Shown: positions 1 through 64,000 of the stretch, piece by piece
How positions within the stretch are numbered: the stretch's first letter is position 1
How the letters are laid out: each line of letters starts with the position of its first letter
Source: Microcaldota archaeon
GTDB lineage: Archaea > Micrarchaeota > Micrarchaeia > Micrarchaeales > Micrarchaeaceae
Assembly: GCA_028866715.1 (NCBI GenBank)
Contig: JAGWHO010000002.1
Span: 1 to 64,000 of the forward strand
Direction: 5' to 3'
Length of the DNA stretch: 64,000 nt
Position numbers and translations under genes: made by a program
Notes under the pieces: model-generated
Database searches by the model: none
Seen by the model: the letters and a program-made list of their open reading frames with translations, nothing else
What the model was told of the DNA's origin: nothing

Positions 1-32
1 CTGTTTAAATCCTGCGGTTAAGTACATAATTA

Positions 33-63
33 TTACATTATTACTTTAATGTAAGAGTATAAA
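33..63 (+). promoter_or_regulatory. Promoter with inverted-repeat operator candidate before the RHH gene
   Basis: An 8-bp perfect inverted repeat (TTACATTA at 33-40, TAATGTAA at 47-54, 6-nt spacer) sits directly upstream of a TATA-like AGTATAAAAA at 55-64. The TATA element lies about 28 bp before the ATG at 88, the usual spacing for a leaderless archaeal gene. A two-fold symmetric site at the promoter of a ribbon-helix-helix protein suggests autorepression, which is inference. Confidence 0.5.
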
Positions 64-87
64 AATGTTTCCCCTAGATATCTTATT

Positions 88-234
88 ATGGTAAACAAAG
101 TTTATCGTACAACGATACTTATCGATAAAGACTTATGGCGAAAATTTAGGATAAAAGCCTTATCAGAGGGGAAGTCTGCATCTAAACTTCTTGAAGACAT
201 TATAAAGAGGAAAGTTGGCGAAACAAAAGGCTGA
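88..234 (+). CDS. Small ribbon-helix-helix (CopG/VapB-like) DNA-binding protein
   Basis: This 48-residue ORF begins at ATG 88, just after a TATA box, and ends at TGA 232-234. The N-terminal strand (residues about 4-13, TTILIDKDLW) is followed by two helices (KFRIKALSEG and SASKLLEDIIKRK), the ribbon-helix-helix pattern of CopG/VapB/MetJ-type dimeric repressors. It overlaps the next gene by 20 bp, so the two are probably co-transcribed. No toxin gene follows it. It could be an orphan antitoxin or a regulator of the reductase. The fold call rests on pattern only. Confidence 0.6.
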   Translation: MVNKVYRTTILIDKDLWRKFRIKALSEGKSASKLLEDIIKRKVGETKG

Positions 235-1135
235 TTTTACGAAATCCGCGTCCCTTGGTATTTCTTCAGTTAATCTTCCTCCTCTAGCAATTGGCACCTG
301 GAGGCTCGGCCATAGCCACGAAACTGAGAAAGAAGCTATCAGGCTAGCCATCGACAAAGGCATCAACTTCATTGATACTGCCGAAATCTACCATACTGAG
401 AAGCTTGTAGGCGAGGCTATCAAGGGCCATGACAACGTCTTCGTTGCCACGAAGGTATCTCCTGCCAACTTCCATCATGATGATGTGCTCAAGGCCTGCG
501 ACCGAAGCCTTGCGAACCTTGGCGTTAAGGCAATCGACCTCTACCAGCTACACTGGCCGAACAACAGGGTGCCTATTCGGGAGACCATGCTTGCCATGGA
601 GGACCTTGTAGACAAGGGCAAGGTAAAGCATATAGGTGTGAGCAACTTCTCAATTGAGGAGCTTCAAGAGGCTCAGGAGGCAATGCGCCTTCAGAGCATA
701 GTAAGCAACCAGATAGAGATGTCTGTGCTTGTGCGCGATGCTGAGAACGGCATGCTTGAGTACTGCAAGGAGAACAACATACTTGTTCTAGCGTACAGCC
801 CGTTCTCCGAAGGTTTGTTGTTCAAGAAATATCCTAAAACGCTCAAATTATTGGAAGGTATAGGCAAAAGATACAACAAGACAGCAGCGCAGGTAGCGCT
901 CAACTGGCTGCTGATGCACGATAATGTCATACCGATAGTGCAGATGGGCCGCAAGGAGCATGTTCTTGAGAACCTTGGAGCGCTTGACTTCAAGCTAAAC
1001 GAAGATGACATGACGCTTATAGGCAGCAATCCTGAGAAGAGGCGCTCAAACGAGCAGAGATGGGGCTGGCTTACAAAGAATACAAGCTTCTGGGCCAGCC
1101 TTATGGGAAGGTCGTACGGCAAGAAGGACAGATGA
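215..1135 (+). CDS. Aldo/keto reductase
   Basis: A 306-residue TIM-barrel oxidoreductase of the aldo/keto reductase superfamily, which uses NAD(P)H to reduce carbonyl compounds. The catalytic tetrad is visible: Asp54 and Tyr59 in DTAEIYH, Lys80 in VFVATKV and His113 in LYQLHWPN. The GVSNFS motif follows near residue 147. The start is a TTG inside the end of the preceding RHH gene, so translation is probably coupled. Family length is normal. The substrate cannot be told from sequence. Confidence 0.88.
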   Translation: MAKQKADFTKSASLGISSVNLPPLAIGTWRLGHSHETEKEAIRLAIDKGINFIDTAEIYHTEKLVGEAIKGHDNVFVATKVSPANFHHDDVLKACDRSLANLGVKAIDLYQLHWPNNRVPIRETMLAMEDLVDKGKVKHIGVSNFSIEELQEAQEAMRLQSIVSNQIEMSVLVRDAENGMLEYCKENNILVLAYSPFSEGLLFKKYPKTLKLLEGIGKRYNKTAAQVALNWLLMHDNVIPIVQMGRKEHVLENLGALDFKLNEDDMTLIGSNPEKRRSNEQRWGWLTKNTSFWASLMGRSYGKKDR

Positions 1136-1139
1136 AGTA

Positions 1140-1373
1140 CTACCTTATTGCCTTGAAGAATTCTTCCTTTTCTACCTTACCCAATTCCAATGCGCCCAAT
1201 AGTGTGCCTAGCTTCACTTCTTTGTGGAGAGGCACAACAGTTACGATCTTCTTGCCATCCACGAACTTCCTTAGCATTACATGGCTTCCTTTGTGCCTTA
1301 CAACCTCGAAACCGAAGTTCTTCACTAGGACCTTTACAATTTCCAAGCCTGAAAGCCTTGGTAGTCTGGCCAT
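1140..1373 (-). CDS. hicA: HicA-family toxin (mRNA interferase)
   Basis: A 77-residue HicA protein with a dsRBD-like fold. The family cleaves mRNA and uses a catalytic His in a G-S-H motif, seen here as HKGSHVML near residues 27-34, followed by the V-V-P-L-H-K strand. It lies 48 bp downstream of hicB on the same strand, the antitoxin-first order. The gene ends 4 bp from the convergent aldo/keto reductase stop. A second, diverged HicAB pair lies at 3.7-4.2 kb. Confidence 0.85.
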   Translation of the reverse strand: MARLPRLSGLEIVKVLVKNFGFEVVRHKGSHVMLRKFVDGKKIVTVVPLHKEVKLGTLLGALELGKVEKEEFFKAIR

Positions 1374-1421
1374 GCACTCACAAGATATTGGAGCGAAAGA
1401 TACCCGTATGTTGAGGATAAC

Positions 1422-1631
1422 CTAAGCTACCTCTACGCTTACGGCGCCAACCGCAGTGACACGCTTGAGCTCCCTCCTGGCGCTTGGCATTTCCTCAAGG
1501 TACAGTGAAACTGCCTCCTTTATGTTCTTCATTGCCTCCTCTATGCTCTTACCCTGGGTCGTCACGCCTGTGATGGCCTCCTTTATTACGTAGGTCTTAT
1601 CCTCTTTCCAGATAACTGTCTGTAATTTCAT
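1422..1631 (-). CDS. hicB: HicB-family antitoxin
   Basis: A 69-residue protein of the short HicB type: strands followed by the typical GVTTQGKSIEEAMKNIKEAV segment (residues about 22-41) that in HicB pairs with HicA. There is no C-terminal HTH or RHH DNA-binding domain, so any autoregulation would need another factor. It is the first gene of the minus-strand pair, with a TATA-like ATAAAAT or TTATAAT element within 15-40 bp upstream. Confidence 0.8.
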   Translation of the reverse strand: MKLQTVIWKEDKTYVIKEAITGVTTQGKSIEEAMKNIKEAVSLYLEEMPSARRELKRVTAVGAVSVEVA

Positions 1632-1677
1632 CCAATCGCCTATTTTATGTGGAATCCTGAATTATTATAACTTTTGT

Positions 1678-2229
1678 TCACTCGAACATCAGTACAACCA
1701 CATCCTCGAAGAAGTAGTGCTTCTTTGCCATGAGCTTGGCATTCAGCCTCTTGAGATCGTCTTCCCAATGGTTGAAGCTGCTCTCCAGAAGGAGCATCTT
1801 GTGCTCCGGGAGTACGTGCTCCTTGTACTCCTTGATGAAGCGCTCTATGTACTCCCTGCCGTCCTTGCCGCCGTCCAACGCTATGTGCTTTACCTGGTAC
1901 CAGTGGCTTGGCAGGTACGGCGGATTGAATATTATGGTGTTGAATTTGTCTGTAATGTTGTTGAACATGTCAGATACTACGAACTTTCCTGTAACGTTGT
2001 TAGTCTTTGCGTTTATCCTGGCGCATTCTACCGATTCCGGAACTATGTCCGAGAATGTGACATCGCAGCCCTTCATCGCTGCAGTTATGCCTATTATGCC
2101 TGTCCCGCAGCCCATGTCAAGGACCTTGCCGAACGCGTGCTCTTTAACCACGTCGGCCATCATCCAGGATTCCTCTCTAGGGTAGTATGCGCCTTTGCAC
2201 TTGCCTATGCTGATTTCAGGGTCTTTCAT
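1678..2229 (-). CDS. HemK/Mtq2-like N5-glutamine methyltransferase
   Basis: A 183-residue class I SAM-dependent methyltransferase. Motif I is DMGCGTG (residues 38-44) and motif IV is NPPY (102-105), the signature of methyltransferases acting on a planar amide or amine nitrogen. The preceding G-A-Y-Y-P-R-E-E-S segment matches the YxPxEDS-type N-terminus of archaeal/eukaryotic Mtq2-HemK, which methylates the GGQ glutamine of release factor aRF1. I chose ATG 2229 because a TATA element at 2251-2258 sits about 26 bp upstream, which makes the gene leaderless; an upstream TTG at 2250 would overlap the promoter. Confidence 0.75.
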   Translation of the reverse strand: MKDPEISIGKCKGAYYPREESWMMADVVKEHAFGKVLDMGCGTGIIGITAAMKGCDVTFSDIVPESVECARINAKTNNVTGKFVVSDMFNNITDKFNTIIFNPPYLPSHWYQVKHIALDGGKDGREYIERFIKEYKEHVLPEHKMLLLESSFNHWEDDLKRLNAKLMAKKHYFFEDVVVLMFE

Positions 2230-2250
2230 CAGCAATACTCTAATCCCCAA

Positions 2251-2258
2251 ATATTAAA
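2251..2258. promoter_or_regulatory. Shared bidirectional TATA element
   Basis: ATATTAAA on the plus strand reads TTTAATAT on the minus strand. Its centre is about 26 bp from the minus-strand ATG (2229) and about 29 bp from the plus-strand ATG (2283). One AT element can therefore place TBP/TFB for both divergent genes, both apparently leaderless. Spacing and sequence are seen; dual use is inferred. Confidence 0.5.
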
Positions 2259-2282
2259 GTCTTACCCGTTGATTAACATACC

Positions 2283-3167
2283 ATGAGAAAGGCATGCCCA
2301 AAGAGCATACTCAAAGAGGTAAAATCCGGCCTTGGCGCAAGGAACATCAGGGTTACAGGCACGGCAGAGGGCTACAATAACAATATCTACTTCATAAACG
2401 CTGATGGAAGGCAGCTTGCGCTCAAGGTCACCAAAAGCGACCGTTTGAAGATACACAATGAGGTGTTCGCGCTGCGCAAGTGGCACGCTCTTGGGGTGCC
2501 TGTCCCTGAGATAGTGCTGGCAGACAGAAGGAACAGGTACTGCGTTGAGACGCGAATGCCGGGCATGCCACTTGGAAGAGCCCATCTTACAGGCGCGCAA
2601 ACCGCAAAGGTGATGGCAGAGCTAGGCAGGCATATAAGAAAGATGCACTCGGTCAAGATGAAGAGGTTCGGCTACCTTGACAGGAATGGGATAGGCACGA
2701 AGAGCTCGTGGGAGAGGTTTGTGTCACCGGATTTCAACGGCTGCATGAAGGCCATGCGTGAGAAGGAGGTGGTCCGGTATGATGAGATGCGCAGGATAGA
2801 TAGATTCCATGAAAGGTACAAGCCGCTCATAAATTTAAGGCAGGGGAGGCTTGTGCACTCAGACCTGACGCTTGACAACATAATGGTCAAGGACGGGCGC
2901 CTGAGCGGCATAATAGACGCAAGCGACGCCATGTCAGGCGATCCTGAGTTTGATCTTGCCTACACGTATGCGGCGCTCTACCCCAAGGTGGGCCCGTTTA
3001 TGAGCCTTGTGAGAGGCTACGGCGGTGTTGACATGCGCAAGGTGAGGCTGTACTTCGTCTGGATAGTGCTTTATTGGATAATCAAGGACGTTGATGATAA
3101 GAGGTCAAGGAAGTACTTCAGGAGAAACCTGAGGAGGCTGAGGCATTTCATGGTGCATGAGACTTGA
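2283..3167 (+). CDS. Aminoglycoside phosphotransferase-like (APH/choline kinase fold) kinase
   Basis: A 294-residue protein of the APH/protein-kinase-like fold. It has an ATP-site Lys48 (ALKVT), Glu60, the Brenner catalytic loop HSDLTLDN (His192, Asp194, Asn199) and a metal-binding Asp212 (IIDASD). Archaeal members usually phosphorylate sugars, choline-like alcohols or unknown small molecules; antibiotic resistance should not be assumed. The gene appears leaderless, sharing its TATA with the divergent methyltransferase. Confidence 0.75.
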   Translation: MRKACPKSILKEVKSGLGARNIRVTGTAEGYNNNIYFINADGRQLALKVTKSDRLKIHNEVFALRKWHALGVPVPEIVLADRRNRYCVETRMPGMPLGRAHLTGAQTAKVMAELGRHIRKMHSVKMKRFGYLDRNGIGTKSSWERFVSPDFNGCMKAMREKEVVRYDEMRRIDRFHERYKPLINLRQGRLVHSDLTLDNIMVKDGRLSGIIDASDAMSGDPEFDLAYTYAALYPKVGPFMSLVRGYGGVDMRKVRLYFVWIVLYWIIKDVDDKRSRKYFRRNLRRLRHFMVHET

Positions 3168-3185
3168 AAGAAAAAAGAAAAAGAC
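3165..3185 (-). terminator. Poly-T terminator of the downstream minus-strand gene
   Basis: On the minus strand this stretch reads as a long T-rich run broken by single C residues, 20-40 nt after the stop of the 94-residue gene. Archaeal RNA polymerase terminates at such U-tracts without a hairpin. Confidence 0.45.
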
Positions 3186-3206
3186 AACCCAAAATCCTTA
3201 GCCCTG

Positions 3207-3491
3207 CTACATGTAGCCGTAGGAGACGGTCTTCAACCTGTCTGCAGATATCTCTATGCGCATCGCATACGTCTTGTCTATGAGATCCTCCTCCTTGAGA
3301 CGCTCGGCGAGCTTCCTCACCTCTATCAGCTCGTCCATGACGCTTATGAGGTCGTTCCTCAAGCCTACGTCGCTTATGCGCCTGTCTATCTGCTTCTCGT
3401 CGCTTAGACTCATCTGCAGCGCCTTGTTCATGCGCCCTATCCTCCCGTCTATGATGTTGCAGAGCTGCCGCTCCGTTTGCTTTTCGCCCAT
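3207..3491 (-). CDS. Hypothetical small helical protein
   Basis: A 94-residue, highly charged, all-helical protein with heptad-like spacing (RIGRMNKALQ, VMDELIEVRKLAERLKEEDLI). I do not recognise the family. Length and helicity recall chorismate mutase, but the active-site Arg/Lys/Glu pattern of AroQ is not evident, so no function is given. A T-rich stretch on its strand follows the stop codon. Confidence 0.5.
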   Translation of the reverse strand: MGEKQTERQLCNIIDGRIGRMNKALQMSLSDEKQIDRRISDVGLRNDLISVMDELIEVRKLAERLKEEDLIDKTYAMRIEISADRLKTVSYGYM

Positions 3492-3663
3492 CTAGAAACC
3501 CCGGAAGACGCTGCCCAGTACCCTACCCAGAAGAAGACGGCCAATTTATACGGCGCTGGTTTGCGCACTTTCCTGATGGTGTTTATGCAAGTTAGAGTTT
3601 ATATACTTTACTACACGTTTGTGTATTTATGGTATAAGGATTAAATACCTTAATCGTCATAAT

Positions 3664-3725
3664 ATCGCTGCCGAGACCCATCGGTAATCCGGGAGGACGG
3701 GCCTGCGCCGCGGCGCAGGCTATGA
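3664..3725 (+). ncRNA. Candidate structured RNA with a perfect GC palindrome
   Basis: A GC-rich island of about 60 nt lies in an otherwise AT-rich gap of roughly 260 bp. It holds a small hairpin (CCGA-loop-TCGG, 3671-3684) and a perfect 20-bp palindrome at 3701-3720 that could fold into a very stable stem. A TATA-like ATTAAATAC at 3641-3649 is about 25 bp before the island. In hyperthermophilic or AT-rich archaea such islands often mark small RNAs. It could instead be a protein-binding site or the 5' control region of hicB. No known RNA family was recognised. Confidence 0.35.
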
Positions 3726-3750
3726 TATTTAACCTTATAAGGTGAATACA

Positions 3751-4026
3751 ATGTATAGCAACCAGAAGTTTAGGAGCATAGATATGAACATAGTAATGGA
3801 CCACAGAGGGTTTAAGCTTGAAATCTCTAAAGAGGGTAGAGACTACCTTGGAGATATAGAAGAATTGCATATACACGACTCCGGAAAGAGCATAAAGGAG
3901 TTGCTTAATGGAATTGATGAGGCAATAGATCTTGTTATAGAGGCAATAATGGAAGACCCCAGAAAGATGTCGGAATCTTATCCGGCATCAGTTTATCAGA
4001 AATTGGGGTTGAAGGTGTATGCCTAA
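3751..4026 (+). CDS. hicB: HicB-like antitoxin (second module)
   Basis: A 91-residue protein with the HicB-type core: strands MNIVMDHRGFKLEI, then HIHDSGKSIKELLNGIDEAIDLVIEAI, matching the pseudo-RNase H fold of HicB. No DNA-binding tail is evident. I chose ATG 3751 because the TATA-like TATTTAA at 3726-3732 lies about 25 bp upstream; a GTG at 3742 is an alternative. The gene overlaps the following hicA by 8 bp, so the two are translationally coupled in antitoxin-then-toxin order. Confidence 0.65.
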   Translation: MYSNQKFRSIDMNIVMDHRGFKLEISKEGRDYLGDIEELHIHDSGKSIKELLNGIDEAIDLVIEAIMEDPRKMSESYPASVYQKLGLKVYA

Positions 4027-4240
4027 ACTTGTTATAAAGGGCGAACGGCTTATACAAATATTGTATAAGAATTTCAGAGTTGTTGCGGTGAGGCAAAAGG
4101 GAAGTCACGTCATAGTTCTGAGGAGTAGCCTAAATAGGACGACAACCATACCTGTAGGTAAGATCCTAAAACAAGGGACCCTTAATAGTATATTGAAGGA
4201 CTTAGGTTTGACAAAAGACGATATCAGGCAGTTCCTATAA
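4019..4240 (+). CDS. hicA: HicA-family toxin (second module)
   Basis: A 73-residue HicA protein. The catalytic motif is RQKGSHVIVL with the family His near residue 31, followed by TTTIPVGKILKQGTLNSILKDLGL, the conserved P-x-G-x-x-L-x-x-G-T-L region. It starts 8 bp inside the end of hicB. It is only moderately similar to the HicA at 1.1-1.4 kb, so the pair looks separately acquired or long diverged. Confidence 0.85.
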   Translation: MPKLVIKGERLIQILYKNFRVVAVRQKGSHVIVLRSSLNRTTTIPVGKILKQGTLNSILKDLGLTKDDIRQFL

Positions 4241-4293
4241 ACAGAGAAAATAACAACTAATTTAGCATTCCCGGCTAAATTTCTACTGATAAA

Positions 4294-4566
4294 ATGATAC
4301 ATAAAATACGTTGTTCTGTATGTGGAAGACGCGGCGCGGTTGATCTTGAGAGGTATAATAAAAGTTTCAGTAGTAATAAGGCACTTGACTGGAATTACTT
4401 TTCGAACATCTGCACTAATTTCATGGAGGTGGATAAGTATTTTTATCAGATAGTCAGTATTAAGCCTAAGCTGGTTACAAAGAGAGTTAAGAACAAGAGC
4501 TATGACCCTGAAGCAAAGCCTAAGTTCGCAGAGTATTGGGAGTGTAAGAAATGTTATCTGAATTAA
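4294..4566 (+). CDS. Hypothetical small protein with two CxxC motifs
   Basis: A 90-residue protein with an N-terminal CSVCG (residues about 7-11) and a C-terminal CKKCYLN (about 84-90). The two Cys pairs could bind one zinc ion as a ribbon closing a roughly 70-residue loop. I do not recognise it beyond that. Its stop overlaps by 4 bp the end of the convergent gene on the minus strand, with no room for a terminator between. Confidence 0.5.
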   Translation: MIHKIRCSVCGRRGAVDLERYNKSFSSNKALDWNYFSNICTNFMEVDKYFYQIVSIKPKLVTKRVKNKSYDPEAKPKFAEYWECKKCYLN

Positions 4567-5117
4567 AAATCCGTTCCTTTCTCCAATATTTCTCGTTCCT
4601 GTTTGTTGAATATCTCTTCCTTCTCGAAGGTCTTGCTCTTTAGTATGAATGCCAGTATCTCTCTCCTTAGGTCGTTGTGCTCTATTGTTTTTGATATTAT
4701 CCTTGAAGGGTCGTCTATTGCCACCTGCATGGCGACATCGCCTATCCAGTGATCAAACTCGGTGCTGTAGCCCATCAGCAGCTCTATCTTGTCCAGCGAT
4801 AATAGGAACTTCTTCAGCTTCTCTATTCTCTCTACCGTCTCTGCATTGAGGCTCTTTGGATCGGATTCCTTTTCGTTTATGAATTTGGAGAAGCTATCGC
4901 GCATCTTGTCTGCCTCTTGGAGCATGTTGTTGATTATGAACAAATCCCTCTCGGTCTCGCTTGGCTTGTCAGGCAGCTCTATTATGTTGCCGTGCACAGC
5001 TATGTTGCCCTCCTTCACTTCTTGGTTGAGCGTGTCCATTGCTTCTGTTATGAGCTCTACCTTCGCCTTGTTGAGAATGTCTTCGCACAGCATCCATGCT
5101 GGTGTGTCCCCATCCAT
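4563..5117 (-). CDS. Hypothetical charged helical protein starting with a DxTPAWML motif
   Basis: A 184-residue acidic, mostly helical protein of unknown family, with no membrane segment or signal peptide. Its first residues, MDGDTPAWML, are nearly repeated in a 33-codon ORF at 6.0-6.1 kb, where 16 bp of DNA are also identical. It starts 4 bp after the 294-residue gene on the same strand, so the two form an operon. Function unknown. Confidence 0.5.
   Translation of the reverse strand: MDGDTPAWMLCEDILNKAKVELITEAMDTLNQEVKEGNIAVHGNIIELPDKPSETERDLFIINNMLQEADKMRDSFSKFINEKESDPKSLNAETVERIEKLKKFLLSLDKIELLMGYSTEFDHWIGDVAMQVAIDDPSRIISKTIEHNDLRREILAFILKSKTFEKEEIFNKQEREILEKGTDF
5088..5101. repeat. Copy 1 of a repeated CAGCAT-CC-ATGCTG inverted repeat
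   Basis: A 6-bp inverted repeat with a 2-bp spacer, identical to the copy at 6083-6096, with 16 bp of identity including flanks. Here it lies at the start of the 184-residue gene and encodes the TPAWML part of its N-terminus. It may reflect shared protein ancestry or a DNA- or RNA-level element. Confidence 0.45.
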
Positions 5118-5121
5118 CGGA

Positions 5122-6006
5122 TCACTGCCTGAAAAACTCGTCGTTCATGCGCTTGTGCTCCTTTGCGTTTTCAAGGCGCTGGTGCTCCAGATTATTGAAT
5201 GCGTCTCTAACGTGCCTAAGGATTGCGTCCCCTTCCAATGAGCTGCTTGGTAGCGCACCCAACGTCCCTACCTCCTCGCCGTATAGTATCTCGGCTTCGT
5301 TCGGGTTTCTGGTTGCACTGACCATGTTAACGTCCCATGCCTCGGCGTCCTTGACAAGCTCGGACCAGATTACCGCATGCATCTCCTCTGTCCCATGCCT
5401 GCCGAGAACCTTGGCTACTTGCGCGTACCCGTAGTCGAGCGCCCTCGCGTGCATTCGCGTCTGGATGATCCTGTAGTTTCTGCCTTCGTGCTCGAAGCTC
5501 AGCAGCTCAAGGCTGCCGTTGCCTACCTGGAAGTACCCCACTCCGGATGGGCTCCTTGATATCTCTATCTTTGGCAGAGTGCTGAGATTGCCTGCGACTC
5601 CGGCTAGGCCCTTCTTCACGAGCTGCGATGCGAGAGCCTTTGCAGCCTCGTCTGCAGAGCATATCTCTGATTCGTATGCCACAACCTCGAAGTTCCATAG
5701 CTCTCCCTTCCGTATTTCTTTTATCAGCGCTATGCCTGTGGAACCGCGGGGCGTTGATGCGGCGCCAATTGGCAGACCGCGGTCATCTGCCCCCAAGTCT
5801 AGAGGGGCAGCCTCCTGGCGCAGCCTATAAAGGCCGTAATACGACCTGATGGGATCCTCGTCTTGCACGCGCTCGAGCCTGGTGGCGTAATATTCGCCGA
5901 TTGCGTTGAACGTGACGCTCTTCAGGCTGATGCTGCTGCCGTGTTCGGAATACATGAATTGCGTGCCGTCGGTATTTGTCGAAACTCTCATGTCCTTTGA
6001 TGCCAT
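5122..6006 (-). CDS. Hypothetical protein, 294 aa
   Basis: A soluble 294-residue protein with mixed alpha/beta character and a helical charged tail (residues about 265-294). I see no known motif, signal peptide or membrane span. A TATA-like ATTATAAATATT (about 6027-6037) lies 22-30 bp before ATG 6006, so the gene has its own promoter and leads the two-gene unit with the 184-residue protein. Family and function are not recognised; it is probably a lineage-specific gene. Confidence 0.5.
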   Translation of the reverse strand: MASKDMRVSTNTDGTQFMYSEHGSSISLKSVTFNAIGEYYATRLERVQDEDPIRSYYGLYRLRQEAAPLDLGADDRGLPIGAASTPRGSTGIALIKEIRKGELWNFEVVAYESEICSADEAAKALASQLVKKGLAGVAGNLSTLPKIEISRSPSGVGYFQVGNGSLELLSFEHEGRNYRIIQTRMHARALDYGYAQVAKVLGRHGTEEMHAVIWSELVKDAEAWDVNMVSATRNPNEAEILYGEEVGTLGALPSSSLEGDAILRHVRDAFNNLEHQRLENAKEHKRMNDEFFRQ

Positions 6007-6010
6007 AATG

Positions 6011-6112
6011 TCACTTGCCGTTGGAAATATTTATAATGAGCGGGTGCGCGGGTGAAAACGAGCCGAGCATAAATTCCCAGTACAGCATCCATGCTGGAGT
6101 TCCATCTTTCAT
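6011..6112 (-). pseudogene. Short ORF or remnant with a DGTPAWML motif
   Basis: A 33-codon ORF (MKDGTPAWMLYWEFMLGS...) lies between the 180- and 294-residue genes. Its first ten residues resemble the N-terminus of the 184-residue protein at 4.6-5.1 kb. Its 3' part contains the TATA element of the 294-residue gene, which argues against a constrained coding sequence. It is either a remnant of a duplicated gene or a microprotein. Confidence 0.3.
6083..6096. repeat. Copy 2 of a repeated CAGCAT-CC-ATGCTG inverted repeat
   Basis: Identical to the element at 5088-5101 and also placed at the start of a TPAWML-encoding frame on the minus strand. The two copies are 995 bp apart in the same orientation. 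Confidence 0.45.
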
Positions 6113-6124
6113 ATGAACATTGCC

Positions 6125-6667
6125 TTAATCGTCAACCGTTTCTTGAATGTCAGGGGTCTGCTGCTTCAGGCTGTTGACGAATTCCTGCGAATCGTCAGCA
6201 AGATCATCAATATCGGTCTCGTCGTTTATGGCCGTCTCTGAGAGCCTTAGGAGTATTGCGCAACTAAGCTGGAGGTCTATCTCCTTGTCTATCCTCAAGC
6301 CAGAGATCTTGCGGCTCACGATGCCGATGACGTTGGACCTCACATGCGCCCTGAACTTGGGGGATGTCAATGGGAACACGTCGTGGGCGTATCTTGGCGG
6401 GTCTGCAAACCTTGGTTCTTGGTCATGGTTCGCTGCAGTCTCCTCTATGACCGCCTTGACAACCCTTTCGAGGATCCTGGCCTGCACCACCTCCTTCCTC
6501 ATGTTCGGGAACCGTGAATAGAACTTTTCAGGGTCTATCTTGCCGCCGAAGTTCAAGGCCAGGTCCATCTCCTTGGATACGTTCTCGTTGAAGAGCTCGC
6601 GTGTTGTGCGGCAGAGTCTGGTTATGTTAGGATTAGGCCGTGTCTGCACGGTAAGGTCCTGGCTCAT
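6125..6667 (-). CDS. Hypothetical protein, 180 aa, downstream of 5S rRNA
   Basis: A soluble, mostly helical 180-residue protein ending in an acidic tail (DETDIDDLADDSQE...). I do not recognise the family. The open frame extends upstream to 6757, but that part lies inside the 5S rRNA gene, so I start at ATG 6667 (MSQDL); an ATG at 6679 is possible. A TATA-like CTTATATT at 6681-6688 lies close upstream. Transcription from the 5S promoter may also read into it. Confidence 0.5.
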   Translation of the reverse strand: MSQDLTVQTRPNPNITRLCRTTRELFNENVSKEMDLALNFGGKIDPEKFYSRFPNMRKEVVQARILERVVKAVIEETAANHDQEPRFADPPRYAHDVFPLTSPKFRAHVRSNVIGIVSRKISGLRIDKEIDLQLSCAILLRLSETAINDETDIDDLADDSQEFVNSLKQQTPDIQETVDD

Positions 6668-6689
6668 CTCGACCCACATCAATATAAGT

Positions 6690-6803
6690 GCCAAACAGCA
6701 ATATGCTTTCCCGGCCGAAGCCAGTACACACATATCGTGAGCAGGCTTAGCTTCCAAGTTCGGAATGGGTTTGGGCGTTTCCCTGCTCCTGTTACCGTCT
6801 GAC
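6690..6803 (-). rRNA. rrf: 5S ribosomal RNA
   Basis: The minus strand carries the conserved 5S core (GGGAAACGCCC, CCCATTCCGAAC, GGAAGCTAAGCC). The ends close as a 10-bp helix I: GTCAGACGGT (5', 6803-6794) pairs throughout, with G-U pairs, with GCTGTTTGGC (3', 6699-6690). Length is 114 nt. It stands alone, with no 16S or 23S gene in the window, and has its own TATA box. It was found by conserved sequence and helix closure, so the ends are good to a few bases. Confidence 0.9.
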
Positions 6804-6825
6804 GATATTATATCTGTTATGAAGG

Positions 6826-6833
6826 TTTAAATA
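6826..6833 (-). promoter_or_regulatory. TATA box of the 5S rRNA gene
   Basis: TATTTAAA on the minus strand is centred about 26 bp upstream of the 5S 5' end at 6803, the canonical archaeal spacing. Confidence 0.6.
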
Positions 6834-6855
6834 GCTTACAGGATTAACGGAACTC

Positions 6856-8172
6856 TCAGGCTTTGTGCATGCGGGACCCCTTCGCTTCCCTGTAGACGTA
6901 ATAGGATATGAATGCTATGGTTATCGAGCCGAGCACGACGGAGAACCCGGCATTCTCTAGCATGAAAAGCAGCCAGAGTATCACGCTCTGCTCCAATATC
7001 TGCCGTTTGTGCTGCGCTATGCCATGCTCTATGTTCCTGTCGGAAAGCCTTGTCCAGACCTTCGTTGCTATGAGCACTATGACAAGTGCGACTACTGCAT
7101 AGACTGCCACATGCGCCCACTCCGGAATCATTACTGCAGAGCCGTTGGGCAGCACCAGCCGCGACGAGCTGGACGCCATGTACAGGAGATAGCTGTTATA
7201 GTCCCCAAGGCCGCCGAGACCTACGGAATACGATATCGGCCAGATTGCGGATATCAGGTACCTGATGCCACCTACTAGATATGTTGACCCTAAGACTCCT
7301 GCGCTTTGCAGCGCTATGAACTGGCCGAGATACGAGCTGCTGCCCAAAGCAGAGGCAATCGCGTTCAGTATCGAATCTATTATTCTGAGCATGAAAGTGT
7401 AGGAGTATACCGCGAAGAAGCTCACAGACAGGAAATTCAGCGGGAACCTGGCGCCTATGCCGTGCGCGAGCCTGTGCGCTGACTCGTTTGCCGGACCGTA
7501 GCGCCTTATTACCTTGAGCGTAATCCAGAATATTGCCGCAAGCGCGATCAGGGGCACGTACTGCAGCCCCGCGCATGATATTGATGCCGCTCCGCCATTG
7601 CCTATGCACGACGCAGCGCTTCCGGTCTGTACAGCAAATATTATGATGAACTGTATGGCGAATGCCGCGAGTATGAATAGATTTATTCCGGAAGTGAAGC
7701 TGTACTTGTAGAGCAGCTCGTCAAGGTATATCACTGCCAGGCCGGCAATCAGCAGCTGTATGAATACGACAGGATACATCTGCATGGTGCTCTGGTCAAT
7801 CACTGGGAGGACTGACGCTATGGCAATCGCGAATATTATCATTGCCAGCTTGACGCGCCTCTGGAACATGACCTTCTCTTCCGGTTTTGTGAAATCGGTC
7901 TTCAGCCTTGATGCGCCGGCATACAGCATCGTCAGGAACGATATGATTATGATGGAGGTGAGCCCTGCAGACGCAAGACCTGTGCTGCCGAGCTGCCAGA
8001 CCCAGAAGAACGAGTTCTGCGGATTGTTCGTCCCGAACGGGTATAGCAGGTATAACGCAGCGAAAATTGCAACGCCGAGCACCGCATAGCCGAGCTTCGC
8101 CTTGAAAGATAGCTGTGTCGACGGGCCCTTTATCTCAGGTATCGCATTCGCAATGGCGTTGAATATTCCCAT
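6856..8172 (-). CDS. secY: Protein translocase subunit SecY
   Basis: A 438-residue multi-pass membrane protein, the channel-forming subunit of the Sec translocon. The N-terminus IPEIKGPSTQLSFKAKLGYA matches the SecY segment before TM1, and IYLDELLYKYSFTSGINLF (about residues 149-167) matches the conserved LDE-x-(V)-x-KYG-x-GSG-x-S-L region. About ten hydrophobic spans are present. It is diverged from other archaeal SecY. It starts 4 bp after a small zinc protein and sits apart from the usual uL15-secY-adk cluster. Confidence 0.85.
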   Translation of the reverse strand: MGIFNAIANAIPEIKGPSTQLSFKAKLGYAVLGVAIFAALYLLYPFGTNNPQNSFFWVWQLGSTGLASAGLTSIIIISFLTMLYAGASRLKTDFTKPEEKVMFQRRVKLAMIIFAIAIASVLPVIDQSTMQMYPVVFIQLLIAGLAVIYLDELLYKYSFTSGINLFILAAFAIQFIIIFAVQTGSAASCIGNGGAASISCAGLQYVPLIALAAIFWITLKVIRRYGPANESAHRLAHGIGARFPLNFLSVSFFAVYSYTFMLRIIDSILNAIASALGSSSYLGQFIALQSAGVLGSTYLVGGIRYLISAIWPISYSVGLGGLGDYNSYLLYMASSSSRLVLPNGSAVMIPEWAHVAVYAVVALVIVLIATKVWTRLSDRNIEHGIAQHKRQILEQSVILWLLFMLENAGFSVVLGSITIAFISYYVYREAKGSRMHKA

Positions 8173-8176
8173 ACTC

Positions 8177-8326
8177 TCACTTCATCTGCCTTCCTCTCCC
8201 ACACACGTCGCATATGCCCTTTCCCTTTACGAAGTGTTTCTCGCATGTGGGCCTTCCGCACATGCTGCACGTCCTGTGCGTTATCGCACCGCATATGTGG
8301 CAGAGCTTATTTGGCAACGCTTCCAC
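8177..8326 (-). CDS. Small Cys-rich zinc-finger protein
   Basis: A 49-residue protein starting with GTG at 8326, inside the end of the primase gene; a TTG at 8317 is possible. It has ordered Cys pairs: CHIC, CSMC, a CEKH that adds a Cys and a His, then CDVC. This matches a two-zinc cross-brace finger of the HIT/treble-clef kind. It overlaps the primase stop and ends 4 bp before secY, so the three genes form one operon. Too short to name; probably binds protein or RNA. Confidence 0.6.
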   Translation of the reverse strand: MEALPNKLCHICGAITHRTCSMCGRPTCEKHFVKGKGICDVCGRGRQMK

Positions 8327-9272
8327 CAAGTATAGCTTCTAGCGTATCCCCTAAAAGAGCTTTCGCATTCTCAAGCTTCAGCGGCTTCATGCCCTTCTTC
8401 TTCGCGTATTCGCACTGGTATCGAATGTATCGTTCTGTCACGTTCGTGTGCGGGTCTATCGTCTTGCACCTTTCTATGTAGTCGTTGATTATCTTCGTTG
8501 CCTGATCGACGCTCAGGCCCTTTATCGTTGTGAGATACGGCGCGAGTATCAGGTTCACGGTCCTGTGCCTCACGTCCGAGATCGGCATCTCAAGAAGCCT
8601 GTCTATCCATGAATCTGTCTTTGCGTATGCCTTTTCAGTTACCGGGAGGTTGAACTTCTGCTGCTTCGCATAAGCCACAACCTCTGGCGGAAGTTCCGAT
8701 GCCTTTATCGGAAGGCCTTTCATAATCTCTTTTGCTATGGCTATGCCGAGAAGCCTGGCTGCCGCGCTCTTGTACAGTATGATCACGCCGTGGCTGAGCC
8801 TCTGGTTGGCGAGCTCCATGCCCTTTGCGTTGGTCGAGTATTTCAAGAAATCATCAAAGCTTATGGTGAGCTCGTCTGCGGTTGTCTTTGACATGCCCTG
8901 CGCCACTGTGCCTGTCATGCCTATGCCGAGCTCCGTTGCAAGATGGAGGATCTCATCCTTTGCAGCAGCGTTGATGACGAACTCCGACCTTCGCGCCTCT
9001 GCCCTTGCGTAATGCCTTGTAAGAACAGGATTCTTTATTGCGCTGAGGAGCATGCGCGCGTAGATGTATGTGGTGATATAATCTTCTTTGATTGAGCGTA
9101 TGTTGATGTCCTTGTACTCTATCATGCCCGTTAGCGACTCGTCTATCCGCCTCTTGCCTGCCTCAAGGTACTTGATGCTGATGACGTTCTGTGGGAATGA
9201 TGCCGCTGACTCCTTCGCCTCCTTCGAGAACGGGTACTTGTAAGAGAAGTCCAGCTTTTCTCTCTCGTTCAT
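8307..9272 (-). CDS. priL: DNA primase large (non-catalytic) subunit-like protein
   Basis: A 321-residue protein. Residues about 9-110 look like the helical N-terminal domain of archaeal PriL (SYKYPFSKEAKE near the start, then YARMLLSAI and RHYARAEARRSEF). The C-terminal part (about 245-305) reads HRTVNLILAPYLTTIKGLS and resembles the PriX/PriL-CTD-like helical module. Only two Cys are present in that part, so the four-Cys [4Fe-4S] cluster of canonical PriL cannot form. It starts 1 bp after the PCD gene. The catalytic PriS is not in the window. Confidence 0.6.
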   Translation of the reverse strand: MNEREKLDFSYKYPFSKEAKESAASFPQNVISIKYLEAGKRRIDESLTGMIEYKDINIRSIKEDYITTYIYARMLLSAIKNPVLTRHYARAEARRSEFVINAAAKDEILHLATELGIGMTGTVAQGMSKTTADELTISFDDFLKYSTNAKGMELANQRLSHGVIILYKSAAARLLGIAIAKEIMKGLPIKASELPPEVVAYAKQQKFNLPVTEKAYAKTDSWIDRLLEMPISDVRHRTVNLILAPYLTTIKGLSVDQATKIINDYIERCKTIDPHTNVTERYIRYQCEYAKKKGMKPLKLENAKALLGDTLEAILGGSVAK

Positions 9273-9273
9273 C

Positions 9274-9582
9274 TCAATCCTTCAGGTTAAGTATTCTCTT
9301 CCTGTGCTTCTTCACTGCCGTGTTTATCTTGCCAGCCATTGCTATGTCCTTGCTCGTCAAGCCGCCGGCGTCATGCGTTGTCAATGTCAATGTGAGCCTC
9401 TTCCAGCTCACCTCCATGTCTGGATGGTGCTGCTCCTTTTCTGCTGTGACTGCTATCGCGTCTATGAACCTTATGCAGTCAGGGAAGCTGTCGAAGTCTA
9501 GGAATAGGGTTATCTTCCCGTCTTTCAGCCTCCAGTGGCTTGGGAGCCGTCTCTTGGCCTCTGAGGCGCTCAAGACATTCAT
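9274..9582 (-). CDS. Pterin-4a-carbinolamine dehydratase-like protein
   Basis: A 102-residue PCD/DCoH-family protein. The signature E-K-x-x-H-H-P-x(5)-W (residues about 48-60; His52, His53, Pro54, Trp60) and the later T-T-H-D (His70, Asp71) are intact. Family members dehydrate 4a-hydroxy-tetrahydropterin or act in molybdopterin-related steps; the archaeal role is unclear. It is first in a minus-strand run with the primase, the zinc protein and secY. Confidence 0.85.
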   Translation of the reverse strand: MNVLSASEAKRRLPSHWRLKDGKITLFLDFDSFPDCIRFIDAIAVTAEKEQHHPDMEVSWKRLTLTLTTHDAGGLTSKDIAMAGKINTAVKKHRKRILNLKD

Positions 9583-9629
9583 GGTAAGCTTTCGTATTTG
9601 AAGATTTAAAACCTTCCGTGGGCCTGACG

Positions 9630-11360
9630 CTAAGTTCCTTGGAATAAGTGTATAAAAGAATTGATGGCATTACCTATTGCAGTTGCTATGGAGCTAAGGA
9701 TATGGCCCGATGATGCTTTGTTTTCTGCTTGAATTATTGTAGACGATGTGGTCGCATTTACTGGTATGGAGGTTGTGGCGCCTGACGTTGATTGGTTATT
9801 TCGTGGGGTATTGAAGCTTGATGGATAGCAATTCGGTGCTTCCGGATGGTTGCTGCAGTATGACAGGTAGGTGGTCTGGTTGTAAGAGACCGCAGGTGTA
9901 GGCGTTCCGGATGCGGGCTGCTGGTTTACTGCCGGTTTCCCGTTCTGGGTAATGAAAGTGCCGTTGCTGTATGTTGCTATAAGACTGCCTGCGTTGTCGC
10001 CCCCTGCCACGGAGGCCCCGTTGGTCGAATTGTAAAACAAGATTGTTGGATTTTCTTCGGCGTGTCCTGTGATGTAGACTGACGGGCCGGACAACCATTC
10101 CTCCGATACCAAGATCCCCTTTGGTTTGTATTGATTTTCTGAAGTGTACACCACTGGCTGCTCACTGAGATAGTTTGGGTTTTTATGCCACCATTCGGTC
10201 AATAGACCTGTGTAGAACCCGTTTTTGTTGCTAAGAGAGCCCTCGAATGCATGCGCAGTGGCATTGTTAGGGTAAAGGGTTGCTGAAGCCCCGGTTTCCA
10301 GATCTTTAGCGCCCATGACCACCTCTTTGTTTGTGATTGAGAGGTTGAGGACTACTGTGTCGGTCGGATTTATCGGCTTGGAGAGCTGTATAAACCTGGT
10401 GGTGCCAACTATGTTGCCGTTTGGCAGGAAAGTTGCATAGCATATGCTATACCCTGTAGTGGTTGGCCAGTTATAGCATATGCCGATCTGGTACCAGTAT
10501 CCGGTGTCGGTCACACCGTTCAGAAAATAGCCTGGGCCGATGCCGTCAGGATCCGACTGCTGTGTCGGGATTATGCCGTACTGCAAGTCGGTCGTATTCT
10601 GAGCGAATTCTACGTTTATTTGCGTTACATACTGCGGCGATGTTGTTGGATATATGGCATTGACTGAATATGCCGTATAATTTGCCTGTGTGACCGATTG
10701 ATTGGAATGGATTCCTGGAGGGTTGCAACTGGGGGATTGCGGATTTGAATCGCAATATGTGATGTAGTAAGAGTACGGGTAATCCGCGCAGTAAGTGGTG
10801 TTTGGATATCTGTTGCAGTAATTGCAATATGCAGACCCATTGAAAGCAGTACACCACTGCATTGAAATATTGCGTGTTGGGTACACAGTTGTAGTATAGT
10901 AAGTTGTGGTATTTGTGTACCCTGCTGGATGGCAATACGATGATGATGGATTTGCATCGCAATAAGCAATATATGATGAGTATGGATAATTTTTGCAATA
11001 TGTTGTATTGGGATTTGTGCTACAGTAATTGCAATATGCCGACCCGAAATACGCATAGCACCATTCGATTGTGGTGCTATAAAATACCGTAGTTGACGCT
11101 GTTGTACTAGGCACGGTTGTGTTGTAGTATACAGTTGTGCTTGCGACGGTGGTATTATAGTGAGGGTAGTAAATGGTTGTGTAATAAGTTGTGGTACTGA
11201 GATTATAGTGCATTGTGGTTGAGTAGTTTGAATATGTGTTTAGGACGTGGGGAGCATATCCTCCATATACAATCGAGGGGAAGCAAGATAAAGAGACTGC
11301 TACGGCAATACCGATGGTCAGTAGACTTGCGTTCTCGATTAGATCGCATTTCCGGGCCAT
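9630..11360 (-). CDS. Secreted or surface glycoprotein with Cys-rich tandem repeats
   Basis: A 576-residue protein with an N-terminal hydrophobic signal or anchor (about residues 11-30), then a Thr/Tyr/Asn-rich stretch full of N-x-T/S sequons (NTTV, NTTT). Two 48-residue repeats follow, each with six Cys at identical spacing (C-x8-C-x2-C-x8-C-x11-C-x8-C). A roughly 300-residue beta-rich domain and a third partial repeat (YCSNHPEAPNC) come next, and the end is amphipathic. A TATA box at 11381-11388 lies about 25 bp before ATG 11360. It is a likely AglB and VKOR substrate; function unknown. Confidence 0.65.
   Translation of the reverse strand: MARKCDLIENASLLTIGIAVAVSLSCFPSIVYGGYAPHVLNTYSNYSTTMHYNLSTTTYYTTIYYPHYNTTVASTTVYYNTTVPSTTASTTVFYSTTIEWCYAYFGSAYCNYCSTNPNTTYCKNYPYSSYIAYCDANPSSSYCHPAGYTNTTTYYTTTVYPTRNISMQWCTAFNGSAYCNYCNRYPNTTYCADYPYSYYITYCDSNPQSPSCNPPGIHSNQSVTQANYTAYSVNAIYPTTSPQYVTQINVEFAQNTTDLQYGIIPTQQSDPDGIGPGYFLNGVTDTGYWYQIGICYNWPTTTGYSICYATFLPNGNIVGTTRFIQLSKPINPTDTVVLNLSITNKEVVMGAKDLETGASATLYPNNATAHAFEGSLSNKNGFYTGLLTEWWHKNPNYLSEQPVVYTSENQYKPKGILVSEEWLSGPSVYITGHAEENPTILFYNSTNGASVAGGDNAGSLIATYSNGTFITQNGKPAVNQQPASGTPTPAVSYNQTTYLSYCSNHPEAPNCYPSSFNTPRNNQSTSGATTSIPVNATTSSTIIQAENKASSGHILSSIATAIGNAINSFIHLFQGT
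10713..10856 (-). repeat. Cys-rich protein repeat, unit 2
   Basis: Encodes 48 residues beginning WCTAFNGSAYC and ending CNPPG. The six Cys positions (2, 11, 14, 23, 35, 44) equal those of unit 1. Confidence 0.75.
10920..11063 (-). repeat. Cys-rich protein repeat, unit 1
   Basis: Encodes 48 residues beginning WCYAYFGSAYC and ending CHPAG. Cys positions match unit 2, with about 60% residue identity. Confidence 0.75.
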
Positions 11361-11421
11361 AGGTGAATATTACCGATATAAATATAAAAGCCGATAAGAG
11401 AGTATTATACGCTTGTTCTTC

Positions 11422-11494
11422 GGGGCTATACGCTAACCTGGTAGACTGCCAGATTCGGGTTCTGGTCATCTGGGTTCAAATCCCAGTAGCCCCA
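11422..11494 (+). tRNA. tRNA-Pro (anticodon CGG)
   Basis: Acceptor GGGGCTA pairs perfectly with TAGCCCC, followed by discriminator A. The anticodon stem CCAGA/TCTGG holds loop TTCGGGT, giving anticodon CGG with G37. The T arm CTGGG-TTCAAAT-CCCAG is perfect. The D stem is weak: of CGCT against GACT only two pairs form, one of them a wobble. No intron and no encoded CCA. Confidence 0.85.
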
Positions 11495-11498
11495 TAAA

Positions 11499-12245
11499 TC
11501 AAGAGTTCACTGCGAGCTTGTTCTTGAGCACAAGCATCTCGAAGTCTATGCCTGTCTGGCCCGAGGCAAGCCTGGCCGCGTTTGTCTCCTCGACCTTCTT
11601 CCTGAGCTGGCTCGCCCTTTGTGTGGCAATGCACTTTCCGTTCCTGTCTATCGTTATTATGCCCTTGGAAAGAAGGTAGGTTATGTGCTCCAGGTCGCTA
11701 CCTGCGGCGGTCTCCGCATTAGGCAATTTGAGCGTGTCGAAGAGTATCCTCATGTCTGCCAGGTCGCTACCTGCCTCTGTAAGGGCGAGCAACCCATCGC
11801 CTTGAGGGTACAGCATGTCTGTGCGCAGCAGTATGTCAATAACATCGTCCATCTGCTGCTTGCCCGTACCGGTAATCCCGTTGTAAAGCTCGTCGATCTT
11901 CACGGCACCGTTCTCAGGCAGGATTTGTATTATCGGGTCCTTTATTACTATGGTATCGTCCCCTATCGCTACGCAATTTCCAAGACATGCGACTGCCTCT
12001 TCAACGGCATCGCCCAGTTGCTCGTCTGTGAGGCTTGAACCCTTGTCTTCAACGTTGCCGCGTATCAGCTCCGTGAACGCGGAATAGGTCATAGCCTTCC
12101 CAAGGATCTTGCCCTGGAGCACGCTTATCCTGTAGGCCGCGCTGCTCTCGAAGTTGCCGCCCTTGATGTCCCTGAGCAATTTGACATATGCGCCAAGCTC
12201 GTGCGCCTCTTCGTCCGTTATCTCTGATAGCTGCCGTGCACCCAT
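11499..12245 (-). CDS. Hypothetical protein, distant paralogue of the 270-aa protein nearby
   Basis: A 248-residue soluble helical protein. The N-terminus (SEITDEEAHELGAYV and SSAAYRISVLQGKIL) matches the spacing and residues of the 270-residue protein at 12.6-13.4 kb. The middle (VKIDELYNGITGTGKQQMDDVIDILL) looks like a winged-helix segment. A TATA-like AATAAATAT about 30 bp before ATG 12245 supports the start. Family not recognised; a DNA-binding role is possible but unproven. Confidence 0.5.
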   Translation of the reverse strand: MGARQLSEITDEEAHELGAYVKLLRDIKGGNFESSAAYRISVLQGKILGKAMTYSAFTELIRGNVEDKGSSLTDEQLGDAVEEAVACLGNCVAIGDDTIVIKDPIIQILPENGAVKIDELYNGITGTGKQQMDDVIDILLRTDMLYPQGDGLLALTEAGSDLADMRILFDTLKLPNAETAAGSDLEHITYLLSKGIITIDRNGKCIATQRASQLRKKVEETNAARLASGQTGIDFEMLVLKNKLAVNS

Positions 12246-12334
12246 GAAAATTCCTCTGTTCTTAGAGATATTTATTGATTCTGTACGCAGTAGCAGACCG
12301 ATTTGGTTAAATATTGGTAGTGAGAGGCACTGCC

Positions 12335-12571
12335 ATGGACGTACTTGAGCCAGGAATCTACGAGCATTACAAGGGCAAGCAGTACAGAGTCATAGGCACA
12401 GCCAGGCACAGCGAACGCCCTGAAGAGCTGTTCGTTGTGTACCAGGCGCTGTATGACAGCAAGGAGTTCGGAAACAACGCGATATGGATAAGACCGCTTG
12501 CGATGTTCGTAGAGAAGGTGCCGTTGGACGGGAGGCTAGTGCCAAGATTCAGGCTTATTGAGAAGGAGTAG
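12335..12571 (+). CDS. DUF1653 family protein
   Basis: A 78-residue protein matching the DUF1653 pattern: G-x-Y-x-H-Y-K-G-x-x-Y (residues 8-18), HSERPEELFVVYQALY, the aromatic W-I-R-P-L-x-M-F and a final R-F-R-L-I. The family is widespread in bacteria and of unknown function. I chose ATG 12335 because TTAAATA at 12305-12311 lies about 27 bp upstream, so the gene is leaderless. Its presence in an archaeon suggests transfer. Confidence 0.8.
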   Translation: MDVLEPGIYEHYKGKQYRVIGTARHSERPEELFVVYQALYDSKEFGNNAIWIRPLAMFVEKVPLDGRLVPRFRLIEKE

Positions 12572-12583
12572 GTCCGCCTGTTT

Positions 12584-13396
12584 TCACGGAACCCACCATT
12601 GGGTGTCTCCTGCGATTAGCTTGCGCGCCATTTCGAGGGCCAGCCTGCCCTTTTCCCCAAGGTCGAAGCCCTCCTCTCTTGCAGCGCGCTCGATGTCGTC
12701 GACAAAATCCTTGATCTTTTCAGGCACTATGTCTATGAGTCCTGATTCTTCAATGCATATCAGGCCCTTCCACTTGAGCGCCATCAGGCTTTCGTTCATG
12801 CTGTCTGTCAGCTCGCGGTCTGTTACCCCGTACTTTGAGATATCGCCATAGTCAAATACCTGTTTGCCTATTTTGAGGCTGTCCTTTACGTTCTTCCCAT
12901 ACGATGACAGCGTCATTTGGAGCAACAGCACGTTAGCGAATACTTCTGTAAGCTCGAAGTTCCCGTCCTCGCCTATCCTCATCTCGCCGCTTACAAGGCT
13001 AGTCTCGTACTCGTCTGCCAGCTGCATTGCCTCGTTTGTGCCCCTGAGCGCTTGGAGCTTGAGCGTGAACGGAGTGGCGAGATGCGCGGCATCGGCCTCT
13101 ATGAACGGATATTGCAGCACCAGCTTGCCGCTTATCTCCTTTATTGCGCCTATGGACTTCATGAGCTTGACCCACTTGTCTATGCTGCTTTGATCTACGG
13201 GGTTGGGCGTCTTTGCTGTGAGTATTCCGTTTGCCACCTCTTCTATGATGCGAGGGTCTGCGGCCTTCCTTAGCAGCTTGGATTGGAGCGCGGCTGCTGA
13301 CTTGGCATCTTCCTTATCAACCGGCGCCGCGCCGACAATCAGGCCGAGCTCGAACGCCTCTGCCTTTGTGATGTCGGAATGTTCTAGTCTGGACAT
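12584..13396 (-). CDS. Hypothetical protein, 270 aa, paralogue of the 248-aa protein
   Basis: A soluble helical protein whose N-terminus (HSDITKAEAFELGLIV, then KSAAALQSKLLRKA) parallels the 248-residue protein at 11.5-12.2 kb. No catalytic motif is visible, and the fold could be a set of winged helices. I start at ATG 13396 because a TATA-like CTATAAGTATT around 13426-13436 is about 35 bp upstream; the longer frame to 13468 would include the promoter. Confidence 0.5.
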   Translation of the reverse strand: MSRLEHSDITKAEAFELGLIVGAAPVDKEDAKSAAALQSKLLRKAADPRIIEEVANGILTAKTPNPVDQSSIDKWVKLMKSIGAIKEISGKLVLQYPFIEADAAHLATPFTLKLQALRGTNEAMQLADEYETSLVSGEMRIGEDGNFELTEVFANVLLLQMTLSSYGKNVKDSLKIGKQVFDYGDISKYGVTDRELTDSMNESLMALKWKGLICIEESGLIDIVPEKIKDFVDDIERAAREEGFDLGEKGRLALEMARKLIAGDTQWWVP

Positions 13397-13474
13397 GTTC
13401 CACAGCACTATCCTCTGGCTCTGGAAATACTTATAGATTGCTTTTGCAGCCTTTCCTGCCAGAATCAATCTAAT

Positions 13475-14155
13475 TTACCTGAGGGGCGAGTAGTACCTCC
13501 TGAGCCTGAGCAACGACGAGAACATCCTTGCCGATGTCCTGAACTTGCTCTGCGAGATTCCGCTGCCTGATTCCTCGTGTATCCACGTTATCGGCACTCC
13601 CTTTATCGTGCCTCCCGCCCTCTTGACCGAGTATATGAGGTTCACGTCAAATGCGAAATCGGTTACCTGCATCTGGTTCAATATGCTCTTTATGAAAGCC
13701 ACCCTGAACGCCTTGCAGCCTGCCTGGTAGTCTCCCACGTATGCGATGCTAGGGAACATCAGCTTCACCAGAAGCTTGTATACAGAGTGCAGCGCCTGCC
13801 TGCCTTGAGGCTGGCTCTTCATGTCTTTTCTTATGCCGACTGTGAGGTCTGCCCTGCCCGCTTCGGATGCCATCCGCTTCAGGTCGGGTATCGTTGTAGG
13901 CATATCTGCATCAATGAACATTCCGTTCGTCTTTCCGGCCCTCTTTATCCCCTCGAATATGGCTCCCCCTTTGCCGAGCCTGTGCCTGAAGGTGTAGACC
14001 TTTACGCCGAATTTCCTTGCTACTTGAGGAGTCCTGTCCCTGCCGTCGCACACAACGATTATCTCCGCTTTTGGGAACGCCTTTGTTATCTTGCCCAGCG
14101 TCCCGGCTATCCTTTTCTCCTCGTTATATGCAGGGATTATTATGCTCAGGTCCAT
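13475..14155 (-). CDS. Family 2 glycosyltransferase (dolichyl-phosphate sugar transferase-like)
   Basis: A 226-residue GT-A fold glycosyltransferase without membrane spans. SIIIPAYNEEKRI opens the nucleotide-binding fold, VVCDGRDRT is the first Asp motif, FIDADMPT carries the D-x-D metal site (about residues 80-84), and DYQAGCKAF is the acceptor motif. Soluble relatives (Dpm1/Alg5-like) charge dolichyl phosphate with a sugar, which would feed the AglB pathway encoded 4 kb away. Sugar and acceptor are not known. Confidence 0.8.
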   Translation of the reverse strand: MDLSIIIPAYNEEKRIAGTLGKITKAFPKAEIIVVCDGRDRTPQVARKFGVKVYTFRHRLGKGGAIFEGIKRAGKTNGMFIDADMPTTIPDLKRMASEAGRADLTVGIRKDMKSQPQGRQALHSVYKLLVKLMFPSIAYVGDYQAGCKAFRVAFIKSILNQMQVTDFAFDVNLIYSVKRAGGTIKGVPITWIHEESGSGISQSKFRTSARMFSSLLRLRRYYSPLR

Positions 14156-14272
14156 CTAAGGCACGGTCAGTAGAGCTAATGGCAGCAATGGTTTATAAGC
14201 CATATTGCGCTCTGGACTTAGGATAATGCCGCTTTTGTATATACATTTTTATGCCTTCTTACCCTTAATTAT

Positions 14273-14287
14273 ATCACTAATTGTGAT
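14273..14287. promoter_or_regulatory. Inverted repeat between TATA and start of pcn (PCNA)
   Basis: ATCAC-TAATT-GTGAT forms a 5-bp inverted repeat 6 bp before the PCNA ATG and after an AT-rich TTAATTATAT element. It is placed where a repressor could block initiation. Short, so it may be chance. Confidence 0.3.
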
Positions 14288-14292
14288 GCCGT

Positions 14293-15036
14293 ATGTTCGA
14301 CATAAAGATAGATGACGCTAGATACTGGAAGAACTGCATTGACTCTATCGTGAGTCTCATAGACGAGGGCGCATTTAACATAACGAAGGAGGGCATATCG
14401 CTCAAGACCATGGACCCTTCTGGGATAAGCATGGTGTATTTCAGCATACCCAACAAGGCGTTCTCGAAATTCGATGTCGACAAGAGCGCGACTATTGGAT
14501 TGAACCTCGAGAACCTGAGCAAGATACTTGCCAGCACAAGGAACAACGAGCAGCTCACGATGAAGGAGAGCGGCAACAAGGTAGCAATCGAGTTCATAGG
14601 CCAGAACTCAAGAAGGAGGTTCAAGCTTCCTATGATTGATGTGAAGAAGGATGCGGATAAGGAGCCGAAGATAGAGTTTGATTCTACGGTTGAAGTGAAA
14701 TCAGATTCGATGAGGGAGATGCTCAAGGACGCGCTCCTGCTTTCAACTTACATAGGCTTCAAGGCGGAAAAGGACGCGTTCCACGTGCTCGCAAAGGGCG
14801 ATCCGGGAGAGCTTGAGGAGGAGCACACGAACAACACTGATGTAATAAAGAAGCTCAGCGTATCTAAGGGAGCGTCCGCGACGTTCAACCTAGATTATCT
14901 TGAGAGGATGATAAGCGCCTGCCCGAGCAATTCGAACATAACGCTTTCCCTCAAGACCGAGGAGCCGCTGAAAGTCGAATACAAGATAGGAGATGCCAAT
15001 ATCGCATACTTCTTGGCGCCGTATATGGAGAGTTAA
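14293..15036 (+). CDS. pcn: DNA polymerase sliding clamp (PCNA)
   Basis: A 247-residue PCNA, the homotrimeric clamp that tethers polymerase, ligase and FEN1. The family signatures are clear: ISLKTMDPSGISMVYFSI (about residues 36-53, the D-x-S/A-x-V-x-L region), the central linker LPMIDVKKD (about 117-125), and the C-terminal YKIGDANIAYFLAPYMES that packs next to the partner-binding pocket. Length is standard. The start looks leaderless. A membrane protein gene follows by 2 bp. Confidence 0.95.
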   Translation: MFDIKIDDARYWKNCIDSIVSLIDEGAFNITKEGISLKTMDPSGISMVYFSIPNKAFSKFDVDKSATIGLNLENLSKILASTRNNEQLTMKESGNKVAIEFIGQNSRRRFKLPMIDVKKDADKEPKIEFDSTVEVKSDSMREMLKDALLLSTYIGFKAEKDAFHVLAKGDPGELEEEHTNNTDVIKKLSVSKGASATFNLDYLERMISACPSNSNITLSLKTEEPLKVEYKIGDANIAYFLAPYMES

Positions 15037-15038
15037 GC

Positions 15039-15662
15039 ATGCCAAAACAGAGATACCAGGATGCAATTTCTATAGCAGGCATAGTGATAGGGATTCTGCT
15101 TCTTGTGACGGTCATATTCTTTTATCAGGCTTACATCTCGCATCTTTTCGGTATAAGCGGCTACTCATTTTCTGGGGCTTCGGACGCTTATGGAATACTG
15201 TTAGCCTCATTTGTCCTTGGCTCCGTGGTTTTTAGCCTCATGATTGTAAAATCAGGGATAGATGCGCTCAAGAGAAGAATAGGCTATGCGGTGCGCGGGT
15301 TCTCCTTTGCCGCATTGGCTGCGGCAACCGTGCTGAACCTTTCCGGTATTTTCGCCATCTTATATTCGATCTATTACTCATACGCCTATCCGTCCATTCT
15401 TTACGGCTTGGCCGTAAATCTCTCCGGCATTGCCCTTATTGGAATAGCGGTCGGGGTAATTGCGATTGCTGCTGCCTTCAAGTCAAGGATTAAACAGGAT
15501 AGGGCATTTAACCCGTTCATTGTCCTGTCAATCTTCGCATTCATTGTTATACTTGGATGGGCGGTTACGGCAAATACCATGGAGAGCCTATTCGGCATCA
15601 TAGAGATGCTTTTCGCGAACGTAGGGATAGCGATACTTGTTATAAAACTGCAAGGGCGCTGA
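15039..15662 (+). CDS. Hypothetical multi-pass membrane protein
   Basis: A 207-residue protein with six predicted hydrophobic spans (about residues 8-30, 45-68, 83-110, 115-145, 158-176, 180-203) and short loops. No family motif is recognised. It starts 2 bp after PCNA and is surely co-transcribed with it, although no functional link is apparent. Confidence 0.6.
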   Translation: MPKQRYQDAISIAGIVIGILLLVTVIFFYQAYISHLFGISGYSFSGASDAYGILLASFVLGSVVFSLMIVKSGIDALKRRIGYAVRGFSFAALAAATVLNLSGIFAILYSIYYSYAYPSILYGLAVNLSGIALIGIAVGVIAIAAAFKSRIKQDRAFNPFIVLSIFAFIVILGWAVTANTMESLFGIIEMLFANVGIAILVIKLQGR

Positions 15663-15703
15663 TAGTCTGCATGGAATAAATACCTATCCTGAGATGAGGT
15701 ATC

Positions 15704-16225
15704 ATGAAATTCGTCATATTTGTAACGCCAAGGGACTTCAGGGACGAGTCGCTCAACATGATAAAGCTCTTTTTCGACAAGTGGGGCGTGCAGTACAAGG
15801 TAGCAAGCTACACTACAGGCACATGCATCGGATCCCACGGAGCGGCATTCGAGCCTGACATGAACGCAGGCAAGATAGCGGTTCCTGACTTTGACGGCAT
15901 AGTGCTCATTGACGGTGAGGGAGTCGAGGGCTACAGGGTATACGAGTACAGGCCGCTTCTTGACCTTATGCTGCTTTTCAACAACGCGAGGAAGCCGATA
16001 ATAGCCATAGGCAATGCGATACGCGTGCCTGCAAGAGCGAATGTGATAAACGGCAGGAAGGTCTCGATGCCGAATGACGCCGAATCGCAGAGGCTCATAT
16101 CCCTCTTCCATGGGATACCTTCAAAGGAGATGGCCGAGATGTCCGAGAACATAATAACGATAGGGAGCTCGCAGGGCATAGAGACGGGCATGACAAGGAT
16201 ATTGGAGCACATAGGTGTGAAGTAG
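15704..16225 (+). CDS. DJ-1/PfpI-like protein lacking the nucleophile Cys
   Basis: A 173-residue class I glutamine amidotransferase-like protein of the DJ-1/PfpI group. The motif TPRDFRDESL opens like PfpI, DGIVLIDGEG gives the expected Asp/Gly turn, and KPIIAIGNAIRVPARANVINGRKVSMP aligns with the nucleophile elbow. The usual A-I-C is A-I-G here (Gly103), so the protease, deglycase or hydratase Cys is absent. It may be a non-catalytic relative. Next gene is the RNase P subunit, 8 bp on. Confidence 0.7.
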   Translation: MKFVIFVTPRDFRDESLNMIKLFFDKWGVQYKVASYTTGTCIGSHGAAFEPDMNAGKIAVPDFDGIVLIDGEGVEGYRVYEYRPLLDLMLLFNNARKPIIAIGNAIRVPARANVINGRKVSMPNDAESQRLISLFHGIPSKEMAEMSENIITIGSSQGIETGMTRILEHIGVK

Positions 16226-16233
16226 CTGATTGG

Positions 16234-16533
16234 ATGAGCAGGAGCGCGCTCGTTAAGGATATAGCGTCTGAGCGCATGACGATTCTTTACGGCATAGCGA
16301 AGGCGGAGATTGATACTAATCCGAAGCTCTCTAGAAAGCATGCCGCATTGATAAGGAGGATAAGCGAGCACTACAAGGTAAGGTTACCGAAAGAGATAAG
16401 GAACGGAATGTGCAAGGGCTGCAGCTCAATCCTTATACCAGGCCTGAGCGCTTCGGTAAGGATTGCGAGCGCAAACAGGCAGGTAATATACAAGTGCCTA
16501 AGCTGCAAGACAGAGAAGAAGATTCCGTATTAA
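16234..16533 (+). CDS. rnp4: RNase P protein subunit Rpp21/Rpr2 (RNP4)
   Basis: A 99-residue protein of the Rpp21/Rpr2 family, a subunit of archaeal RNase P that partners Rpp29 and aids 5' maturation of tRNA. N-terminal helices (IASERMTILYGIAKAEI, LSRKHAALIRRIS) are followed by a zinc ribbon with C-x2-C pairs at MCKGCSS and KCLSCKT and the typical basic strand between them. Its 3' end overlaps the convergent HIT gene by 4 bp. Confidence 0.88.
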   Translation: MSRSALVKDIASERMTILYGIAKAEIDTNPKLSRKHAALIRRISEHYKVRLPKEIRNGMCKGCSSILIPGLSASVRIASANRQVIYKCLSCKTEKKIPY

Positions 16534-16928
16534 TCCTTCAGCAGCTTGCGCAGGCCCTTTGCGTCAGATTCTGAGAGCTCTTCCTCATGGTCGAACACGC
16601 GCTCTCCCCTCTTTTTGTACCTGGGTATGACGTGAACATGGAAGTGCATCACGAACTGCCCTGCTATCCTGCCTATGTTGGTCTCTATGTTGACTCCGTC
16701 TGCGCCCAGCCTCTCCTTCGCCATGTTGCCGAACTTTTTGGCAGTCTCGTACACTCCTGCAATGACGCTGTCAGGCGCTTCGAGCATGTCCTGGTAGTGC
16801 TTCTTGGGGATTACGAGCATATGCCCCCTCTCTGCCGGATACTTGTCAAGAACAACGAAGCATAGCCTGTTCTCGAATATCATGTGCTCTCCGCCCTTGG
16901 CCAACTTGCAGAATACGCACTCGTCCAA
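16530..16928 (-). CDS. HIT family nucleotide hydrolase
   Basis: A 132-residue histidine-triad protein with motif HFHVHVIPR (His95, His97, His99) and an N-terminal C-x-x-C (CVFC, residues 4-7), as in Hint/Fhit-type zinc-bearing members. The family cleaves nucleoside phosphoramidates or dinucleoside polyphosphates such as Ap4A. Length is standard. Substrate not determinable. Confidence 0.92.
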   Translation of the reverse strand: MDECVFCKLAKGGEHMIFENRLCFVVLDKYPAERGHMLVIPKKHYQDMLEAPDSVIAGVYETAKKFGNMAKERLGADGVNIETNIGRIAGQFVMHFHVHVIPRYKKRGERVFDHEEELSESDAKGLRKLLKD

Positions 16929-16982
16929 TTAACCACCAACATTAATGATTAGCGGAGAAGGTTTAAAGCAAGTTTGTACGGC

Positions 16983-17828
16983 TCACTTCCTTCGTATGAA
17001 CGCTCCTGCTATCGCATCCCCGGCAAGCCAGACTATCGTTCCCACGACTATCAGGCCGACTCCGCCCCATATGTAGGACATGAGACCGCCATTGTAGTCG
17101 CCGTAGAGCCAGACCGCTATCCCGATCAGGATGAGTATGACTCCAAGGATTATCAGCTTTGTCGGCATAGGTTTCATCATCGCCATGAAAATTCCTCCAA
17201 TTATTACGATTATTACTATCGATATTATGAGCATTGTGTAGTTGCCGAGGCCGTATGGGGTTGAGCCGCTTGTGCCTCCGCCGCTATAGTAGTTGATGCT
17301 CGTTGTTGCCACGGTCGCAGGAACTGACGTTGTGGGCGTTGTAGTGGCAGTTGTGTTAGAGCCGCTGCCTGATGCAGGGACCGTGGTCGTAGTCGGCGCG
17401 GTGACTGTGAGCATTACGGTCGAGTTGCTTGACGACGGGTCATCGCCTGTCGCTGCTAGGATCACGTGATACGTGCCAGGGGTTGCCGACGGCTGAGCCA
17501 ACGACGCGGTTATAGTCAACGTGCCGGAGTACGGCGGATCGCCAGACGGCTTGCTGATGCTCGTCAGTATCCCTGAAGAATTAAGCTGGTTTTCATTGGC
17601 AACGTACAGTGTCGTGCCCCATGTGTTTCCGCTGGCAAGAGCTACAGTGTAGTTGACGGTTGCGCTGTGCCCCTCCGAGACGGAGACGCTGCTTGGATTT
17701 GTAGATATGCTAGATGTGCCATAACCGTTTGCCGCAAACGAAGACGGAAGCGCAACCGCAAGCGCGCTGATGATTATTGCTATTGTTGCAAGCCTGTTCA
17801 GACAACCACATATATGCAGGTCTGGCAA
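16983..17828 (-). CDS. Secreted or membrane-anchored protein with Ig-like ectodomain
   Basis: About 281 residues: a signal peptide (NRLATIAIIISALAVALPSSFA), a beta-rich Ig-like domain (about residues 30-130), a Thr/Ser/Pro-rich stalk (TTTTVP, NTTATTTPTT) with N-x-T sequons, and three C-terminal membrane spans. The start is uncertain: the open frame runs from a GTG inside the neighbouring tRNA gene, and I use the TTG at 17828 just after it. A TATA-like TTTTTATA overlaps the tRNA trailer, so a still later non-ATG start is possible. Confidence 0.6.
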   Translation of the reverse strand: MPDLHICGCLNRLATIAIIISALAVALPSSFAANGYGTSSISTNPSSVSVSEGHSATVNYTVALASGNTWGTTLYVANENQLNSSGILTSISKPSGDPPYSGTLTITASLAQPSATPGTYHVILAATGDDPSSSNSTVMLTVTAPTTTTVPASGSGSNTTATTTPTTSVPATVATTSINYYSGGGTSGSTPYGLGNYTMLIISIVIIVIIGGIFMAMMKPMPTKLIILGVILILIGIAVWLYGDYNGGLMSYIWGGVGLIVVGTIVWLAGDAIAGAFIRRK

Positions 17829-17842
17829 GCTATAAAAAGTGA

Positions 17843-17917
17843 TGGGCCTGGTGAGATTTGAACTCACGACATCTGGCTTATAAGACCAGCGCTCTAACCA
17901 AGCTGAGCTACAAGCCC
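17843..17917 (-). tRNA. tRNA-Ile (anticodon UAU)
   Basis: All arms fold: acceptor GGGCTTG/CAGGCCC, D stem GCTC/GAGC, anticodon stem CTGGT/GCCAG around loop CTTATAA, T arm GTGAG-TTCAAAT-CTCAC, discriminator A. The anticodon is UAU, which reads AUA directly. Most archaea read AUA with a CAU tRNA carrying agmatidine. A T-rich run follows the 3' end. No intron. Confidence 0.9.
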
Positions 17918-17950
17918 CCTAAAACATTCTGACGATGAGATTAATACACT

Positions 17951-20900
17951 TTACGGCATCGTGTAGTTGTTGTGTATGAACGACGGCTTTGCCGGGACAG
18001 GCGGAAGCCCTCCGGTATAGTTGTTTATCGCGTATATCCTGACAGGCCATGTCCCATTGACGAAGTTTATGCCTGTTGAGTTGCTTGGGTATACAAGGCT
18101 GAACCCTGGCAGCTTGCCGAGGAAGAAGCCATTGTAATAATTGGAGTTGTAGAACTGCGTCGGGGCATTCTCAACTGTGCCGTTCGCATTGGGCAGGTAT
18201 ATCACCATGAACTGCACGAACGTTATTCCCTGATACGTGACCTCGCCCTCCGGCATTCCTGCCTGTATCACTGCGTTCAGCTTTCCTCCCGACTGGTTGT
18301 ATATGGAGAGCACTCCGTTCTTGTTCGGGTTTATGTTGGTGCATACGGTCTGGTTTTCGAACGTTTGCCCGTTAAGCAGTATGGTCTGCGCGTAAAGCGA
18401 GGTGCCGCTAGATATCTGGCAGTAGTTGTTCACCGCCTGCTGGGTCGAGTTTGTCGGTATGAGCGCAGACAACGGTATCAGCGCAAGTTGGGGCGTGTGC
18501 GCAAGCTCGCAGTTGGACGACCCCAGCACATACGGTGCAGGAGGATTCTGCAGTGCTCCCTGTGCCTGAGCGAATGCCATGCTTGTCTGGTTTGCGTTTA
18601 TGCATGCGAGGAAGTTCAGCGCCTGCCACTTCTGCACTAGATCCTGGTCGAAGAGCACGTACTTTGTCTGGTTGCCCTGCATGTACTTTGCCAATGATTG
18701 CGGCGTTGCGTTGTACATAGGACCTAGCACGTACTGAGCGGCTACGGCATAATCCTCGCTGGCTACGGAGTTGTCTCCCCTCAAAACTGCGTTGCTCCCG
18801 CCGAACCAGTTTATCCAGTCTCCATAATCCCACCATGCCAGCACTCGCGGCGCGTTTGCGCCCACGTTCGCCTTTATCCATGACATGGAGTTGAGCCAGT
18901 ACTTCGGTATGACGTTGCAGTATAGGCTGTAACCTATCGAGTTGCCTGCGGCATTTATGAGGCTGCATGCCTGTGCCGGATTGGTCGCGCTGACGATTCC
19001 GGCAGAGAACGCGGATATGAATGTGCTGTTCTCCGAGAGTATGAAGCTCGGCCATGCGACCGTTATCAGTATGAGTATAAGGCTCAGCGCTATGATCCTC
19101 TTGCTCACGTTCCTGTCTGCCTCATCCTTCTTTGTCGAGTACTTGTATATGTAATAAACGAGCGCTATTATCGGGAATGCCACGCCGAACAGGGCGAAGA
19201 GCCCGACTACAAGTATTCCGTTGACCATTGCCCTGTGGTTGTGGTATATGTCAGAGTGCAGCTTCTGCTCTTCGGTGTGCTCAGTGAGCCTTGGCCTTAG
19301 GATGAACTTGTATCCCTCTTGCGCAAGGAACAGCAGCTCGCCGAAGATTATGCCAAGCATCATTATGTAGGCTACGCCGAAGTGCGGCAGGTACTTTACT
19401 TCTGAGAATCCGGCGAACATTAGCGGGAGGATTATCGCTAGGTACAGTATCCCGGTCCTGCTCCTCCTGTATATCACGCTGATTGCGATTGCAAGTATTC
19501 CGATGATTGATATCAGGAACACGAATATCGGCACAGACACGACGGTCGGGCCGGCCGCAGACTGGAGGGTTATGTTTATGCCGTTTGCGATCTGGCCCAG
19601 GCCCTGCGATGCGAAGTTGTACAGCTCAGTCGTTGGTATGAACTCCTGCACAGTCATGAACAGCGGCTTCGACGCTGTGGTGAACCTGGTGCTGAGCTCT
19701 ATGTAGCCCTGTATTGATGTGCCTGCCTTGGTGAACAGTGTGATTACACCTGTTGCGGCAAGCACGACTATTATCCAAGCGACCCTAAGCCATAGAGGCG
19801 GCGCTGCCTTTGACAGAGGGACTTTCTTGTCTGCCGCAGCTATCAGCTTCGGGATGTAATCGAGGATTGCTACGATTATCAGCGCTGAAAGCGGCAGCGC
19901 GATCGTGAGCGGTATGTGGGCTATGCTCGGTATGTTCGATTGTAAAGTTGCCTGGTACGGGTCGTACAGCGCGAAGAACACGATTATAGTGATGAGGACT
20001 ATGATGTTCATCTTGTAGAAGTCCTTCGTCATCTCCTTCCTGATTATGTTGATTATTCCTTGGAGCAGTATGTAAATCATGAGAATTCCCGCATCTACTG
20101 TGTAGTAGTGCGCTCCGAGGAACGTTGATGCGAATGCTATGCCTGCAAGGATTGCGAGCCTCTTGCTCTTCATGTTCCTGATTGCTAACATATATGCAGC
20201 AAAGAAGAAGAACAGGGTCATTATGCCCCACGGTTCCACCAGCTGCTCGCCGGCAACGAATGTGCTGAACAGCACAGGCATCATAGATGTAAGACCTGCG
20301 CCTATGAGCGCAATCCTATGGTCATATTCATGATAGAGTAGGATGAATATTACGAATACAAGCAGCGCGGCCACTATAGGCGGATATACCCCGCCCACAT
20401 AGCTCATAAGATTGGTGCTGAATGTTGAGGTGTGGACCTGTAGCTTGTTTGCAAGGTCGTACCAGTATGCTTCAAGGTACGGCACTATCGGCTGCAGCCT
20501 GTGGTTGGTTCCGGCGGCGACAACAGGCCATGCGGATGGGTCAAGCAAAAGCTGCTGGCCGTATGTGAGTATGTACTGGGCGTCGAACATGTCGAAGTAA
20601 GGATCGAATTCGAAGAAGTGCGTGACGGTTCCTATGCTCATCATTCTTGTCGTGAATGTCGTGAGCATCAGTATTACGAGAATAAGCCAGACGACCCACA
20701 TGTGCTTTGGATGAGCTGCATGGTGCGCATGTTCTGTTTGGTGGTGCTGTGCTGTCTTCCTATTGCGGAGCCATTCGAGGAATGACTTGATTACCCCCTG
20801 CTGCCAGCAGAGCAGTGCGCCTATTATTGTGAGTATGAGCGCGTTCAGCATCACGAGCGTGAGCGAGAACGCGAAGAAGTGTATCTGGAACATCAGATAG

Positions 20901-21070
20901 GATTCAAGCCACGTCAGGGTGGGCACGGCTATGAGGCCGAAGATGAACCCTATGACCGTTATCTCAAATGTGTGCAGCTCGGTCTTCTTGAGAAGCGCAA
21001 ACGCGAGAAGCACTCCCGGTATGAACAGGGATAAGAATGCTATCAATGCGGTTGCGATGATTCCAAACAT
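17951..21070 (-). CDS. aglB: Oligosaccharyltransferase AglB (STT3 family)
   Basis: A 1039-residue membrane enzyme that moves a lipid-linked glycan to Asn in N-x-S/T sites of exported proteins. The N-terminal half has 12-13 spans and the first acidic motif EFDPYFD near residue 155. The hallmark WWDYGDW lies near residue 745 in the extracellular C-terminal domain. The frame is longer than bacterial PglB and similar to archaeal AglB. It lies 36 bp downstream of rps3 on the same strand, so it is probably read from the ribosomal operon. Confidence 0.92.
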   Translation of the reverse strand: MFGIIATALIAFLSLFIPGVLLAFALLKKTELHTFEITVIGFIFGLIAVPTLTWLESYLMFQIHFFAFSLTLVMLNALILTIIGALLCWQQGVIKSFLEWLRNRKTAQHHQTEHAHHAAHPKHMWVVWLILVILMLTTFTTRMMSIGTVTHFFEFDPYFDMFDAQYILTYGQQLLLDPSAWPVVAAGTNHRLQPIVPYLEAYWYDLANKLQVHTSTFSTNLMSYVGGVYPPIVAALLVFVIFILLYHEYDHRIALIGAGLTSMMPVLFSTFVAGEQLVEPWGIMTLFFFFAAYMLAIRNMKSKRLAILAGIAFASTFLGAHYYTVDAGILMIYILLQGIINIIRKEMTKDFYKMNIIVLITIIVFFALYDPYQATLQSNIPSIAHIPLTIALPLSALIIVAILDYIPKLIAAADKKVPLSKAAPPLWLRVAWIIVVLAATGVITLFTKAGTSIQGYIELSTRFTTASKPLFMTVQEFIPTTELYNFASQGLGQIANGINITLQSAAGPTVVSVPIFVFLISIIGILAIAISVIYRRSRTGILYLAIILPLMFAGFSEVKYLPHFGVAYIMMLGIIFGELLFLAQEGYKFILRPRLTEHTEEQKLHSDIYHNHRAMVNGILVVGLFALFGVAFPIIALVYYIYKYSTKKDEADRNVSKRIIALSLILILITVAWPSFILSENSTFISAFSAGIVSATNPAQACSLINAAGNSIGYSLYCNVIPKYWLNSMSWIKANVGANAPRVLAWWDYGDWINWFGGSNAVLRGDNSVASEDYAVAAQYVLGPMYNATPQSLAKYMQGNQTKYVLFDQDLVQKWQALNFLACINANQTSMAFAQAQGALQNPPAPYVLGSSNCELAHTPQLALIPLSALIPTNSTQQAVNNYCQISSGTSLYAQTILLNGQTFENQTVCTNINPNKNGVLSIYNQSGGKLNAVIQAGMPEGEVTYQGITFVQFMVIYLPNANGTVENAPTQFYNSNYYNGFFLGKLPGFSLVYPSNSTGINFVNGTWPVRIYAINNYTGGLPPVPAKPSFIHNNYTMP

Positions 21071-21106
21071 GAAACCCAGCTACATATCGTGCTATTGGTA
21101 TATTAA

Positions 21107-21730
21107 TTAGCTGTTGAGTATCGACTTCGGTATCTCCAACGGCTTCATCTCGCGGTCCGGGAAGACCGTTCCTGGAGGGACAATCCTCACTCTTACGCCG
21201 ATTGCGCCGTACTTTGGATAGGCAGTCGCATGCGCCTCTCTCACGAGGTTCGTTATGTCGCCGGCCTTTGGTATGTAGCCGATGCTCTTCCTTATCGTCT
21301 TGGCCCTTGCGCCCTTTGCCGCGAGCTTGCCGCTCGCGATGATCTCTGCGCCGAGAGCGCCGTTGTTCATTATGTCTTTAAGTGAAAGCTGTATGACCTT
21401 CCTTGCGTTTATACCCCTCTCGAACTTCTCGGTTATGCTCTTTGCGACGAGAAGAGGCTCGAGCATGCGGTTTTCGACCTCCATGACGTTTATCTGCGGG
21501 TTGTCTACCCTGAATCGCGATTTTATCGTCTCAGTTATGGTGTCTATAGTCTTTCCTGCCCTTCCTATTACCTTTCCTGGGTTGAGGACGTAGACCGTTA
21601 TTCTTGTGAGCACAGGTGTTTTTTGTATCTCGACGCGCGAGAAACCAGCCCTTGTGAGCTCCTTGCTCAGGTACTTGGATATGTTCAGCTTTATGAGCGC
21701 GTCATCTATGAATTTTGTTTCTATTGCCAA
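21107..21730 (-). CDS. rps3: Ribosomal protein uS3
   Basis: A 207-residue small-subunit protein at the mRNA entry site. The KH domain with NPGKVIGRAGKTIDTI (about residues 50-65) and the C-terminal GAIGVRVRIVPPGTVFPD are typical of archaeal uS3. It starts 9 bp after rpl22. In most archaea uL29 and others follow; here the operon turns to aglB. Confidence 0.95.
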   Translation of the reverse strand: MAIETKFIDDALIKLNISKYLSKELTRAGFSRVEIQKTPVLTRITVYVLNPGKVIGRAGKTIDTITETIKSRFRVDNPQINVMEVENRMLEPLLVAKSITEKFERGINARKVIQLSLKDIMNNGALGAEIIASGKLAAKGARAKTIRKSIGYIPKAGDITNLVREAHATAYPKYGAIGVRVRIVPPGTVFPDREMKPLEIPKSILNS

Positions 21731-21739
21731 TCCATCACA

Positions 21740-22405
21740 TCATTGCTTTGCAGCCTGCACAGCCACTTCCTTCTTCTCATCCTTGTGCTGATGAGCGTGC
21801 TCTGTCTGTGCCTTAGCAGGCGCAGGCTTCTTCTTAGCGTCATTCTTCGCGACTATTACCTTCGTCGGGGCCTTTCCTATTTTGGATATTACCCTCTTCA
21901 TGCGGTCGCCCAGTTCCTTCTTTTCAGGTGAGCATATTCCTATCTCGACCTTTGCCAGCTCGAGGTTGCTTCTTCTCATAGTAGTGTAACCGCCTGAACC
22001 TCCTGTTGCCACCGCCCTCACTCCCTTTGAAGGGACTCTTGATGCTACAAGAGTCTTGTTCGCAGCGGCGTGGACTATGACCATCGATTCCGGATCGAAT
22101 TGGCCGTTGTTCTTCGCGTTTGCCATTGCGTTGATTATTACCTTCTTGACTATCGCTGCGCACTTCATCGGATATCTGCCCTTCCTGCCCTGGAGCTCCG
22201 ACCTTGAGCCCATGTACTTGTTGTACTTCCTGTACTCTATGGGCCTGCCGTCGTTTATCACGCCATCCAGGATAGCCATCGCAGCGCCGACATTCCTGTA
22301 CCTTATCGCGTCGCAGACTATCGCCAAGTCCTTGAAGCTGGCGTTAAGGTCCTTGCCGTGCGCAAAGGTTATGTCCTTCTTGTCAAGATTGTACGAGTAT
22401 TTCAA
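21740..22405 (-). CDS. rpl22: Ribosomal protein uL22
   Basis: A 221-residue large-subunit protein that lines the exit tunnel. The archaeal form is seen in KDLNASFKDLAIVCDAIR at the start and GYTTMRRSNLELAKVEIG near residue 145. About 45 residues at the C-terminus are an added tail rich in Lys, Ala, Gln and His (HAHQHKDEKK), which is longer than usual. It starts 1 bp before the end spacing of rps19, in the same operon. Confidence 0.94.
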   Translation of the reverse strand: MKYSYNLDKKDITFAHGKDLNASFKDLAIVCDAIRYRNVGAAMAILDGVINDGRPIEYRKYNKYMGSRSELQGRKGRYPMKCAAIVKKVIINAMANAKNNGQFDPESMVIVHAAANKTLVASRVPSKGVRAVATGGSGGYTTMRRSNLELAKVEIGICSPEKKELGDRMKRVISKIGKAPTKVIVAKNDAKKKPAPAKAQTEHAHQHKDEKKEVAVQAAKQ

Positions 22406-22798
22406 TTACTTCACCGCTAGGAACTTGCTTCCTCTTGTAGCCCTTATACCAGGCGCAGAGTGTATGACCCTCTTTGTCGAGTATGCGTATTCGCCAAGCC
22501 TGTGGCCGAGCATGTTCGCAGTTACGACCATCTCCTGGAACTCCTTCCCGTTGTGGACCGCAAACCTGACGCCAATCCATGCCGGTATTATCACAGCCTC
22601 GCGGATGTGCGTCTTTACAGGCTTTGTCTTGCCCGCCTTCTTGTAATCCTCGACTTTCTGCAAGAGCTTCTTGTAGAGAATTCCGTTCCTCTTGATGCTC
22701 CTTCTCTGCCTTGACTTTATGAGCTTCAGGTACTGGTCGGAGGTTATCTTCTCCGCCTCGCTTGGGATCATGCCCTTGAATGCTATTCTTTCTACCAT
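22406..22798 (-). CDS. rps19: Ribosomal protein uS19
   Basis: A 130-residue head protein of the small subunit. Conserved elements: IREAVIIPAWIGVRFAVHNG (about residues 67-86) and MLGHRLGEYAYSTKRVIHSAPGI (about 95-117). The archaeal/eukaryotic N-terminal extension is present. It lies 4 bp downstream of rpl2 and abuts rpl22. Confidence 0.95.
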   Translation of the reverse strand: MVERIAFKGMIPSEAEKITSDQYLKLIKSRQRRSIKRNGILYKKLLQKVEDYKKAGKTKPVKTHIREAVIIPAWIGVRFAVHNGKEFQEMVVTANMLGHRLGEYAYSTKRVIHSAPGIRATRGSKFLAVK

Positions 22799-22802
22799 GA
22801 TA

Positions 22803-23516
22803 TCATCTCTTCTTTCTTCCTACGCGCCTTGCAGCGATGTGACCGACCTTCCTTCCTGGAGGAGCGTTCCTCGAGGTCATGGAGCTCTTACCCTTGTGGT
22901 GCTGCTTTCCACCGAACGGGTGGTCGACAGGGTTGAGGTGAACTCCTCGGAGCGTTGGCCAGGTTCTGTTGAGAACCCTCATCCTGTAGTGGTTCTTTCC
23001 TGCCTTTACGAGCGGCTGGTCTATCATGCCGCCGCCTGCCACTACGCCGAGCTGCGCCCTGCACTCGTTGCTTAATGTGACCGCTGACTTTGATGGCATC
23101 GTTATGGTCGTTGAGCCGCCGATGTGCGCTGATATGTATGCCGCGCTTCCTGCAGATCTCACGTACTTGCCGCCGTCTCCTGGGATTGATTCTATGTTAT
23201 ATACCGGGATTCCTTCCGGGATGTCTCCAAGCCTTACGACATTGCCCAATGAATATGATGTCTTGCCCCCTATCCTTACCTTGTCGCCTATCCTTATTCC
23301 TTCTGGCGCTATCAGGTAGCCGCGCGTGAAATCCTCGTAAAGTATCTCCATTAGAGGAGCCGTATGCCCCGTGTGGTTTATCAGGTTTATGACCTCTCCG
23401 AGCTTCTCTATCTTCCTGTCGCCGGTATATGCCACATTTATGTCGAACGTGCCTGGTAGCTTTGTGTATACGTTTGTGCCCTTTCCTCTTCTTTGCTGCC
23501 TAAGCATCTTTCCCAT
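22803..23516 (-). CDS. rpl2: Ribosomal protein uL2
   Basis: A 237-residue protein near the peptidyl transferase centre. RQQRRGKGTNVYTK opens the archaeal form, and the C-terminal LRGVHLNPVDHPFGGKQHH contains the conserved His-rich loop needed for activity. Normal archaeal length. It starts 3 bp after rpl23. Confidence 0.96.
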   Translation of the reverse strand: MGKMLRQQRRGKGTNVYTKLPGTFDINVAYTGDRKIEKLGEVINLINHTGHTAPLMEILYEDFTRGYLIAPEGIRIGDKVRIGGKTSYSLGNVVRLGDIPEGIPVYNIESIPGDGGKYVRSAGSAAYISAHIGGSTTITMPSKSAVTLSNECRAQLGVVAGGGMIDQPLVKAGKNHYRMRVLNRTWPTLRGVHLNPVDHPFGGKQHHKGKSSMTSRNAPPGRKVGHIAARRVGRKKR

Positions 23517-23519
23517 TTG

Positions 23520-23771
23520 TTACACCAGCTTCAGTTTCACTGCGACATCGCTCGCGTTGTATCCCTTTGCGAGCTTTATGAATGCCTTCTTCGCGTTTGC
23601 CGGGACGTTTATCGTCCTGACGTTCGCGACCTTGACGTTGAACATCTTCTCGAACTCGCTAGCTATCTCCTTCTTTGACGCCCTGTAGTCGACGATATAG
23701 GTTATGACGTTGCTCCTGTCGACTGAACCTACGGCCTTTTCTGTTGCTAGCGGGTATCTGAGCACTGCCAT
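23520..23771 (-). CDS. rpl23: Ribosomal protein uL23
   Basis: An 83-residue protein at the tunnel exit, where it docks SRP and Sec. YPLATEKAVGSVDRSNVITYIVD and VNVPANAKKAFIKL-type segments match archaeal uL23. Start 4 bp after rpl4. Confidence 0.94.
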   Translation of the reverse strand: MAVLRYPLATEKAVGSVDRSNVITYIVDYRASKKEIASEFEKMFNVKVANVRTINVPANAKKAFIKLAKGYNASDVAVKLKLV

Positions 23772-23775
23772 ATCA

Positions 23776-24558
23776 TCATCTGAGTGTGCGCTTGCCGACG
23801 GCGGCGCTTATTTCCTTGACTGCATCCTCGCTCCAGATAGTTATCCTTCCTGGATTTCCGCCCGGTGCGAGAGCGCTTGCGGTTATGTCCGTTACAGTGC
23901 ATGCGTCCATGCCTGCGATGTTCCTCGATGCCCTTATCGCCGGAGCGTCCTTGCCCAGCACAAGAAGCAACGACCTCTTGAATATCCTTCTTCGTATTGA
24001 GCGCCTTACGCCCTTCCTTATCTTCGGCGTTGCGCTCTCCTCGACAAAATGCAAAAGCTTGAGATGTTCGAGAATCTTCATCATGTCCTTTGTCTTCTTG
24101 ACGTGCTCTATCTCGTTCGATACGATTATCGGCGCCGTTACCCCTGCCTTCTTTACCGATGCTGTTGCGGATATGGCGCTGATTAACGCCTTCTGATATT
24201 CCTTCTTGTTTATCCTTTCGATGAGCGTCTTCTCTATCAGATGCGGGTGCGCCCTCTTTCCCTTCACTGCGGAAGGTATCCTCTTGACCTTGCCCTGCAC
24301 TCCGCCTCCGAGCTTTTCCCTTGGCCTTATGGCGATACCCATGTGCCTTCCTGATCTGTAGCTTGACATTGCTCCGTAGTACGTTGCTGTTGTCTGCATG
24401 CCTGCAAGAGGATAGTGGCCCTGCGGCTGTAACCTGTAGCTTGCCTCTGCTATCACCGCCCTGTGTATGAGCTCAGGCCTTACCTGCTCTGCGAAGATCT
24501 CAGGAAGCTCTATCGAGCCCTTGACCTTGCCGTCTATACTCAGTACGTTTGCCTGCAT
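23776..24558 (-). CDS. rpl4: Ribosomal protein uL4
   Basis: A 260-residue assembly protein. The archaeal core is clear: LPEIFAEQVRPELIHRAV (about residues 18-35), SSYRSGRHMGIAIRPREKLGGG (about 65-86) and KGKRAHPHLIEK. Start lies 4 bp after rpl3. Confidence 0.95.
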   Translation of the reverse strand: MQANVLSIDGKVKGSIELPEIFAEQVRPELIHRAVIAEASYRLQPQGHYPLAGMQTTATYYGAMSSYRSGRHMGIAIRPREKLGGGVQGKVKRIPSAVKGKRAHPHLIEKTLIERINKKEYQKALISAISATASVKKAGVTAPIIVSNEIEHVKKTKDMMKILEHLKLLHFVEESATPKIRKGVRRSIRRRIFKRSLLLVLGKDAPAIRASRNIAGMDACTVTDITASALAPGGNPGRITIWSEDAVKEISAAVGKRTLR

Positions 24559-24562
24559 GCGA

Positions 24563-25531
24563 TCAGTTTATCATTATTTGTGTTATCTTCGGCTCCTTTA
24601 CGCCCTTTAGGTTCCTGTTGCGGATTGATTTCCTTATTCGTACAAGGCGCTTTGCCGGCCCGGGAACAGACCCGTCGATAAGTATGTGGTCGTTCTGTAT
24701 GTTGCCGTAGTTTATGAAGCCTGATTTCGGGTTTATCTTTGATGCGTCTGCCTTGCTTCCTATCTTAAGTATGCGCTTGTTGTGCTCTGTCCTGTAGTTG
24801 AATCCAAGCTGACCTGCCTGCGGGACCGTGAACAGCACCTTTCCCGGAGTGAACGGGCCCAAAGTTCCTACGTGCCTTGTCTTCTGCGTTGCCTTGTGCA
24901 GAAGCCTTGCTACGCCGAATCTTTTTATCGGCCCCTGCCATCCCTTTCCTTTCGAGACTGAGATGACATCGATGTATTCGCCCGGCTTGAATATCTCTGA
25001 TGCGCTGACCTTCTTTCCGAGAAGGCCTGCAGCGAAGTTGAACTTCTCTTCAGTTGTATTGCCGCCGAGAGCAGCCTCGAACCTTGCTGGGTGGTGCTGT
25101 TCCACAGGCATACCCTTGGGGTATGCCGCCACGAGCGCAGTAATGTTTGAATATTCGTTGAGCTTTTGCTTGAATGAATCAATCTTACCCTCGTCGTTCG
25201 TTATCTTCTCCGCGTTTACCCTCTTTGCAAACTGCTTGCTGAGGATTTCGGTTGAAGCTGTCTTGTAGCCTGTGCCCTGCTGCTTCCTGTATAATCTTAT
25301 TCCGTAAACTTCCATTTCGGGGAGCTCCAGGATTGTGACCGGCCTGCTTATTTCCGTGTTCTTTGACGGCGCTTCAGAATCGTCAATCATTGTAAGGTGT
25401 GCCATGCCGACCTTGTAGGCCACGACGTTGCAGAGCTGCGGCTCCTTAAGGTGCTTCGGGGCAGAGCGCATTCTAGGAAGGCGCTCCCTTGCCCTTCTGT
25501 GCTGCCAGTATTGCAACGATCCTCTATGCAT
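24563..25531 (-). CDS. rpl3: Ribosomal protein uL3
   Basis: A 322-residue protein, first gene of the ribosomal operon. HRGSLQYWQHRRARERLPR matches the archaeal N-terminus, and KGKGWQGPIKRFGV and HVGTLGPFTPGKV are the conserved RNA-binding loops. ATG 25531 is preferred to GTG 25540 because the family starts M-x-RGSL and a TATA-like TTTATAGG lies about 30 bp upstream. Confidence 0.95.
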   Translation of the reverse strand: MHRGSLQYWQHRRARERLPRMRSAPKHLKEPQLCNVVAYKVGMAHLTMIDDSEAPSKNTEISRPVTILELPEMEVYGIRLYRKQQGTGYKTASTEILSKQFAKRVNAEKITNDEGKIDSFKQKLNEYSNITALVAAYPKGMPVEQHHPARFEAALGGNTTEEKFNFAAGLLGKKVSASEIFKPGEYIDVISVSKGKGWQGPIKRFGVARLLHKATQKTRHVGTLGPFTPGKVLFTVPQAGQLGFNYRTEHNKRILKIGSKADASKINPKSGFINYGNIQNDHILIDGSVPGPAKRLVRIRKSIRNRNLKGVKEPKITQIMIN

Positions 25532-25651
25532 AGTAAGCACTACGTTTTGAAAATAGGCCTATAAAGACTTTAAAAAAGCAGAACCTGTCTGCAGATTGCT
25601 GTCTGTAAGTGCCTGTTAACTATTATCATCTATGTTTTTATATACCTTTAC

Positions 25652-25708
25652 TTTTCCGCGAGAAGCGGAACTCCGGCCGGGTATTCTGCCGAGAGCCCAT
25701 AAAGGGAG
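25652..25708 (+). ncRNA. Candidate small structured RNA between uL3 and the Trm11-like gene
   Basis: TTTTTATATACC (25635-25646) is a strong plus-strand TATA element with no plus-strand gene after it. Behind it lie a hairpin (TTCCGC-GAGAA-GCGGAA, 25654-25670), a CGGC/GCCG stem and a closing CTCC/GGGAG pairing at 25671-25707. CTGCCGAGA-CCCAT also occurs in the candidate at 3.67 kb. It could equally be a 3' structure of the minus-strand methyltransferase transcript. Confidence 0.3.
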
Positions 25709-26890
25709 TCATTTGGCTGTCAAAACCAGCAGCTCGCGGGCCACAAGCTGGTCAGGTCGACGATAAACAATCCTTTCCGATTTGAGATTCTCGAACTTGT
25801 GTTTCACGTAACCCATGGTGCCCACCTGGTCTGCGACAGGCAGCCTTACAAGCCCTTTCGGGGTGTTCCATGCAGGTATTGCTATGCAGCAGCGGGCCCC
25901 CGGCCTGAGCTGAGGCTTCAGATTAATGAGGAATTTCCTGAGAAGGTTGTTGCACTGGCCCACTATCTCCTTGAGCTGTTCCTCTTCCGGAAGCTTCGTC
26001 ATTGCCGGCCCGAGATACATCTCGGTAACTACGCTGTCTGGCTTGCCGATCCACTTATTTGACGTCGCATCCGCAGAGGTTATGCCTCTTGAGTTTATTT
26101 CGAGGTGATACTCGTTTGAAAGCCATTTCAGGTTGTCCTTTGTCGCGGATACCATCTCTTGCCTCGCATCGCTTCCCATTATGCTTGCGTGCTTGAGCGC
26201 TGCTTCCATGAGCACCACCCCTGTCCCGCAGAACGGATCCAGGACCTTCGTCTCCGAAGTTACGCCTGCAAGATTCAGCATTATCTGCGCAAGTTTTGGG
26301 GGCAACATACCCACCTTGATGTCCCTTCCCGGCCTTTCGTAATCCCTTTTCGAATATCTGTCTATGTCCTGTACGGACAAGGTCTTCGCTAGGATAGTCT
26401 TGATTGAATCCGTCACGATGAGAAACTCCGCCCCGAATTCTCCAAGAAGCTTGTTGTGTATGACTTGCGCGCTGTTGAGCGCCTCGTCTTTCGGGAGTGT
26501 CATATGCGCAGACTGACCTTTCTCCTTTAGGAATTTTTTTGTGTTGAACGATAGCCGCCTTATCTGATCGTTGGGTATGTTGAAGCCGTAGACGCTTATG
26601 GCCATCGACAGCTTGTGGCCATTGTCTTTCCATCTGTTCGATGAGTAGTTTACTATCTTGTTTGATATGTTTGACGAGACCCTCGGCCAGCTTGAATTCT
26701 GGATTGTGCCTATTATCTCCGCAATCTTTATTGTGCCTCCGAGCTCTTGCAGGGATACCTTCTTCTCTGTGTTTACTATCACGGAGTTGTCATTGAAAGG
26801 CACTATAGCCTCCGGACCGAACACAGATTCCAGCTCCGCTACGCTTATTGCGGGCTGGCGTCCGAGGATACAAATAAGCGAGCGCATCAT
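25709..26890 (-). CDS. Trm11/TrmG10-like tRNA (guanine-N2) methyltransferase
   Basis: A 393-residue protein with an N-terminal THUMP-like region and a C-terminal class I methyltransferase. Motif I lies in VLDPFCGTGVVLMEA (about residues 215-230). Archaeal relatives methylate G10 of tRNA. The catalytic motif IV, usually D-P-P-Y-G, reads TEMYLGP here, as in a variant subgroup, so target and activity need care. The start ATG 26890 overlaps the stop of pcc1, so translation is coupled. Confidence 0.75.
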   Translation of the reverse strand: MMRSLICILGRQPAISVAELESVFGPEAIVPFNDNSVIVNTEKKVSLQELGGTIKIAEIIGTIQNSSWPRVSSNISNKIVNYSSNRWKDNGHKLSMAISVYGFNIPNDQIRRLSFNTKKFLKEKGQSAHMTLPKDEALNSAQVIHNKLLGEFGAEFLIVTDSIKTILAKTLSVQDIDRYSKRDYERPGRDIKVGMLPPKLAQIMLNLAGVTSETKVLDPFCGTGVVLMEAALKHASIMGSDARQEMVSATKDNLKWLSNEYHLEINSRGITSADATSNKWIGKPDSVVTEMYLGPAMTKLPEEEQLKEIVGQCNNLLRKFLINLKPQLRPGARCCIAIPAWNTPKGLVRLPVADQVGTMGYVKHKFENLKSERIVYRRPDQLVARELLVLTAK

Positions 26891-27138
26891 CTTACCTTTG
26901 TCTTGGGAACAGCCTTGCACGTCTCTTCGACAACCTTAAGCTCGCGCATTATAGAGTTGATCGAAGCTCTCAGTGCAGTCAGGTCCTTTGCCTTTATCGT
27001 GACAGTAAATGCGCCTTTAGTTTCGCTCAGCGTGGCGCGGCTCCTCTCAAAATCCTTTAGGTTTGCAGAGGTTATTATGCGCTTTATGTTTATGTCCAGT
27101 CCTTTTCTGACGACGATTTTTGCGTCTGCGCTATTCAC
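26887..27138 (-). CDS. pcc1: KEOPS complex subunit Pcc1
   Basis: An 83-residue subunit of KEOPS, which makes t6A37 on tRNAs reading ANN codons; Pcc1 dimers scaffold Kae1. The pattern of strands and helix (GAFTVTIKAKDLTALRASINSIMRELKVVEE) matches the family. I prefer GTG 27138, which overlaps the Brix stop by 8 bp; an upstream frame start at 27180 would overlap by 50 bp. It lies in the known archaeal Brix-pcc1 order. Confidence 0.75.
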   Translation of the reverse strand: MNSADAKIVVRKGLDINIKRIITSANLKDFERSRATLSETKGAFTVTIKAKDLTALRASINSIMRELKVVEETCKAVPKTKVR

Positions 27139-27478
27139 GAGCGTTCTTGGTGAACTCTTCTGTTGCTTCAATTCCATCATCTGTTGTTATTTTTCCTTTG
27201 CCTGCCAGCCTGATTTTGTATTCGCCTTTCCAAGCGAAACGTTTTTGCGCGATTGTCGAATCAAGCAGCGAGATGCTGAGCTCCTTAGGTATTTTCGACT
27301 CTGATAGTATTATTACCTTGCTGAACCCCTTTGAGTGCGCGCTTTGGATGATTTTCTTGACGCTTTTTGATCCTCTGCGCTCTACTATCGAGTTCTCAAA
27401 AAGAGAAGAGATGCGGCTTGATGCTTTTGATGTCGAGGAGTTGTGTTCTATCTTGCGTGAGAACGTTATGTAAGGCAT
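27131..27478 (-). CDS. Brix/IMP4-domain ribosome biogenesis protein
   Basis: A 115-residue protein with an SRKIE-x(6)-SKASSRISSLFEN start and GSKSVKKIIQSAHSKGFSKVIILSESK, the N-terminal half of the archaeal Brix (Imp4-like) domain, which binds pre-rRNA. It is shorter than typical archaeal Brix proteins (about 150-190 residues), so the C-terminal half is reduced. It lies between rpl15e and pcc1, a conserved archaeal neighbourhood. Confidence 0.7.
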   Translation of the reverse strand: MPYITFSRKIEHNSSTSKASSRISSLFENSIVERRGSKSVKKIIQSAHSKGFSKVIILSESKIPKELSISLLDSTIAQKRFAWKGEYKIRLAGKGKITTDDGIEATEEFTKNARE

Positions 27479-27483
27479 TTGGG

Positions 27484-28050
27484 TTAGCCTCTCCTGTTCT
27501 GCCTTACGCTCGGCCTCAATGTTTCCGTGCCGAAGCCCTTCCTTGTTATGCCCCTGTGGCTCCTTCCTGCGTAGGTTAGTCCTCTGAAAACCCTGTTTTT
27601 CTGAGAGAGAACCTGCATGTATTCAGGAGTAGATTGTATGACCGGGCTCTCCCTGTCTATGAGGATTACCTCGTAGAACTTCTTTGAGCCTGAATCGCCG
27701 ACAAAGTAAGAGTTGAGAACTTCGCAGTTGATGAACTTTCTTGCTGCCCTCTCCTCTGCGACTGCCTGCGATGACTTTGCATATGAATAGAATCTTCCTG
27801 CCTTGGATGGTTTTCTTCCTCCTGCAGGCGCGTGCCTCTTTGCGGTTCCCTTCCTCACCTGCACTCTTACTATTATGACTCCCTGCTTGGCCTTGTATCC
27901 GAGCTCGCGGGCCCTTGCTATGTTAGTCGGCTTCTCGACTCTGAATATGGGTGCCTCGGAGTTCCACTTGGTTATCCTTGCCTTGTAAACATCTGAACGT
28001 TCCTTGTACTCACTCCTGAACGTAGTCTTCATTGAATTGTACATGCTCAT
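27484..28050 (-). CDS. rpl15e: Ribosomal protein eL15
   Basis: A 188-residue archaeal/eukaryotic large-subunit protein. Conserved segments include YKARITKWNSEAPIFRVEKPTNIARARELGYKAK (split over residues about 22-55), the GTAKRHAPAGGRKPS loop and GLTYAGRSHRGITRKGFG near the end. The open frame extends upstream, but ATG 28050 fits the family start and follows an AT-rich TATA region at 28070-28085. Confidence 0.94.
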   Translation of the reverse strand: MSMYNSMKTTFRSEYKERSDVYKARITKWNSEAPIFRVEKPTNIARARELGYKAKQGVIIVRVQVRKGTAKRHAPAGGRKPSKAGRFYSYAKSSQAVAEERAARKFINCEVLNSYFVGDSGSKKFYEVILIDRESPVIQSTPEYMQVLSQKNRVFRGLTYAGRSHRGITRKGFGTETLRPSVRQNRRG

Positions 28051-28132
28051 GTTATCACTGCCTGACTGATAAAGAGTAATATTATTATGTTGCAAATGTT
28101 TATAAGACAGTAGCATCTTGTTGGTGTTTAGC

Positions 28133-28816
28133 ATGAAGGCGCTCATACTTGCAGGCGGATTCGGGAAGCGGCTGAGGCCTCTGACGGACGAGAGGCCCAA
28201 GCCCTTGCTTGTTGTTGGCGGCAAGACCATACTAGACTGGCAGATAGAGTGGCTCAAGTCTTATGGAATAACCTCTTTCGTAATAACATCTAGCCACCTG
28301 AGCCACAAGATAGTGGAGCATCTTGAGGGCGGGGAGAAGCACGGAGTTGACGTGAAGATAGTTGTTGAGGAGAAGCCGCTTGGCAAGGGAGGCGCGATAA
28401 GGAATTGCAGGGACATAATCGGCGATGATGATTTCGTAGTCACGAACGGCGATGTCATAACCAACCTTGAGATAGGCAGGCTTAAGCTTGAGGGCAACGA
28501 GGTTGCCGCTATGGCGATAATACCGCTGAGAAGCTCGTACGGGATAGTGAAGCTCAGGGATTCGAAGGTTGTCGGCTTCGAGGAAAAGCCGTTGATACGG
28601 GACCATTGGGTCAATGCAGGCGCCTATCTCCTCACTAAAGAGATATTCGGCATGCTTCCAGAGAAGGGAGAGATTGAGGACACGGCGTTTCCGGAGCTTG
28701 CAAGCTCAGGAAGGCTCAGGGCGGTGAAGTTCGAAGACAGGTACTGGCGCTCTGTTGACAGCATGAAGGACTACGAGGAGGTCGACTCAGACCTCAAGAA
28801 CGGCAGGGTCTACTGA
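28133..28816 (+). CDS. Sugar-1-phosphate nucleotidyltransferase
   Basis: A 227-residue NTP-transferase that would couple NTP and a sugar-1-phosphate to form NDP-sugar. The nucleotide loop LAGGFGKRLRPLTDERPKPLL (residues 5-25, shown in part) is intact, with TNGDV (about 109-113) for metal and VGFEEKP and NAGAYLL for sugar binding. No C-terminal left-handed helix domain is present. A TATA at 28097-28104 precedes ATG 28133. It may supply the glycosylation pathway. Confidence 0.87.
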   Translation: MKALILAGGFGKRLRPLTDERPKPLLVVGGKTILDWQIEWLKSYGITSFVITSSHLSHKIVEHLEGGEKHGVDVKIVVEEKPLGKGGAIRNCRDIIGDDDFVVTNGDVITNLEIGRLKLEGNEVAAMAIIPLRSSYGIVKLRDSKVVGFEEKPLIRDHWVNAGAYLLTKEIFGMLPEKGEIEDTAFPELASSGRLRAVKFEDRYWRSVDSMKDYEEVDSDLKNGRVY

Positions 28817-28892
28817 ACCGTTTGCAGGCATCCTAGGAACGCTTTTAAGCCTTGCCATTGTATAGATTAGAAGAAAAAAATGTGTGAAATAT

Positions 28893-29558
28893 ATGCACAT
28901 CCACGAACAACTGCACAGGGCATGGCACCTGATGACGCAGCCGGAAAAATTCAGCAAAGTGTCTTTCAGTGTTAAAGACGCGCTAAAGTTCTACTACGTG
29001 TTCAGCATAGTCCCGGTCATAATATCGATAATCGTTGCGATTATTGTCGGAGCGGCAACTGGAATATACGTCCAGGGGCAGACCGCCAACTCGCTCGCAT
29101 TAACCGGTTGGTTGCACAGTGTTGCGGCGAACCTGCAGTACATACTGCCTGGTTTCATATCGGCATGGACGCTCCTGTATTTCTGGATCTTCGTGCCTAT
29201 AGGCCTCTTCATCAATGCTGCGATATACCAGCTCATTGGTAAGATGATGCTCAAGACATGGAAGGGGAATTATTCAAAGTCGTTCACTGCCGCGATGTTC
29301 GGCGTGATTCCTTTGACTCTGTTCTACTTCCTGTCGCTGATACCTGGAGTCAACCTGGTTTACCTGATTGTACTTCCGGTGTGGAGCATTGTCATACTGA
29401 CAATATCCCTTGCAGTGCAGCAGAAGGTTACAAGGACGAACGCGTTTGTCGCTCTGTTGGCAAGCTGGGGCCTAGTGGCTCTGTTCTTGTTCCTTGTTGC
29501 AGCGGCAACGGCAGCAGGCGTCGCTTCGACGCTCGGCCTGTACAAGCTGGTGCTGTAA
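28893..29558 (+). CDS. Yip1-like multi-pass membrane protein
   Basis: A 221-residue protein: a short cytosolic helix with HRAWHLMTQPEKFSKVS, then five hydrophobic spans. The W-x-x-(L/M)-(T/S)-x-P-x-x-F start followed by five spans is typical of archaeal and bacterial Yip1-domain proteins of unknown function. ATG 28893 is preferred; a GTG at 28884 is in frame. A hairpin and T-run terminator follow. Confidence 0.6.
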   Translation: MHIHEQLHRAWHLMTQPEKFSKVSFSVKDALKFYYVFSIVPVIISIIVAIIVGAATGIYVQGQTANSLALTGWLHSVAANLQYILPGFISAWTLLYFWIFVPIGLFINAAIYQLIGKMMLKTWKGNYSKSFTAAMFGVIPLTLFYFLSLIPGVNLVYLIVLPVWSIVILTISLAVQQKVTRTNAFVALLASWGLVALFLFLVAAATAAGVASTLGLYKLVL

Positions 29559-29565
29559 AGAGGTT

Positions 29566-29603
29566 GCAGGCTCTGCCTGCACTTTCTTTTTCTTCTTCTT
29601 TTG
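29566..29603 (+). terminator. Hairpin plus T-run terminator
   Basis: GCAGGC-TCT-GCCTGC (29566-29580) is a perfect 6-bp stem followed by a 20-nt pyrimidine run dominated by T, right after the Yip1-like gene stop. Confidence 0.6.
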
Positions 29604-29698
29604 TTTTCAAAATAACAAGCTTGAGCCAATAGTCTGCACAGAAACCTTAAGTATAAATATTTCGAGATGAGAATGGATTCGTAACTGTTGATGATAGT

Positions 29699-31036
29699 AT
29701 GACGCTTGTTGACAAGATAACTGTGGGTAAAGACACCTTTTCGTTTGAGCCGATGGTCATGACCGAGCTCGTTCTCCCCAAACAGGCCAAGGCCACATTC
29801 CAGGTGTATTTGGATTTTCTTGAGGGAGACGGCAGGGCAATCTCTAGCTTTGTCGAAGCGCTATTGACCGTGTCCCATACCAAATGCCTTGGCGAGATAT
29901 ACCGTGCTGATGAGAGGGATGCTGTCCTGGATGATATCGCGGTGGGCTACTCTGGCGTAAAGGTTGCTGTTGGGAAGCTGGTTAGGGACAAGGACGCCCT
30001 ATCGAAGACCATAAAGAGGCTGAATGATGCGGCCTCCATATACGAGGACAGGATGACGCAGATATCTTCAGACACTGACGGAAAGATCAGGGATATGGCA
30101 GGGTATGGAGAGAGGTACAACCTATGGAGGACATATGATGGCGCTTTGGCATGCATACAGTTCAGTAAGAGGCTTGCCGCCTTCTCTGAGTTTTACAAGG
30201 CCTTGGACAATGTGAAGCGCACTGCCGGATTTGGCAAGGGCCAGAATGCCATGGACTTCAAGACCGCAGGCAGTGTGCTGATTGCGACGCACGAGCGGAT
30301 AGTCCAGAGGGCATTGGACTGCGGCTACGCGCGGTCGAAAGACACGATAGAGAAGGCACTGGTGAACGTCAGAGCCCTTATGCATAAGTATGAGGACATG
30401 GCTAAGGCGCAAGAGGAATTGGACCGCTTTGAAAGGGACCCCAAATTCATGATCAGGAACGAAGGGGAGCGCGACCTCGGCATGATGAACAGAATGCTCG
30501 AATATAATGTCAGGAGGTATAATGCCGCTGAGGCCAGCCTGAAGAGGTGTCAGGACGGCCTGTCGAAGACCATTTCCAGCAGCCTGCAGCGTTCCGTTAG
30601 AAGGTCTAGGAACGGCATGCTGGTCGAGTTTATTGACAAGCCAGGCGAAGTCAAAACCTTGGAGCAGTGGGAGTCTATAAAGGAGGGATTCGTGTCTCTT
30701 GACGAGATGCTGCCAAACAGGTACATGGAGCTTGGGCTCGAGTACAGGGAACAGGTCAGTGCGGCTCGCGACTCGATCAAAGGGCTGCTCGACCTGGATT
30801 TCAGCACCTTTGATCTTATGCGACGCCTTGCTGAGAGAATGCAGCTGCAAAACAACTTTATAGAGCGCTTCAGGACCGATATAAGGAATGAGGAGCTGAG
30901 AAGGGGAAAGATTGACGCCGAGCGCGCTAGATTGAAGGAGAGGCTCGACACCGACTTTGGGGAAGTGGGGGCCATGGAGGGTGTTGTGAAGACATTGCTG
31001 TCGCAGATATTCGGCCTTGAGGTCGAGCTCTCATGA
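29699..31036 (+). CDS. Hypothetical coiled-coil protein, 445 aa
   Basis: A large soluble, highly charged helical protein. An N-terminal segment (residues about 1-60, VDKITVGKDTFSFEPMVM) looks globular, and the rest has heptad patterns suggesting several long coiled coils (about 75-130, 230-300 and 370-430). No ATPase motif, signal or membrane span was seen. A TATA-like ATAAATAT (29653-29660) lies 40 bp upstream. The family is not recognised; the shape suits a structural or scaffold role. Confidence 0.55.
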   Translation: MTLVDKITVGKDTFSFEPMVMTELVLPKQAKATFQVYLDFLEGDGRAISSFVEALLTVSHTKCLGEIYRADERDAVLDDIAVGYSGVKVAVGKLVRDKDALSKTIKRLNDAASIYEDRMTQISSDTDGKIRDMAGYGERYNLWRTYDGALACIQFSKRLAAFSEFYKALDNVKRTAGFGKGQNAMDFKTAGSVLIATHERIVQRALDCGYARSKDTIEKALVNVRALMHKYEDMAKAQEELDRFERDPKFMIRNEGERDLGMMNRMLEYNVRRYNAAEASLKRCQDGLSKTISSSLQRSVRRSRNGMLVEFIDKPGEVKTLEQWESIKEGFVSLDEMLPNRYMELGLEYREQVSAARDSIKGLLDLDFSTFDLMRRLAERMQLQNNFIERFRTDIRNEELRRGKIDAERARLKERLDTDFGEVGAMEGVVKTLLSQIFGLEVELS

Positions 31037-31171
31037 GTAGGGTTGCGTGCCTGGATTGTTTGCGTCGCGCTGGGATAGCAAACTAACAAACTTTCACCAA
31101 GAAGTTGCTAAAATACAGAGCATATAAATATCTTGAACGTCACTATTATACCGTATAATGTGGTGCTTATA

Positions 31172-31942
31172 ATGGCAAAGAAAAACGCTCGTTCTGGACA
31201 CAGTGCAAAGAGGTCTGTTTCGAAGAAGCTGAAGGCAAAGAGAGCCGTTGCAAAGCCAAAGATTGCAAAGAGGGCAAAGGCAGCCCCTGTGAAGAAGGCT
31301 GTTGTAAAGATACAGAAGAGGATTTCCGCTTCTGGTGCAGAGGCGCCGAGAAGGGTAAAGGAGATAGGCAAGGAGAGCGTCGACGAGGTCATGAGCAGGA
31401 AGAGGGTGAACGTCAGCATACCGAAGCCTGAGGACGCAAAGGGCGCGATAGATACCCTCATGGCGAACGACAGGGCAATCGAGTACCTCAAGAGGAACGT
31501 CAGCAAGAAGGCCGTAGACGTGTTGGGGATGCTATCGGCACCGAAGACTGATGAGTTCCTTGCTGAGGAGCTTGACATGAAGATAAACGCCATAAGAAGG
31601 ATACTGAACAGGATGCAGGGCTACGGCATAACCAATTACTACATTTCAAAGAACACGAACGGATGGCTCAGCTTCGCCTGGTACATAAACACGAGCAAGC
31701 TTGCGCCTTTCCTCGAGTACATAGACAGCATGGACACGAACAGGTCCATAGTCAACGAATCTTCAGACGATTATTTCGTGTGCAACGCGTGTTACAAGGA
31801 CAACAAGATAATCTACCCGTTTGATGCCGCTTTCGAAAACAACTTCAAGTGCGACTCATGCAGCAAGAACCTGGCAAGGATGGGAAGGTCTGAGATACAG
31901 GAGCTTCTTAATGAGAAGTCAGAAGTTAAGGAAACAGTCTGA
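31172..31942 (+). CDS. tfe: Transcription factor E (TFE, TFIIE-alpha homologue)
   Basis: A 256-residue protein. After about 50 Lys/Ala-rich residues comes a winged helix (AVDVLGMLSAPKTDEFLAEEL, NAIRRILNRMQ) and a C-terminal zinc ribbon (CNACYKD ... CDSCSKN). TFE stabilises the open promoter complex with RNA polymerase. The basic histone-like N-terminal tail is unusual. ATG 31172 follows a TATA at 31121-31128, so the upstream TTG at 31133 is too early. Confidence 0.85.
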   Translation: MAKKNARSGHSAKRSVSKKLKAKRAVAKPKIAKRAKAAPVKKAVVKIQKRISASGAEAPRRVKEIGKESVDEVMSRKRVNVSIPKPEDAKGAIDTLMANDRAIEYLKRNVSKKAVDVLGMLSAPKTDEFLAEELDMKINAIRRILNRMQGYGITNYYISKNTNGWLSFAWYINTSKLAPFLEYIDSMDTNRSIVNESSDDYFVCNACYKDNKIIYPFDAAFENNFKCDSCSKNLARMGRSEIQELLNEKSEVKETV

Positions 31943-31956
31943 TTGGTGGGATTGTC

Positions 31957-32259
31957 TTGACAGCAACAAAAACGCGACCATCGAATACGATAACATACCG
32001 TTACGATTTCGCTTGGCTTGACTGGAGCATTCCTTTCAATGAAAGAAAATCTAAGATTGATGATGTTAAAAGAGATGTCGCCTCGATTATTGAAAAGATA
32101 TTGAAAATTGACAGCTCAGCACAGATAAATGGTAAGGTTGATGGAACAACAAACATGGCCCTGTCCATCTTCTCCAAGGACAACGATGCTGTGGAAGCTT
32201 TCTCTAGGGAAGCAAAACTTCTTTTCGCAAAGTACAAGTTCCACTATTCAATTCTGTGA
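31957..32259 (+). CDS. Hypothetical protein, 100 aa
   Basis: A 100-residue alpha/beta protein starting with TTG 14 bp after tfe. Strand-helix-strand-helix-strand order (ITYRYDFAWLDWSI, DDVKRDVASIIEKILKI, NMALSIFSKD, AVEAFSREAKLLFAKY) suggests a ferredoxin-like fold. No motif recognised. It is probably co-transcribed with tfe. Confidence 0.45.
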   Translation: MTATKTRPSNTITYRYDFAWLDWSIPFNERKSKIDDVKRDVASIIEKILKIDSSAQINGKVDGTTNMALSIFSKDNDAVEAFSREAKLLFAKYKFHYSIL

Positions 32260-32316
32260 TTAAAGCCTTTCTTTAAATAGTTTGGCGTCCTAACCTTATT
32301 ACGGTTTCTTAAACAT

Positions 32317-32404
32317 AGCGAGGTAGGGTAGTCTGGAGTGCCCGTCGGGCTCATAATTTTTATGAGAAACCCGAAGATCGGTGGTTCAAATCCACTCCTC
32401 GCTA
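32317..32404 (+). tRNA. Initiator tRNA-Met (CAU) with a 13-nt intron
   Basis: Acceptor AGCGAGG pairs with CCTCGCT; A1-U72 and the GGG/CCC run in the anticodon stem mark an archaeal initiator. The anticodon stem TCGGG/CCCGA encloses 20 nt instead of 7. Removing 13 nt (32356-32368, between positions 37 and 38) gives loop CTCATAA. The unspliced loop folds as CTCATAA-TTT-TTATGAG, a hairpin suited to bulge-helix-bulge cleavage. T arm GGTGG-TTCAAAT-CCACT. Discriminator A. Confidence 0.88.
32356..32368 (+). other. tRNA intron (initiator tRNA-Met)
   Basis: A 13-nt insertion at the canonical 37/38 site. Its ends are ambiguous by one base because of flanking A residues. The splicing endonuclease gene lies 6.3 kb downstream. 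Confidence 0.75.
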
Positions 32405-32544
32405 CTTATCCTTTCCAACCCCACACTTCCGCTAATATTCCACTAAACAGCCCCAAAACTCAGGTTATAATATATTGATGTTGCTTTGTTGTGTTGTATA
32501 TAATAGAAAGGAAGTGCGAATAGTGGAAGTGAGGGGTGTACTGT

Positions 32545-33048
32545 ATGGCTGAGGCTTTATCCTACGATTATCTTTGGCAGGCCTGCCAGAAAGAAAAGCA
32601 GACAAACCAGCTGCTCCTTGTGCCCAAAACCTTTTATGAAGACATTATCGAATACATAAACTCGCTTCCTGCGCCCGGTCCAAGCGAAGCGGATTCCGGG
32701 ATGAAGGCCAACTCGATAAAACTGCTCAACGAAATCTTCGAAAGGCGCAAGCAGAAGATACTGCTTTACGTCGCGTACAACAAGCAGCTACCGCAACCTA
32801 TAAGTAATCTTGAGTTAGAATTCTATAACAGGCTAATCGAGGTAGCGAGGGCCACCAGGCTCGAGCACCAGTCCATGAGGAAGAGCAACGGTACGGCCCT
32901 AAGATCGCTCAAGGACATACCCGAGATAATACTGCCTTCAGGAAACAAGGTCGGCCCGCTCAAGAAAGATCAGGTGCTTGAGATGAAGAAGGATACCGAC
33001 TCTGACATAGAGTTCCTGACGAAGAACATGATATGTGAAAGATTATAG
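32545..33048 (+). CDS. GINS complex subunit (Gins51-type)
   Basis: A 167-residue protein with the archaeal GINS order: an N-terminal helical A domain (LSYDYLWQACQKEK, FYEDIIEYINSL, NEIFERRKQKILLYV with the conserved E-R-R-x-K-I) and a short C-terminal B domain (PEIILPSGNKVGPLKKDQVLEM). GINS joins MCM and the Cdc45/RecJ homologue in the replicative helicase. It precedes eL42 and eIF2-alpha, as often seen in archaea. Confidence 0.78.
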   Translation: MAEALSYDYLWQACQKEKQTNQLLLVPKTFYEDIIEYINSLPAPGPSEADSGMKANSIKLLNEIFERRKQKILLYVAYNKQLPQPISNLELEFYNRLIEVARATRLEHQSMRKSNGTALRSLKDIPEIILPSGNKVGPLKKDQVLEMKKDTDSDIEFLTKNMICERL

Positions 33049-33068
33049 TTCAGCTTAAGTTGGTTTCA

Positions 33069-33350
33069 ATGGAGATAAAGAAGGAGATAATGGCATACTG
33101 CCCGAAGTGCAACAAGCACACGCTTCATACAGTAAAGATGCCGTCAAAGGGGGCTCAAAGGGCAATGAGCAAGGCAACGCGCAGGCACGACAGGGCCATA
33201 CGCGGCTATGTTGGAAGCGTAGAGCCTAAGATACACCCAAAGAAGCTGGGCAAGCGCCAGACTGTGCTCCTAGTGTGCAAGGACTGCAAGTTCCCAGTGA
33301 ACAGGACGTTCGGCGGCAGGTCAAAGAAGAAGATAGCGATTGTCGCATAA
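33069..33350 (+). CDS. rpl44e: Ribosomal protein eL42 (L44e)
   Basis: A 93-residue zinc protein near the tRNA E site. Cys pairs CPKCNKHT (about residue 11) and CKDC (about 73) bind zinc, with SKATRRHDRAIRGYVG between. ATG 33069 fits the family start. Confidence 0.92.
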   Translation: MEIKKEIMAYCPKCNKHTLHTVKMPSKGAQRAMSKATRRHDRAIRGYVGSVEPKIHPKKLGKRQTVLLVCKDCKFPVNRTFGGRSKKKIAIVA

Positions 33351-33365
33351 TCGCATTTGATCCTT

Positions 33366-34166
33366 ATGGATGCAGCAGCAAGACCGTTACCAAAGGTAGG
33401 CTCACTCGTAATCGCTAACGTGAGCAAGATAACGAAGTTCGGCGCTTACTGCCGGCTGCCGGAATACAACGATCTGGAAGTGTTTCTGCCGTTGAGGGAG
33501 ATATCCTCGGGCTGGATAAAGAACATACGAGAGTTCATACACGAGGGCCAGAAGCTCGTATGCCTTGTAAGCTTCTATGACAAGGACAAGAACACGATAG
33601 ACGTATCGCTCAAGAAGGTCACCCCAAAGAATTCTAAAGAAAAGATAAGGGCGTACAACCTTGAGAAGAGGCTTGGGGCTCTGTTCGCCCAAGCGATCAA
33701 GATGTCCGGCGAGAGGAAGGACAAGGACCTTATATCCCAGAAGGCGATCGCGGAATTCCAGACGTATACGAATCTCATGGACCACGCGACAAACAACACC
33801 CCGGAGTTTGTGGGCTCCACAATGTCAAAGAAGCTCAAGGAATCCATAATCAAGGTGCTCGAGGCAAACAAGAAGCAGAAGCATTTTATCGTGTCATACA
33901 TACTCAAGCTCAGCACATACAACACACTATCAGGCGCAGCAGAGCTGCGCGGCATATTCTCCGATGTGAAGAGGCTGGGCATAGACGCGAAGTACATCGG
34001 CTCTCCGAGGTACAGGCTGGTTGCCGAGGGCGACGATTACTCACAAGCCGAAGACAAGATAAAGAAGGCATCCGAGATAATCAGGGAAAAGCTCAAGAAA
34101 GGCGAATTTGAGATGGAAAAGGAGAAGCTCAGGAAGGCCAAGGAGGACATAATGTCGGCGATGTGA
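33366..34166 (+). CDS. eif2a: Translation initiation factor aIF2 alpha subunit
   Basis: A 266-residue subunit of the heterotrimer that brings initiator tRNA to the ribosome. An S1/OB domain (GSLVIANVSKITKFGAYCRLPEY, residues about 12-34 in part; LREISSGWIKNIREF) is followed by a helical and an alpha/beta domain. It comes 15 bp after eL42 and its stop overlaps the PAC2 start. The usual eS27 gene between eL42 and this gene is missing. Confidence 0.93.
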   Translation: MDAAARPLPKVGSLVIANVSKITKFGAYCRLPEYNDLEVFLPLREISSGWIKNIREFIHEGQKLVCLVSFYDKDKNTIDVSLKKVTPKNSKEKIRAYNLEKRLGALFAQAIKMSGERKDKDLISQKAIAEFQTYTNLMDHATNNTPEFVGSTMSKKLKESIIKVLEANKKQKHFIVSYILKLSTYNTLSGAAELRGIFSDVKRLGIDAKYIGSPRYRLVAEGDDYSQAEDKIKKASEIIREKLKKGEFEMEKEKLRKAKEDIMSAM

Positions 34167-34963
34167 TGGACGGCACTATAATAAGGGTAAGCAAGGACGT
34201 CAAGCTTAACAAGCCGATACTGATAGCAGGACTTCCGGGGATAGGAAACGTAGGCAAGCTTGCAGTTGATCATATACGCAAGGAATTGGGCGCAACGAAG
34301 TTCGCGACCCTTTATTCGGAGCACTTCCCCCACCAGGTCATAATGCTAAAGAGCGGCGGCATAAGGCTTGTCAACAACAGGTTCTACTATCTAAAATCAA
34401 AGGCGAAGAACGGCAACGACATAGTGCTTCTCACTGGCGACGCGCAGGCTGTCACTCCAGAAGGTCAGTATGAAGTCAATTCGAAGATAGTCGAGTTCTT
34501 CAAGACGAAGCTTGGAGGAACGTTCATCTACACAATAGGGGGGTACAGCATAGCCCAGGGCATAGTGAAAAGCCCGAGAGTCTTCGCCAACGTGAGCAGG
34601 AAAGAGATAATGGGCCAGTTCAAGGATCTCGGGATACACTTCGGCGAATCCAAGGGCATAATCTGGGGGTCTGCAGGGCTGATAATCGCGTTTGCGAAGA
34701 TGCAGGGCATGGACGGCATATGCCTGATGGGCGAGACCGCTTTTCTTGAATTGGATGCAAACGCGGCAAAGGCAGTCATAGCGACACTGGCGAAGAAGCT
34801 GAACCTCGAGATAAAGACGGGCAACCTTGACAAGCTGATAAAGAAGACCAATCACGCGCTTCGTGGCATGGAGCAGCAGGTCGGCCTTGGCATGCCTCCT
34901 GCAGGCGGCGTGCCTCTGGAAGGCGGAGTCGACCTGTCGCAGAAGCCGTCCTACATACGATAA
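34166..34963 (+). CDS. PAC2 family protein (proteasome assembly chaperone-like)
   Basis: A 265-residue protein of the archaeal PAC2/COG2047 group: PILIAGLPGIGNVGKLAVDHI (residues about 17-37 in part), LYSEHFPHQVIM, and TIGGYSIAQG. Relatives act as proteasome assembly chaperones or ligand-binding proteins. It starts on the last base of the aIF2-alpha stop codon. In most archaea nop10 lies between these genes; here it is absent. Confidence 0.85.
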   Translation: MDGTIIRVSKDVKLNKPILIAGLPGIGNVGKLAVDHIRKELGATKFATLYSEHFPHQVIMLKSGGIRLVNNRFYYLKSKAKNGNDIVLLTGDAQAVTPEGQYEVNSKIVEFFKTKLGGTFIYTIGGYSIAQGIVKSPRVFANVSRKEIMGQFKDLGIHFGESKGIIWGSAGLIIAFAKMQGMDGICLMGETAFLELDANAAKAVIATLAKKLNLEIKTGNLDKLIKKTNHALRGMEQQVGLGMPPAGGVPLEGGVDLSQKPSYIR

Positions 34964-34990
34964 AAGGCTTTCCTCATAATAATCATCGGC

Positions 34991-35063
34991 GCGGGTGTAT
35001 TCTAGCCTGGTAGGAATCTGGCTTCCCAAGCCAGCAGCCCGGGTTCAAATCCCGGTACCCGCA
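34991..35063 (+). tRNA. tRNA-Gly (anticodon CCC)
   Basis: Acceptor GCGGGTG/TACCCGC, D stem TTCT/GGAA, anticodon stem CTGGC/GCCAG around loop TTCCCAA, T arm CCGGG-TTCAAAT-CCCGG, discriminator A. No intron and no encoded CCA. Confidence 0.93.
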
Positions 35064-35077
35064 TAATAAGTGAATAT

Positions 35078-35398
35078 ATGGCATTCGTTGCTGATGTGCT
35101 GAATTTCCTTGTAATACAGCTCTATGCCTACATAGGCACAAGGCACATATACGACAGGATAAACAACAGAAGGGAGATGCGGAGAAGGAGGATGAAGCGC
35201 GAGTTCAGCAACCTTGAGAACTTCGGCTCCCTGCTGTTCAGCTTCCTCATAGCAGGCATGCTCTTTATAGGCGTGAGCGACGTCTTCCCGACGCTCTCTC
35301 TCCTGAGCACACCGATATGGCTCGTGGACCTTGCGCTGCTTATAATCGGCTACTTCATGGCAAGCGCATGGAACCTGATAAGGAACCCGTACAGCTAA
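35078..35398 (+). CDS. Hypothetical small membrane protein
   Basis: A 106-residue protein with a possible N-terminal amphipathic or membrane helix, a very basic stretch (NRREMRRRRMKREF, about residues 29-42) and two C-terminal spans (about 50-67 and 80-97). No family recognised. Begins 14 bp after tRNA-Gly. Confidence 0.5.
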   Translation: MAFVADVLNFLVIQLYAYIGTRHIYDRINNRREMRRRRMKREFSNLENFGSLLFSFLIAGMLFIGVSDVFPTLSLLSTPIWLVDLALLIIGYFMASAWNLIRNPYS

Positions 35399-35439
35399 CC
35401 TTTTATAGTTTGACAGCGAATCCCAAGCTGGGGTCTGTC

Positions 35440-35976
35440 ATGCCACAGTTTGGCGTAAGCAAAAGCGGGCTTTTTGTCGGGCAAGACAAGAAGGTGGACT
35501 TGGACAGCAGCATGAATTATCTGAGCAAGGCATTCATACTCAACAAGGTCGAAGACGCATTAAACAACCCGAGGCGGCTCAGCAAGGACGAGACTGACGC
35601 CTTCGAACGCCTGAACCGCATGTTCAGCGCCATTATAAAGGGCGCCAAGATAAAGCTCGCACTCGTCCAAAATAATCCGAACGAGAGGTGGGACGCGCTG
35701 TTCGACACCGGAGCATACGCGGAATTCAACAGCTACTCGGATGTAATCACAGGTTTAAAAGGCGCGGCATGGGACAGCGAGTCCCTGAACAAGCTTCTTG
35801 TCGAGTTCGCTGAGTTGAAATGGCAGGCGGAGCGGATCCTGTCCGTAGGCAAGACAGATGGCATCAAGGCGGAAAAGCTCAGGGAGCTCAAGGCATTTAC
35901 CGGCAGCATGTGCCGCACTTATCACAATGCGATGCTAAGAACGAGTTACGACGAGCCGGGATCCTGCCCGTGGTGA
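35440..35976 (+). CDS. Hypothetical soluble protein, 178 aa
   Basis: A mainly helical soluble protein with no recognised motif. ATG 35440 is chosen because TTTTATAG (35401-35408) lies about 35 bp upstream; the longer open frame overlaps the previous gene. Its stop abuts the stop of the convergent DUF92 gene. Confidence 0.5.
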   Translation: MPQFGVSKSGLFVGQDKKVDLDSSMNYLSKAFILNKVEDALNNPRRLSKDETDAFERLNRMFSAIIKGAKIKLALVQNNPNERWDALFDTGAYAEFNSYSDVITGLKGAAWDSESLNKLLVEFAELKWQAERILSVGKTDGIKAEKLRELKAFTGSMCRTYHNAMLRTSYDEPGSCPW

Positions 35977-36681
35977 TCACGCTATTGCAGCGAAGATGAG
36001 CATTGCTATTATCCCGCCAGCAAGGCTGCCCAATGCATTGGTCGTGAATTTGTTCCCTATGCCCTTTTCTTCAAAGAATCCGAGGAACGTATCCACCACG
36101 CTGCCGAGTATGCCGCCAAGTATCACGCTCGTGACCAGGGCCAGCTGAGTGGGAGCATAGGCGCTCTTTATCGCGTCAAGCTGCGGGATTACTGTTATCA
36201 TGAGGAGCGCGATTATCAGCGTGGCGAAGATGCCGCAGACCAGCCCAAGGACGCTGATCCCCCCTGACGTGCCCCGTTTCACCCTCCTGAAGTGGAAGAC
36301 CATGCGGGGCGTGCCTCCAAATACTCCGAGCTCGCTCTCGAACTTGTCTGCCGAAATGGCAGCTACCGCGCCAGTGAATCCTATCACGGCAAGCATGGCA
36401 GCATTCCAGCCGCCGACCAGCGAGTAATGGTAGAATATTATAGCAAAGACCAGCGCAGGCAGGCCGTTGGCTATCACGTTCTTCAAACCCCTGTACTTCT
36501 GGTAGGTTCCTATTCTCTTCTTGTAACCCTGGCCCACCCTTGTCACAATAGCAGAGAGCACAAGGAACACCACCATCTCCAATACGAAGAAGTAGCCTAT
36601 GCCCAGCCCAAGGAAGAAGAGCGCAATGCCGACGACTATCGCGAGCAGCGACCCCTTCCAATCCAGCGTAAAGAAGTTCAT
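35977..36681 (-). CDS. DUF92/TMEM19 family membrane protein
   Basis: A 234-residue protein with six to seven spans. The DUF92 pattern is visible: ISADKFESELGVFGG (about residues 109-123; the A-D-T-x-x-S-E-x-G motif), then RRVKRGTSGGISVLGLVCG. Plant VTE6 of this family is a phytyl-phosphate kinase, and archaeal members may act on isoprenoid phosphates; this is inference. Confidence 0.8.
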   Translation of the reverse strand: MNFFTLDWKGSLLAIVVGIALFFLGLGIGYFFVLEMVVFLVLSAIVTRVGQGYKKRIGTYQKYRGLKNVIANGLPALVFAIIFYHYSLVGGWNAAMLAVIGFTGAVAAISADKFESELGVFGGTPRMVFHFRRVKRGTSGGISVLGLVCGIFATLIIALLMITVIPQLDAIKSAYAPTQLALVTSVILGGILGSVVDTFLGFFEEKGIGNKFTTNALGSLAGGIIAMLIFAAIA

Positions 36682-36756
36682 GTGAACGTTCCATATAATT
36701 GAAATAATTCCGGTATTTACAAAGGTTTTTAAACCTTCAATTCCCTACAAATTTAC

Positions 36757-36830
36757 AAGTTCTCTACTGTAGGAAGGTCGTGAAGAACTGGTCGCCTTGC
36801 CAGCGGGTAACACCGCTGGCACTATTTCTC
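36757..36830 (+). ncRNA. Candidate small RNA upstream of radA
   Basis: A TATA-like TTTTTAAACC (36726-36735) precedes a GC-rich segment with no ORF. It contains a perfect 8-bp hairpin (GCCAGCGG-GTAACA-CCGCTGGC, 36799-36820) followed by a pyrimidine run (TATTTCTCTT). radA has a separate TATA (TTAAATAC near 36893), so this unit is distinct. No C/D or H/ACA boxes are convincing. Confidence 0.4.
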
Positions 36831-36930
36831 TTATATACATTAATAAGCGGCGAGAGCTTTCCGTCGCTATTCTGTAATCTTATTCTAATGCTTAAATACC
36901 TATTTGTTCATATTCTAGTGTCGTGTTTCT

Positions 36931-37881
36931 ATGGCAAAGGAAAAGGCCGTGCGTGAGCTTGAGGACCTGCCAGGGATAGGCCCCACATCTGCGGAAAAGC
37001 TCAGGGCAGCGAATGTCGATACCCTTGACAAGGTAGCGATAATGGCGCCGCACGAGCTGAGCGAGCTATCCGGAATAAGCGTTGAGGCCGCAAAGAAGGC
37101 CATAGCCGCAGCGCTTGAGGCGACAACGGTAATCTACGAAACAGGAGAGCAGATCTCGGTAAAGAGGGCAGAGATAGGCAAGATAAGCACAGGCTCAAAG
37201 GACCTTGACGAGATGATCGGAGGAGGGATAGAGGCAAACTCCATAACCGAGGCTTACGGCAGGTTCGCATCAGGAAAGTCGCAGATAGGCTTCCAGCTCA
37301 CGGTCAACGCCCAGCAACCCAAGGACAAAGGGGGCTTGGACGGGGCCGTGCTCTTCATAGACACGGAAGGAACATTCAGGCCAGAACGAATAGTCCAGAT
37401 AGCAACTGCGCAGGAGATGGACACAAAGAAGGTGCTTGAGAACATCATAGTCATACGCGCAACAACAACAGAGCAGCAGATACTCTCTGTTGAGAGGGCT
37501 GACAAGCTGATAGTGGAGAAGAACATCAGGCTCATCGTGGTCGATTCGCTCACATCACTATTCAGGTCTGAGTTCGTAGGCAGGGGTGCCCTCGGAGAGC
37601 GACAGCAGAAGCTCAATCAGCACATCCACAGGCTGCAGATTCTCGCTGACAAGTACTCGCTAGCGGTTTACATAACAAACCAGGTCATGGACAACCCGGG
37701 AATCATGTTCGGAGACCCGACAACACCAATAGGCGGCAACGTCCTGGCGCACGCGGCAACAACAAGATTGTATCTCAGGAAGAGCAAGGAGGACAAGAGG
37801 GTCGTAAGGCTCGTTGATTCGCCTAACATGCCGGAAGGAGAGTGCGTGATAAAGATAACCCCTACAGGCATAAAGGACTAA
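36931..37881 (+). CDS. radA: DNA repair and recombination protein RadA
   Basis: A 316-residue archaeal recombinase that forms filaments on single-stranded DNA. The N-terminal HhH domain (LEDLPGIGPTSAEKLRAA, residues 10-27) leads to the ATPase: Walker A GRFASGKS (110-117), Walker B LIVVDSLT, and the L2 loop region GGNVLAHAATTRLYLRK. Length is typical. dph5 follows by 10 bp. Confidence 0.96.
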   Translation: MAKEKAVRELEDLPGIGPTSAEKLRAANVDTLDKVAIMAPHELSELSGISVEAAKKAIAAALEATTVIYETGEQISVKRAEIGKISTGSKDLDEMIGGGIEANSITEAYGRFASGKSQIGFQLTVNAQQPKDKGGLDGAVLFIDTEGTFRPERIVQIATAQEMDTKKVLENIIVIRATTTEQQILSVERADKLIVEKNIRLIVVDSLTSLFRSEFVGRGALGERQQKLNQHIHRLQILADKYSLAVYITNQVMDNPGIMFGDPTTPIGGNVLAHAATTRLYLRKSKEDKRVVRLVDSPNMPEGECVIKITPTGIKD

Positions 37882-37891
37882 GACTGATGCG

Positions 37892-38650
37892 ATGCTATTT
37901 CTGGTTGGGATAGGCCTCTCGGAACGCGACATCTCACTCAAGGCCATAGAGATATGCAAGGACTGCGAGCTGTTTATAGACAGGTATACCAGCATGATAA
38001 ACGACCAAAGGGTAGAATATCTTGCTTCTGTCATAGGCAAGCAGATAACTACGCTTACCAGATCGGAGATGGAAGAGGGCTCGCGCCAGATAATCGAAAG
38101 GGCGCGCACAAGAGACGTAGCAATCCTCATAGGGGGGGATCCGCTCATGGCAACGACCCACAAAATACTTTATACCGCGGCAAAGAAGCTCGGCGTCAAG
38201 GTGCTTGCTGTGCACTCGTCTTCGATATTCTCTGCAGCAATCGGCGAATCCGGCCTTGATTTCTACAGGTTCGGGCAGGTCTGCACCATACCTAAATGGA
38301 GCGCGCATTATACGCCGGTATCGTTCTACGAGACTATAAGCAGGAACATGAAGAACAACCAGCATTCATTGCTACTCCTGGACTACGACCCGATAGCGGA
38401 GAAGTCCCTCTTGATAAACGAGGCGATAGACACGTTGGAAAAGGCAGAGCAGAAGTACCAGCAGGGCGTGATAATAGACAAGACAAAGATATTCGTGCTG
38501 CACAACGTCTCAATGCCGACGCAAAAGAACATCCTCACAACGATATCCGAGGCTAAGAACCTGAGCATAAGCGACGGCACCTCGGTCCTTATACTACCGG
38601 CGTCGCTCACAGACATAGAGAAGGAGGTAATCGCAAGCATGTACGCGTGA
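37892..38650 (+). CDS. dph5: Diphthine synthase (Dph5/DphB)
   Basis: A 252-residue SAM methyltransferase of the tetrapyrrole-methylase fold that trimethylates the 3-amino-3-carboxypropyl His of elongation factor 2. Seen: FLVGIGLSERDISLKAI at the start, ILIGGDPLMATTH (about 85-97) for SAM and HSSSIFSAAIGESGLDFYRFG. Length is standard. It sits between radA and endA. Confidence 0.92.
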   Translation: MLFLVGIGLSERDISLKAIEICKDCELFIDRYTSMINDQRVEYLASVIGKQITTLTRSEMEEGSRQIIERARTRDVAILIGGDPLMATTHKILYTAAKKLGVKVLAVHSSSIFSAAIGESGLDFYRFGQVCTIPKWSAHYTPVSFYETISRNMKNNQHSLLLLDYDPIAEKSLLINEAIDTLEKAEQKYQQGVIIDKTKIFVLHNVSMPTQKNILTTISEAKNLSISDGTSVLILPASLTDIEKEVIASMYA

Positions 38651-38654
38651 TTTC

Positions 38655-39818
38655 ATGCCTCTATCAATACAATTCGACAGGAAGGCAAGGCAAGGGATTG
38701 TCACTGACCAGTCTTCAAGGGACATACTTGCCGGCGGGTTCTTCGGCACAAGAAAAGACGGCAATCTGATACTGACGCCTGAAGAGTCCCTTTATCTCAT
38801 CGATGTCAGGCATGCTGCCTGCTCGTCTTCTGATGGCGTCAAGCTCACTTTCAACGATGTGGCATCGGAATTCAGCAATAGAAAGAAGTTCATGGCAAGA
38901 TATTTCACCTACAAGGACTGGAGAGACAGGGGACTCATAGCAAAAGAACCGAGCGACGCCAAGACCGATGGAGCAAAGATGCAGCTTAAAAGATATCCAG
39001 CATCGCAGCTCAAGCTCAAAGCGCCCCAGGTCACAGGAATCTTTTTCTCCGATGACCTGACTAGCGTCATAGACGACGATGAGGAGGGCCAGAGGCTCTA
39101 CAACAGCCACTGGCTCGGCCAGTACGGCACCTACAAGGTCAACGGCCACGGAACGCTCAACAAATTCGACATATACGAGACGCTCTTCCTCATAGATAAG
39201 GGCATCTTGAAGATATCGAACTGCACACGCAGGCAGATAATAGATTTAGCAATAAAGAGAAGGCCGGATTTCGAGAAGCTCTACGACGTTTATTCCGACT
39301 GGCGAGGAAAAGGCTACGTGATAAAGACCGGATTCAAGTTCGGCACCCACTTCAGGCTGTACTTCCCCGGCGCGCAGCCGATAAAGAAAGATGATACATG
39401 GGTGCATTCAAAGCACGTAATACACGTATTCCCAAGAGACGCCAAGCTGCTGATCTCGGAATGGGCAAGGGTCATAAGGGTTGCGCACTCTGTCAGGAAG
39501 ACGTTCATACTCGCAATACCCGGTAAGGTAAGGAAGAAGTCTCTAGGCATAGATTTTGCGCTCTACCACAGGAAGAACGGCAACATAGAGGTTCCAGGAA
39601 GGGACAGGCCTAGATATGGCATGCTCTCCCTCAGCGAAGAGGAGTACATCGGCGGGAGCGAGCTCTCGGCCATAATCAACGAGGCGAAGCAAAACAGACT
39701 GGAGCTGATAATTGCTATAGCAGACAGAGAGACGGCAGTCACGTATTACAAAGTAAGAAGGATAGAGCTCCAGGGCAGCGAGTACGAGTATTACGAGATA
39801 GACTGGATGCAGCCTTAG
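38655..39818 (+). CDS. endA: tRNA-splicing endonuclease, three-unit (epsilon/ARMAN) type
   Basis: A 387-residue enzyme cutting bulge-helix-bulge introns. The catalytic triad is Tyr236 (FRLYFPG), His251 (WVHSKHV) and Lys282 (SVRKTFIL). Ahead of the catalytic unit lies another N-terminal-type repeat (GGFFGTRKDGNLILTPEE ... YFTYKDWRDRGLIAKE, residues about 27-98, against QYGTYKVNGHGTLNKFDIYE ... YSDWRGKGYVIK), and after it a C-terminal beta-type unit. This matches the three-unit epsilon architecture described for ARMAN. Substrate in the window: initiator tRNA-Met. Confidence 0.88.
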   Translation: MPLSIQFDRKARQGIVTDQSSRDILAGGFFGTRKDGNLILTPEESLYLIDVRHAACSSSDGVKLTFNDVASEFSNRKKFMARYFTYKDWRDRGLIAKEPSDAKTDGAKMQLKRYPASQLKLKAPQVTGIFFSDDLTSVIDDDEEGQRLYNSHWLGQYGTYKVNGHGTLNKFDIYETLFLIDKGILKISNCTRRQIIDLAIKRRPDFEKLYDVYSDWRGKGYVIKTGFKFGTHFRLYFPGAQPIKKDDTWVHSKHVIHVFPRDAKLLISEWARVIRVAHSVRKTFILAIPGKVRKKSLGIDFALYHRKNGNIEVPGRDRPRYGMLSLSEEEYIGGSELSAIINEAKQNRLELIIAIADRETAVTYYKVRRIELQGSEYEYYEIDWMQP

Positions 39819-39821
39819 TCT

Positions 39822-40013
39822 TCAATAAAGCTCGTTAGACGTCTTCATTCTGAGCTTGAATTCTGCCTTTTCAGCACGGACCATCTCGCCATAACTCCCA
39901 TATTTAGTAATGTTGTAATCCTGCAAGTCCTTCCTTCTGCATTCAGAAGCCTTCTCAAAAGTAATCTCTATCTCAGGATGCATCTCAGCAGGGATTGCAA
40001 TCAAAGCATTCAA
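39822..40013 (-). CDS. Hypothetical small protein, 63 aa
   Basis: A 63-residue charged protein, convergent with endA (3-bp gap). A TATA-like TTTATATATT about 45 bp upstream may serve it and, in the other direction, the 181-residue gene. Nothing recognised; coding status is probable rather than sure. Confidence 0.4.
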   Translation of the reverse strand: MNALIAIPAEMHPEIEITFEKASECRRKDLQDYNITKYGSYGEMVRAEKAEFKLRMKTSNELY

Positions 40014-40115
40014 TTTCTCACCATCGCAGTTAGTTTAGCCTCACCTTCCGATAATATATAAATGTTCCGCACCCGGAGCCAACGTTCTTAGAAGGATAGA
40101 ATCAGAATCAAGAGC

Positions 40116-40661
40116 ATGGCCGACGATCCGGGCGCAAAGGGCATATCCAACAAGGCGGAGATAATCCTGGTCATACGCAGATACGATGACATATTCTCAG
40201 ACTTCGACCCAAGGCCGTACAACCAGAGGGCCCTTTCCGAAGACTTCCTGTTCGAGGCGAGGAGGGCAACTCTAGACAAGCACGGCGGGATAGAGCTTAG
40301 GTTTCTCATAAAAAAGTCGCACCGCAGCCAAGCCATCGAAGGGCTTGCAAGGTCGCGCCTAAAGGATCATTTCAGGAAGCACTACAACCGCATAATCTAC
40401 GAATTCAGGAAGAGGAACAGGCGAGCCGTTGGGATTTTGGCCATAGGGCTGGCCATCGGCTTTGCAGACGCGCTTCTTATATTTTCAGGGCATTTAAGCG
40501 GGTTGGCCCAGTCGGCAGTAGAGATAACCTTCACTCCAACAAGTTGGTATATGATATGGATGGGCCTTGACAGGCTGCTCACGAAACCAAGGAAAGACAG
40601 GGCAAACGCAGCATTCTACAAAAAGATGAAGGACGCGAGCATAGTGTTCGCGACGTATTAA
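40116..40661 (+). CDS. Hypothetical protein with two C-terminal membrane spans
   Basis: A 181-residue protein. Residues 1-100 are soluble, basic and alpha/beta (KAEIILVIRRYDDIFSDFDPRPYNQ). Two spans (about 103-122 and 130-150) follow, then a basic tail. The soluble part shows no known motif. A TATA (AATATATAAA, about 40053-40062) lies upstream. It ends 7 bp before the convergent tRNA-Lys. Confidence 0.5.
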   Translation: MADDPGAKGISNKAEIILVIRRYDDIFSDFDPRPYNQRALSEDFLFEARRATLDKHGGIELRFLIKKSHRSQAIEGLARSRLKDHFRKHYNRIIYEFRKRNRRAVGILAIGLAIGFADALLIFSGHLSGLAQSAVEITFTPTSWYMIWMGLDRLLTKPRKDRANAAFYKKMKDASIVFATY

Positions 40662-40668
40662 ACAGGAG

Positions 40669-40743
40669 CGGGTCCAGGGGGATTCGGACCCCCGACCTAC
40701 TGGTTAAGAGCCAGCCGCTCTGACCAGGCTGAGCTATGGACCC
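40669..40743 (-). tRNA. tRNA-Lys (anticodon CUU)
   Basis: Acceptor GGGTCCA/TGGACCC, D stem GCTC/GAGC, anticodon stem GCTGG/CCAGT around loop CTCTTAA, T arm GGGGG-TCCGAAT-CCCCC, discriminator G. No intron. Confidence 0.93.
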
Positions 40744-40785
40744 ACATTTCAACATTTAGGATTAAGTCCTTAATATAGCTTCTTG

Positions 40786-41901
40786 TCACAGAAGCCTGAG
40801 GACTGCTGTCCTGGCCTTTACAACATTCTTTTTGTCGCAAGCAACTAAAAGCCTTTTCTTGCCGCCGACTATGTCGTCTATCGCCTTCATGAGCGGGGAT
40901 ATGCCGTTGAGCGTGCCTATCTTCGCGCCATCCTTGCTCAGGACTGCCACATCCCCTCTCTCTGCCCCGAATCCCTTGAACGACACGACGTAATCGTCCT
41001 TGGAAAAGCCTGCCCTACCTAAAGCGTTTTCAATCTCAGCTACCTTGACATCGCGCTCCACTGCCTGATAATAAGCGCGCTTGAATAAGTTTCTTGTGTC
41101 AAGCCTTTTTGCTATGCCTGACGCGCTTTTCGACCTTCTGAGGCACTCCATGGCCTGCGCATCCATCATGTTCGCGGCAACGTTTGCATCAACCTCTCCG
41201 TTCTCAATTACGTTTCTCAGGCCGTTCTGGAACATGCCCTCCCCAATCCTTGCAACATGATGCCCATACACGTCCTCGAACATGAAGTATCTGGCGATTA
41301 GCATCAGCTCGGCCGCAGAGACCCCATTCTGGTATATCGCAGGCATGCCCTTGTATACTGTCAGCTTGCTCTTCAATCTGTTGTAATCGACAATCCCATA
41401 AGCCACGCCTGTGTAGTAAGCATCGCGCATTATGTAGTCTATCCTGTCAGAACCAAGAGCCCCTCCCACTATCTCGCAGCTCTCTCCGCCCTTGAAATAC
41501 TCCATGACCTTCCTGAACGACATGCCGGAATCCTGGATGTAATCCTTTATCCTAGAATTCCTTATCCTCTGCTCGCCGTGCTGCTCATGCGATTTCTTGG
41601 TGAACTTCATTATCACGTCCTCGGACTGATGGGAGAAGGGCCCGTGCCCAACGTCGTGTATCAGCGCGACAATCCCCAACTCGGCGTTCTTTCCGTCCCA
41701 TATGTTCTTTATCAGCTCGTTCGTTATGTGCATGCTGCCTATTGAGTGCTCAAAACGCGTGTGGTTCGCTCCCGGGTATACGAAATAATCGAATCCGAGC
41801 TGGTTTATCCCCCTTAGGCGCTGCATCTCAGGCAGGTCGAGTATCTTCGCAGAGGTATCGTCGAATTCGACATTCCCGTGTATCGTATCCCTGATTATCA
41901 T
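40786..41901 (-). CDS. HD-domain phosphohydrolase (SAMHD1/dGTPase-like)
   Basis: A 371-residue metal-dependent phosphohydrolase. Signature: RDTIHGNVEFDD start, H-T-R-F-E-H-S-I-G (about residues 48-56), then ALIHDVGHGPFSH with the His-Asp pair (about 79-91), and GSDRIDYIMRDAYYTGV (about 150-166). Such proteins hydrolyse dNTPs or other nucleotides. Start ATG 41901 overlaps the VKOR stop by 4 bp. Confidence 0.87.
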   Translation of the reverse strand: MIIRDTIHGNVEFDDTSAKILDLPEMQRLRGINQLGFDYFVYPGANHTRFEHSIGSMHITNELIKNIWDGKNAELGIVALIHDVGHGPFSHQSEDVIMKFTKKSHEQHGEQRIRNSRIKDYIQDSGMSFRKVMEYFKGGESCEIVGGALGSDRIDYIMRDAYYTGVAYGIVDYNRLKSKLTVYKGMPAIYQNGVSAAELMLIARYFMFEDVYGHHVARIGEGMFQNGLRNVIENGEVDANVAANMMDAQAMECLRRSKSASGIAKRLDTRNLFKRAYYQAVERDVKVAEIENALGRAGFSKDDYVVSFKGFGAERGDVAVLSKDGAKIGTLNGISPLMKAIDDIVGGKKRLLVACDKKNVVKARTAVLRLL

Positions 41902-42323
41902 CCGCTTACCCTGTTTGCCCTGGCATGGTACACATGCACAATTGCCGCGCATGCTATGAGCACGTCAAGAGTTGAGCAGTAGATGCAGATCTTGCCTATG
42001 AGGTGCATAGCAATCACGGAGTACATGATGCCGCCAAGGCCTATTATCAGCCAGACGTCCTTCACTATGTGGAATGCAGGTATCTTCCACAAACGCCTGT
42101 AGAACGTGATGACACCGAGCACCGCGAACCATACGAACGCCTGTACTGCAAGCGGTATCCCGAGAATCGCAGAATAGCTGCTCGTAAGAACCTGCTCGCA
42201 GTTTATTATCCCTGCATTGGGGCAGTATAGGCCTGAAGGCTGGAAGTGGACGTATATGAGATACAACGAGATTATCAGGCCAAGGATGACTATTGCGCCC
42301 ATCGCCTTGTCGAAGTGCCTCAT
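41898..42323 (-). CDS. VKOR family disulfide-forming membrane protein
   Basis: A 141-residue, four-span protein of the vitamin K epoxide reductase family. The loop Cys pair (Cys34, Cys42) and the quinone-side pair C-I-Y-C (Cys113, Cys116) are in place. VKOR oxidises a thiol partner and passes electrons to quinone, making disulfides outside the membrane. There is no fused thioredoxin domain. The Cys-rich surface protein in this window is a plausible beneficiary. Confidence 0.88.
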   Translation of the reverse strand: MRHFDKAMGAIVILGLIISLYLIYVHFQPSGLYCPNAGIINCEQVLTSSYSAILGIPLAVQAFVWFAVLGVITFYRRLWKIPAFHIVKDVWLIIGLGGIMYSVIAMHLIGKICIYCSTLDVLIACAAIVHVYHARANRVSG

Positions 42324-43642
42324 TTCTTCACCCTTTTTATGAAATCCTGCAGAGCCGCGTCCAACGCCCCTGTTCGCGGCTTCAGCTCGTAGCCTACCTG
42401 CACTATCGGCTTGTCAACATTTATTATCCTTCTAAGGTTCGTCGGAGTGGCAGATATCACTATGTCGCAATCCGCCGCGTTTATGCTGTTCTCCAAATCC
42501 TTTATCTGCTTTGGGCTGTATCCCATCGCGGGAAGCTCCATCTTCAGCTTCGGATATTTTTTGAACGTCTCTTTGAGGCTCCCCTGTATGTATCTTTTTG
42601 CCTCGATTATCCTGGCGCCGTACTGTTTTGCAGCTATTGTTCCGGCGCCGATTCTCATGCCGCCGTGGGTTATGCTCGGCCCGTCCTCTACGACAAGAGC
42701 CCTCTTGCCCTTTATCAGGCCAGGATTATCCGGCAGTATCTCTGAATCCGCATACGCGATCTTCGCCCTCGGATTTATCCTCCTCAAGTCGTTCTCTACC
42801 TTAGTTATCTCTGCCTTTGTGGCAGAGTTCATCTTGTTTATCAGGAGCACGTCTGCCATCCTTGCCACGGTCTCACCAGGGTAATAGGTAAGCTCGTTTC
42901 CAGCCCTAAGCGGGTCCGCCACAGTTATCAGCAGGTCTGGCTTGAAGAAAGCTGCGTCGTTATTGCCCCCGTCCCATATTATGACATCCGCCTCTTTCTC
43001 TGCCGCTCTGAGTATCCTCTCGTAATCCACACCCGCATACACAACAAACCCGTTCCTTATATGAGGTTCGTAATCCTCTCGCTCTTCTATCGTTGCCTTA
43101 TATCTGTCGAGATCCTTCAACGTCTCGAACCTCTGCACAATCTGCTCCTTAAGGTTAAGGTATGGCATCGGATGCCTGACCACCACCACCCTTATCTTGG
43201 CCTCTTTGAGCACGTTTGATACGTATCTTGCAGTCTGGCTCTTGCCGCTGCCTGTCCTAACTGCACATATCGCGAGCACCGGCTTCTTCGATTTAAGATA
43301 CGTGTGCTCCGGGGCGACAAGCCAGAAGTCTGCTCCAGCAGCATTCACTATGCTCGCCTTGTCCATCACGTCAAGATCTTTCAGGTCGCTGTACGCCTGT
43401 ATGCATACATCTACCTTGTATCTCTTTATCAGCCCTGGGAGCTCGTTCTCATCGTATATCTTGATGCCCTTAGGGTAAAGCTTGCCGCTCAGTTCCGGAG
43501 GGTATACGCGGTTGCTGATGTATGGTATCTGCGCTGCTGTAAACGCAACTACCTCGTAGTCTTTATTGTTCCTGAAAAGCACGTTGAAATCGCCAAAATC
43601 CCTCCCGGCCGCTCCTATTATTATGACCCGTTTCCTCCCCAT
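42320..43642 (-). CDS. Cyclic 2,3-diphosphoglycerate synthetase-like P-loop protein
   Basis: A 440-residue protein matching archaeal cPGS: RVIIIGAAGRDFGDFN at the start, the P-loop VRTGSGKSQTAR near residues 130-141, and VIIWDGGNNDAAFFKPDLLI. In methanogens the enzyme makes cyclic 2,3-diphosphoglycerate, a thermoprotectant; many wide-spread homologues have no tested role. ATG 43642 follows TATA GCATAAATAC by about 28 bp. Confidence 0.82.
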   Translation of the reverse strand: MGRKRVIIIGAAGRDFGDFNVLFRNNKDYEVVAFTAAQIPYISNRVYPPELSGKLYPKGIKIYDENELPGLIKRYKVDVCIQAYSDLKDLDVMDKASIVNAAGADFWLVAPEHTYLKSKKPVLAICAVRTGSGKSQTARYVSNVLKEAKIRVVVVRHPMPYLNLKEQIVQRFETLKDLDRYKATIEEREDYEPHIRNGFVVYAGVDYERILRAAEKEADVIIWDGGNNDAAFFKPDLLITVADPLRAGNELTYYPGETVARMADVLLINKMNSATKAEITKVENDLRRINPRAKIAYADSEILPDNPGLIKGKRALVVEDGPSITHGGMRIGAGTIAAKQYGARIIEAKRYIQGSLKETFKKYPKLKMELPAMGYSPKQIKDLENSINAADCDIVISATPTNLRRIINVDKPIVQVGYELKPRTGALDAALQDFIKRVKK

Positions 43643-43746
43643 CACGTATTCTACTCTTGCTGCGTATTTATGCATTGCGAAAGCAAAAATAGGGCAGGGG
43701 AAACCTGTTTTTACGATGCTTGGAAAAGGCTTTTAAAGATGAAATC

Positions 43747-43762
43747 CCCATTATAAAATGGG
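43747..43762 (+). promoter_or_regulatory. Palindrome spanning the gyrB TATA box
   Basis: CCCATT-ATAA-AATGGG is a perfect 6-bp inverted repeat whose centre is a TATA-like TTATAAAA. It is about 29 bp upstream of ATG 43784, so gyrB looks leaderless. A repressor bound here would block TBP. Confidence 0.45.
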
Positions 43763-43783
43763 CTATTTATCGGTGGGAAATCA

Positions 43784-45703
43784 ATGGGCGACAACGAGTA
43801 CACTTCAGCTGACATAATAGTTCTTTCCGGACCTCAGGGAATCAGGAAAAGGCCTGCGATGTACATAGGTTCGACTGGCACAAAGGGCTTCCTGCACCTG
43901 CTTTACGAAGTGCTTGACAATGCCATTGACGAGGCGCAGGCAGGCTTCGCGAAGAACATCGCAATCAGGCTTACAAGGGAGGAAGACGTCGATGTTGCCG
44001 AGGTGAGCGATGACGGCAGGGGCATACCTGTCGACACGATGAAAAAGGAAGGAAAGCCCGCACTTGAGGTTATCATGACCTCGCTCCACTCGGGAGCGAA
44101 GTTCGACAGCAAGGTATACAAGGTCGCAGGCGGCCTCCACGGTGTCGGTCTCACTGTTGTCAACTCCTTATCCGATTATACTGAAGTCACAATCAAGAGA
44201 AACGGCAAGATATACAGGCAGAGATTCAGCAGAGGAGCCCCTATAAGCGAATTAGAGACCACTGGCGAAGCCGCCGAAGGCGAGAGCGGCACAACAATAA
44301 GGTTCAAGCCTGACGTGTCCATATTCTCGACGAGGAATTTCGATTCGGTAACGCTTACAGAAAGGCTAAGGGAGCTCGGATACCTGAATTCCGGAGTCAA
44401 GATAACCCTCACAGATGCGAGAGAGCCAGGCAGCGAGAAGACAACTGATTTCTATTCACAGAACGGCATCGCAGATTTCATAGACTTCATACGCGGCAGC
44501 AAGGACCCTGTGATAAAGCCTATCATGTTGAGCAGGCAGGCAGACTCGGTAAAGGTGGATATAGCGTTCCAGTACGTGAACACGTACAGCGAGGAATTGC
44601 TTGCATTTGTCAACAAGATAAGGACCGCAGACGGAGGGACGCATGTGGTCGGATTCCATTCCGCATTGACGAGAGCGATATCCAACTACATACAGAAGAA
44701 CCAGAAGAAGCTCGGCAGGAACATACCTCAGGTAGAAGGAGACGACACTCGCGAAGGTCTTATCGGCATAATTTCTGTATTGATGCAGAATCCGGAATTC
44801 GAGGGCCAGACAAAGGAGAGGCTCGGCAGCACACACATAAAATCAATAGTCGATAACGCAGTGTATTCCGCATTCGCCACATACCTCGAAGAAACCCCGT
44901 CAGATGCAATGACGATAATGAAGAAGGTCTTCTCGTCTGCTGACGCGCGCGAATCCGCAAGGCGCGCAAGGGAACTGTCAAGGAAGAAGAGCCTTTTCGA
45001 CGGGCCTCTTCTGCCAGGCAAGCTTGCCGATTGCACGGAAACAGACCCTGAGAAATCAGAGATATTCATAGTCGAGGGAGACAGCGCAGCCGGCTCGAGC
45101 AAGCAGGGCAGGGACAGAATGTACCAGGCGATCCTGCCCCTTAAAGGCAAGATTCTCAACGTAGAGAAGGCATCCGACGAAAAGATATTCAACAATGCGG
45201 AGCTCCATATGATGGTCACGGCTTTCGGCGTGGGGATAAAGGACACATTCAACCCCGAGAAGGCAAGATACAAGAAGATAATACTGCTCACGGACGCAGA
45301 CGTCGACGGGAGCCACATCCGAACTCTTCTGCTCACATTCTTCTACAGGTTCATGAGGCCGCTCATAGAGCGCGGCTATGTCTTCATAGCGCAGCCGCCG
45401 CTATACAGGGTAGCCAAGGGCAAGGATGTGAGGTATGCATACTCCGACAGCGAGCTCAACACCGCAATGCAGGCCCACGACGGCAAGGCGGCTGTGCAAA
45501 GATACAAGGGTCTTGGAGAGATGAACCCTGAGCAGCTGTGGGAGACAACCATGAACCCGCAGAACAGGGTCCTGAAGAAGGTCATGATACGCGACGCGCA
45601 GCTTGCAGACACGATATTCTCGGTGTTGATGGGCCTTGACGTCGAACAGAGAAGGAAGTTCCTTGAGGAGCACTCCACAGAAGTTTCGTTCCTGGACATA
45701 TGA
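43784..45703 (+). CDS. gyrB: DNA gyrase subunit B
   Basis: A 639-residue type IIA topoisomerase subunit of bacterial type. GHKL ATPase: EVLDNAIDEA and DDGRGIPVD early, AGGLHGVGLTVVNSLS near residue 110. TOPRIM: EGDSAAGSSKQGRDR (about 424-438) and DADVDGSHIRTLLL (about 505-518). Together with GyrA it introduces negative supercoils. Adjacent gyrB-gyrA suggests joint acquisition from bacteria. Confidence 0.96.
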   Translation: MGDNEYTSADIIVLSGPQGIRKRPAMYIGSTGTKGFLHLLYEVLDNAIDEAQAGFAKNIAIRLTREEDVDVAEVSDDGRGIPVDTMKKEGKPALEVIMTSLHSGAKFDSKVYKVAGGLHGVGLTVVNSLSDYTEVTIKRNGKIYRQRFSRGAPISELETTGEAAEGESGTTIRFKPDVSIFSTRNFDSVTLTERLRELGYLNSGVKITLTDAREPGSEKTTDFYSQNGIADFIDFIRGSKDPVIKPIMLSRQADSVKVDIAFQYVNTYSEELLAFVNKIRTADGGTHVVGFHSALTRAISNYIQKNQKKLGRNIPQVEGDDTREGLIGIISVLMQNPEFEGQTKERLGSTHIKSIVDNAVYSAFATYLEETPSDAMTIMKKVFSSADARESARRARELSRKKSLFDGPLLPGKLADCTETDPEKSEIFIVEGDSAAGSSKQGRDRMYQAILPLKGKILNVEKASDEKIFNNAELHMMVTAFGVGIKDTFNPEKARYKKIILLTDADVDGSHIRTLLLTFFYRFMRPLIERGYVFIAQPPLYRVAKGKDVRYAYSDSELNTAMQAHDGKAAVQRYKGLGEMNPEQLWETTMNPQNRVLKKVMIRDAQLADTIFSVLMGLDVEQRRKFLEEHSTEVSFLDI

Positions 45704-45710
45704 TGATAAC

Positions 45711-48155
45711 ATGCCTGAGCATCTTGAAGCGCCAATAGAGAAGGAGATGCAGTCGAGCTACATCGACTACGCGATGAGCGTCATAGTAGGCAGGGCGCTG
45801 CCTGACGCAAGGGACGGGCTCAAGCCGGTGCAGAGAAGAATCCTTTACGGAATGTACCTTGCGGGCAACACCCACAACCATCCGACAAGGAAGAGCGCCA
45901 AGATAACCGGAGACATAATGGGAAGGTTCCACCCCCATGGCGACGCGGCGATCTACGACGCGATAGTGAGGATGACGCAGAACTTCTCAATGAACCATCC
46001 TCTGGTCCATGGCCAGGGCAATATGGGCTCGATCGACGGCGACAGCGCCGCAGCGCAGCGATACACCGAAGTAAGGCTCGAGGAGTTCGCGGAATCAATG
46101 CTCGAAGACATAGACAAAGAGGCAGTCCTCTTCGTGCCGAATTACGATAACACGGAACAGGAGCCGCTAGTGCTCCCTTCAAAGATACCTAACCTGTTGG
46201 TGAACGGCTCTGCAGGAATCGCGGTTGGTGTCGCAACCAACATTCTTCCGCATAACCTGGGAGAGGTATGCGATGCGGTGCTTGCATATCTTGACAACAG
46301 GGAGATAACTGCAGCAGAACTCATGAATTACGTAAAGGGCCCCGATTTCCCGACAGGTGGAAGCGTATTCTACAACACTGCTCTTACCTCGTCATATACT
46401 GCAGGCAGGGGGACAGTCGTAATAAGAGGAAAGACGGTCATAGAGAAGCTGAAGAACAGGTCTGCGATAATCGTGACTGAGATTCCCTACAACGTCAACA
46501 AAGCAGCAATGGTAGGCGAGATTGCCAACAACGTAAGGAACAAGCGCATAATCGGAATATCGGATCTCAGGGACGAATCCGGCAAGGAGGGCATAAGGGT
46601 TGTGATAGAGCTCAAGCAGGACGCCGAGCCTGATTTCGTGCTCAACCAGCTATACAAGCACACGCAGCTCCAGACGTCGATGCCTGTGATGAACATTGCT
46701 GTCATAGACAAGCACCTCGTCACCTTCAACCTCAGGAGCTACATCAAGACATTTGTCGACCATCGCGTTGACGTGATAAAGAAGAGGACCGCATTCGACC
46801 TGAAAGTCGCATCCGACAGGCTGCACATAGTGAACGGGCTCCTGATAGCGGTGCAGGACATCGATAGCGTAATAGCGACGATAAAGAAGAGCACCGACCT
46901 GAAAGAGGCAAGAGCCACGCTCATATCGGGTTACGGCGTCACCGAGATACAGGCAAATGCAATCCTTGACATGAAACTCAGCAAGCTCACAAGCCTCGAG
47001 ACATCGCTTCTCGAATCCGAAAAGTCTGAGCTCATGACGAACATAGCAAACCTGGATGCCATACTTGCCGACGAAGCGAAGGTATACCAGATAATAAGGG
47101 ACGAGACCAAGCTCATGAAACAGACCTATGCAAGGCCGAGAAGGACTGTCATAGACTATAACGCCCCGATCCAGGAGTTCAGCAGGGAAGACCTTCTTGT
47201 CGATGAAGAGACGACGATCATACTCACGAAGAACAACTACATGAAGAGGCTGCCAACTAGGGTCTACAGGGCGCAGGACAGGGGCGGCAAGGGGATAATA
47301 GCAATAGAGCTCAAGGAAAACGATTTCGTCAAGCAGATAACCACGTGCCTGCTCAAGGACTATCTGCTGATGCTCTCGAACAAGGGAAGGGCGTACTGGC
47401 TCAAGGCCTACATGGTGCCAGAGGAATCAAGGTACAGCATAGGCAAGGCCGCGGTCAACCTGGTCAAGCTCTCGGAGGGCGAAAAGATCGAGACAATAAT
47501 CAACACAAGGATATTCGCAAAGTCATTCCTTACATTCATCACAGCCAAGGGCAGGATAAAGAGGACAGAGGCGGAACACTTCTCGCATCCGAGGTCAAAC
47601 GGCATAAACGCCATTCCCATACTCCAGGGCGACGAGCTCGCGGATGTCTGCCTGTCAGACGGAAAGTCGGAGCTGCTGATAGCCACGAAGCTTGGCAAGT
47701 CCCTGAGATTCAAGGAAACAGACATAAGGCCGATGGGAAGGACAGCGCAGGGGATAAGGGGCATAAGGCTCAACGCAAGCGATTCGGTAGTCAACATGAT
47801 ATCCGCAGTCGCGAAGGACCTCGTAGCATCTATAACTGAAAACGGATTCGGAAAGGTAACTGAATTGGAGAAGTACAGGCTGCAGAAGAGGGGCGGCAAG
47901 GGGGTAATCAACGTCAGGATAAAGGACAAGATAGGCGACGTGGTGAAGGTGCTCAAGGTCCAGAACGATGACAACATACTGATGGTAAGCTCGAAAGGCC
48001 TTTCAATAACGTTCCCTGTGGCTTCTGTAAGGGTAACCGGAAGGGGGGCAAGCGGCGTCAGGCTAATGAGGCTTGACGGAGGCGCAAAGGTAGTCGACGG
48101 CCAGACAATATCGAGGCCGCATCAGCCGTCCAACGAACAGGTACAATCAAGCTAA
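45711..48155 (+). CDS. gyrA: DNA gyrase subunit A
   Basis: An 814-residue cleavage subunit. Catalytic Tyr118 lies in AAAQRYTEVRL. The helix-4 region HPHGDAAIYD has Ala80 where E. coli has Ser83. The C-terminal pinwheel carries a GyrA-box-like QKRGGKG (about residue 727), which marks a supercoiling gyrase rather than topo IV. It starts 7 bp after gyrB. Confidence 0.96.
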   Translation: MPEHLEAPIEKEMQSSYIDYAMSVIVGRALPDARDGLKPVQRRILYGMYLAGNTHNHPTRKSAKITGDIMGRFHPHGDAAIYDAIVRMTQNFSMNHPLVHGQGNMGSIDGDSAAAQRYTEVRLEEFAESMLEDIDKEAVLFVPNYDNTEQEPLVLPSKIPNLLVNGSAGIAVGVATNILPHNLGEVCDAVLAYLDNREITAAELMNYVKGPDFPTGGSVFYNTALTSSYTAGRGTVVIRGKTVIEKLKNRSAIIVTEIPYNVNKAAMVGEIANNVRNKRIIGISDLRDESGKEGIRVVIELKQDAEPDFVLNQLYKHTQLQTSMPVMNIAVIDKHLVTFNLRSYIKTFVDHRVDVIKKRTAFDLKVASDRLHIVNGLLIAVQDIDSVIATIKKSTDLKEARATLISGYGVTEIQANAILDMKLSKLTSLETSLLESEKSELMTNIANLDAILADEAKVYQIIRDETKLMKQTYARPRRTVIDYNAPIQEFSREDLLVDEETTIILTKNNYMKRLPTRVYRAQDRGGKGIIAIELKENDFVKQITTCLLKDYLLMLSNKGRAYWLKAYMVPEESRYSIGKAAVNLVKLSEGEKIETIINTRIFAKSFLTFITAKGRIKRTEAEHFSHPRSNGINAIPILQGDELADVCLSDGKSELLIATKLGKSLRFKETDIRPMGRTAQGIRGIRLNASDSVVNMISAVAKDLVASITENGFGKVTELEKYRLQKRGGKGVINVRIKDKIGDVVKVLKVQNDDNILMVSSKGLSITFPVASVRVTGRGASGVRLMRLDGGAKVVDGQTISRPHQPSNEQVQSS

Positions 48156-48186
48156 TAAGTCATACCTCGTTGAAGTAATCAGGTTG

Positions 48187-48705
48187 GTGGTATGGACGAT
48201 AGCGGTTCTCTCGATTGGTGAGCATGATCGGAGAATAAGGACAAACATATGCCTTACCGCAAGGGCGTTCGGCGCAGACAAGGTAATATTCATAGGAAAG
48301 CGCGACAGCAGGATAATCAACTACATGTCCAAGATAAGCGCAAACTGGGGAGGGAGCTTCAAGGTGGAGTTCGCCTCTAATGCCCCCAAGGTGATAAGGC
48401 CGCTGACGAAATACAAGAAAGTCTATCTCACGATGTATGGGATACCACTAAGGCAGGTGGGGTACACGCTCAAGACGTACAAGAACGTGCTGCTCATCGT
48501 CTCTCAGAAGGAGCACGACGAGGCTCTCGAGAAGCTGTCTGATTACAATGTAAGCATAACCACCCAGCCGCATGCGCAGGTCACCTCAATAGCCGTTTTC
48601 CTTCACGAGTTCTTCAGCGGGAGGGAGCTCGCCATACAGTTCCCAAATGCGAGATACAAGGTAAAGCCGCAGGATCACGGCATTAGGATAGAAGAGGTAA
48701 AGTAG
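48187..48705 (+). CDS. trm56: tRNA (cytidine-56-2'-O)-methyltransferase Trm56
   Basis: A 172-residue SPOUT-class enzyme of the archaeal aTrm56 family, which methylates the ribose of C56 in the T loop. Seen: EHDRRIRTNICLTARAFGADKVIF (residues about 12-35 in part), VYLTMYGI, LLIVSQKEHDEA, and the knot motif DYNVSITTQPHAQVTSIAVFLH. Starts about 31 bp after gyrA with GTG; an earlier TTG is adjacent. Confidence 0.88.
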   Translation: MVWTIAVLSIGEHDRRIRTNICLTARAFGADKVIFIGKRDSRIINYMSKISANWGGSFKVEFASNAPKVIRPLTKYKKVYLTMYGIPLRQVGYTLKTYKNVLLIVSQKEHDEALEKLSDYNVSITTQPHAQVTSIAVFLHEFFSGRELAIQFPNARYKVKPQDHGIRIEEVK

Positions 48706-48708
48706 CCG

Positions 48709-51471
48709 CTACACTGTCCAGTATTTCTTGGTGCGTATGAAGTTCTTCTGCGCCTCTATAAGGTCTATGAAGAATGATTTCTCATCGTGCTTGAACATCA
48801 TGAGCGCTCTCGCCGCAGTCTTGGCGCCTATGCCATAGACCGAGAGCGCCACAGCCGCCCTTCCGCCATACCCTGAAAAAAGATTGGCGTATCTGATGAT
48901 CTCGGACATGGTCTGGCGCTCTCCCGGAGAGAGCCTCTTCCCCTCTATCCTCTTCTCTATCACCTTCACATACGTGTCATCATATAGAGATATCATCGGG
49001 CTTGCGCAGCTCGGGCAAGCAATCGTCTCAAGGTCCTTCACCTCATTAAGCTTCCTCTTAAACCTGAAACCGCAGTGAGTGCATATCATGCTGATCTCTT
49101 TCGATAGTATGAACTTCGAGAACGATTCTACAAGCTCGCTGTTCGGCGTAAGCGGCGATATGAGCTCCTTGGTGTAGTATGCTGAATTGAGTATTATGTT
49201 CGTCAGAGGCGATATCGAATCAACGTCCATCACTTGGACCTGCAATGCGCCAGAGTGTATATCGTCGAAGAACCTCTTCACGAGCTTTACGTTGAAGTAG
49301 TTGCCCATCAGCTCCCTTATCGTCTCTTCATACACCGGCGTGCCCTCAAACACCTTGAGCAGGCGCCTTGCAACAGATTTCGACACTACCGCATCCCTGT
49401 CTATTATTCCGAAGAGCTTCGCCACGGTGACGAACTTGTACCTGAACAGGTCAGTGGTTGTCACCGCCTCAAGGAGCCTGCTCTCGACGATGCCAGAGCT
49501 CAAGCCCAGCAAAAGTTTCTTGACGTCGGCTTCTCTTCCGACCTCCATGAAGACGAGATACGGCGACGATTTTATGTTTATGCTCCTGCCGAGCTTCATG
49601 CTCAGGATATGCGCAAGCAGCCTTGACAGGGCCTCGTTCGCCTGCGTGCCTAGCCCGGTGTAGAGGATCTTGTAGCCCTCCAACTGCTCGACAAACAGCT
49701 TTGCCTTTGAGGGGATGAAATGGCCCTTCTGCCTCTCTGCGAACTTCAGCAGAGTGGCCTTGGTTATGCTATCGATATAATTTGCCGATCCAAGGCCGTT
49801 AAGGTCCCTGAATACCGAGAAGACACCCTGCACCGTCTCATGGCTCACCGGTATGTCCTCTCCAGTCCAGTCAGGCACTGCAGCCTCGAGCTCCATGCTC
49901 GGCTCGACGCTTATGACATCCTTGTCGATGCTGATGACCTTCCACGGCAGTCCTTTTGTTATGAAGACTGAGTTCTCGTCAACGTTATTCGCTACGAACC
50001 TCTCATCAAGGCTTGAGATTATCCTGTTCTCTATGACGTTCTTGACGATGAACCTTTTTGTATCCGGTATTACGCTAAGGTGGCCGTAGTAATACATCCT
50101 GGTGCGCGGCCCAGCCGTTATAATCTTGCCGTCAAAGCCTACCATCCTCTGCCTTGACATGAATTTGAGCAGGTTGTCGAGCCTTTCCAGCTCAAGGTTC
50201 CTGTAGGTGTACGATCTTTTGAGCAATGAATGAAGCAAGCCGATATCCATCGCCTGCTTGTCCAGCGCAATACCGCATATCTGGTTCGCCAGCACGTCAA
50301 AAGACCCTTCCTGCACCGCAAACTTCTCAAAAGAGCCAGCCAGCGCATTCTGGTAGATTGCAACAGCTTCAAGCGCCTCTATCTGGTTTATCGCTATTAT
50401 CGTACCTTTAGACACTCCCTTCTGCGTGTGCCCGCTCCTGCCGACCCTTTGGACAAGCCTAAGGGACTGCCTCGGCGAACCGTACTGTATCACAAGGTCT
50501 ATCTGGCCGATGTCTATGCCGAGCTCTAGGGACGATGTGGCGATAATGCTCCGTATCTTCCCGTCCTTGAACCTGTTCTCCATCTCGATTCTCTCATCTC
50601 TGTCTAAGGAGCTGTGGTGCACGCCAATCCCGCCAAAGGACTCTATCCCGTTCAGGTAGACGAGCCTGCTGCCCAGGGCCTCGACTATCTGCCTCGTGTT
50701 AGCGAATATCAGAGTAGACGATGATTTAGAGACCAGCGATGCTATGGCGCCGAGCCTTGCAATCGCATCGTCATCCAGATTGAACTTGTCAATCATGGGC
50801 TTGAGCCTTTCGCTGTAATTTTTCGGAAGCTCTATTGAGACGGATATGCTCTTCTTCATCTCAGATTTCGCTATCTTGCACTCTCGCTTGTTGCACAGGA
50901 ATTTCGCGGCAGTCTCTATGTCGCCAACAGTCGCGCTCAGGCCTATGCGCTGGAAACCTGGAGCAAGCTCCTCAAGCCTCTCAAGCGCAACAGAGAGCTG
51001 CGCCCCCCTCTTGCTGTAATAAAGCTCGTGTATCTCGTCGACAACCACTGCCTTGACGTTCCTGAGATGCGGCGATACGCTCTTCGTAGGCATGATGCTT
51101 TGGAGCGTCTCAGGGGTGGTTATCAGGACCATGGGCGCGACGCGCGTCTGCCTCGCGCGCTCGCTTTGCGGCGTGTCTCCGTGCCTCACGGCTATGGTGA
51201 CGTCTATAGACCTGCAGAACTCGTCAAGCCTCTTTATCATATCCCTGTTAAGCGCCCTTAGCGGCGTGATATATATTATCTTTATGCCGGAGCGCTCCTT
51301 GTCTTCAGAGATCTTGTCAAGCAGCGGCAGCATCGCGGCCTCCGTCTTTCCCGCTCCTGTCGGCGCTATGGCGATGCAGTTGCTGCCGCTCTCTATTATC
51401 GGCATCGCATTCTTCTGTATGTCGGTGAACTCTCCGTATCTCTTAAGGAATTTTTCATAGGCCCTTGGCAT
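48709..51471 (-). CDS. lhr: Lhr-type superfamily 2 DNA helicase
   Basis: A 920-residue large helicase-related protein. RecA1: iQ motif FTDIQKNA, Walker A APTGAGKTEA (about 33-44), DEIH box (about 148-151), SATVGD. RecA2: HSSLDRDER, TSSLELGIDIG, QRVGRSGH. Then the winged-helix and beta-barrel core, a zinc site (CTHCGF ... CPSC) and a helix-hairpin-helix (YGIGAKTAARAL). Lhr proteins unwind replication and repair intermediates. Last gene of a minus-strand unit. Confidence 0.93.
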   Translation of the reverse strand: MPRAYEKFLKRYGEFTDIQKNAMPIIESGSNCIAIAPTGAGKTEAAMLPLLDKISEDKERSGIKIIYITPLRALNRDMIKRLDEFCRSIDVTIAVRHGDTPQSERARQTRVAPMVLITTPETLQSIMPTKSVSPHLRNVKAVVVDEIHELYYSKRGAQLSVALERLEELAPGFQRIGLSATVGDIETAAKFLCNKRECKIAKSEMKKSISVSIELPKNYSERLKPMIDKFNLDDDAIARLGAIASLVSKSSSTLIFANTRQIVEALGSRLVYLNGIESFGGIGVHHSSLDRDERIEMENRFKDGKIRSIIATSSLELGIDIGQIDLVIQYGSPRQSLRLVQRVGRSGHTQKGVSKGTIIAINQIEALEAVAIYQNALAGSFEKFAVQEGSFDVLANQICGIALDKQAMDIGLLHSLLKRSYTYRNLELERLDNLLKFMSRQRMVGFDGKIITAGPRTRMYYYGHLSVIPDTKRFIVKNVIENRIISSLDERFVANNVDENSVFITKGLPWKVISIDKDVISVEPSMELEAAVPDWTGEDIPVSHETVQGVFSVFRDLNGLGSANYIDSITKATLLKFAERQKGHFIPSKAKLFVEQLEGYKILYTGLGTQANEALSRLLAHILSMKLGRSINIKSSPYLVFMEVGREADVKKLLLGLSSGIVESRLLEAVTTTDLFRYKFVTVAKLFGIIDRDAVVSKSVARRLLKVFEGTPVYEETIRELMGNYFNVKLVKRFFDDIHSGALQVQVMDVDSISPLTNIILNSAYYTKELISPLTPNSELVESFSKFILSKEISMICTHCGFRFKRKLNEVKDLETIACPSCASPMISLYDDTYVKVIEKRIEGKRLSPGERQTMSEIIRYANLFSGYGGRAAVALSVYGIGAKTAARALMMFKHDEKSFFIDLIEAQKNFIRTKKYWTV

Positions 51472-51480
51472 GGGACCACC

Positions 51481-53478
51481 TCATACCGCAGCAGAGTGCC
51501 TCTTCTTGTACTCTCGCTCCGCAAGCGCGGCAGTTATGCCTATTATCGCCACGCCTATCACTATCACGTATATCAGCCACGGCGTGAAGAATATCATGTT
51601 TGCGTCGTTCCCGTTGGCTATGGAGATGGATTCGGCGAGCCCGAAGTACTTTGCCGAGCCGCTGACATACCCATATGGCACATTGGAGAAGCTTATGCTT
51701 CCTTTCTGGCCGAGGAAGCCTGACATCCGCGTGCCGTTCTTGAAAGATATGGCGTATGAGGCGTTAAGCGGGGTTCCGAAGGCGCTGCTCGCCCTTACGG
51801 TAACGTTGTAAATCGGCATCTGGAAAGATATCGTCTTGGGCGACGTGAGGTTGAACACGTAGTTCGTCGACACATTCACTCCCTTGTAGCTCACATACTC
51901 TATGTTGTAAGTCCGGTTCGCGAACAGATATGCACTGGTATTGACGACGTTGCTGCTTACGTTGTAATAGTCAACTCCTGCAAGCTGCTGCCCGTAAGCG
52001 TTTTGCGGGGAGAACGTCACCTTGTACTGTGTCGCAAATATCGCAGACATGGAGACCGGCGCGGTCACCTTCAGCTTTATGGTGCTGTTCTTTGCTCCGC
52101 TGCTCCAATCCAGGAAACCAAGCTGCATGTTGGGTCCTGTCTTGATTGCAGTTTCAGTCAGCGAAAGTGTCGCCGTGCTGTTGGCGTTGTACCATCCCGT
52201 TCCACTTACCTGGCCGTACTGTGTCGTAGCGTTGACCAGATACTGGGTCTCCCACCTGGCAGATACGCTTACCGGCGAATTGACTGCGAAGCTTATTCTG
52301 GTGGAGTTGCTTCCCGTGCTCCAGCCCGCGAAAGCAGCTCTTGTCCCGTAAGCTGTAGGCACAGTCGTGTAATTCACGCTAAGGCTGGCGGTCGAACCTG
52401 CATCATACCATCCGGAGCCTGAAACCGCGCCATAAGATGCATTGGTGCCTACGTAGTACTGCCTCTGCCAGACCGCGGTTTCGGTTATGTTACCGTACAT
52501 CTGGACTGGCGCTGTTGTAAGGTTTCCCGTGTAAGAGCCTGTGCCAGAGCCTCTCCATCCGGCGAACGACTCTCGCGTCCCGTTTGTAATGTTGATATAG
52601 CTTGGGGCGGACAGGCTTGCCCTTGAATATGCCTTGTAGTTTCCGTTGCTTGTGAGGTTGCCATAAGCCGATACCACATTAAGGTTGTATCCAAGGGTCC
52701 ACAGCGTCGTCTGGCCTGCCAGCGCAAGGCCAGTGCCAACTTGGAAATAATCCGTCCTGTTGCCGTATTCCTGCACTCCGTATCTGTTCGGGAGTATCTC
52801 CTCGCTGCCCTTGCCGTAGCCTATGTACGAATAGCCCTGCGGCACAAGGTAGGATCTGCCGTTCTGGTAGAACGTCATGTTCTTGAAAGCCACAACCTGC
52901 ATCGGATACGTGTTTGTGTTTGTCTGGGCATACTCGCCAAACGCTGATGGCGGATTCGGTCCCGAGCCGGTTGCCCCAAGATCCACTGTACCAAGGGTCG
53001 TGTTGTCAAAGTAGAATGACCACGCCGTTCCTCCGTTTGATCTAAATGAATATGTGTGGAACGTGTTGTTTATTCCTGCGGATCCGTCAGGCCCGATGCC
53101 GCCTAGGAACGAGCTTCCGGTGTACCCCGACGGGAAATACTCCCAGAACCATGTGGGTTTGCCAGCGGTAAGGTAGACGCTGCCTGTGCAGCCCTGCACA
53201 TCGCACTCGGAAGGATAATAGCCGGTAGCGTTCGTTATCTCATAGCCTGCCTGCAGGAATGCCCCATTAGAAAGGTCCTCGCCTACCCAGTATCCAAGCG
53301 AGCCGTTCGTTGCGGACTGGTAGACCGTCTGTATTGCGACGCCCGCGCCGTTGTTCTGCGCAGCGTCGTTCGATGCCCTTACCCCGCTTTGGAACCAGTA
53401 CTGCGCGCTCGCGCTTCCCATCAGCGCGGCGCAAAATAATACTGAGACAAACATTATGCCTAGCCTATGCCCTCTCAT
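51481..53478 (-). CDS. Large surface protein with repeated GW-rich domains
   Basis: A 665-residue exported protein: signal peptide (GIMFVSVLFCAALMGSASA), a roughly 230-residue beta-sandwich (lectin- or concanavalin-like), then three or four repeats of about 70 residues with the pattern Y-G-x-V-S-G-x-G-W-Y-x-A-x-S-T-A-x-L-S and F-x-G-W-S-x-G, a beta domain and a C-terminal span (about 630-650) with a basic tail. There are many N-x-S/T sequons. ATG 53478 overlaps the dtdA end. Confidence 0.7.
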   Translation of the reverse strand: MRGHRLGIMFVSVLFCAALMGSASAQYWFQSGVRASNDAAQNNGAGVAIQTVYQSATNGSLGYWVGEDLSNGAFLQAGYEITNATGYYPSECDVQGCTGSVYLTAGKPTWFWEYFPSGYTGSSFLGGIGPDGSAGINNTFHTYSFRSNGGTAWSFYFDNTTLGTVDLGATGSGPNPPSAFGEYAQTNTNTYPMQVVAFKNMTFYQNGRSYLVPQGYSYIGYGKGSEEILPNRYGVQEYGNRTDYFQVGTGLALAGQTTLWTLGYNLNVVSAYGNLTSNGNYKAYSRASLSAPSYINITNGTRESFAGWRGSGTGSYTGNLTTAPVQMYGNITETAVWQRQYYVGTNASYGAVSGSGWYDAGSTASLSVNYTTVPTAYGTRAAFAGWSTGSNSTRISFAVNSPVSVSARWETQYLVNATTQYGQVSGTGWYNANSTATLSLTETAIKTGPNMQLGFLDWSSGAKNSTIKLKVTAPVSMSAIFATQYKVTFSPQNAYGQQLAGVDYYNVSSNVVNTSAYLFANRTYNIEYVSYKGVNVSTNYVFNLTSPKTISFQMPIYNVTVRASSAFGTPLNASYAISFKNGTRMSGFLGQKGSISFSNVPYGYVSGSAKYFGLAESISIANGNDANMIFFTPWLIYVIVIGVAIIGITAALAEREYKKRHSAAV

Positions 53479-54256
53479 ACTCGATACCAAGGTCGTTGAG
53501 CTTCCCGATTACCTTATATCTATCCGCGGCTTTTATGCTTTTCCATTCTATGACGGCAATCTCGGCCCTTTTGTCAGACCTCTCAACAGCATCTTCTATC
53601 ATATCGACATTCTCCACATAGTGCCTGGACATTATGTGCGAGAATGCATATCTTCCTTCAAGCGCAAGTTTCGTGAACTTATCAGGGTAATGCGTCCCTC
53701 CAATCCCTATCGCAATCTTGCTGTACTCTGCCTTGGCCGCGAGTGCGTCGGATACGCTCTTCGCTACGATGCCGGCGAGTTTCCTGTCGGAAAGAACGCT
53801 CCCGTTCCCGCCGAGCTCAACGAACAATGACGGCGTGTCGAGCAGAGGGCCGTGGTGCGTGGCTTCATACGTCACCGGGATCTCAGTCGTGTTGCTCCTC
53901 TCGAGTGCGCGCAGCACATTAGCCATCGTTTCAGGGGAAGACACGCTCAGGCACTTGGCCCTGCCTCCAAATTTCGCCTCGCCGGACCAGTTCCCCAGGC
54001 TGTGCGTGGTAAACGATGCGGTGCCCTTCTCGCTAGCATGCCTGCTCAGGAATATTATAAGATCCGTGTCAAGAAGCTCGTTCAGGTACTCGGCATCGAA
54101 GAGATGGCCTGCAAGCTCTATCATGCGTGTCTTGCCGGACGAGAAGCACCTGTGCCCTTCAAGCTCTCCATCCTCACAGAATCCCATCGCTTCCTTTAGG
54201 CATGCGGCGATGTTCAATGACGGCTCGTCATCGGCAGTGTAGACGATGCATGGCAT
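53465..54256 (-). CDS. dtdA: D-aminoacyl-tRNA deacylase, archaeal DtdA/DTD2 type
   Basis: A 263-residue enzyme that removes D-amino acids from mischarged tRNAs. Conserved parts: FLSRHASEKGTASFTTHSLGNW (residues about 69-90 in part), EATHHGPLLDTPSLFVELG (about 132-150) and IGGTHYPDKFTKLAL. Divergent from nuoA and likely leaderless, with a TATA 27 bp upstream. Confidence 0.9.
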   Translation of the reverse strand: MPCIVYTADDEPSLNIAACLKEAMGFCEDGELEGHRCFSSGKTRMIELAGHLFDAEYLNELLDTDLIIFLSRHASEKGTASFTTHSLGNWSGEAKFGGRAKCLSVSSPETMANVLRALERSNTTEIPVTYEATHHGPLLDTPSLFVELGGNGSVLSDRKLAGIVAKSVSDALAAKAEYSKIAIGIGGTHYPDKFTKLALEGRYAFSHIMSRHYVENVDMIEDAVERSDKRAEIAVIEWKSIKAADRYKVIGKLNDLGIEYERA

Positions 54257-54278
54257 GGCCTATCTTCTCAGGCTAACG

Positions 54279-54287
54279 CTTATATTC
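54279..54287. promoter_or_regulatory. Shared bidirectional TATA element (dtdA/nuoA)
   Basis: CTTATATTC reads GAATATAAG on the other strand. Its centre lies 27 bp from the dtdA ATG (54256) and 35 bp from the nuoA ATG (54318). This is the second clear example in the window after 2251-2258. Confidence 0.45.
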
Positions 54288-54317
54288 CTACTTTGCCAAT
54301 GGCTATCGGTAGGGCAG

Positions 54318-54674
54318 ATGCTATTCAACTACATAGCGCTTGTAGTGTTCGTCGCGTTCGCGATATTCGTGCCGGTATCATTCCTTTTGACTGCAAAGAT
54401 GCTCGGCAGGAGGGAGCACGGCAACAGGGTCAAGAACGCGCCTTACGAGGCTGGGGAGCAGACCATAGGCAGCAGCAGAGACATAGACAACGAGTACCTT
54501 CCATTTTTCATGATGTTCCTTCCGTTCGAGATAGCGCTCGTCATATTGATGCTGTGGTCCGTAGTCGCGAAGCAGCTCGCGTACACTACAGGCATAGAGA
54601 TAATAGCGCTGGCAGTGATATCGACCGTATTCTCGATAGTGGGTTACAGGTTCATAAGTGGTAAGAATGAATGA
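54318..54674 (+). CDS. nuoA: NADH-quinone oxidoreductase subunit A
   Basis: A 118-residue subunit with three spans. The conserved loop KNAPYEAGEQTIGSS (about residues 37-51) and EYLPFFMMFLPFEIALVILMLW match NuoA. It starts the nuoABCD run; ATG 54318 fits the family length. Confidence 0.92.
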   Translation: MLFNYIALVVFVAFAIFVPVSFLLTAKMLGRREHGNRVKNAPYEAGEQTIGSSRDIDNEYLPFFMMFLPFEIALVILMLWSVVAKQLAYTTGIEIIALAVISTVFSIVGYRFISGKNE

Positions 54675-55290
54675 CATGCCTTATACGCCGGAGCAGTTCA
54701 TGAATGCCGAGCAGGAGATGGACCAGCTTCTCGAACAATCTGCAGAGAAGTACAAGGTCAGCACCAACGCCATGTTCGCGAAGCTCTCCGACCTCGCAAA
54801 CCTCACTCTTGACGACCTGAAGCGCTGGAGCAGGGCGAATTCATTATGGCCCATGCAGTTCGGCCTTGCATGCTGCGCAATGGAGCTGCTGGATTTCGGC
54901 TCAGCCAGGATAGATGCCGAGAGGAAGGGATACCTGCTCTTCAGGGGCACGCCAAGGCAGACAGACGTCATGATCGTAGCAGGCTGGGTCACGAAGTCCA
55001 TGGTCCCAAGGGTGAAAAGGCTGTACGAGCAGATGGCAAAGCCAAGCTATGTCATAGCATACGGCGAGTGCGCCACTTCAGGAGGCCCCTGGTGGCAGAG
55101 CTACAACATAATTCAGGGCATAGACCAAGTGCTCCCAGTAGATGTTTACGTTATAGGGTGCCCGCCGAAGCCCGAGAATCTATTTGCCGGGCTGATGAAG
55201 CTGCAGGACAAGATACGTGGTAACGTTGTTGGAGATACAGAGCGAAGCATTAGCGAGAACGCTAGAAGGACTGAAAACAAAAGGGTTTGA
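54667..55290 (+). CDS. nuoB: NADH-quinone oxidoreductase subunit B
   Basis: A 207-residue peripheral-arm subunit holding the last iron-sulfur cluster N2. Cluster Cys are seen in GLACCAMELLD, AYGECATSGG and IGCPPKPE. GTPRQTDVMIVAG is typical. The N-terminal about 55 residues are an acidic extension. Overlaps nuoA by 8 bp. Confidence 0.94.
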   Translation: MNDMPYTPEQFMNAEQEMDQLLEQSAEKYKVSTNAMFAKLSDLANLTLDDLKRWSRANSLWPMQFGLACCAMELLDFGSARIDAERKGYLLFRGTPRQTDVMIVAGWVTKSMVPRVKRLYEQMAKPSYVIAYGECATSGGPWWQSYNIIQGIDQVLPVDVYVIGCPPKPENLFAGLMKLQDKIRGNVVGDTERSISENARRTENKRV

Positions 55291-55597
55291 CTACCTAAAG
55301 AAGATCACTGCTGTTGACAGGGTAGACCACCTAGAGGTAGTGTACATTCTATACAGCACAATCAACAACGAGCACGAGATAGTGCTCACTCAGCTTCCTT
55401 CCGAGAATCCCGAGATAGGCACGGCGATGAAGTTCTATAAAGCGGCAGACTGGTATGAGCGAGAGCTCTCGGAGATGTTCGGCATAAAGATAAAGGGCAG
55501 GAAGGCGAAAAGGCTTCTTCTCGAGAAATGGAACGGCGCCGAAGCCCCGCTTAGGAAGAGCTTCGAGTGGGCCAATCCGAATTACAAGAAGTTGTGA
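55217..55597 (+). CDS. nuoC: NADH-quinone oxidoreductase subunit C
   Basis: A 126-residue subunit, shorter than bacterial NuoC. The family motif AADWYERELSEMFGIKIKGR (about residues 75-94) and the end EAPLRKSFEW are clear. Its GTG start lies 74 bp inside nuoB, so the true start may be further in. Confidence 0.88.
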   Translation: MVTLLEIQSEALARTLEGLKTKGFDYLKKITAVDRVDHLEVVYILYSTINNEHEIVLTQLPSENPEIGTAMKFYKAADWYERELSEMFGIKIKGRKAKRLLLEKWNGAEAPLRKSFEWANPNYKKL

Positions 55598-55599
55598 AC

Positions 55600-56697
55600 A
55601 TGGCAATAATGAGACTCAACGTAGGCCCCATACACCCAAGCACCCACGGAGTGCTAAGGCTTGTCGTCGACGTTGACGGCGACACAGTAAAGAGCGTTGA
55701 GCCGCACATCGGTTTCCTGCATAGAGGAGTAGAGAAGCTGATGGAGAACAGGATGTACATGCAAAGCCCTTCCTATGTCGAGAAGCTCGATTACGTCGCG
55801 CCTCTAAGCTGGGACGACCTTTATGTTGCCGCGGTGGAGCAGGCAACCGGGATACTGTGCAAGGAACGTGCGCAGTTCGCAAGAGTCGTACTTCTCGAAT
55901 TCCAGAGGATAGCGAGCCATCTGCTCTGGCTCGGCACATTCGCAAACGACGTGGGGCAGCTGTTCACTCTCTTCATGTGGTGCTTCCGCGAGAGGGCGAT
56001 GATACTCAAGCTCCTAGAAGACGTCTCTGGAAGCAGGATGTTCTACGTGAACCTCAGGCTTGGGGGCCTGTACCAGGACCTTCCGTCCGATTTCAAGGAC
56101 AGGGCATACAAGCTTGCGGATTATCTTGAGGGCAAGATAGTCGAATACCCGGACGTGCTTGACGAGAATCCGATATTCCTGGAAAGGACCAAGGGCATAG
56201 GCGTTCTCGGCAAGGAAGACGCGATAAACTACGGCGTATCAGGGCCTGTGCTCAGGGCATCAGGAATCGAGGAAGACACAAGGAAGTCCAATCCCTATTA
56301 CACGTACGGCAGGATAAAATTCAGGATTCCAACAGGCAACAGAGGCGATTCCTATGACAGATACAAGGTAAGGTATGAGGAGATGCTCCAGAGCATCAGG
56401 ATAATACGCGAGACTCTCGATCTCATGCCTGACAAGGGCGACGTCATCGGCCTGCCGATCAAGCTCATAGGCCCGAACGCCAAGCCTGCGCCGGTGATGA
56501 TAAGCAGAGAGCTACCAAGAGGGGAGGGCATGATATACATGATACCCGACAAGCAGAAGCCTTACAGGATATCGATGAGGTCGCCTGCGTTCGTCAACCT
56601 CGCGGCGTTGCCGAAGATGTCCGAGAACTGCAAGTTTGCGGACCTGTTCCCGACATTGGGCAGCATAGACATAGTCCTGGCAGAGCTGGACCGATAG
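55600..56697 (+). CDS. nuoD: NADH-quinone oxidoreductase subunit D
   Basis: A 365-residue subunit that shapes the quinone pocket with NuoB. Seen: GPIHPSTHGVLRL with the quinone-site His (about residues 9-21), IGFLHRGVEKLME and the C-terminal SPAFVNLAALPKMSENC ... LGSIDIVLAELDR. Normal length. No further nuo genes follow; the next gene is prefoldin. Confidence 0.95.
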   Translation: MAIMRLNVGPIHPSTHGVLRLVVDVDGDTVKSVEPHIGFLHRGVEKLMENRMYMQSPSYVEKLDYVAPLSWDDLYVAAVEQATGILCKERAQFARVVLLEFQRIASHLLWLGTFANDVGQLFTLFMWCFRERAMILKLLEDVSGSRMFYVNLRLGGLYQDLPSDFKDRAYKLADYLEGKIVEYPDVLDENPIFLERTKGIGVLGKEDAINYGVSGPVLRASGIEEDTRKSNPYYTYGRIKFRIPTGNRGDSYDRYKVRYEEMLQSIRIIRETLDLMPDKGDVIGLPIKLIGPNAKPAPVMISRELPRGEGMIYMIPDKQKPYRISMRSPAFVNLAALPKMSENCKFADLFPTLGSIDIVLAELDR

Positions 56698-56745
56698 CTA
56701 ATCCTTTTAATTGTTAGATTCCATACCTAATCCAAAGTGACTTTT

Positions 56746-57084
56746 ATGGACAGGGACCAGATAGAGAAGATGACCAGGGACTACCAGGTCATGCAGGAGC
56801 AGCTTCAGTCTCTTGCAATACAGAAGGAGCAGTTCTCGGGCCAGAAGGAGGAATTGAAGGAGGCGATGTCAGAGCTCGAAAAGGCTGCCGGGAAGATATA
56901 CGTAGCAATAGGCGGCGTGATGGTCGAGCAGAAGAAAGATGAAGCAGTCAAGAGCGTAAAGGAGAGGCAGGAAACTCTTGATATGCGCCTCTCTATAATA
57001 ACCAAACAGCTTGACGACCTGTCGAAGAAGGAGAAGTCTCTAAGGGAAGAGATAACCACGGTTCTCAAGGACATGAAGCAGTAG
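56746..57084 (+). CDS. pfdB: Prefoldin subunit beta
   Basis: A 112-residue chaperone subunit: two coiled coils (residues about 5-42 and 66-108) joined by a beta hairpin (GKIYVAIGGVMVEQKKDEAV). Six subunits hold unfolded proteins for the thermosome. A TATA-like TTTTAATTG lies upstream, so it has its own promoter. Confidence 0.88.
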   Translation: MDRDQIEKMTRDYQVMQEQLQSLAIQKEQFSGQKEELKEAMSELEKAAGKIYVAIGGVMVEQKKDEAVKSVKERQETLDMRLSIITKQLDDLSKKEKSLREEITTVLKDMKQ

Positions 57085-57089
57085 ATCAG

Positions 57090-58100
57090 ATGGAGCTGCT
57101 CACCTTTGATGGCCTCAAGTCGCTGCTTGAGGAGCACAAGGAAAAGCGTGTGATGCTCACATTCCACTCCATAGGCGACACAGACTCTGTCTCTTCCGCA
57201 TTCGCGCTTTCGGAGTACATGAAAAATGCCACCATAGCAACTCCGGACTTCATAACGAACAACTGCAAGAGGATGCTGCAGCGCCTCGGGTTCCGCGAAA
57301 GCATGATAAAAACAGAATTCGACGACGGCGCGGACCTCATCATAATGCTCGACGTCAACAATTTCGAGGAGTGCGGGCCGTTCGCGGAGAGGCTGGCGCA
57401 TTTTGGCAAAAAGATTTTGGTAATAGACCACCACGCCAGGAACGAGATCAGCGGCCATGACGTTCTGTCGTTCAACGACGAGGGCTACAACTCCACAACC
57501 AGCATAGTGTACGACGCTCTTGAGCGCCTTGGGCACACGGTAGGCGGGAAGACCGCGGCCCTAATCGCAATCGGGATAATATCGGATTCTGCAGACTTCA
57601 TAAACTCCTTCCCGAAGACGTTCACGCAGGTGGGCAAGCTCCTTGAGACCTCCGGGATGGGGTACTCCGAGCTCCTTGAGAACATAAGGCACGTCGCAAG
57701 CCCGGAGAGCAGGCTCGAATCGATCACCGGGCTCTTCGGGGCGACCGCAGAGGTGAGGCACAAGCTCCTGTTTGTCTACGGCAGGGCGTCGTTCCATGCC
57801 AACCACTTCGCGGACAATGCGCTGAAGGTCGGGGCCGACGTATCCATATTCTACGCGATAACAGGCAACGACGTGACCTTCTCAGCAAGGCTGCGCTCGC
57901 CCTTGGACAAGGAGCTAGGGATACACCTGGGCGTCATAATGAGGGATCTCGCCCCAGTAATAAACGGCACAGGCGGCGGCCATCCCTGCGCCGCCGGCGT
58001 GTACGGGAAAGTGAGCGGAGACAACTACAAAGAGCTCATAAACAGGTTCATATCGGAAATCGGCACGAGGTCAGGCCAGTCTTCGAAACACAGGAGTTAA
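57090..58100 (+). CDS. DHH-DHHA1 phosphoesterase (RecJ/NrnA-like)
   Basis: A 336-residue metal-dependent phosphodiesterase. The DHH domain shows the early Asp motif HSIGDTDSVSSA (the usual DxDxx is GDTDS), IMLDVNN, VIDHHARN (about 113-120) and SDSADF. DHHA1 ends with GTGGGHPCAAG (about 291-301). Relatives degrade short oligonucleotides or cyclic dinucleotides, or act as archaeal RecJ/Cdc45-like partners. Follows prefoldin by 5 bp. Confidence 0.9.
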   Translation: MELLTFDGLKSLLEEHKEKRVMLTFHSIGDTDSVSSAFALSEYMKNATIATPDFITNNCKRMLQRLGFRESMIKTEFDDGADLIIMLDVNNFEECGPFAERLAHFGKKILVIDHHARNEISGHDVLSFNDEGYNSTTSIVYDALERLGHTVGGKTAALIAIGIISDSADFINSFPKTFTQVGKLLETSGMGYSELLENIRHVASPESRLESITGLFGATAEVRHKLLFVYGRASFHANHFADNALKVGADVSIFYAITGNDVTFSARLRSPLDKELGIHLGVIMRDLAPVINGTGGGHPCAAGVYGKVSGDNYKELINRFISEIGTRSGQSSKHRS

Positions 58101-58127
58101 ATACCTGTCCTATATTAATCCTAGAGT

Positions 58128-59942
58128 ATGGCTGTGGTGGTGGCCAACGAGACGCTTGCCGGCAAGTACAATGTCGGCAAGAGCCTGAGCAAAGAGGAGG
58201 CAGTCCTCGCGATCGACAAGATGCTGCTTAGGCTTGAGACCTCATGCGGCCTTACACCTGAGAAGGCGAGGCAGGCGCTATTGAGATACAAGGAGGACGC
58301 GTCGTCCGACAGGGCCGTGTCCATCGCAAACGACCTGGGCAAGAACCTAATAGATGCCTGCAAGATCGTGAACTGCATAACCAGGTCTGAGAGCGAGCTC
58401 TTCAACAAATCAAGCGGAAACATAATCAAGCGCCTTACCCCGAAGAACACCTACACCAGCGCAAGGTATCGGATAGGCGATGAGGAGCGGCCTGCGCCAA
58501 AACCCAGGCTCCATCCGGTCCAGCGCCGCCATGCCGCAGACCAGGGGCAGCCCGGGGCTGAACCCAGGGGGCGCCCCGGCCCGCAGAAAAAGCTCACAGA
58601 CGAGAACATACTTGAGATCAACACAAGGTGGGGCAACGGCGAGAAGCCAAAGGACCTTGCAGGCAAGTTCGGCATAAGCCTCGGGTACCTGTACCAGAAG
58701 TGCAAAAAGCCGAGGCAGGAAGGGAATGAGAACAAACACAAGCCAGAATCCGCGTACAGCCTTCCCAAGGACCTGGCGTCGCGCGCTGCAACCCCTATCA
58801 TGATAGAAAGACTTACTCGATACGTCCACCAGAAGCTGGCCAATGAGGTAGCAACAACGTACCGCATCAGCGTGGATGGGGCGACTACCGCAATAGCAGC
58901 GTACATGGCAAACGCCACGGAAGATGAGACGTTCACCGCAACACACATTGACCTGGGCATCATCCGCAGGATACGCAGCAGGCTGGAGTTCTTGGGGGTG
59001 GAGACGCTTGGCACCGGGTCCTACGGCAAGTTCGGCAACGGCAAGGAAACAAGGATGCCAGGGCCAACCGCAGGGCAGCGACAGGCCCGGCGGAGCAGCG
59101 ACGCGCAGTACCTCAAGTCAAAAGCCGAAGAGCTGGCCGTGAAGTTGAATGTGCAGAGCGGCAAGGTAGAACGCCTGCTGCAGTACTATTTTGGCGGCGG
59201 CAACAGCATATACAAGGAAGCGAAGAGGCTCGGGATGCACGACAGGGCAGCGCTAAGGCTGTCGGTCTTGGTCAATGAGGAGGTGCAGAGACCTGCGTCA
59301 GGGCGCGCATCAAATCCGATCCAGAACACCAAAGAGCGCGCCGCCCAACAGCCCAACCCGGACACCGGCGGCGCAGAGCGCGCAGCGCCACGGCAAGCCG
59401 AGCTCCCGAGCGCAAGGCCCACTGCCGATCAGACCAAGACGTTAAGCGGGGAATTCCACCTAACGCACACGCAGGCGGAAAACGCGCTCACGTACTATCT
59501 CAACATGAAAAACAACCCGTATGAGATGTCGGAGCTGTCCGGCGTGCCGCTAAGCCTGTCATTCGAGGTATTCTCCTACATGGAAAGGGCCTTCCCAAGG
59601 AACGGCGCAGCACGCAAGGCCGAGGAAAAGGCCATCACAGAGGCGCGCGCAAACGCCAAGGCCGATGGACAGCCGCCCATCACGAACGGCAGAGCGATAT
59701 CCATGATATCTACCGCATGCGTCGTGTCCGGATACGCCGCCTCACGCGCGCTCGACTCCTACCTAAGCGGCGCAGACAGCTCGGAGGAGATAGCCGTCAA
59801 GGCAGAGCTTCCATCAAAGAAGGCGGTAAGGGTCCTGGCGTATATGAGGGAGAACATCCCGCGCATCAGGCCAGGAAGCGACGGCAATGCCGCAGGCCAG
59901 AGGGGAGAAGGCGCAGGCCCGATGAATCTGATACGAAAGTGA
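58128..59942 (+). CDS. Repeat protein with five helical modules and a resolvase-like HTH
   Basis: A 604-residue protein of unknown family. Five related modules of about 52 residues lie at about 33-85, 238-290, 334-386, 438-490 and 524-580. Each has a pattern of A-x-x-A/L-x-x-Y near its middle and a closing amphipathic helix (VFSYMERAFPR, VLAYMRENIPR). Between modules 1 and 2 is an HTH (ILEINTRWGNGEKPKDLAGKFGISLGYL in part, 161-188). Linkers are long, polar and probably disordered. It ends 4 bp before the Mre11-like gene. Confidence 0.6.
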   Translation: MAVVVANETLAGKYNVGKSLSKEEAVLAIDKMLLRLETSCGLTPEKARQALLRYKEDASSDRAVSIANDLGKNLIDACKIVNCITRSESELFNKSSGNIIKRLTPKNTYTSARYRIGDEERPAPKPRLHPVQRRHAADQGQPGAEPRGRPGPQKKLTDENILEINTRWGNGEKPKDLAGKFGISLGYLYQKCKKPRQEGNENKHKPESAYSLPKDLASRAATPIMIERLTRYVHQKLANEVATTYRISVDGATTAIAAYMANATEDETFTATHIDLGIIRRIRSRLEFLGVETLGTGSYGKFGNGKETRMPGPTAGQRQARRSSDAQYLKSKAEELAVKLNVQSGKVERLLQYYFGGGNSIYKEAKRLGMHDRAALRLSVLVNEEVQRPASGRASNPIQNTKERAAQQPNPDTGGAERAAPRQAELPSARPTADQTKTLSGEFHLTHTQAENALTYYLNMKNNPYEMSELSGVPLSLSFEVFSYMERAFPRNGAARKAEEKAITEARANAKADGQPPITNGRAISMISTACVVSGYAASRALDSYLSGADSSEEIAVKAELPSKKAVRVLAYMRENIPRIRPGSDGNAAGQRGEGAGPMNLIRK

Positions 59943-59946
59943 TCGC

Positions 59947-61164
59947 TTGAAGATAGCCATAGTATCGGATACGCACCTGGGGTACGAGCGCTTCGTCGAA
60001 GACGCGTTTGTCCAGGCGAAAGAGGCACTCGATCTCGCTAACCGGCTGGCAGACGCGGTCATCCTGCCTGGCGACATATTCGACAAGAGGTCACCGAAGC
60101 CTGACGTCATAGCGCAGGCGATAAACCTGTTCAGGGACCTATCTGAGAAGAGGTGGAACGCAAAGGTCGTCTCGTTCACGAGCAGGAACAACAAGGCGTA
60201 CACTGACGCGCCAGTCATAGCGATATCAGGAACCCATGAAAGGACGGCAGAGGGAAAAGACAATCCGCTGAATCTGCTGGGCCTTGCAGGCCTTCTAATA
60301 GACACAAGCGAATCAACTACAATAATAGAAAAAGATGGCGAGAGGGTCGCGATATACGGCCTTGGCGGGATAGCAGAGGAGAGGCTCAAGGAAAAGCTCA
60401 ATGAGCTCTCGCCGCAACCTGTGGGCGGTCTGTTCAGCATATTCATGTTCCATCAGTCGACATACGAGCTGCTGCCGTTCAGCGACGAGTTCATACACTA
60501 CGATGACCTGCCAAGGGGCTTTGATCTTTACGTTGACGGGCACATACACAGCAGGGTAGAGGATGTCGTCCACGGCAGGCCGTTCCTCATACCGGGGAGC
60601 ACGGTGCTCACACAGCTGAAGGACGGGGAACAGGAACCCAAGGGCTTCATGATATACGACACAAAGGCCAGAACCCATGAGTTTGTAAAGATCAATTCAA
60701 GGAAATTCGTAGTAAAGGACCTAAAGTTCGCGGACGCAGAACCTGAAGAGCTCTCAAGAAGATGCGAGAACGAGATAGAGGCGATACTCTCGTCGTCGGC
60801 AGACAGGCCGATAATAAAGCTGAACCTTGTCGGGACGATAAAAGCGGGATTCAACAGCTCAGACATGCCGATCCACGCGCTGATGCTAAGATACTCCGGA
60901 AAGGCCATGCTCAACATAGACAACTCGAAGCTCAAGAGCCCTGAGCTTGACGCAAGCATCGAGGGAATAAGGGAGAACAGGATAGGAGACATGCCGATAA
61001 AGGAGCTTGGCATGGGGATCTTCGCATCAAAGCTCAAGGAACTCAAGTTTGACGAGAAGATAAGATACTCGGAGCTGTTCAACAGGCTGAGCGCTGAGGG
61101 CAACAAGGAAAAGGTAATCAAGGAAGCCATGGACTTCCTTGCAGAATCGGCGCCAGTTTCATAG
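59947..61164 (+). CDS. mre11: Mre11/SbcD-like metallophosphoesterase
   Basis: A 405-residue nuclease-like protein. Phosphoesterase motifs: SDTHLG (7-12), GDIFD (42-46), GTHER in place of the usual GNHE/D (98-102), FMFHQ, and VDGHIHSR with the G-H-x-H. A capping or DNA-binding part and a helical C-terminus follow. Mre11 pairs with Rad50 in break repair; no rad50, herA or nurA is in the window. Starts (TTG) 4 bp after the repeat-protein gene. Confidence 0.85.
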   Translation: MKIAIVSDTHLGYERFVEDAFVQAKEALDLANRLADAVILPGDIFDKRSPKPDVIAQAINLFRDLSEKRWNAKVVSFTSRNNKAYTDAPVIAISGTHERTAEGKDNPLNLLGLAGLLIDTSESTTIIEKDGERVAIYGLGGIAEERLKEKLNELSPQPVGGLFSIFMFHQSTYELLPFSDEFIHYDDLPRGFDLYVDGHIHSRVEDVVHGRPFLIPGSTVLTQLKDGEQEPKGFMIYDTKARTHEFVKINSRKFVVKDLKFADAEPEELSRRCENEIEAILSSSADRPIIKLNLVGTIKAGFNSSDMPIHALMLRYSGKAMLNIDNSKLKSPELDASIEGIRENRIGDMPIKELGMGIFASKLKELKFDEKIRYSELFNRLSAEGNKEKVIKEAMDFLAESAPVS

Positions 61165-61262
61165 AACGCCCGGCACAGACCAAAATAACAAACCACCATC
61201 ACGAAACTGCACATTTCCATTATCTATAAATATCTCCTAAGTTGCAAGTAATATGTGATGCA

Positions 61263-61922
61263 ATGCCAAAAGGTGCGCTAACACAGCAAACTACGGAATT
61301 CAGGACAGCTGGCACTGTCAGGATATCAAAGGTAGAGATGCCGCAAGATAAGGCAATCGCAGCGACAAAGAACGCAAATATGGAGGGCTATCACATGGCA
61401 GACAGCATTGAGCTTGCCCTCCTCAAGGAGACAAACCCGGAGGTCAGAAGGCTTCTGGAGGACGCCTATGTCATGACACCTGAGAAAGGGCTCAAGAGCT
61501 CCGGCCCATGCGAGATACTTGAGAACGGCTCCCGCAGACGCTTATCAGAAAAATCGTGGGGCGACCTCAACAAAGAGGAACAAGACAAGCTTTGGGAAGC
61601 GTTCCTCAAGATCCCGATTGCAAATAGGGCATGGGAGTATGAAGGAGCAGGCCCTGTCTTCGCCGGCTACTACGACTGGTACGGGGGGCTCGGCTTGAAT
61701 GCGGACGGGAGGCTCGACTTCGATGCGGGCAGGGACGCCGACAGCCGTGCTTGGGTGGTTTGGGTGCCAGATGCCCGCGGAGCGGGCGCGCCGCAGAACG
61801 AAGCATCTCTGGAAGAACTGCTCAGGAATATAGAAAACGCTTTGGAGAAGTCCGAGAAGGACAACATAGTCCTGTCTGGGCTAGTCGCAAAGCTCAGGGA
61901 GAGGCTGAGAACTACTTCTTAG
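61263..61922 (+). CDS. Hypothetical protein, 219 aa
   Basis: A soluble acidic protein. The centre is aromatic and Gly-rich (AWEYEGAGPVFAGYYDWYGG, about residues 123-142) and resembles small beta domains; the C-terminus is a coiled coil (LEELLRNIENALEKSEKDN). No family recognised. ATG 61263 follows TATA CTATAAATAT (61222-61231) by about 35 bp. Its end overlaps the convergent rpl14e by 11 bp. Confidence 0.5.
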   Translation: MPKGALTQQTTEFRTAGTVRISKVEMPQDKAIAATKNANMEGYHMADSIELALLKETNPEVRRLLEDAYVMTPEKGLKSSGPCEILENGSRRRLSEKSWGDLNKEEQDKLWEAFLKIPIANRAWEYEGAGPVFAGYYDWYGGLGLNADGRLDFDAGRDADSRAWVVWVPDARGAGAPQNEASLEELLRNIENALEKSEKDNIVLSGLVAKLRERLRTTS

Positions 61923-62187
61923 CCTGCTTCTTATCGGCCTGCTTTGACTGTGCGGGCCTTTCCTTCTTTTCCTTTATACCGAGGACCTTCTTCACCTGTT
62001 CTTGGTCCTTCAGGTCGACGGTCTCGTTTAGGAACTCGAGGTGGCTTGTGTTGCACCTTCTGTCCTTGGGCCTTACTGCCGTCATGACGTTGACGAATCC
62101 GTTTTCGAGGACCTTCGTCACGACCGCCCTGCTTCCTGCGTCCCTTCCAAACTTCTTTATACAAAGTCTTCCTGGTTCCAGCAACAT
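61912..62187 (-). CDS. rpl14e: Ribosomal protein eL14
   Basis: A 91-residue KOW-domain protein of the archaeal large subunit: LLEPGRLCIKKFGRDAGSRAVVTKVL at the start (residues 2-27 in part) and RRCNTSHLEFL. The Lys/Gln-rich tail (about 70-91) is an addition. Downstream of cmk in the conserved archaeal order eL34-cmk-eL14. Confidence 0.9.
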   Translation of the reverse strand: MLLEPGRLCIKKFGRDAGSRAVVTKVLENGFVNVMTAVRPKDRRCNTSHLEFLNETVDLKDQEQVKKVLGIKEKKERPAQSKQADKKQAKK

Positions 62188-62197
62188 GCTATCACAT

Positions 62198-62734
62198 CTA
62201 TCTAAACTTGATATTTGCCCTGCTCAATGCGAGCATCGATATTATCGCAGTCATCTCTTCGACGCTTAATCTCTCCGTGTTCAATTCCAGGTCAAATCCC
62301 GACCTGTCATTTATATCTATACCTTGAACTTTCTTGAATCCTTTTATTGTAAGCGAATCCTTCTGGTTTATCATCTTCTTAGCCTTTGCGACAGGGATGT
62401 TCAGCTCCTTAGCGCGTCTTTTTGCGCGCGCATCAATATCAGCATGGAGCCATACCCGGACGGTAGGGCCTTTCACGATCCAAGGTCCAAGCCACGTTGT
62501 GACAACACAATTGTTTTTCGACGCGAGCTCTATTAGCTCTTTGTCAAATGTTCTCGCATGCTTTGACACTGCCATCTCCGCAAGCTTTTCATCTCCCTTG
62601 AAGTTAGCCGACTCTTTTCTGTATATCTGTGTGGATGCTTTAGTTATGTGCATCAGGTTGAGCTCCTTTGCGAGCCTGTGGCCCAGGGATGTCTTCCCTG
62701 ACGCGCTAAGGCCGCTGATGCATATCCTTATCAT
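62198..62734 (-). CDS. cmk: Cytidylate kinase, archaeal type
   Basis: A 178-residue P-loop kinase phosphorylating CMP/dCMP. P-loop ISGLSASGKTSLG (about 5-17), the NMP helix, VVTTWLGPWIV strand motif and KRRAKELNIPVAKAKK lid. Start ATG 62734 lies 4 bp after the eL34 stop. Confidence 0.9.
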   Translation of the reverse strand: MIRICISGLSASGKTSLGHRLAKELNLMHITKASTQIYRKESANFKGDEKLAEMAVSKHARTFDKELIELASKNNCVVTTWLGPWIVKGPTVRVWLHADIDARAKRRAKELNIPVAKAKKMINQKDSLTIKGFKKVQGIDINDRSGFDLELNTERLSVEEMTAIISMLALSRANIKFR

Positions 62735-62738
62735 GACA

Positions 62739-63044
62739 TCAATGTGCCATAAGCTGGAGCACATATGCCTTCTGCTTCATGCCTATGTCGTTGAGCTTCA
62801 TGTCTCCCTGCTCTACCCTGCTTCCGAGCTTGACTATGTCTGCGGTGCACCTTGCGCACAGCACCCCTCCGAAGAGCCTGCTGTTCGTCCTTCTTGACTT
62901 ACCTCCCTTGACGCTGATTCCGTTCAGCTCTTGCCTGCAGATTGCGCAGTGCGGCATGGAAGCCTTTGCACGCCTGTAATGTATCACGTGCCTGCCCATT
63001 GGCGTTACTCTGTGCGCCCTCTTGAAACTCCTTGATCTATGCAT
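62739..63044 (-). CDS. rpl34e: Ribosomal protein eL34
   Basis: A 101-residue zinc protein of the large subunit. MHRSRSFKRAHRVTPMGR at the start, then Cys pairs CAIC (about 34-37) and CARC (about 66-69). ATG 63044 chosen because the family begins near R-x-R-S-x-R-R. Confidence 0.9.
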   Translation of the reverse strand: MHRSRSFKRAHRVTPMGRHVIHYRRAKASMPHCAICRQELNGISVKGGKSRRTNSRLFGGVLCARCTADIVKLGSRVEQGDMKLNDIGMKQKAYVLQLMAH

Positions 63045-63077
63045 TGGTTTTGGCAAATACAACACCTTGTTTTAGCA

Positions 63078-63269
63078 TCAGCCTGTAGCCACATGAACGT
63101 GCTTTTCTTCCCTTGCCTGAAGCAGCACTATTATCACGAACAGCAGGACCATGAACGCGGCAGCGACCCAGACGAAATATGAGAGGCCGAGCGTGCCTAT
63201 TGATATGCCTATGACCATTACCGCCGCAAGCAGCGCAACCGGCCAAACTAGGCTCTTCTGGCTGTCCAT
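63078..63269 (-). CDS. Hypothetical two-span membrane protein
   Basis: A 63-residue protein with two hydrophobic spans (about 8-28 and 31-53) and a charged tail with two His. Placed between the EMC3-like gene and eL34 in the operon, where other archaea have nothing fixed. No family recognised. Confidence 0.5.
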   Translation of the reverse strand: MDSQKSLVWPVALLAAVMVIGISIGTLGLSYFVWVAAAFMVLLFVIIVLLQAREEKHVHVATG

Positions 63270-63294
63270 GAGAAATATCACTTCATTGTAAGAT

Positions 63295-63813
63295 TTATGC
63301 CTTTGCCTCTACTTCCGCTATTGAGGCTCCCGAAGCGGCTGCAGCCTCGGCCTGTTCCTGCTTTGCCTTCTTTCTGTCATAAAGCAGCACGACTACAGAT
63401 GAGGCTATGCCGAGAACGAACACCACTATGAAGAACAGGGTCTTAACCATGCCTACGTTCGTTGCAGAGCCTAGGCCCATTGAGCCTGCGAACCATGGCA
63501 GGAACGCGTAATAGACTATGAAGAACAGCGGCAGTATCACAAGCATGGGCTTGAACTGGGTCTTCATCGACGCGCTCATGAGAGGCATGAGCTCCTTCTG
63601 CTTCGCCATTATCTGCTCCTGAGGGGCCTTTGCCTTTACCATTGCATTGAGTTCTTTCGACAGGGCGTTGAGCCTTGCCTGCAAGTCCCTCTGCTTCTTA
63701 GGATGAGAGAGCTTCCTCTGCATCGCAAGAGAGCCGATTGCATAAGTTACGGCTATCGCTATGATTATTATCTCGATGTTGAACGGCAGTATTATCGCTG
63801 GTATGAGTCCCAT
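63295..63813 (-). CDS. EMC3/TMCO1-like membrane insertase (DUF106)
   Basis: A 172-residue Oxa1/YidC/Get1-superfamily protein: one N-terminal span (about 8-28), a long coiled coil (KKQRDLQARLNALSKELNAM, KQKELMPLMSASM), then two spans. Archaeal members sit next to adk, secY, eL34 and cmk and help insert membrane proteins. ATG 63813 overlaps the adk stop by 1 bp. Confidence 0.9.
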   Translation of the reverse strand: MGLIPAIILPFNIEIIIIAIAVTYAIGSLAMQRKLSHPKKQRDLQARLNALSKELNAMVKAKAPQEQIMAKQKELMPLMSASMKTQFKPMLVILPLFFIVYYAFLPWFAGSMGLGSATNVGMVKTLFFIVVFVLGIASSVVVLLYDRKKAKQEQAEAAAASGASIAEVEAKA

Positions 63814-64000
63814 CACTTCTCACTGAATATCTCTTCGACGTTTGCCTTCAGGGCAGCAATGCCCTCCTCGAGCCTGCCCTGCCTGTTAAATATTATGTAT
63901 AAGGGAATATTTAAAGACGACGAAATGACCGATAATATGGACATGTTTATCTGGCGCTGGTCGTCTATCCTTATCTTATCCTCAGATTCACGATCCCTGC
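63813..64000 (-). CDS. adkA: Adenylate kinase, archaeal type (C-terminal part, cut by the window)
   Basis: The last 61 codons of a gene that continues beyond the window. The segment RIDDQRQINMSILSVI, a strand NIPLYIIFNRQG, a helix and a strand-free end fit the C-terminus of archaeal AdkA (not the bacterial Adk). The call rests on this fit and on its place before the EMC3-like gene, the usual archaeal order. Confidence 0.55.
   Translation of the reverse strand, partial: RDRESEDKIRIDDQRQINMSILSVISSSLNIPLYIIFNRQGRLEEGIAALKANVEEIFSEK

Follow-up and report, generated by a model that had tools for sequence, protein, structure and literature searches.

Nbs1 and CtIP/Sae2 are non-enzymatic or largely disordered accessories of Mre11. 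In other archaea, herA and nurA usually lie in the mre11-rad50 operon, and their products serve DNA-end resection (PMC8708640). Outside of repair, Cbp1 of Sulfolobales is an archaeal protein built from HTH repeats, a CRISPR-repeat-binding protein with three HTH domains (PMC10883916). Here we compare with these systems a modular protein encoded directly upstream of mre11 in a genome (878 kb, 25 contigs, 94% complete) whose relatives are Candidatus Micrarchaeota.

Like HerA and NurA, the modular protein is encoded with mre11, but those two are an ATPase and a nuclease, whereas it has no enzymatic domain. Its likeness to the eukaryotic Mre11 partners Nbs1 and CtIP/Sae2 as accessories of this kind is one of analogy only (PMC8708640); a Pfam scan of the modular protein found, in difference from them, neither FHA/BRCT nor the CtIP/Sae2 C-terminal domain. 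Cbp1 is comparable as an archaeal protein in which several duplicated HTH domains with linkers bind DNA along its length. However, Cbp1 consists of three ordinary HTH domains with short linkers and acts on CRISPR arrays, and going by the descriptions, our protein is set apart by five four-helix modules plus one ordinary HTH, by long basic linkers and by its place in an mre11 operon. The ordinary HTH is present once; the repeated four-helix modules may each be two HTH hairpins. TrmBL2, an archaeal chromatin protein with HTH-type DNA binding, ranks first among the PDB structures resembling the module in fold, but the match is not significant (E = 0.69, TM 0.49) and TrmBL2 is a single large protein with no string of beads.

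The modular protein and its operon

In the window (the whole stretch of DNA analysed, 64,000 nucleotides), four co-directional genes on the + strand form the run prefoldin-like - DHH - modular protein - mre11. The prefoldin-like subunit gene (56737..57084; Pfam Prefoldin_2, E=1.5e-14) opens the conserved run prefoldin-DHH-mre11, an order common to most relatives. It is followed by a gene for a RecJ/NrnA-like DHH-DHHA1 phosphoesterase (57090..58100; Pfam DHH 1e-15, DHHA1 3e-9), for which the NCBIfam RecJ, NrnA and pyrophosphatase models score far under cut-off. An ATG-started ORF (58128..59942) then encodes the modular protein of 604 aa and pI 9.6, and mre11 extends from a TTG start at 59947 to 61164. 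The gaps of 27 bp after the DHH gene and 4 bp ahead of mre11 are as the initial annotation had given them. GC at codon positions 1-3 of the ORF (0.57/0.47/0.74) is typical for coding DNA here. Downstream, 78 bp 3´ of mre11, lies a 226-aa ORF (61242-61922, +) for which PADLOC had no match and Pfam none that passed its cut-off.

Five repeats are indeed present in the protein, and their length of ~60 residues (helical core of 56) slightly exceeds the 52 or so first estimated. Module 1 comprises residues 19-88 (58182..58391, +), module 2 residues 222-292 (58791..59003, +), module 3 residues 327-388 (59106..59291, +), module 4 residues 432-491 (59421..59600, +) and module 5 residues 520-579 (59685..59864, +). 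A putative resolvase-type trihelical HTH (residues 153-197; 58584..58718, +) lies between the first two; its sequence matches are weak (HTH_7, E=0.06; phrog DNA invertase, E=0.026), and AlphaFold gives it a pLDDT of ~85 without alignment. The intervening sequence is rich in K, R, P, G, A and Q, in keeping with the disordered linkers proposed earlier.

At the sequence level, the repetition is real and exceeds chance. In pairwise comparison with shuffles, z is highest for modules 4 and 5 (8.3) and is 6.5 for modules 3 and 5. In a leave-one-out HMM test, modules 1, 4 and 5 each outscore all 1000 shuffles; modules 2 and 3 are weak taken singly. An HMM built solely from modules of a sister genus (see below) gives the whole window protein 16.9 bits, the best of the 415 shuffles listed (1000 made) reaching 9.7. 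The modules found no fitting family in Pfam, NCBIfam, PHROG, PADLOC or PDB sequence searches, which bears out the initial impression that no family of this layout has been described, and they would constitute a new small domain family. A match to the designed toroid 4yxx (E=1.7e-6) was lost with a larger alignment, and we take it as a chance likeness of helical repeats. Phage, plasmid and defence libraries yielded nothing useful for the modular protein: there was no phage match, and the sole plasmid match (E=0.1) lies mainly over the resolvase HTH part.

Structure prediction agrees with helical modules plus an HTH. From an alignment of 15 modules, AlphaFold folds module 4 into four helices with high confidence (pLDDT 95.4, pTM 0.81); the full chain, predicted without alignment, is poor (mean pLDDT 38) and confident at the HTH only. 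Fold searches of PDB and viral structures with the module gave no significant match, and the leading PDB neighbours, likewise insignificant, are mostly HTH/HhH DNA-binding proteins. The module may be composed of two consecutive helix-turn-helix hairpins in tandem. A test for internal duplication into two hairpins of ~26 aa is suggestive only, as 0 of 500 shuffles reach the observed sum in one direction, which does not hold for the other.

Occurrence of the modules in related genomes

Inspection of the sequence between DHH and mre11 in the closest relative revealed the same module, distributed over three small genes. The arrangement recurs in both species of this sister genus: the genes encode 85, 81 and 233 aa in G012 (isolate REEA50, L080) and 94, 85 and 218 aa in G035 (L079), with 1, 1 and 2 modules in each. 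The three genes, orfA, orfB and orfC, are co-directional and the last one overlaps mre11 by 4 bp. The identical layout in G035 rules out that the G012 genes are one long gene broken by a frameshift. Module 1 of the window protein is closest to orfB and module 2 to orfC, while modules 3-5 resemble one another; judged by these similarities, the long gene looks like a product of fusion and duplication, or the short genes like products of fission. The G012 assembly contains the orfC-mre11 junction twice (C31, L081; C38, L080), with protein identities of ~87% for orfC and ~98% for mre11, probably because the bin combines two strains.

Purifying selection acts on the genes of the sister genus. Between the two G012 strains, dN/dS is 0.21 for orfC and 0.03 for mre11; between G012 and G035 it is 0.24-0.43 for orfA, orfB and orfC. 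These ratios cover the sister-genus genes; coding support for the window gene comes from its codon-position GC. Module proteins diverge far more than Mre11 (32-35% identity for orfC where mre11 has 86%).

A plain protein search of genomes from the family and order found no relative of the modular protein. With a module profile, strong scores among 85 family and 301 phylum genomes were obtained only in the window genome (G000), G012 and G035, which leaves 298 of the 301 phylum genomes without modules at a convincing score; the remaining matches reach no better than E = 4e-4 per genome, which is what chance would give over 301 genomes. Within the three genomes, modules occur nowhere outside the DHH-mre11 slot. 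At 62 mre11 loci from GTDB genomes, the order prefoldin-DHH-mre11 is common, with a DHH-mre11 gap of at most ~150 bp and no module, and some loci have prefoldin-mre11 without DHH. The 398-bp gap of G026 holds no module remnants. A conserved DHH-module-mre11 operon throughout Micrarchaeota is thus ruled out by profile searches and mre11 loci alike. Adjacency to mre11, whose conservation in Micrarchaeota the initial annotation had proposed to check, is kept in all relatives that have modules, but these make up just one sister genus. Because most Micrarchaeota have nothing between DHH and mre11, the module protein is to be seen as a lineage-specific addition and not as a core partner. In the mre11 phylogeny, one gain is enough to account for the three genomes with modules (support 69).

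In other genera, unrelated genes sometimes stand immediately upstream of mre11 (L032/L003 in G010, L109, and L004 in G006). By names given from reading the sequence, they include an SPFH/stomatin-like gene on the opposite strand, a RidA-like gene together with a membrane protein, and a NUDIX-like hydrolase.

Mre11, Rad50 and NurA of the lineage

The neighbour described at first as Mre11/SbcD-like proves to be a true Mre11 (405 aa; 59947..61164, +), a phosphoesterase of calcineurin type with Metallophos over the Pfam cut-off, PDB Mre11 structures matched with E down to 5e-19, and orthologs in 32 of 32 relatives. NCBIfam Mre11_Sulfo scores 88 bits, yet the NCBIfam equivalog cut-offs are unreached. 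Of the metal-binding motifs (DxH, GD, GNH(D/E), H, GHxH), the protein retains D8-H10, D43, H169 and H199-H201. At motif III it has GTHE where GNH(D/E) is usual, and the same holds in Mre11 of Micrarchaeota, Diapherotrites and Aenigmatarchaeota (alignment A6; L024, L147, L151, L152, L156). As GTHE is common to these groups, their sequences suggest that a DPANN subfamily of Mre11 may have changed a metal ligand.

No rad50 lies near the locus, as had been noticed; however, the same genome encodes Rad50 on another contig (C19; 769 aa, CPVC zinc hook), and a gene of like size is found in the other family members searched. The earlier conclusion that the modular protein is the nuclease partner for want of Rad50 therefore falls. 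With Rad50 present, there is no gap for the modular protein to fill and it is ruled out as a replacement, and in the phylum genomes without modules at a convincing score, Mre11 works without them. NurA had no match in 12 family and order genomes including the window genome, despite the presence of Mre11 and Rad50. The lineage may have a DUF87 ATPase of HerA type. It is a matter of speculation whether the DHH enzyme beside mre11 stands in for NurA. Given that herA and nurA usually accompany mre11 and rad50 elsewhere, the operon seen here departs from the usual archaeal layout.

Possible roles of the modular protein

Our preferred reading, to which we give somewhat less than even chances, is that the modular protein is a lineage-specific, multivalent accessory of HTH type that binds DNA and assists end processing by Mre11 and the DHH enzyme. 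One classical HTH and five new four-helix modules on positively charged flexible linkers would give multivalent DNA binding. Made together with Mre11 and the DHH phosphoesterase, the protein would coat or bridge DNA near ends and might thereby recruit or stimulate either the DHH enzyme or the Mre11 complex, for which Rad50 is encoded elsewhere; it would act as an accessory and no substitute for Rad50. We infer that the protein binds DNA, touches Mre11 or the DHH enzyme and acts at ends; of these, DNA binding is likely. Of the initial proposal of binding beads with a repair role, the modules and the gene order stand, and the repair role remains as inferential as before. This reading is suggested by how closely the gene is packed with DHH and mre11 on one strand, by the slot being kept in the sister genus though Mre11 is far better conserved than the module proteins, by purifying selection there, and by the absence of modules elsewhere in the three genomes. 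The module proteins of all three genomes are moreover basic (pI 9.5-9.9), compared with the acidic Mre11 (pI 5.4) and DHH (pI 6.0), and a confident four-helix module with mostly DNA-binding PDB neighbours joins a predicted HTH. Against it speak the restriction to two sister genera, where one insertion and simple inheritance would suffice, the unrelated genes in the slot in other genera, the lack of a significant fold match and the presence of Rad50, which leaves no missing partner to explain. Two of the modules, 2 and 4, are moreover weakly acidic, and across the modules no conserved basic patch or surface column was seen.

In the main rival explanation, the protein would be a nucleoid or regulatory protein particular to this lineage and built of many HTH units, sitting in an insertion-tolerant slot and co-transcribed with mre11 with no functional tie to it. 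A single gain on the mre11 tree and the varied genes adjoining mre11 elsewhere fit such a protein, TrmBL2 as top (though not significant) fold neighbour points the same way, and Cbp1 is a precedent for HTH repeats outside repair (PMC10883916). It is harder to see why slot, strand and close spacing were kept while one long chain was exchanged for three short ones, or the reverse; we regard this explanation as quite possible and rank it close behind the accessory reading. The acidic modules and the missing basic column could instead indicate modules that bind protein and not DNA, that is, a flexible scaffold whose small helical beads, UBA-like or of a similar kind, gather Mre11, DHH or Rad50. 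The acidic Mre11 and DHH would suit a basic scaffold, but the strongly basic character of the whole proteins in all three genomes, the mostly DNA-binding fold neighbours and the weakly matched HTH of DNA-binding type make it unlikely. Least probable by far is a drifting, functionless remnant of a mobile element or recombinase. Fast evolution, restricted distribution and the weak resolvase/DNA-invertase similarity of the HTH are what such a remnant would show; however, only the HTH part matches serine resolvases/invertases, no match to the resolvase catalytic domain was found in the protein, purifying selection acts on the sister-genus genes, and the phage and plasmid searches gave nothing beyond the one plasmid match over the HTH.

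Taken one step further, the accessory reading would define a new, lineage-specific class of archaeal Mre11 accessories: a string of four-helix DNA-binding beads, made either as a single long chain or as three short ones, that acts together with Mre11 and the DHH enzyme on DNA ends in a lineage with no NurA detected. We consider this proposal doubtful at present. For biochemistry, the sister genus offers a compact test case in its single-module proteins of 81-94 aa. If the proposal is true, archaeal DNA-end processing would gain a multivalent Mre11 helper that is not an enzyme, and the case would show how such helpers can be invented inside a single lineage.
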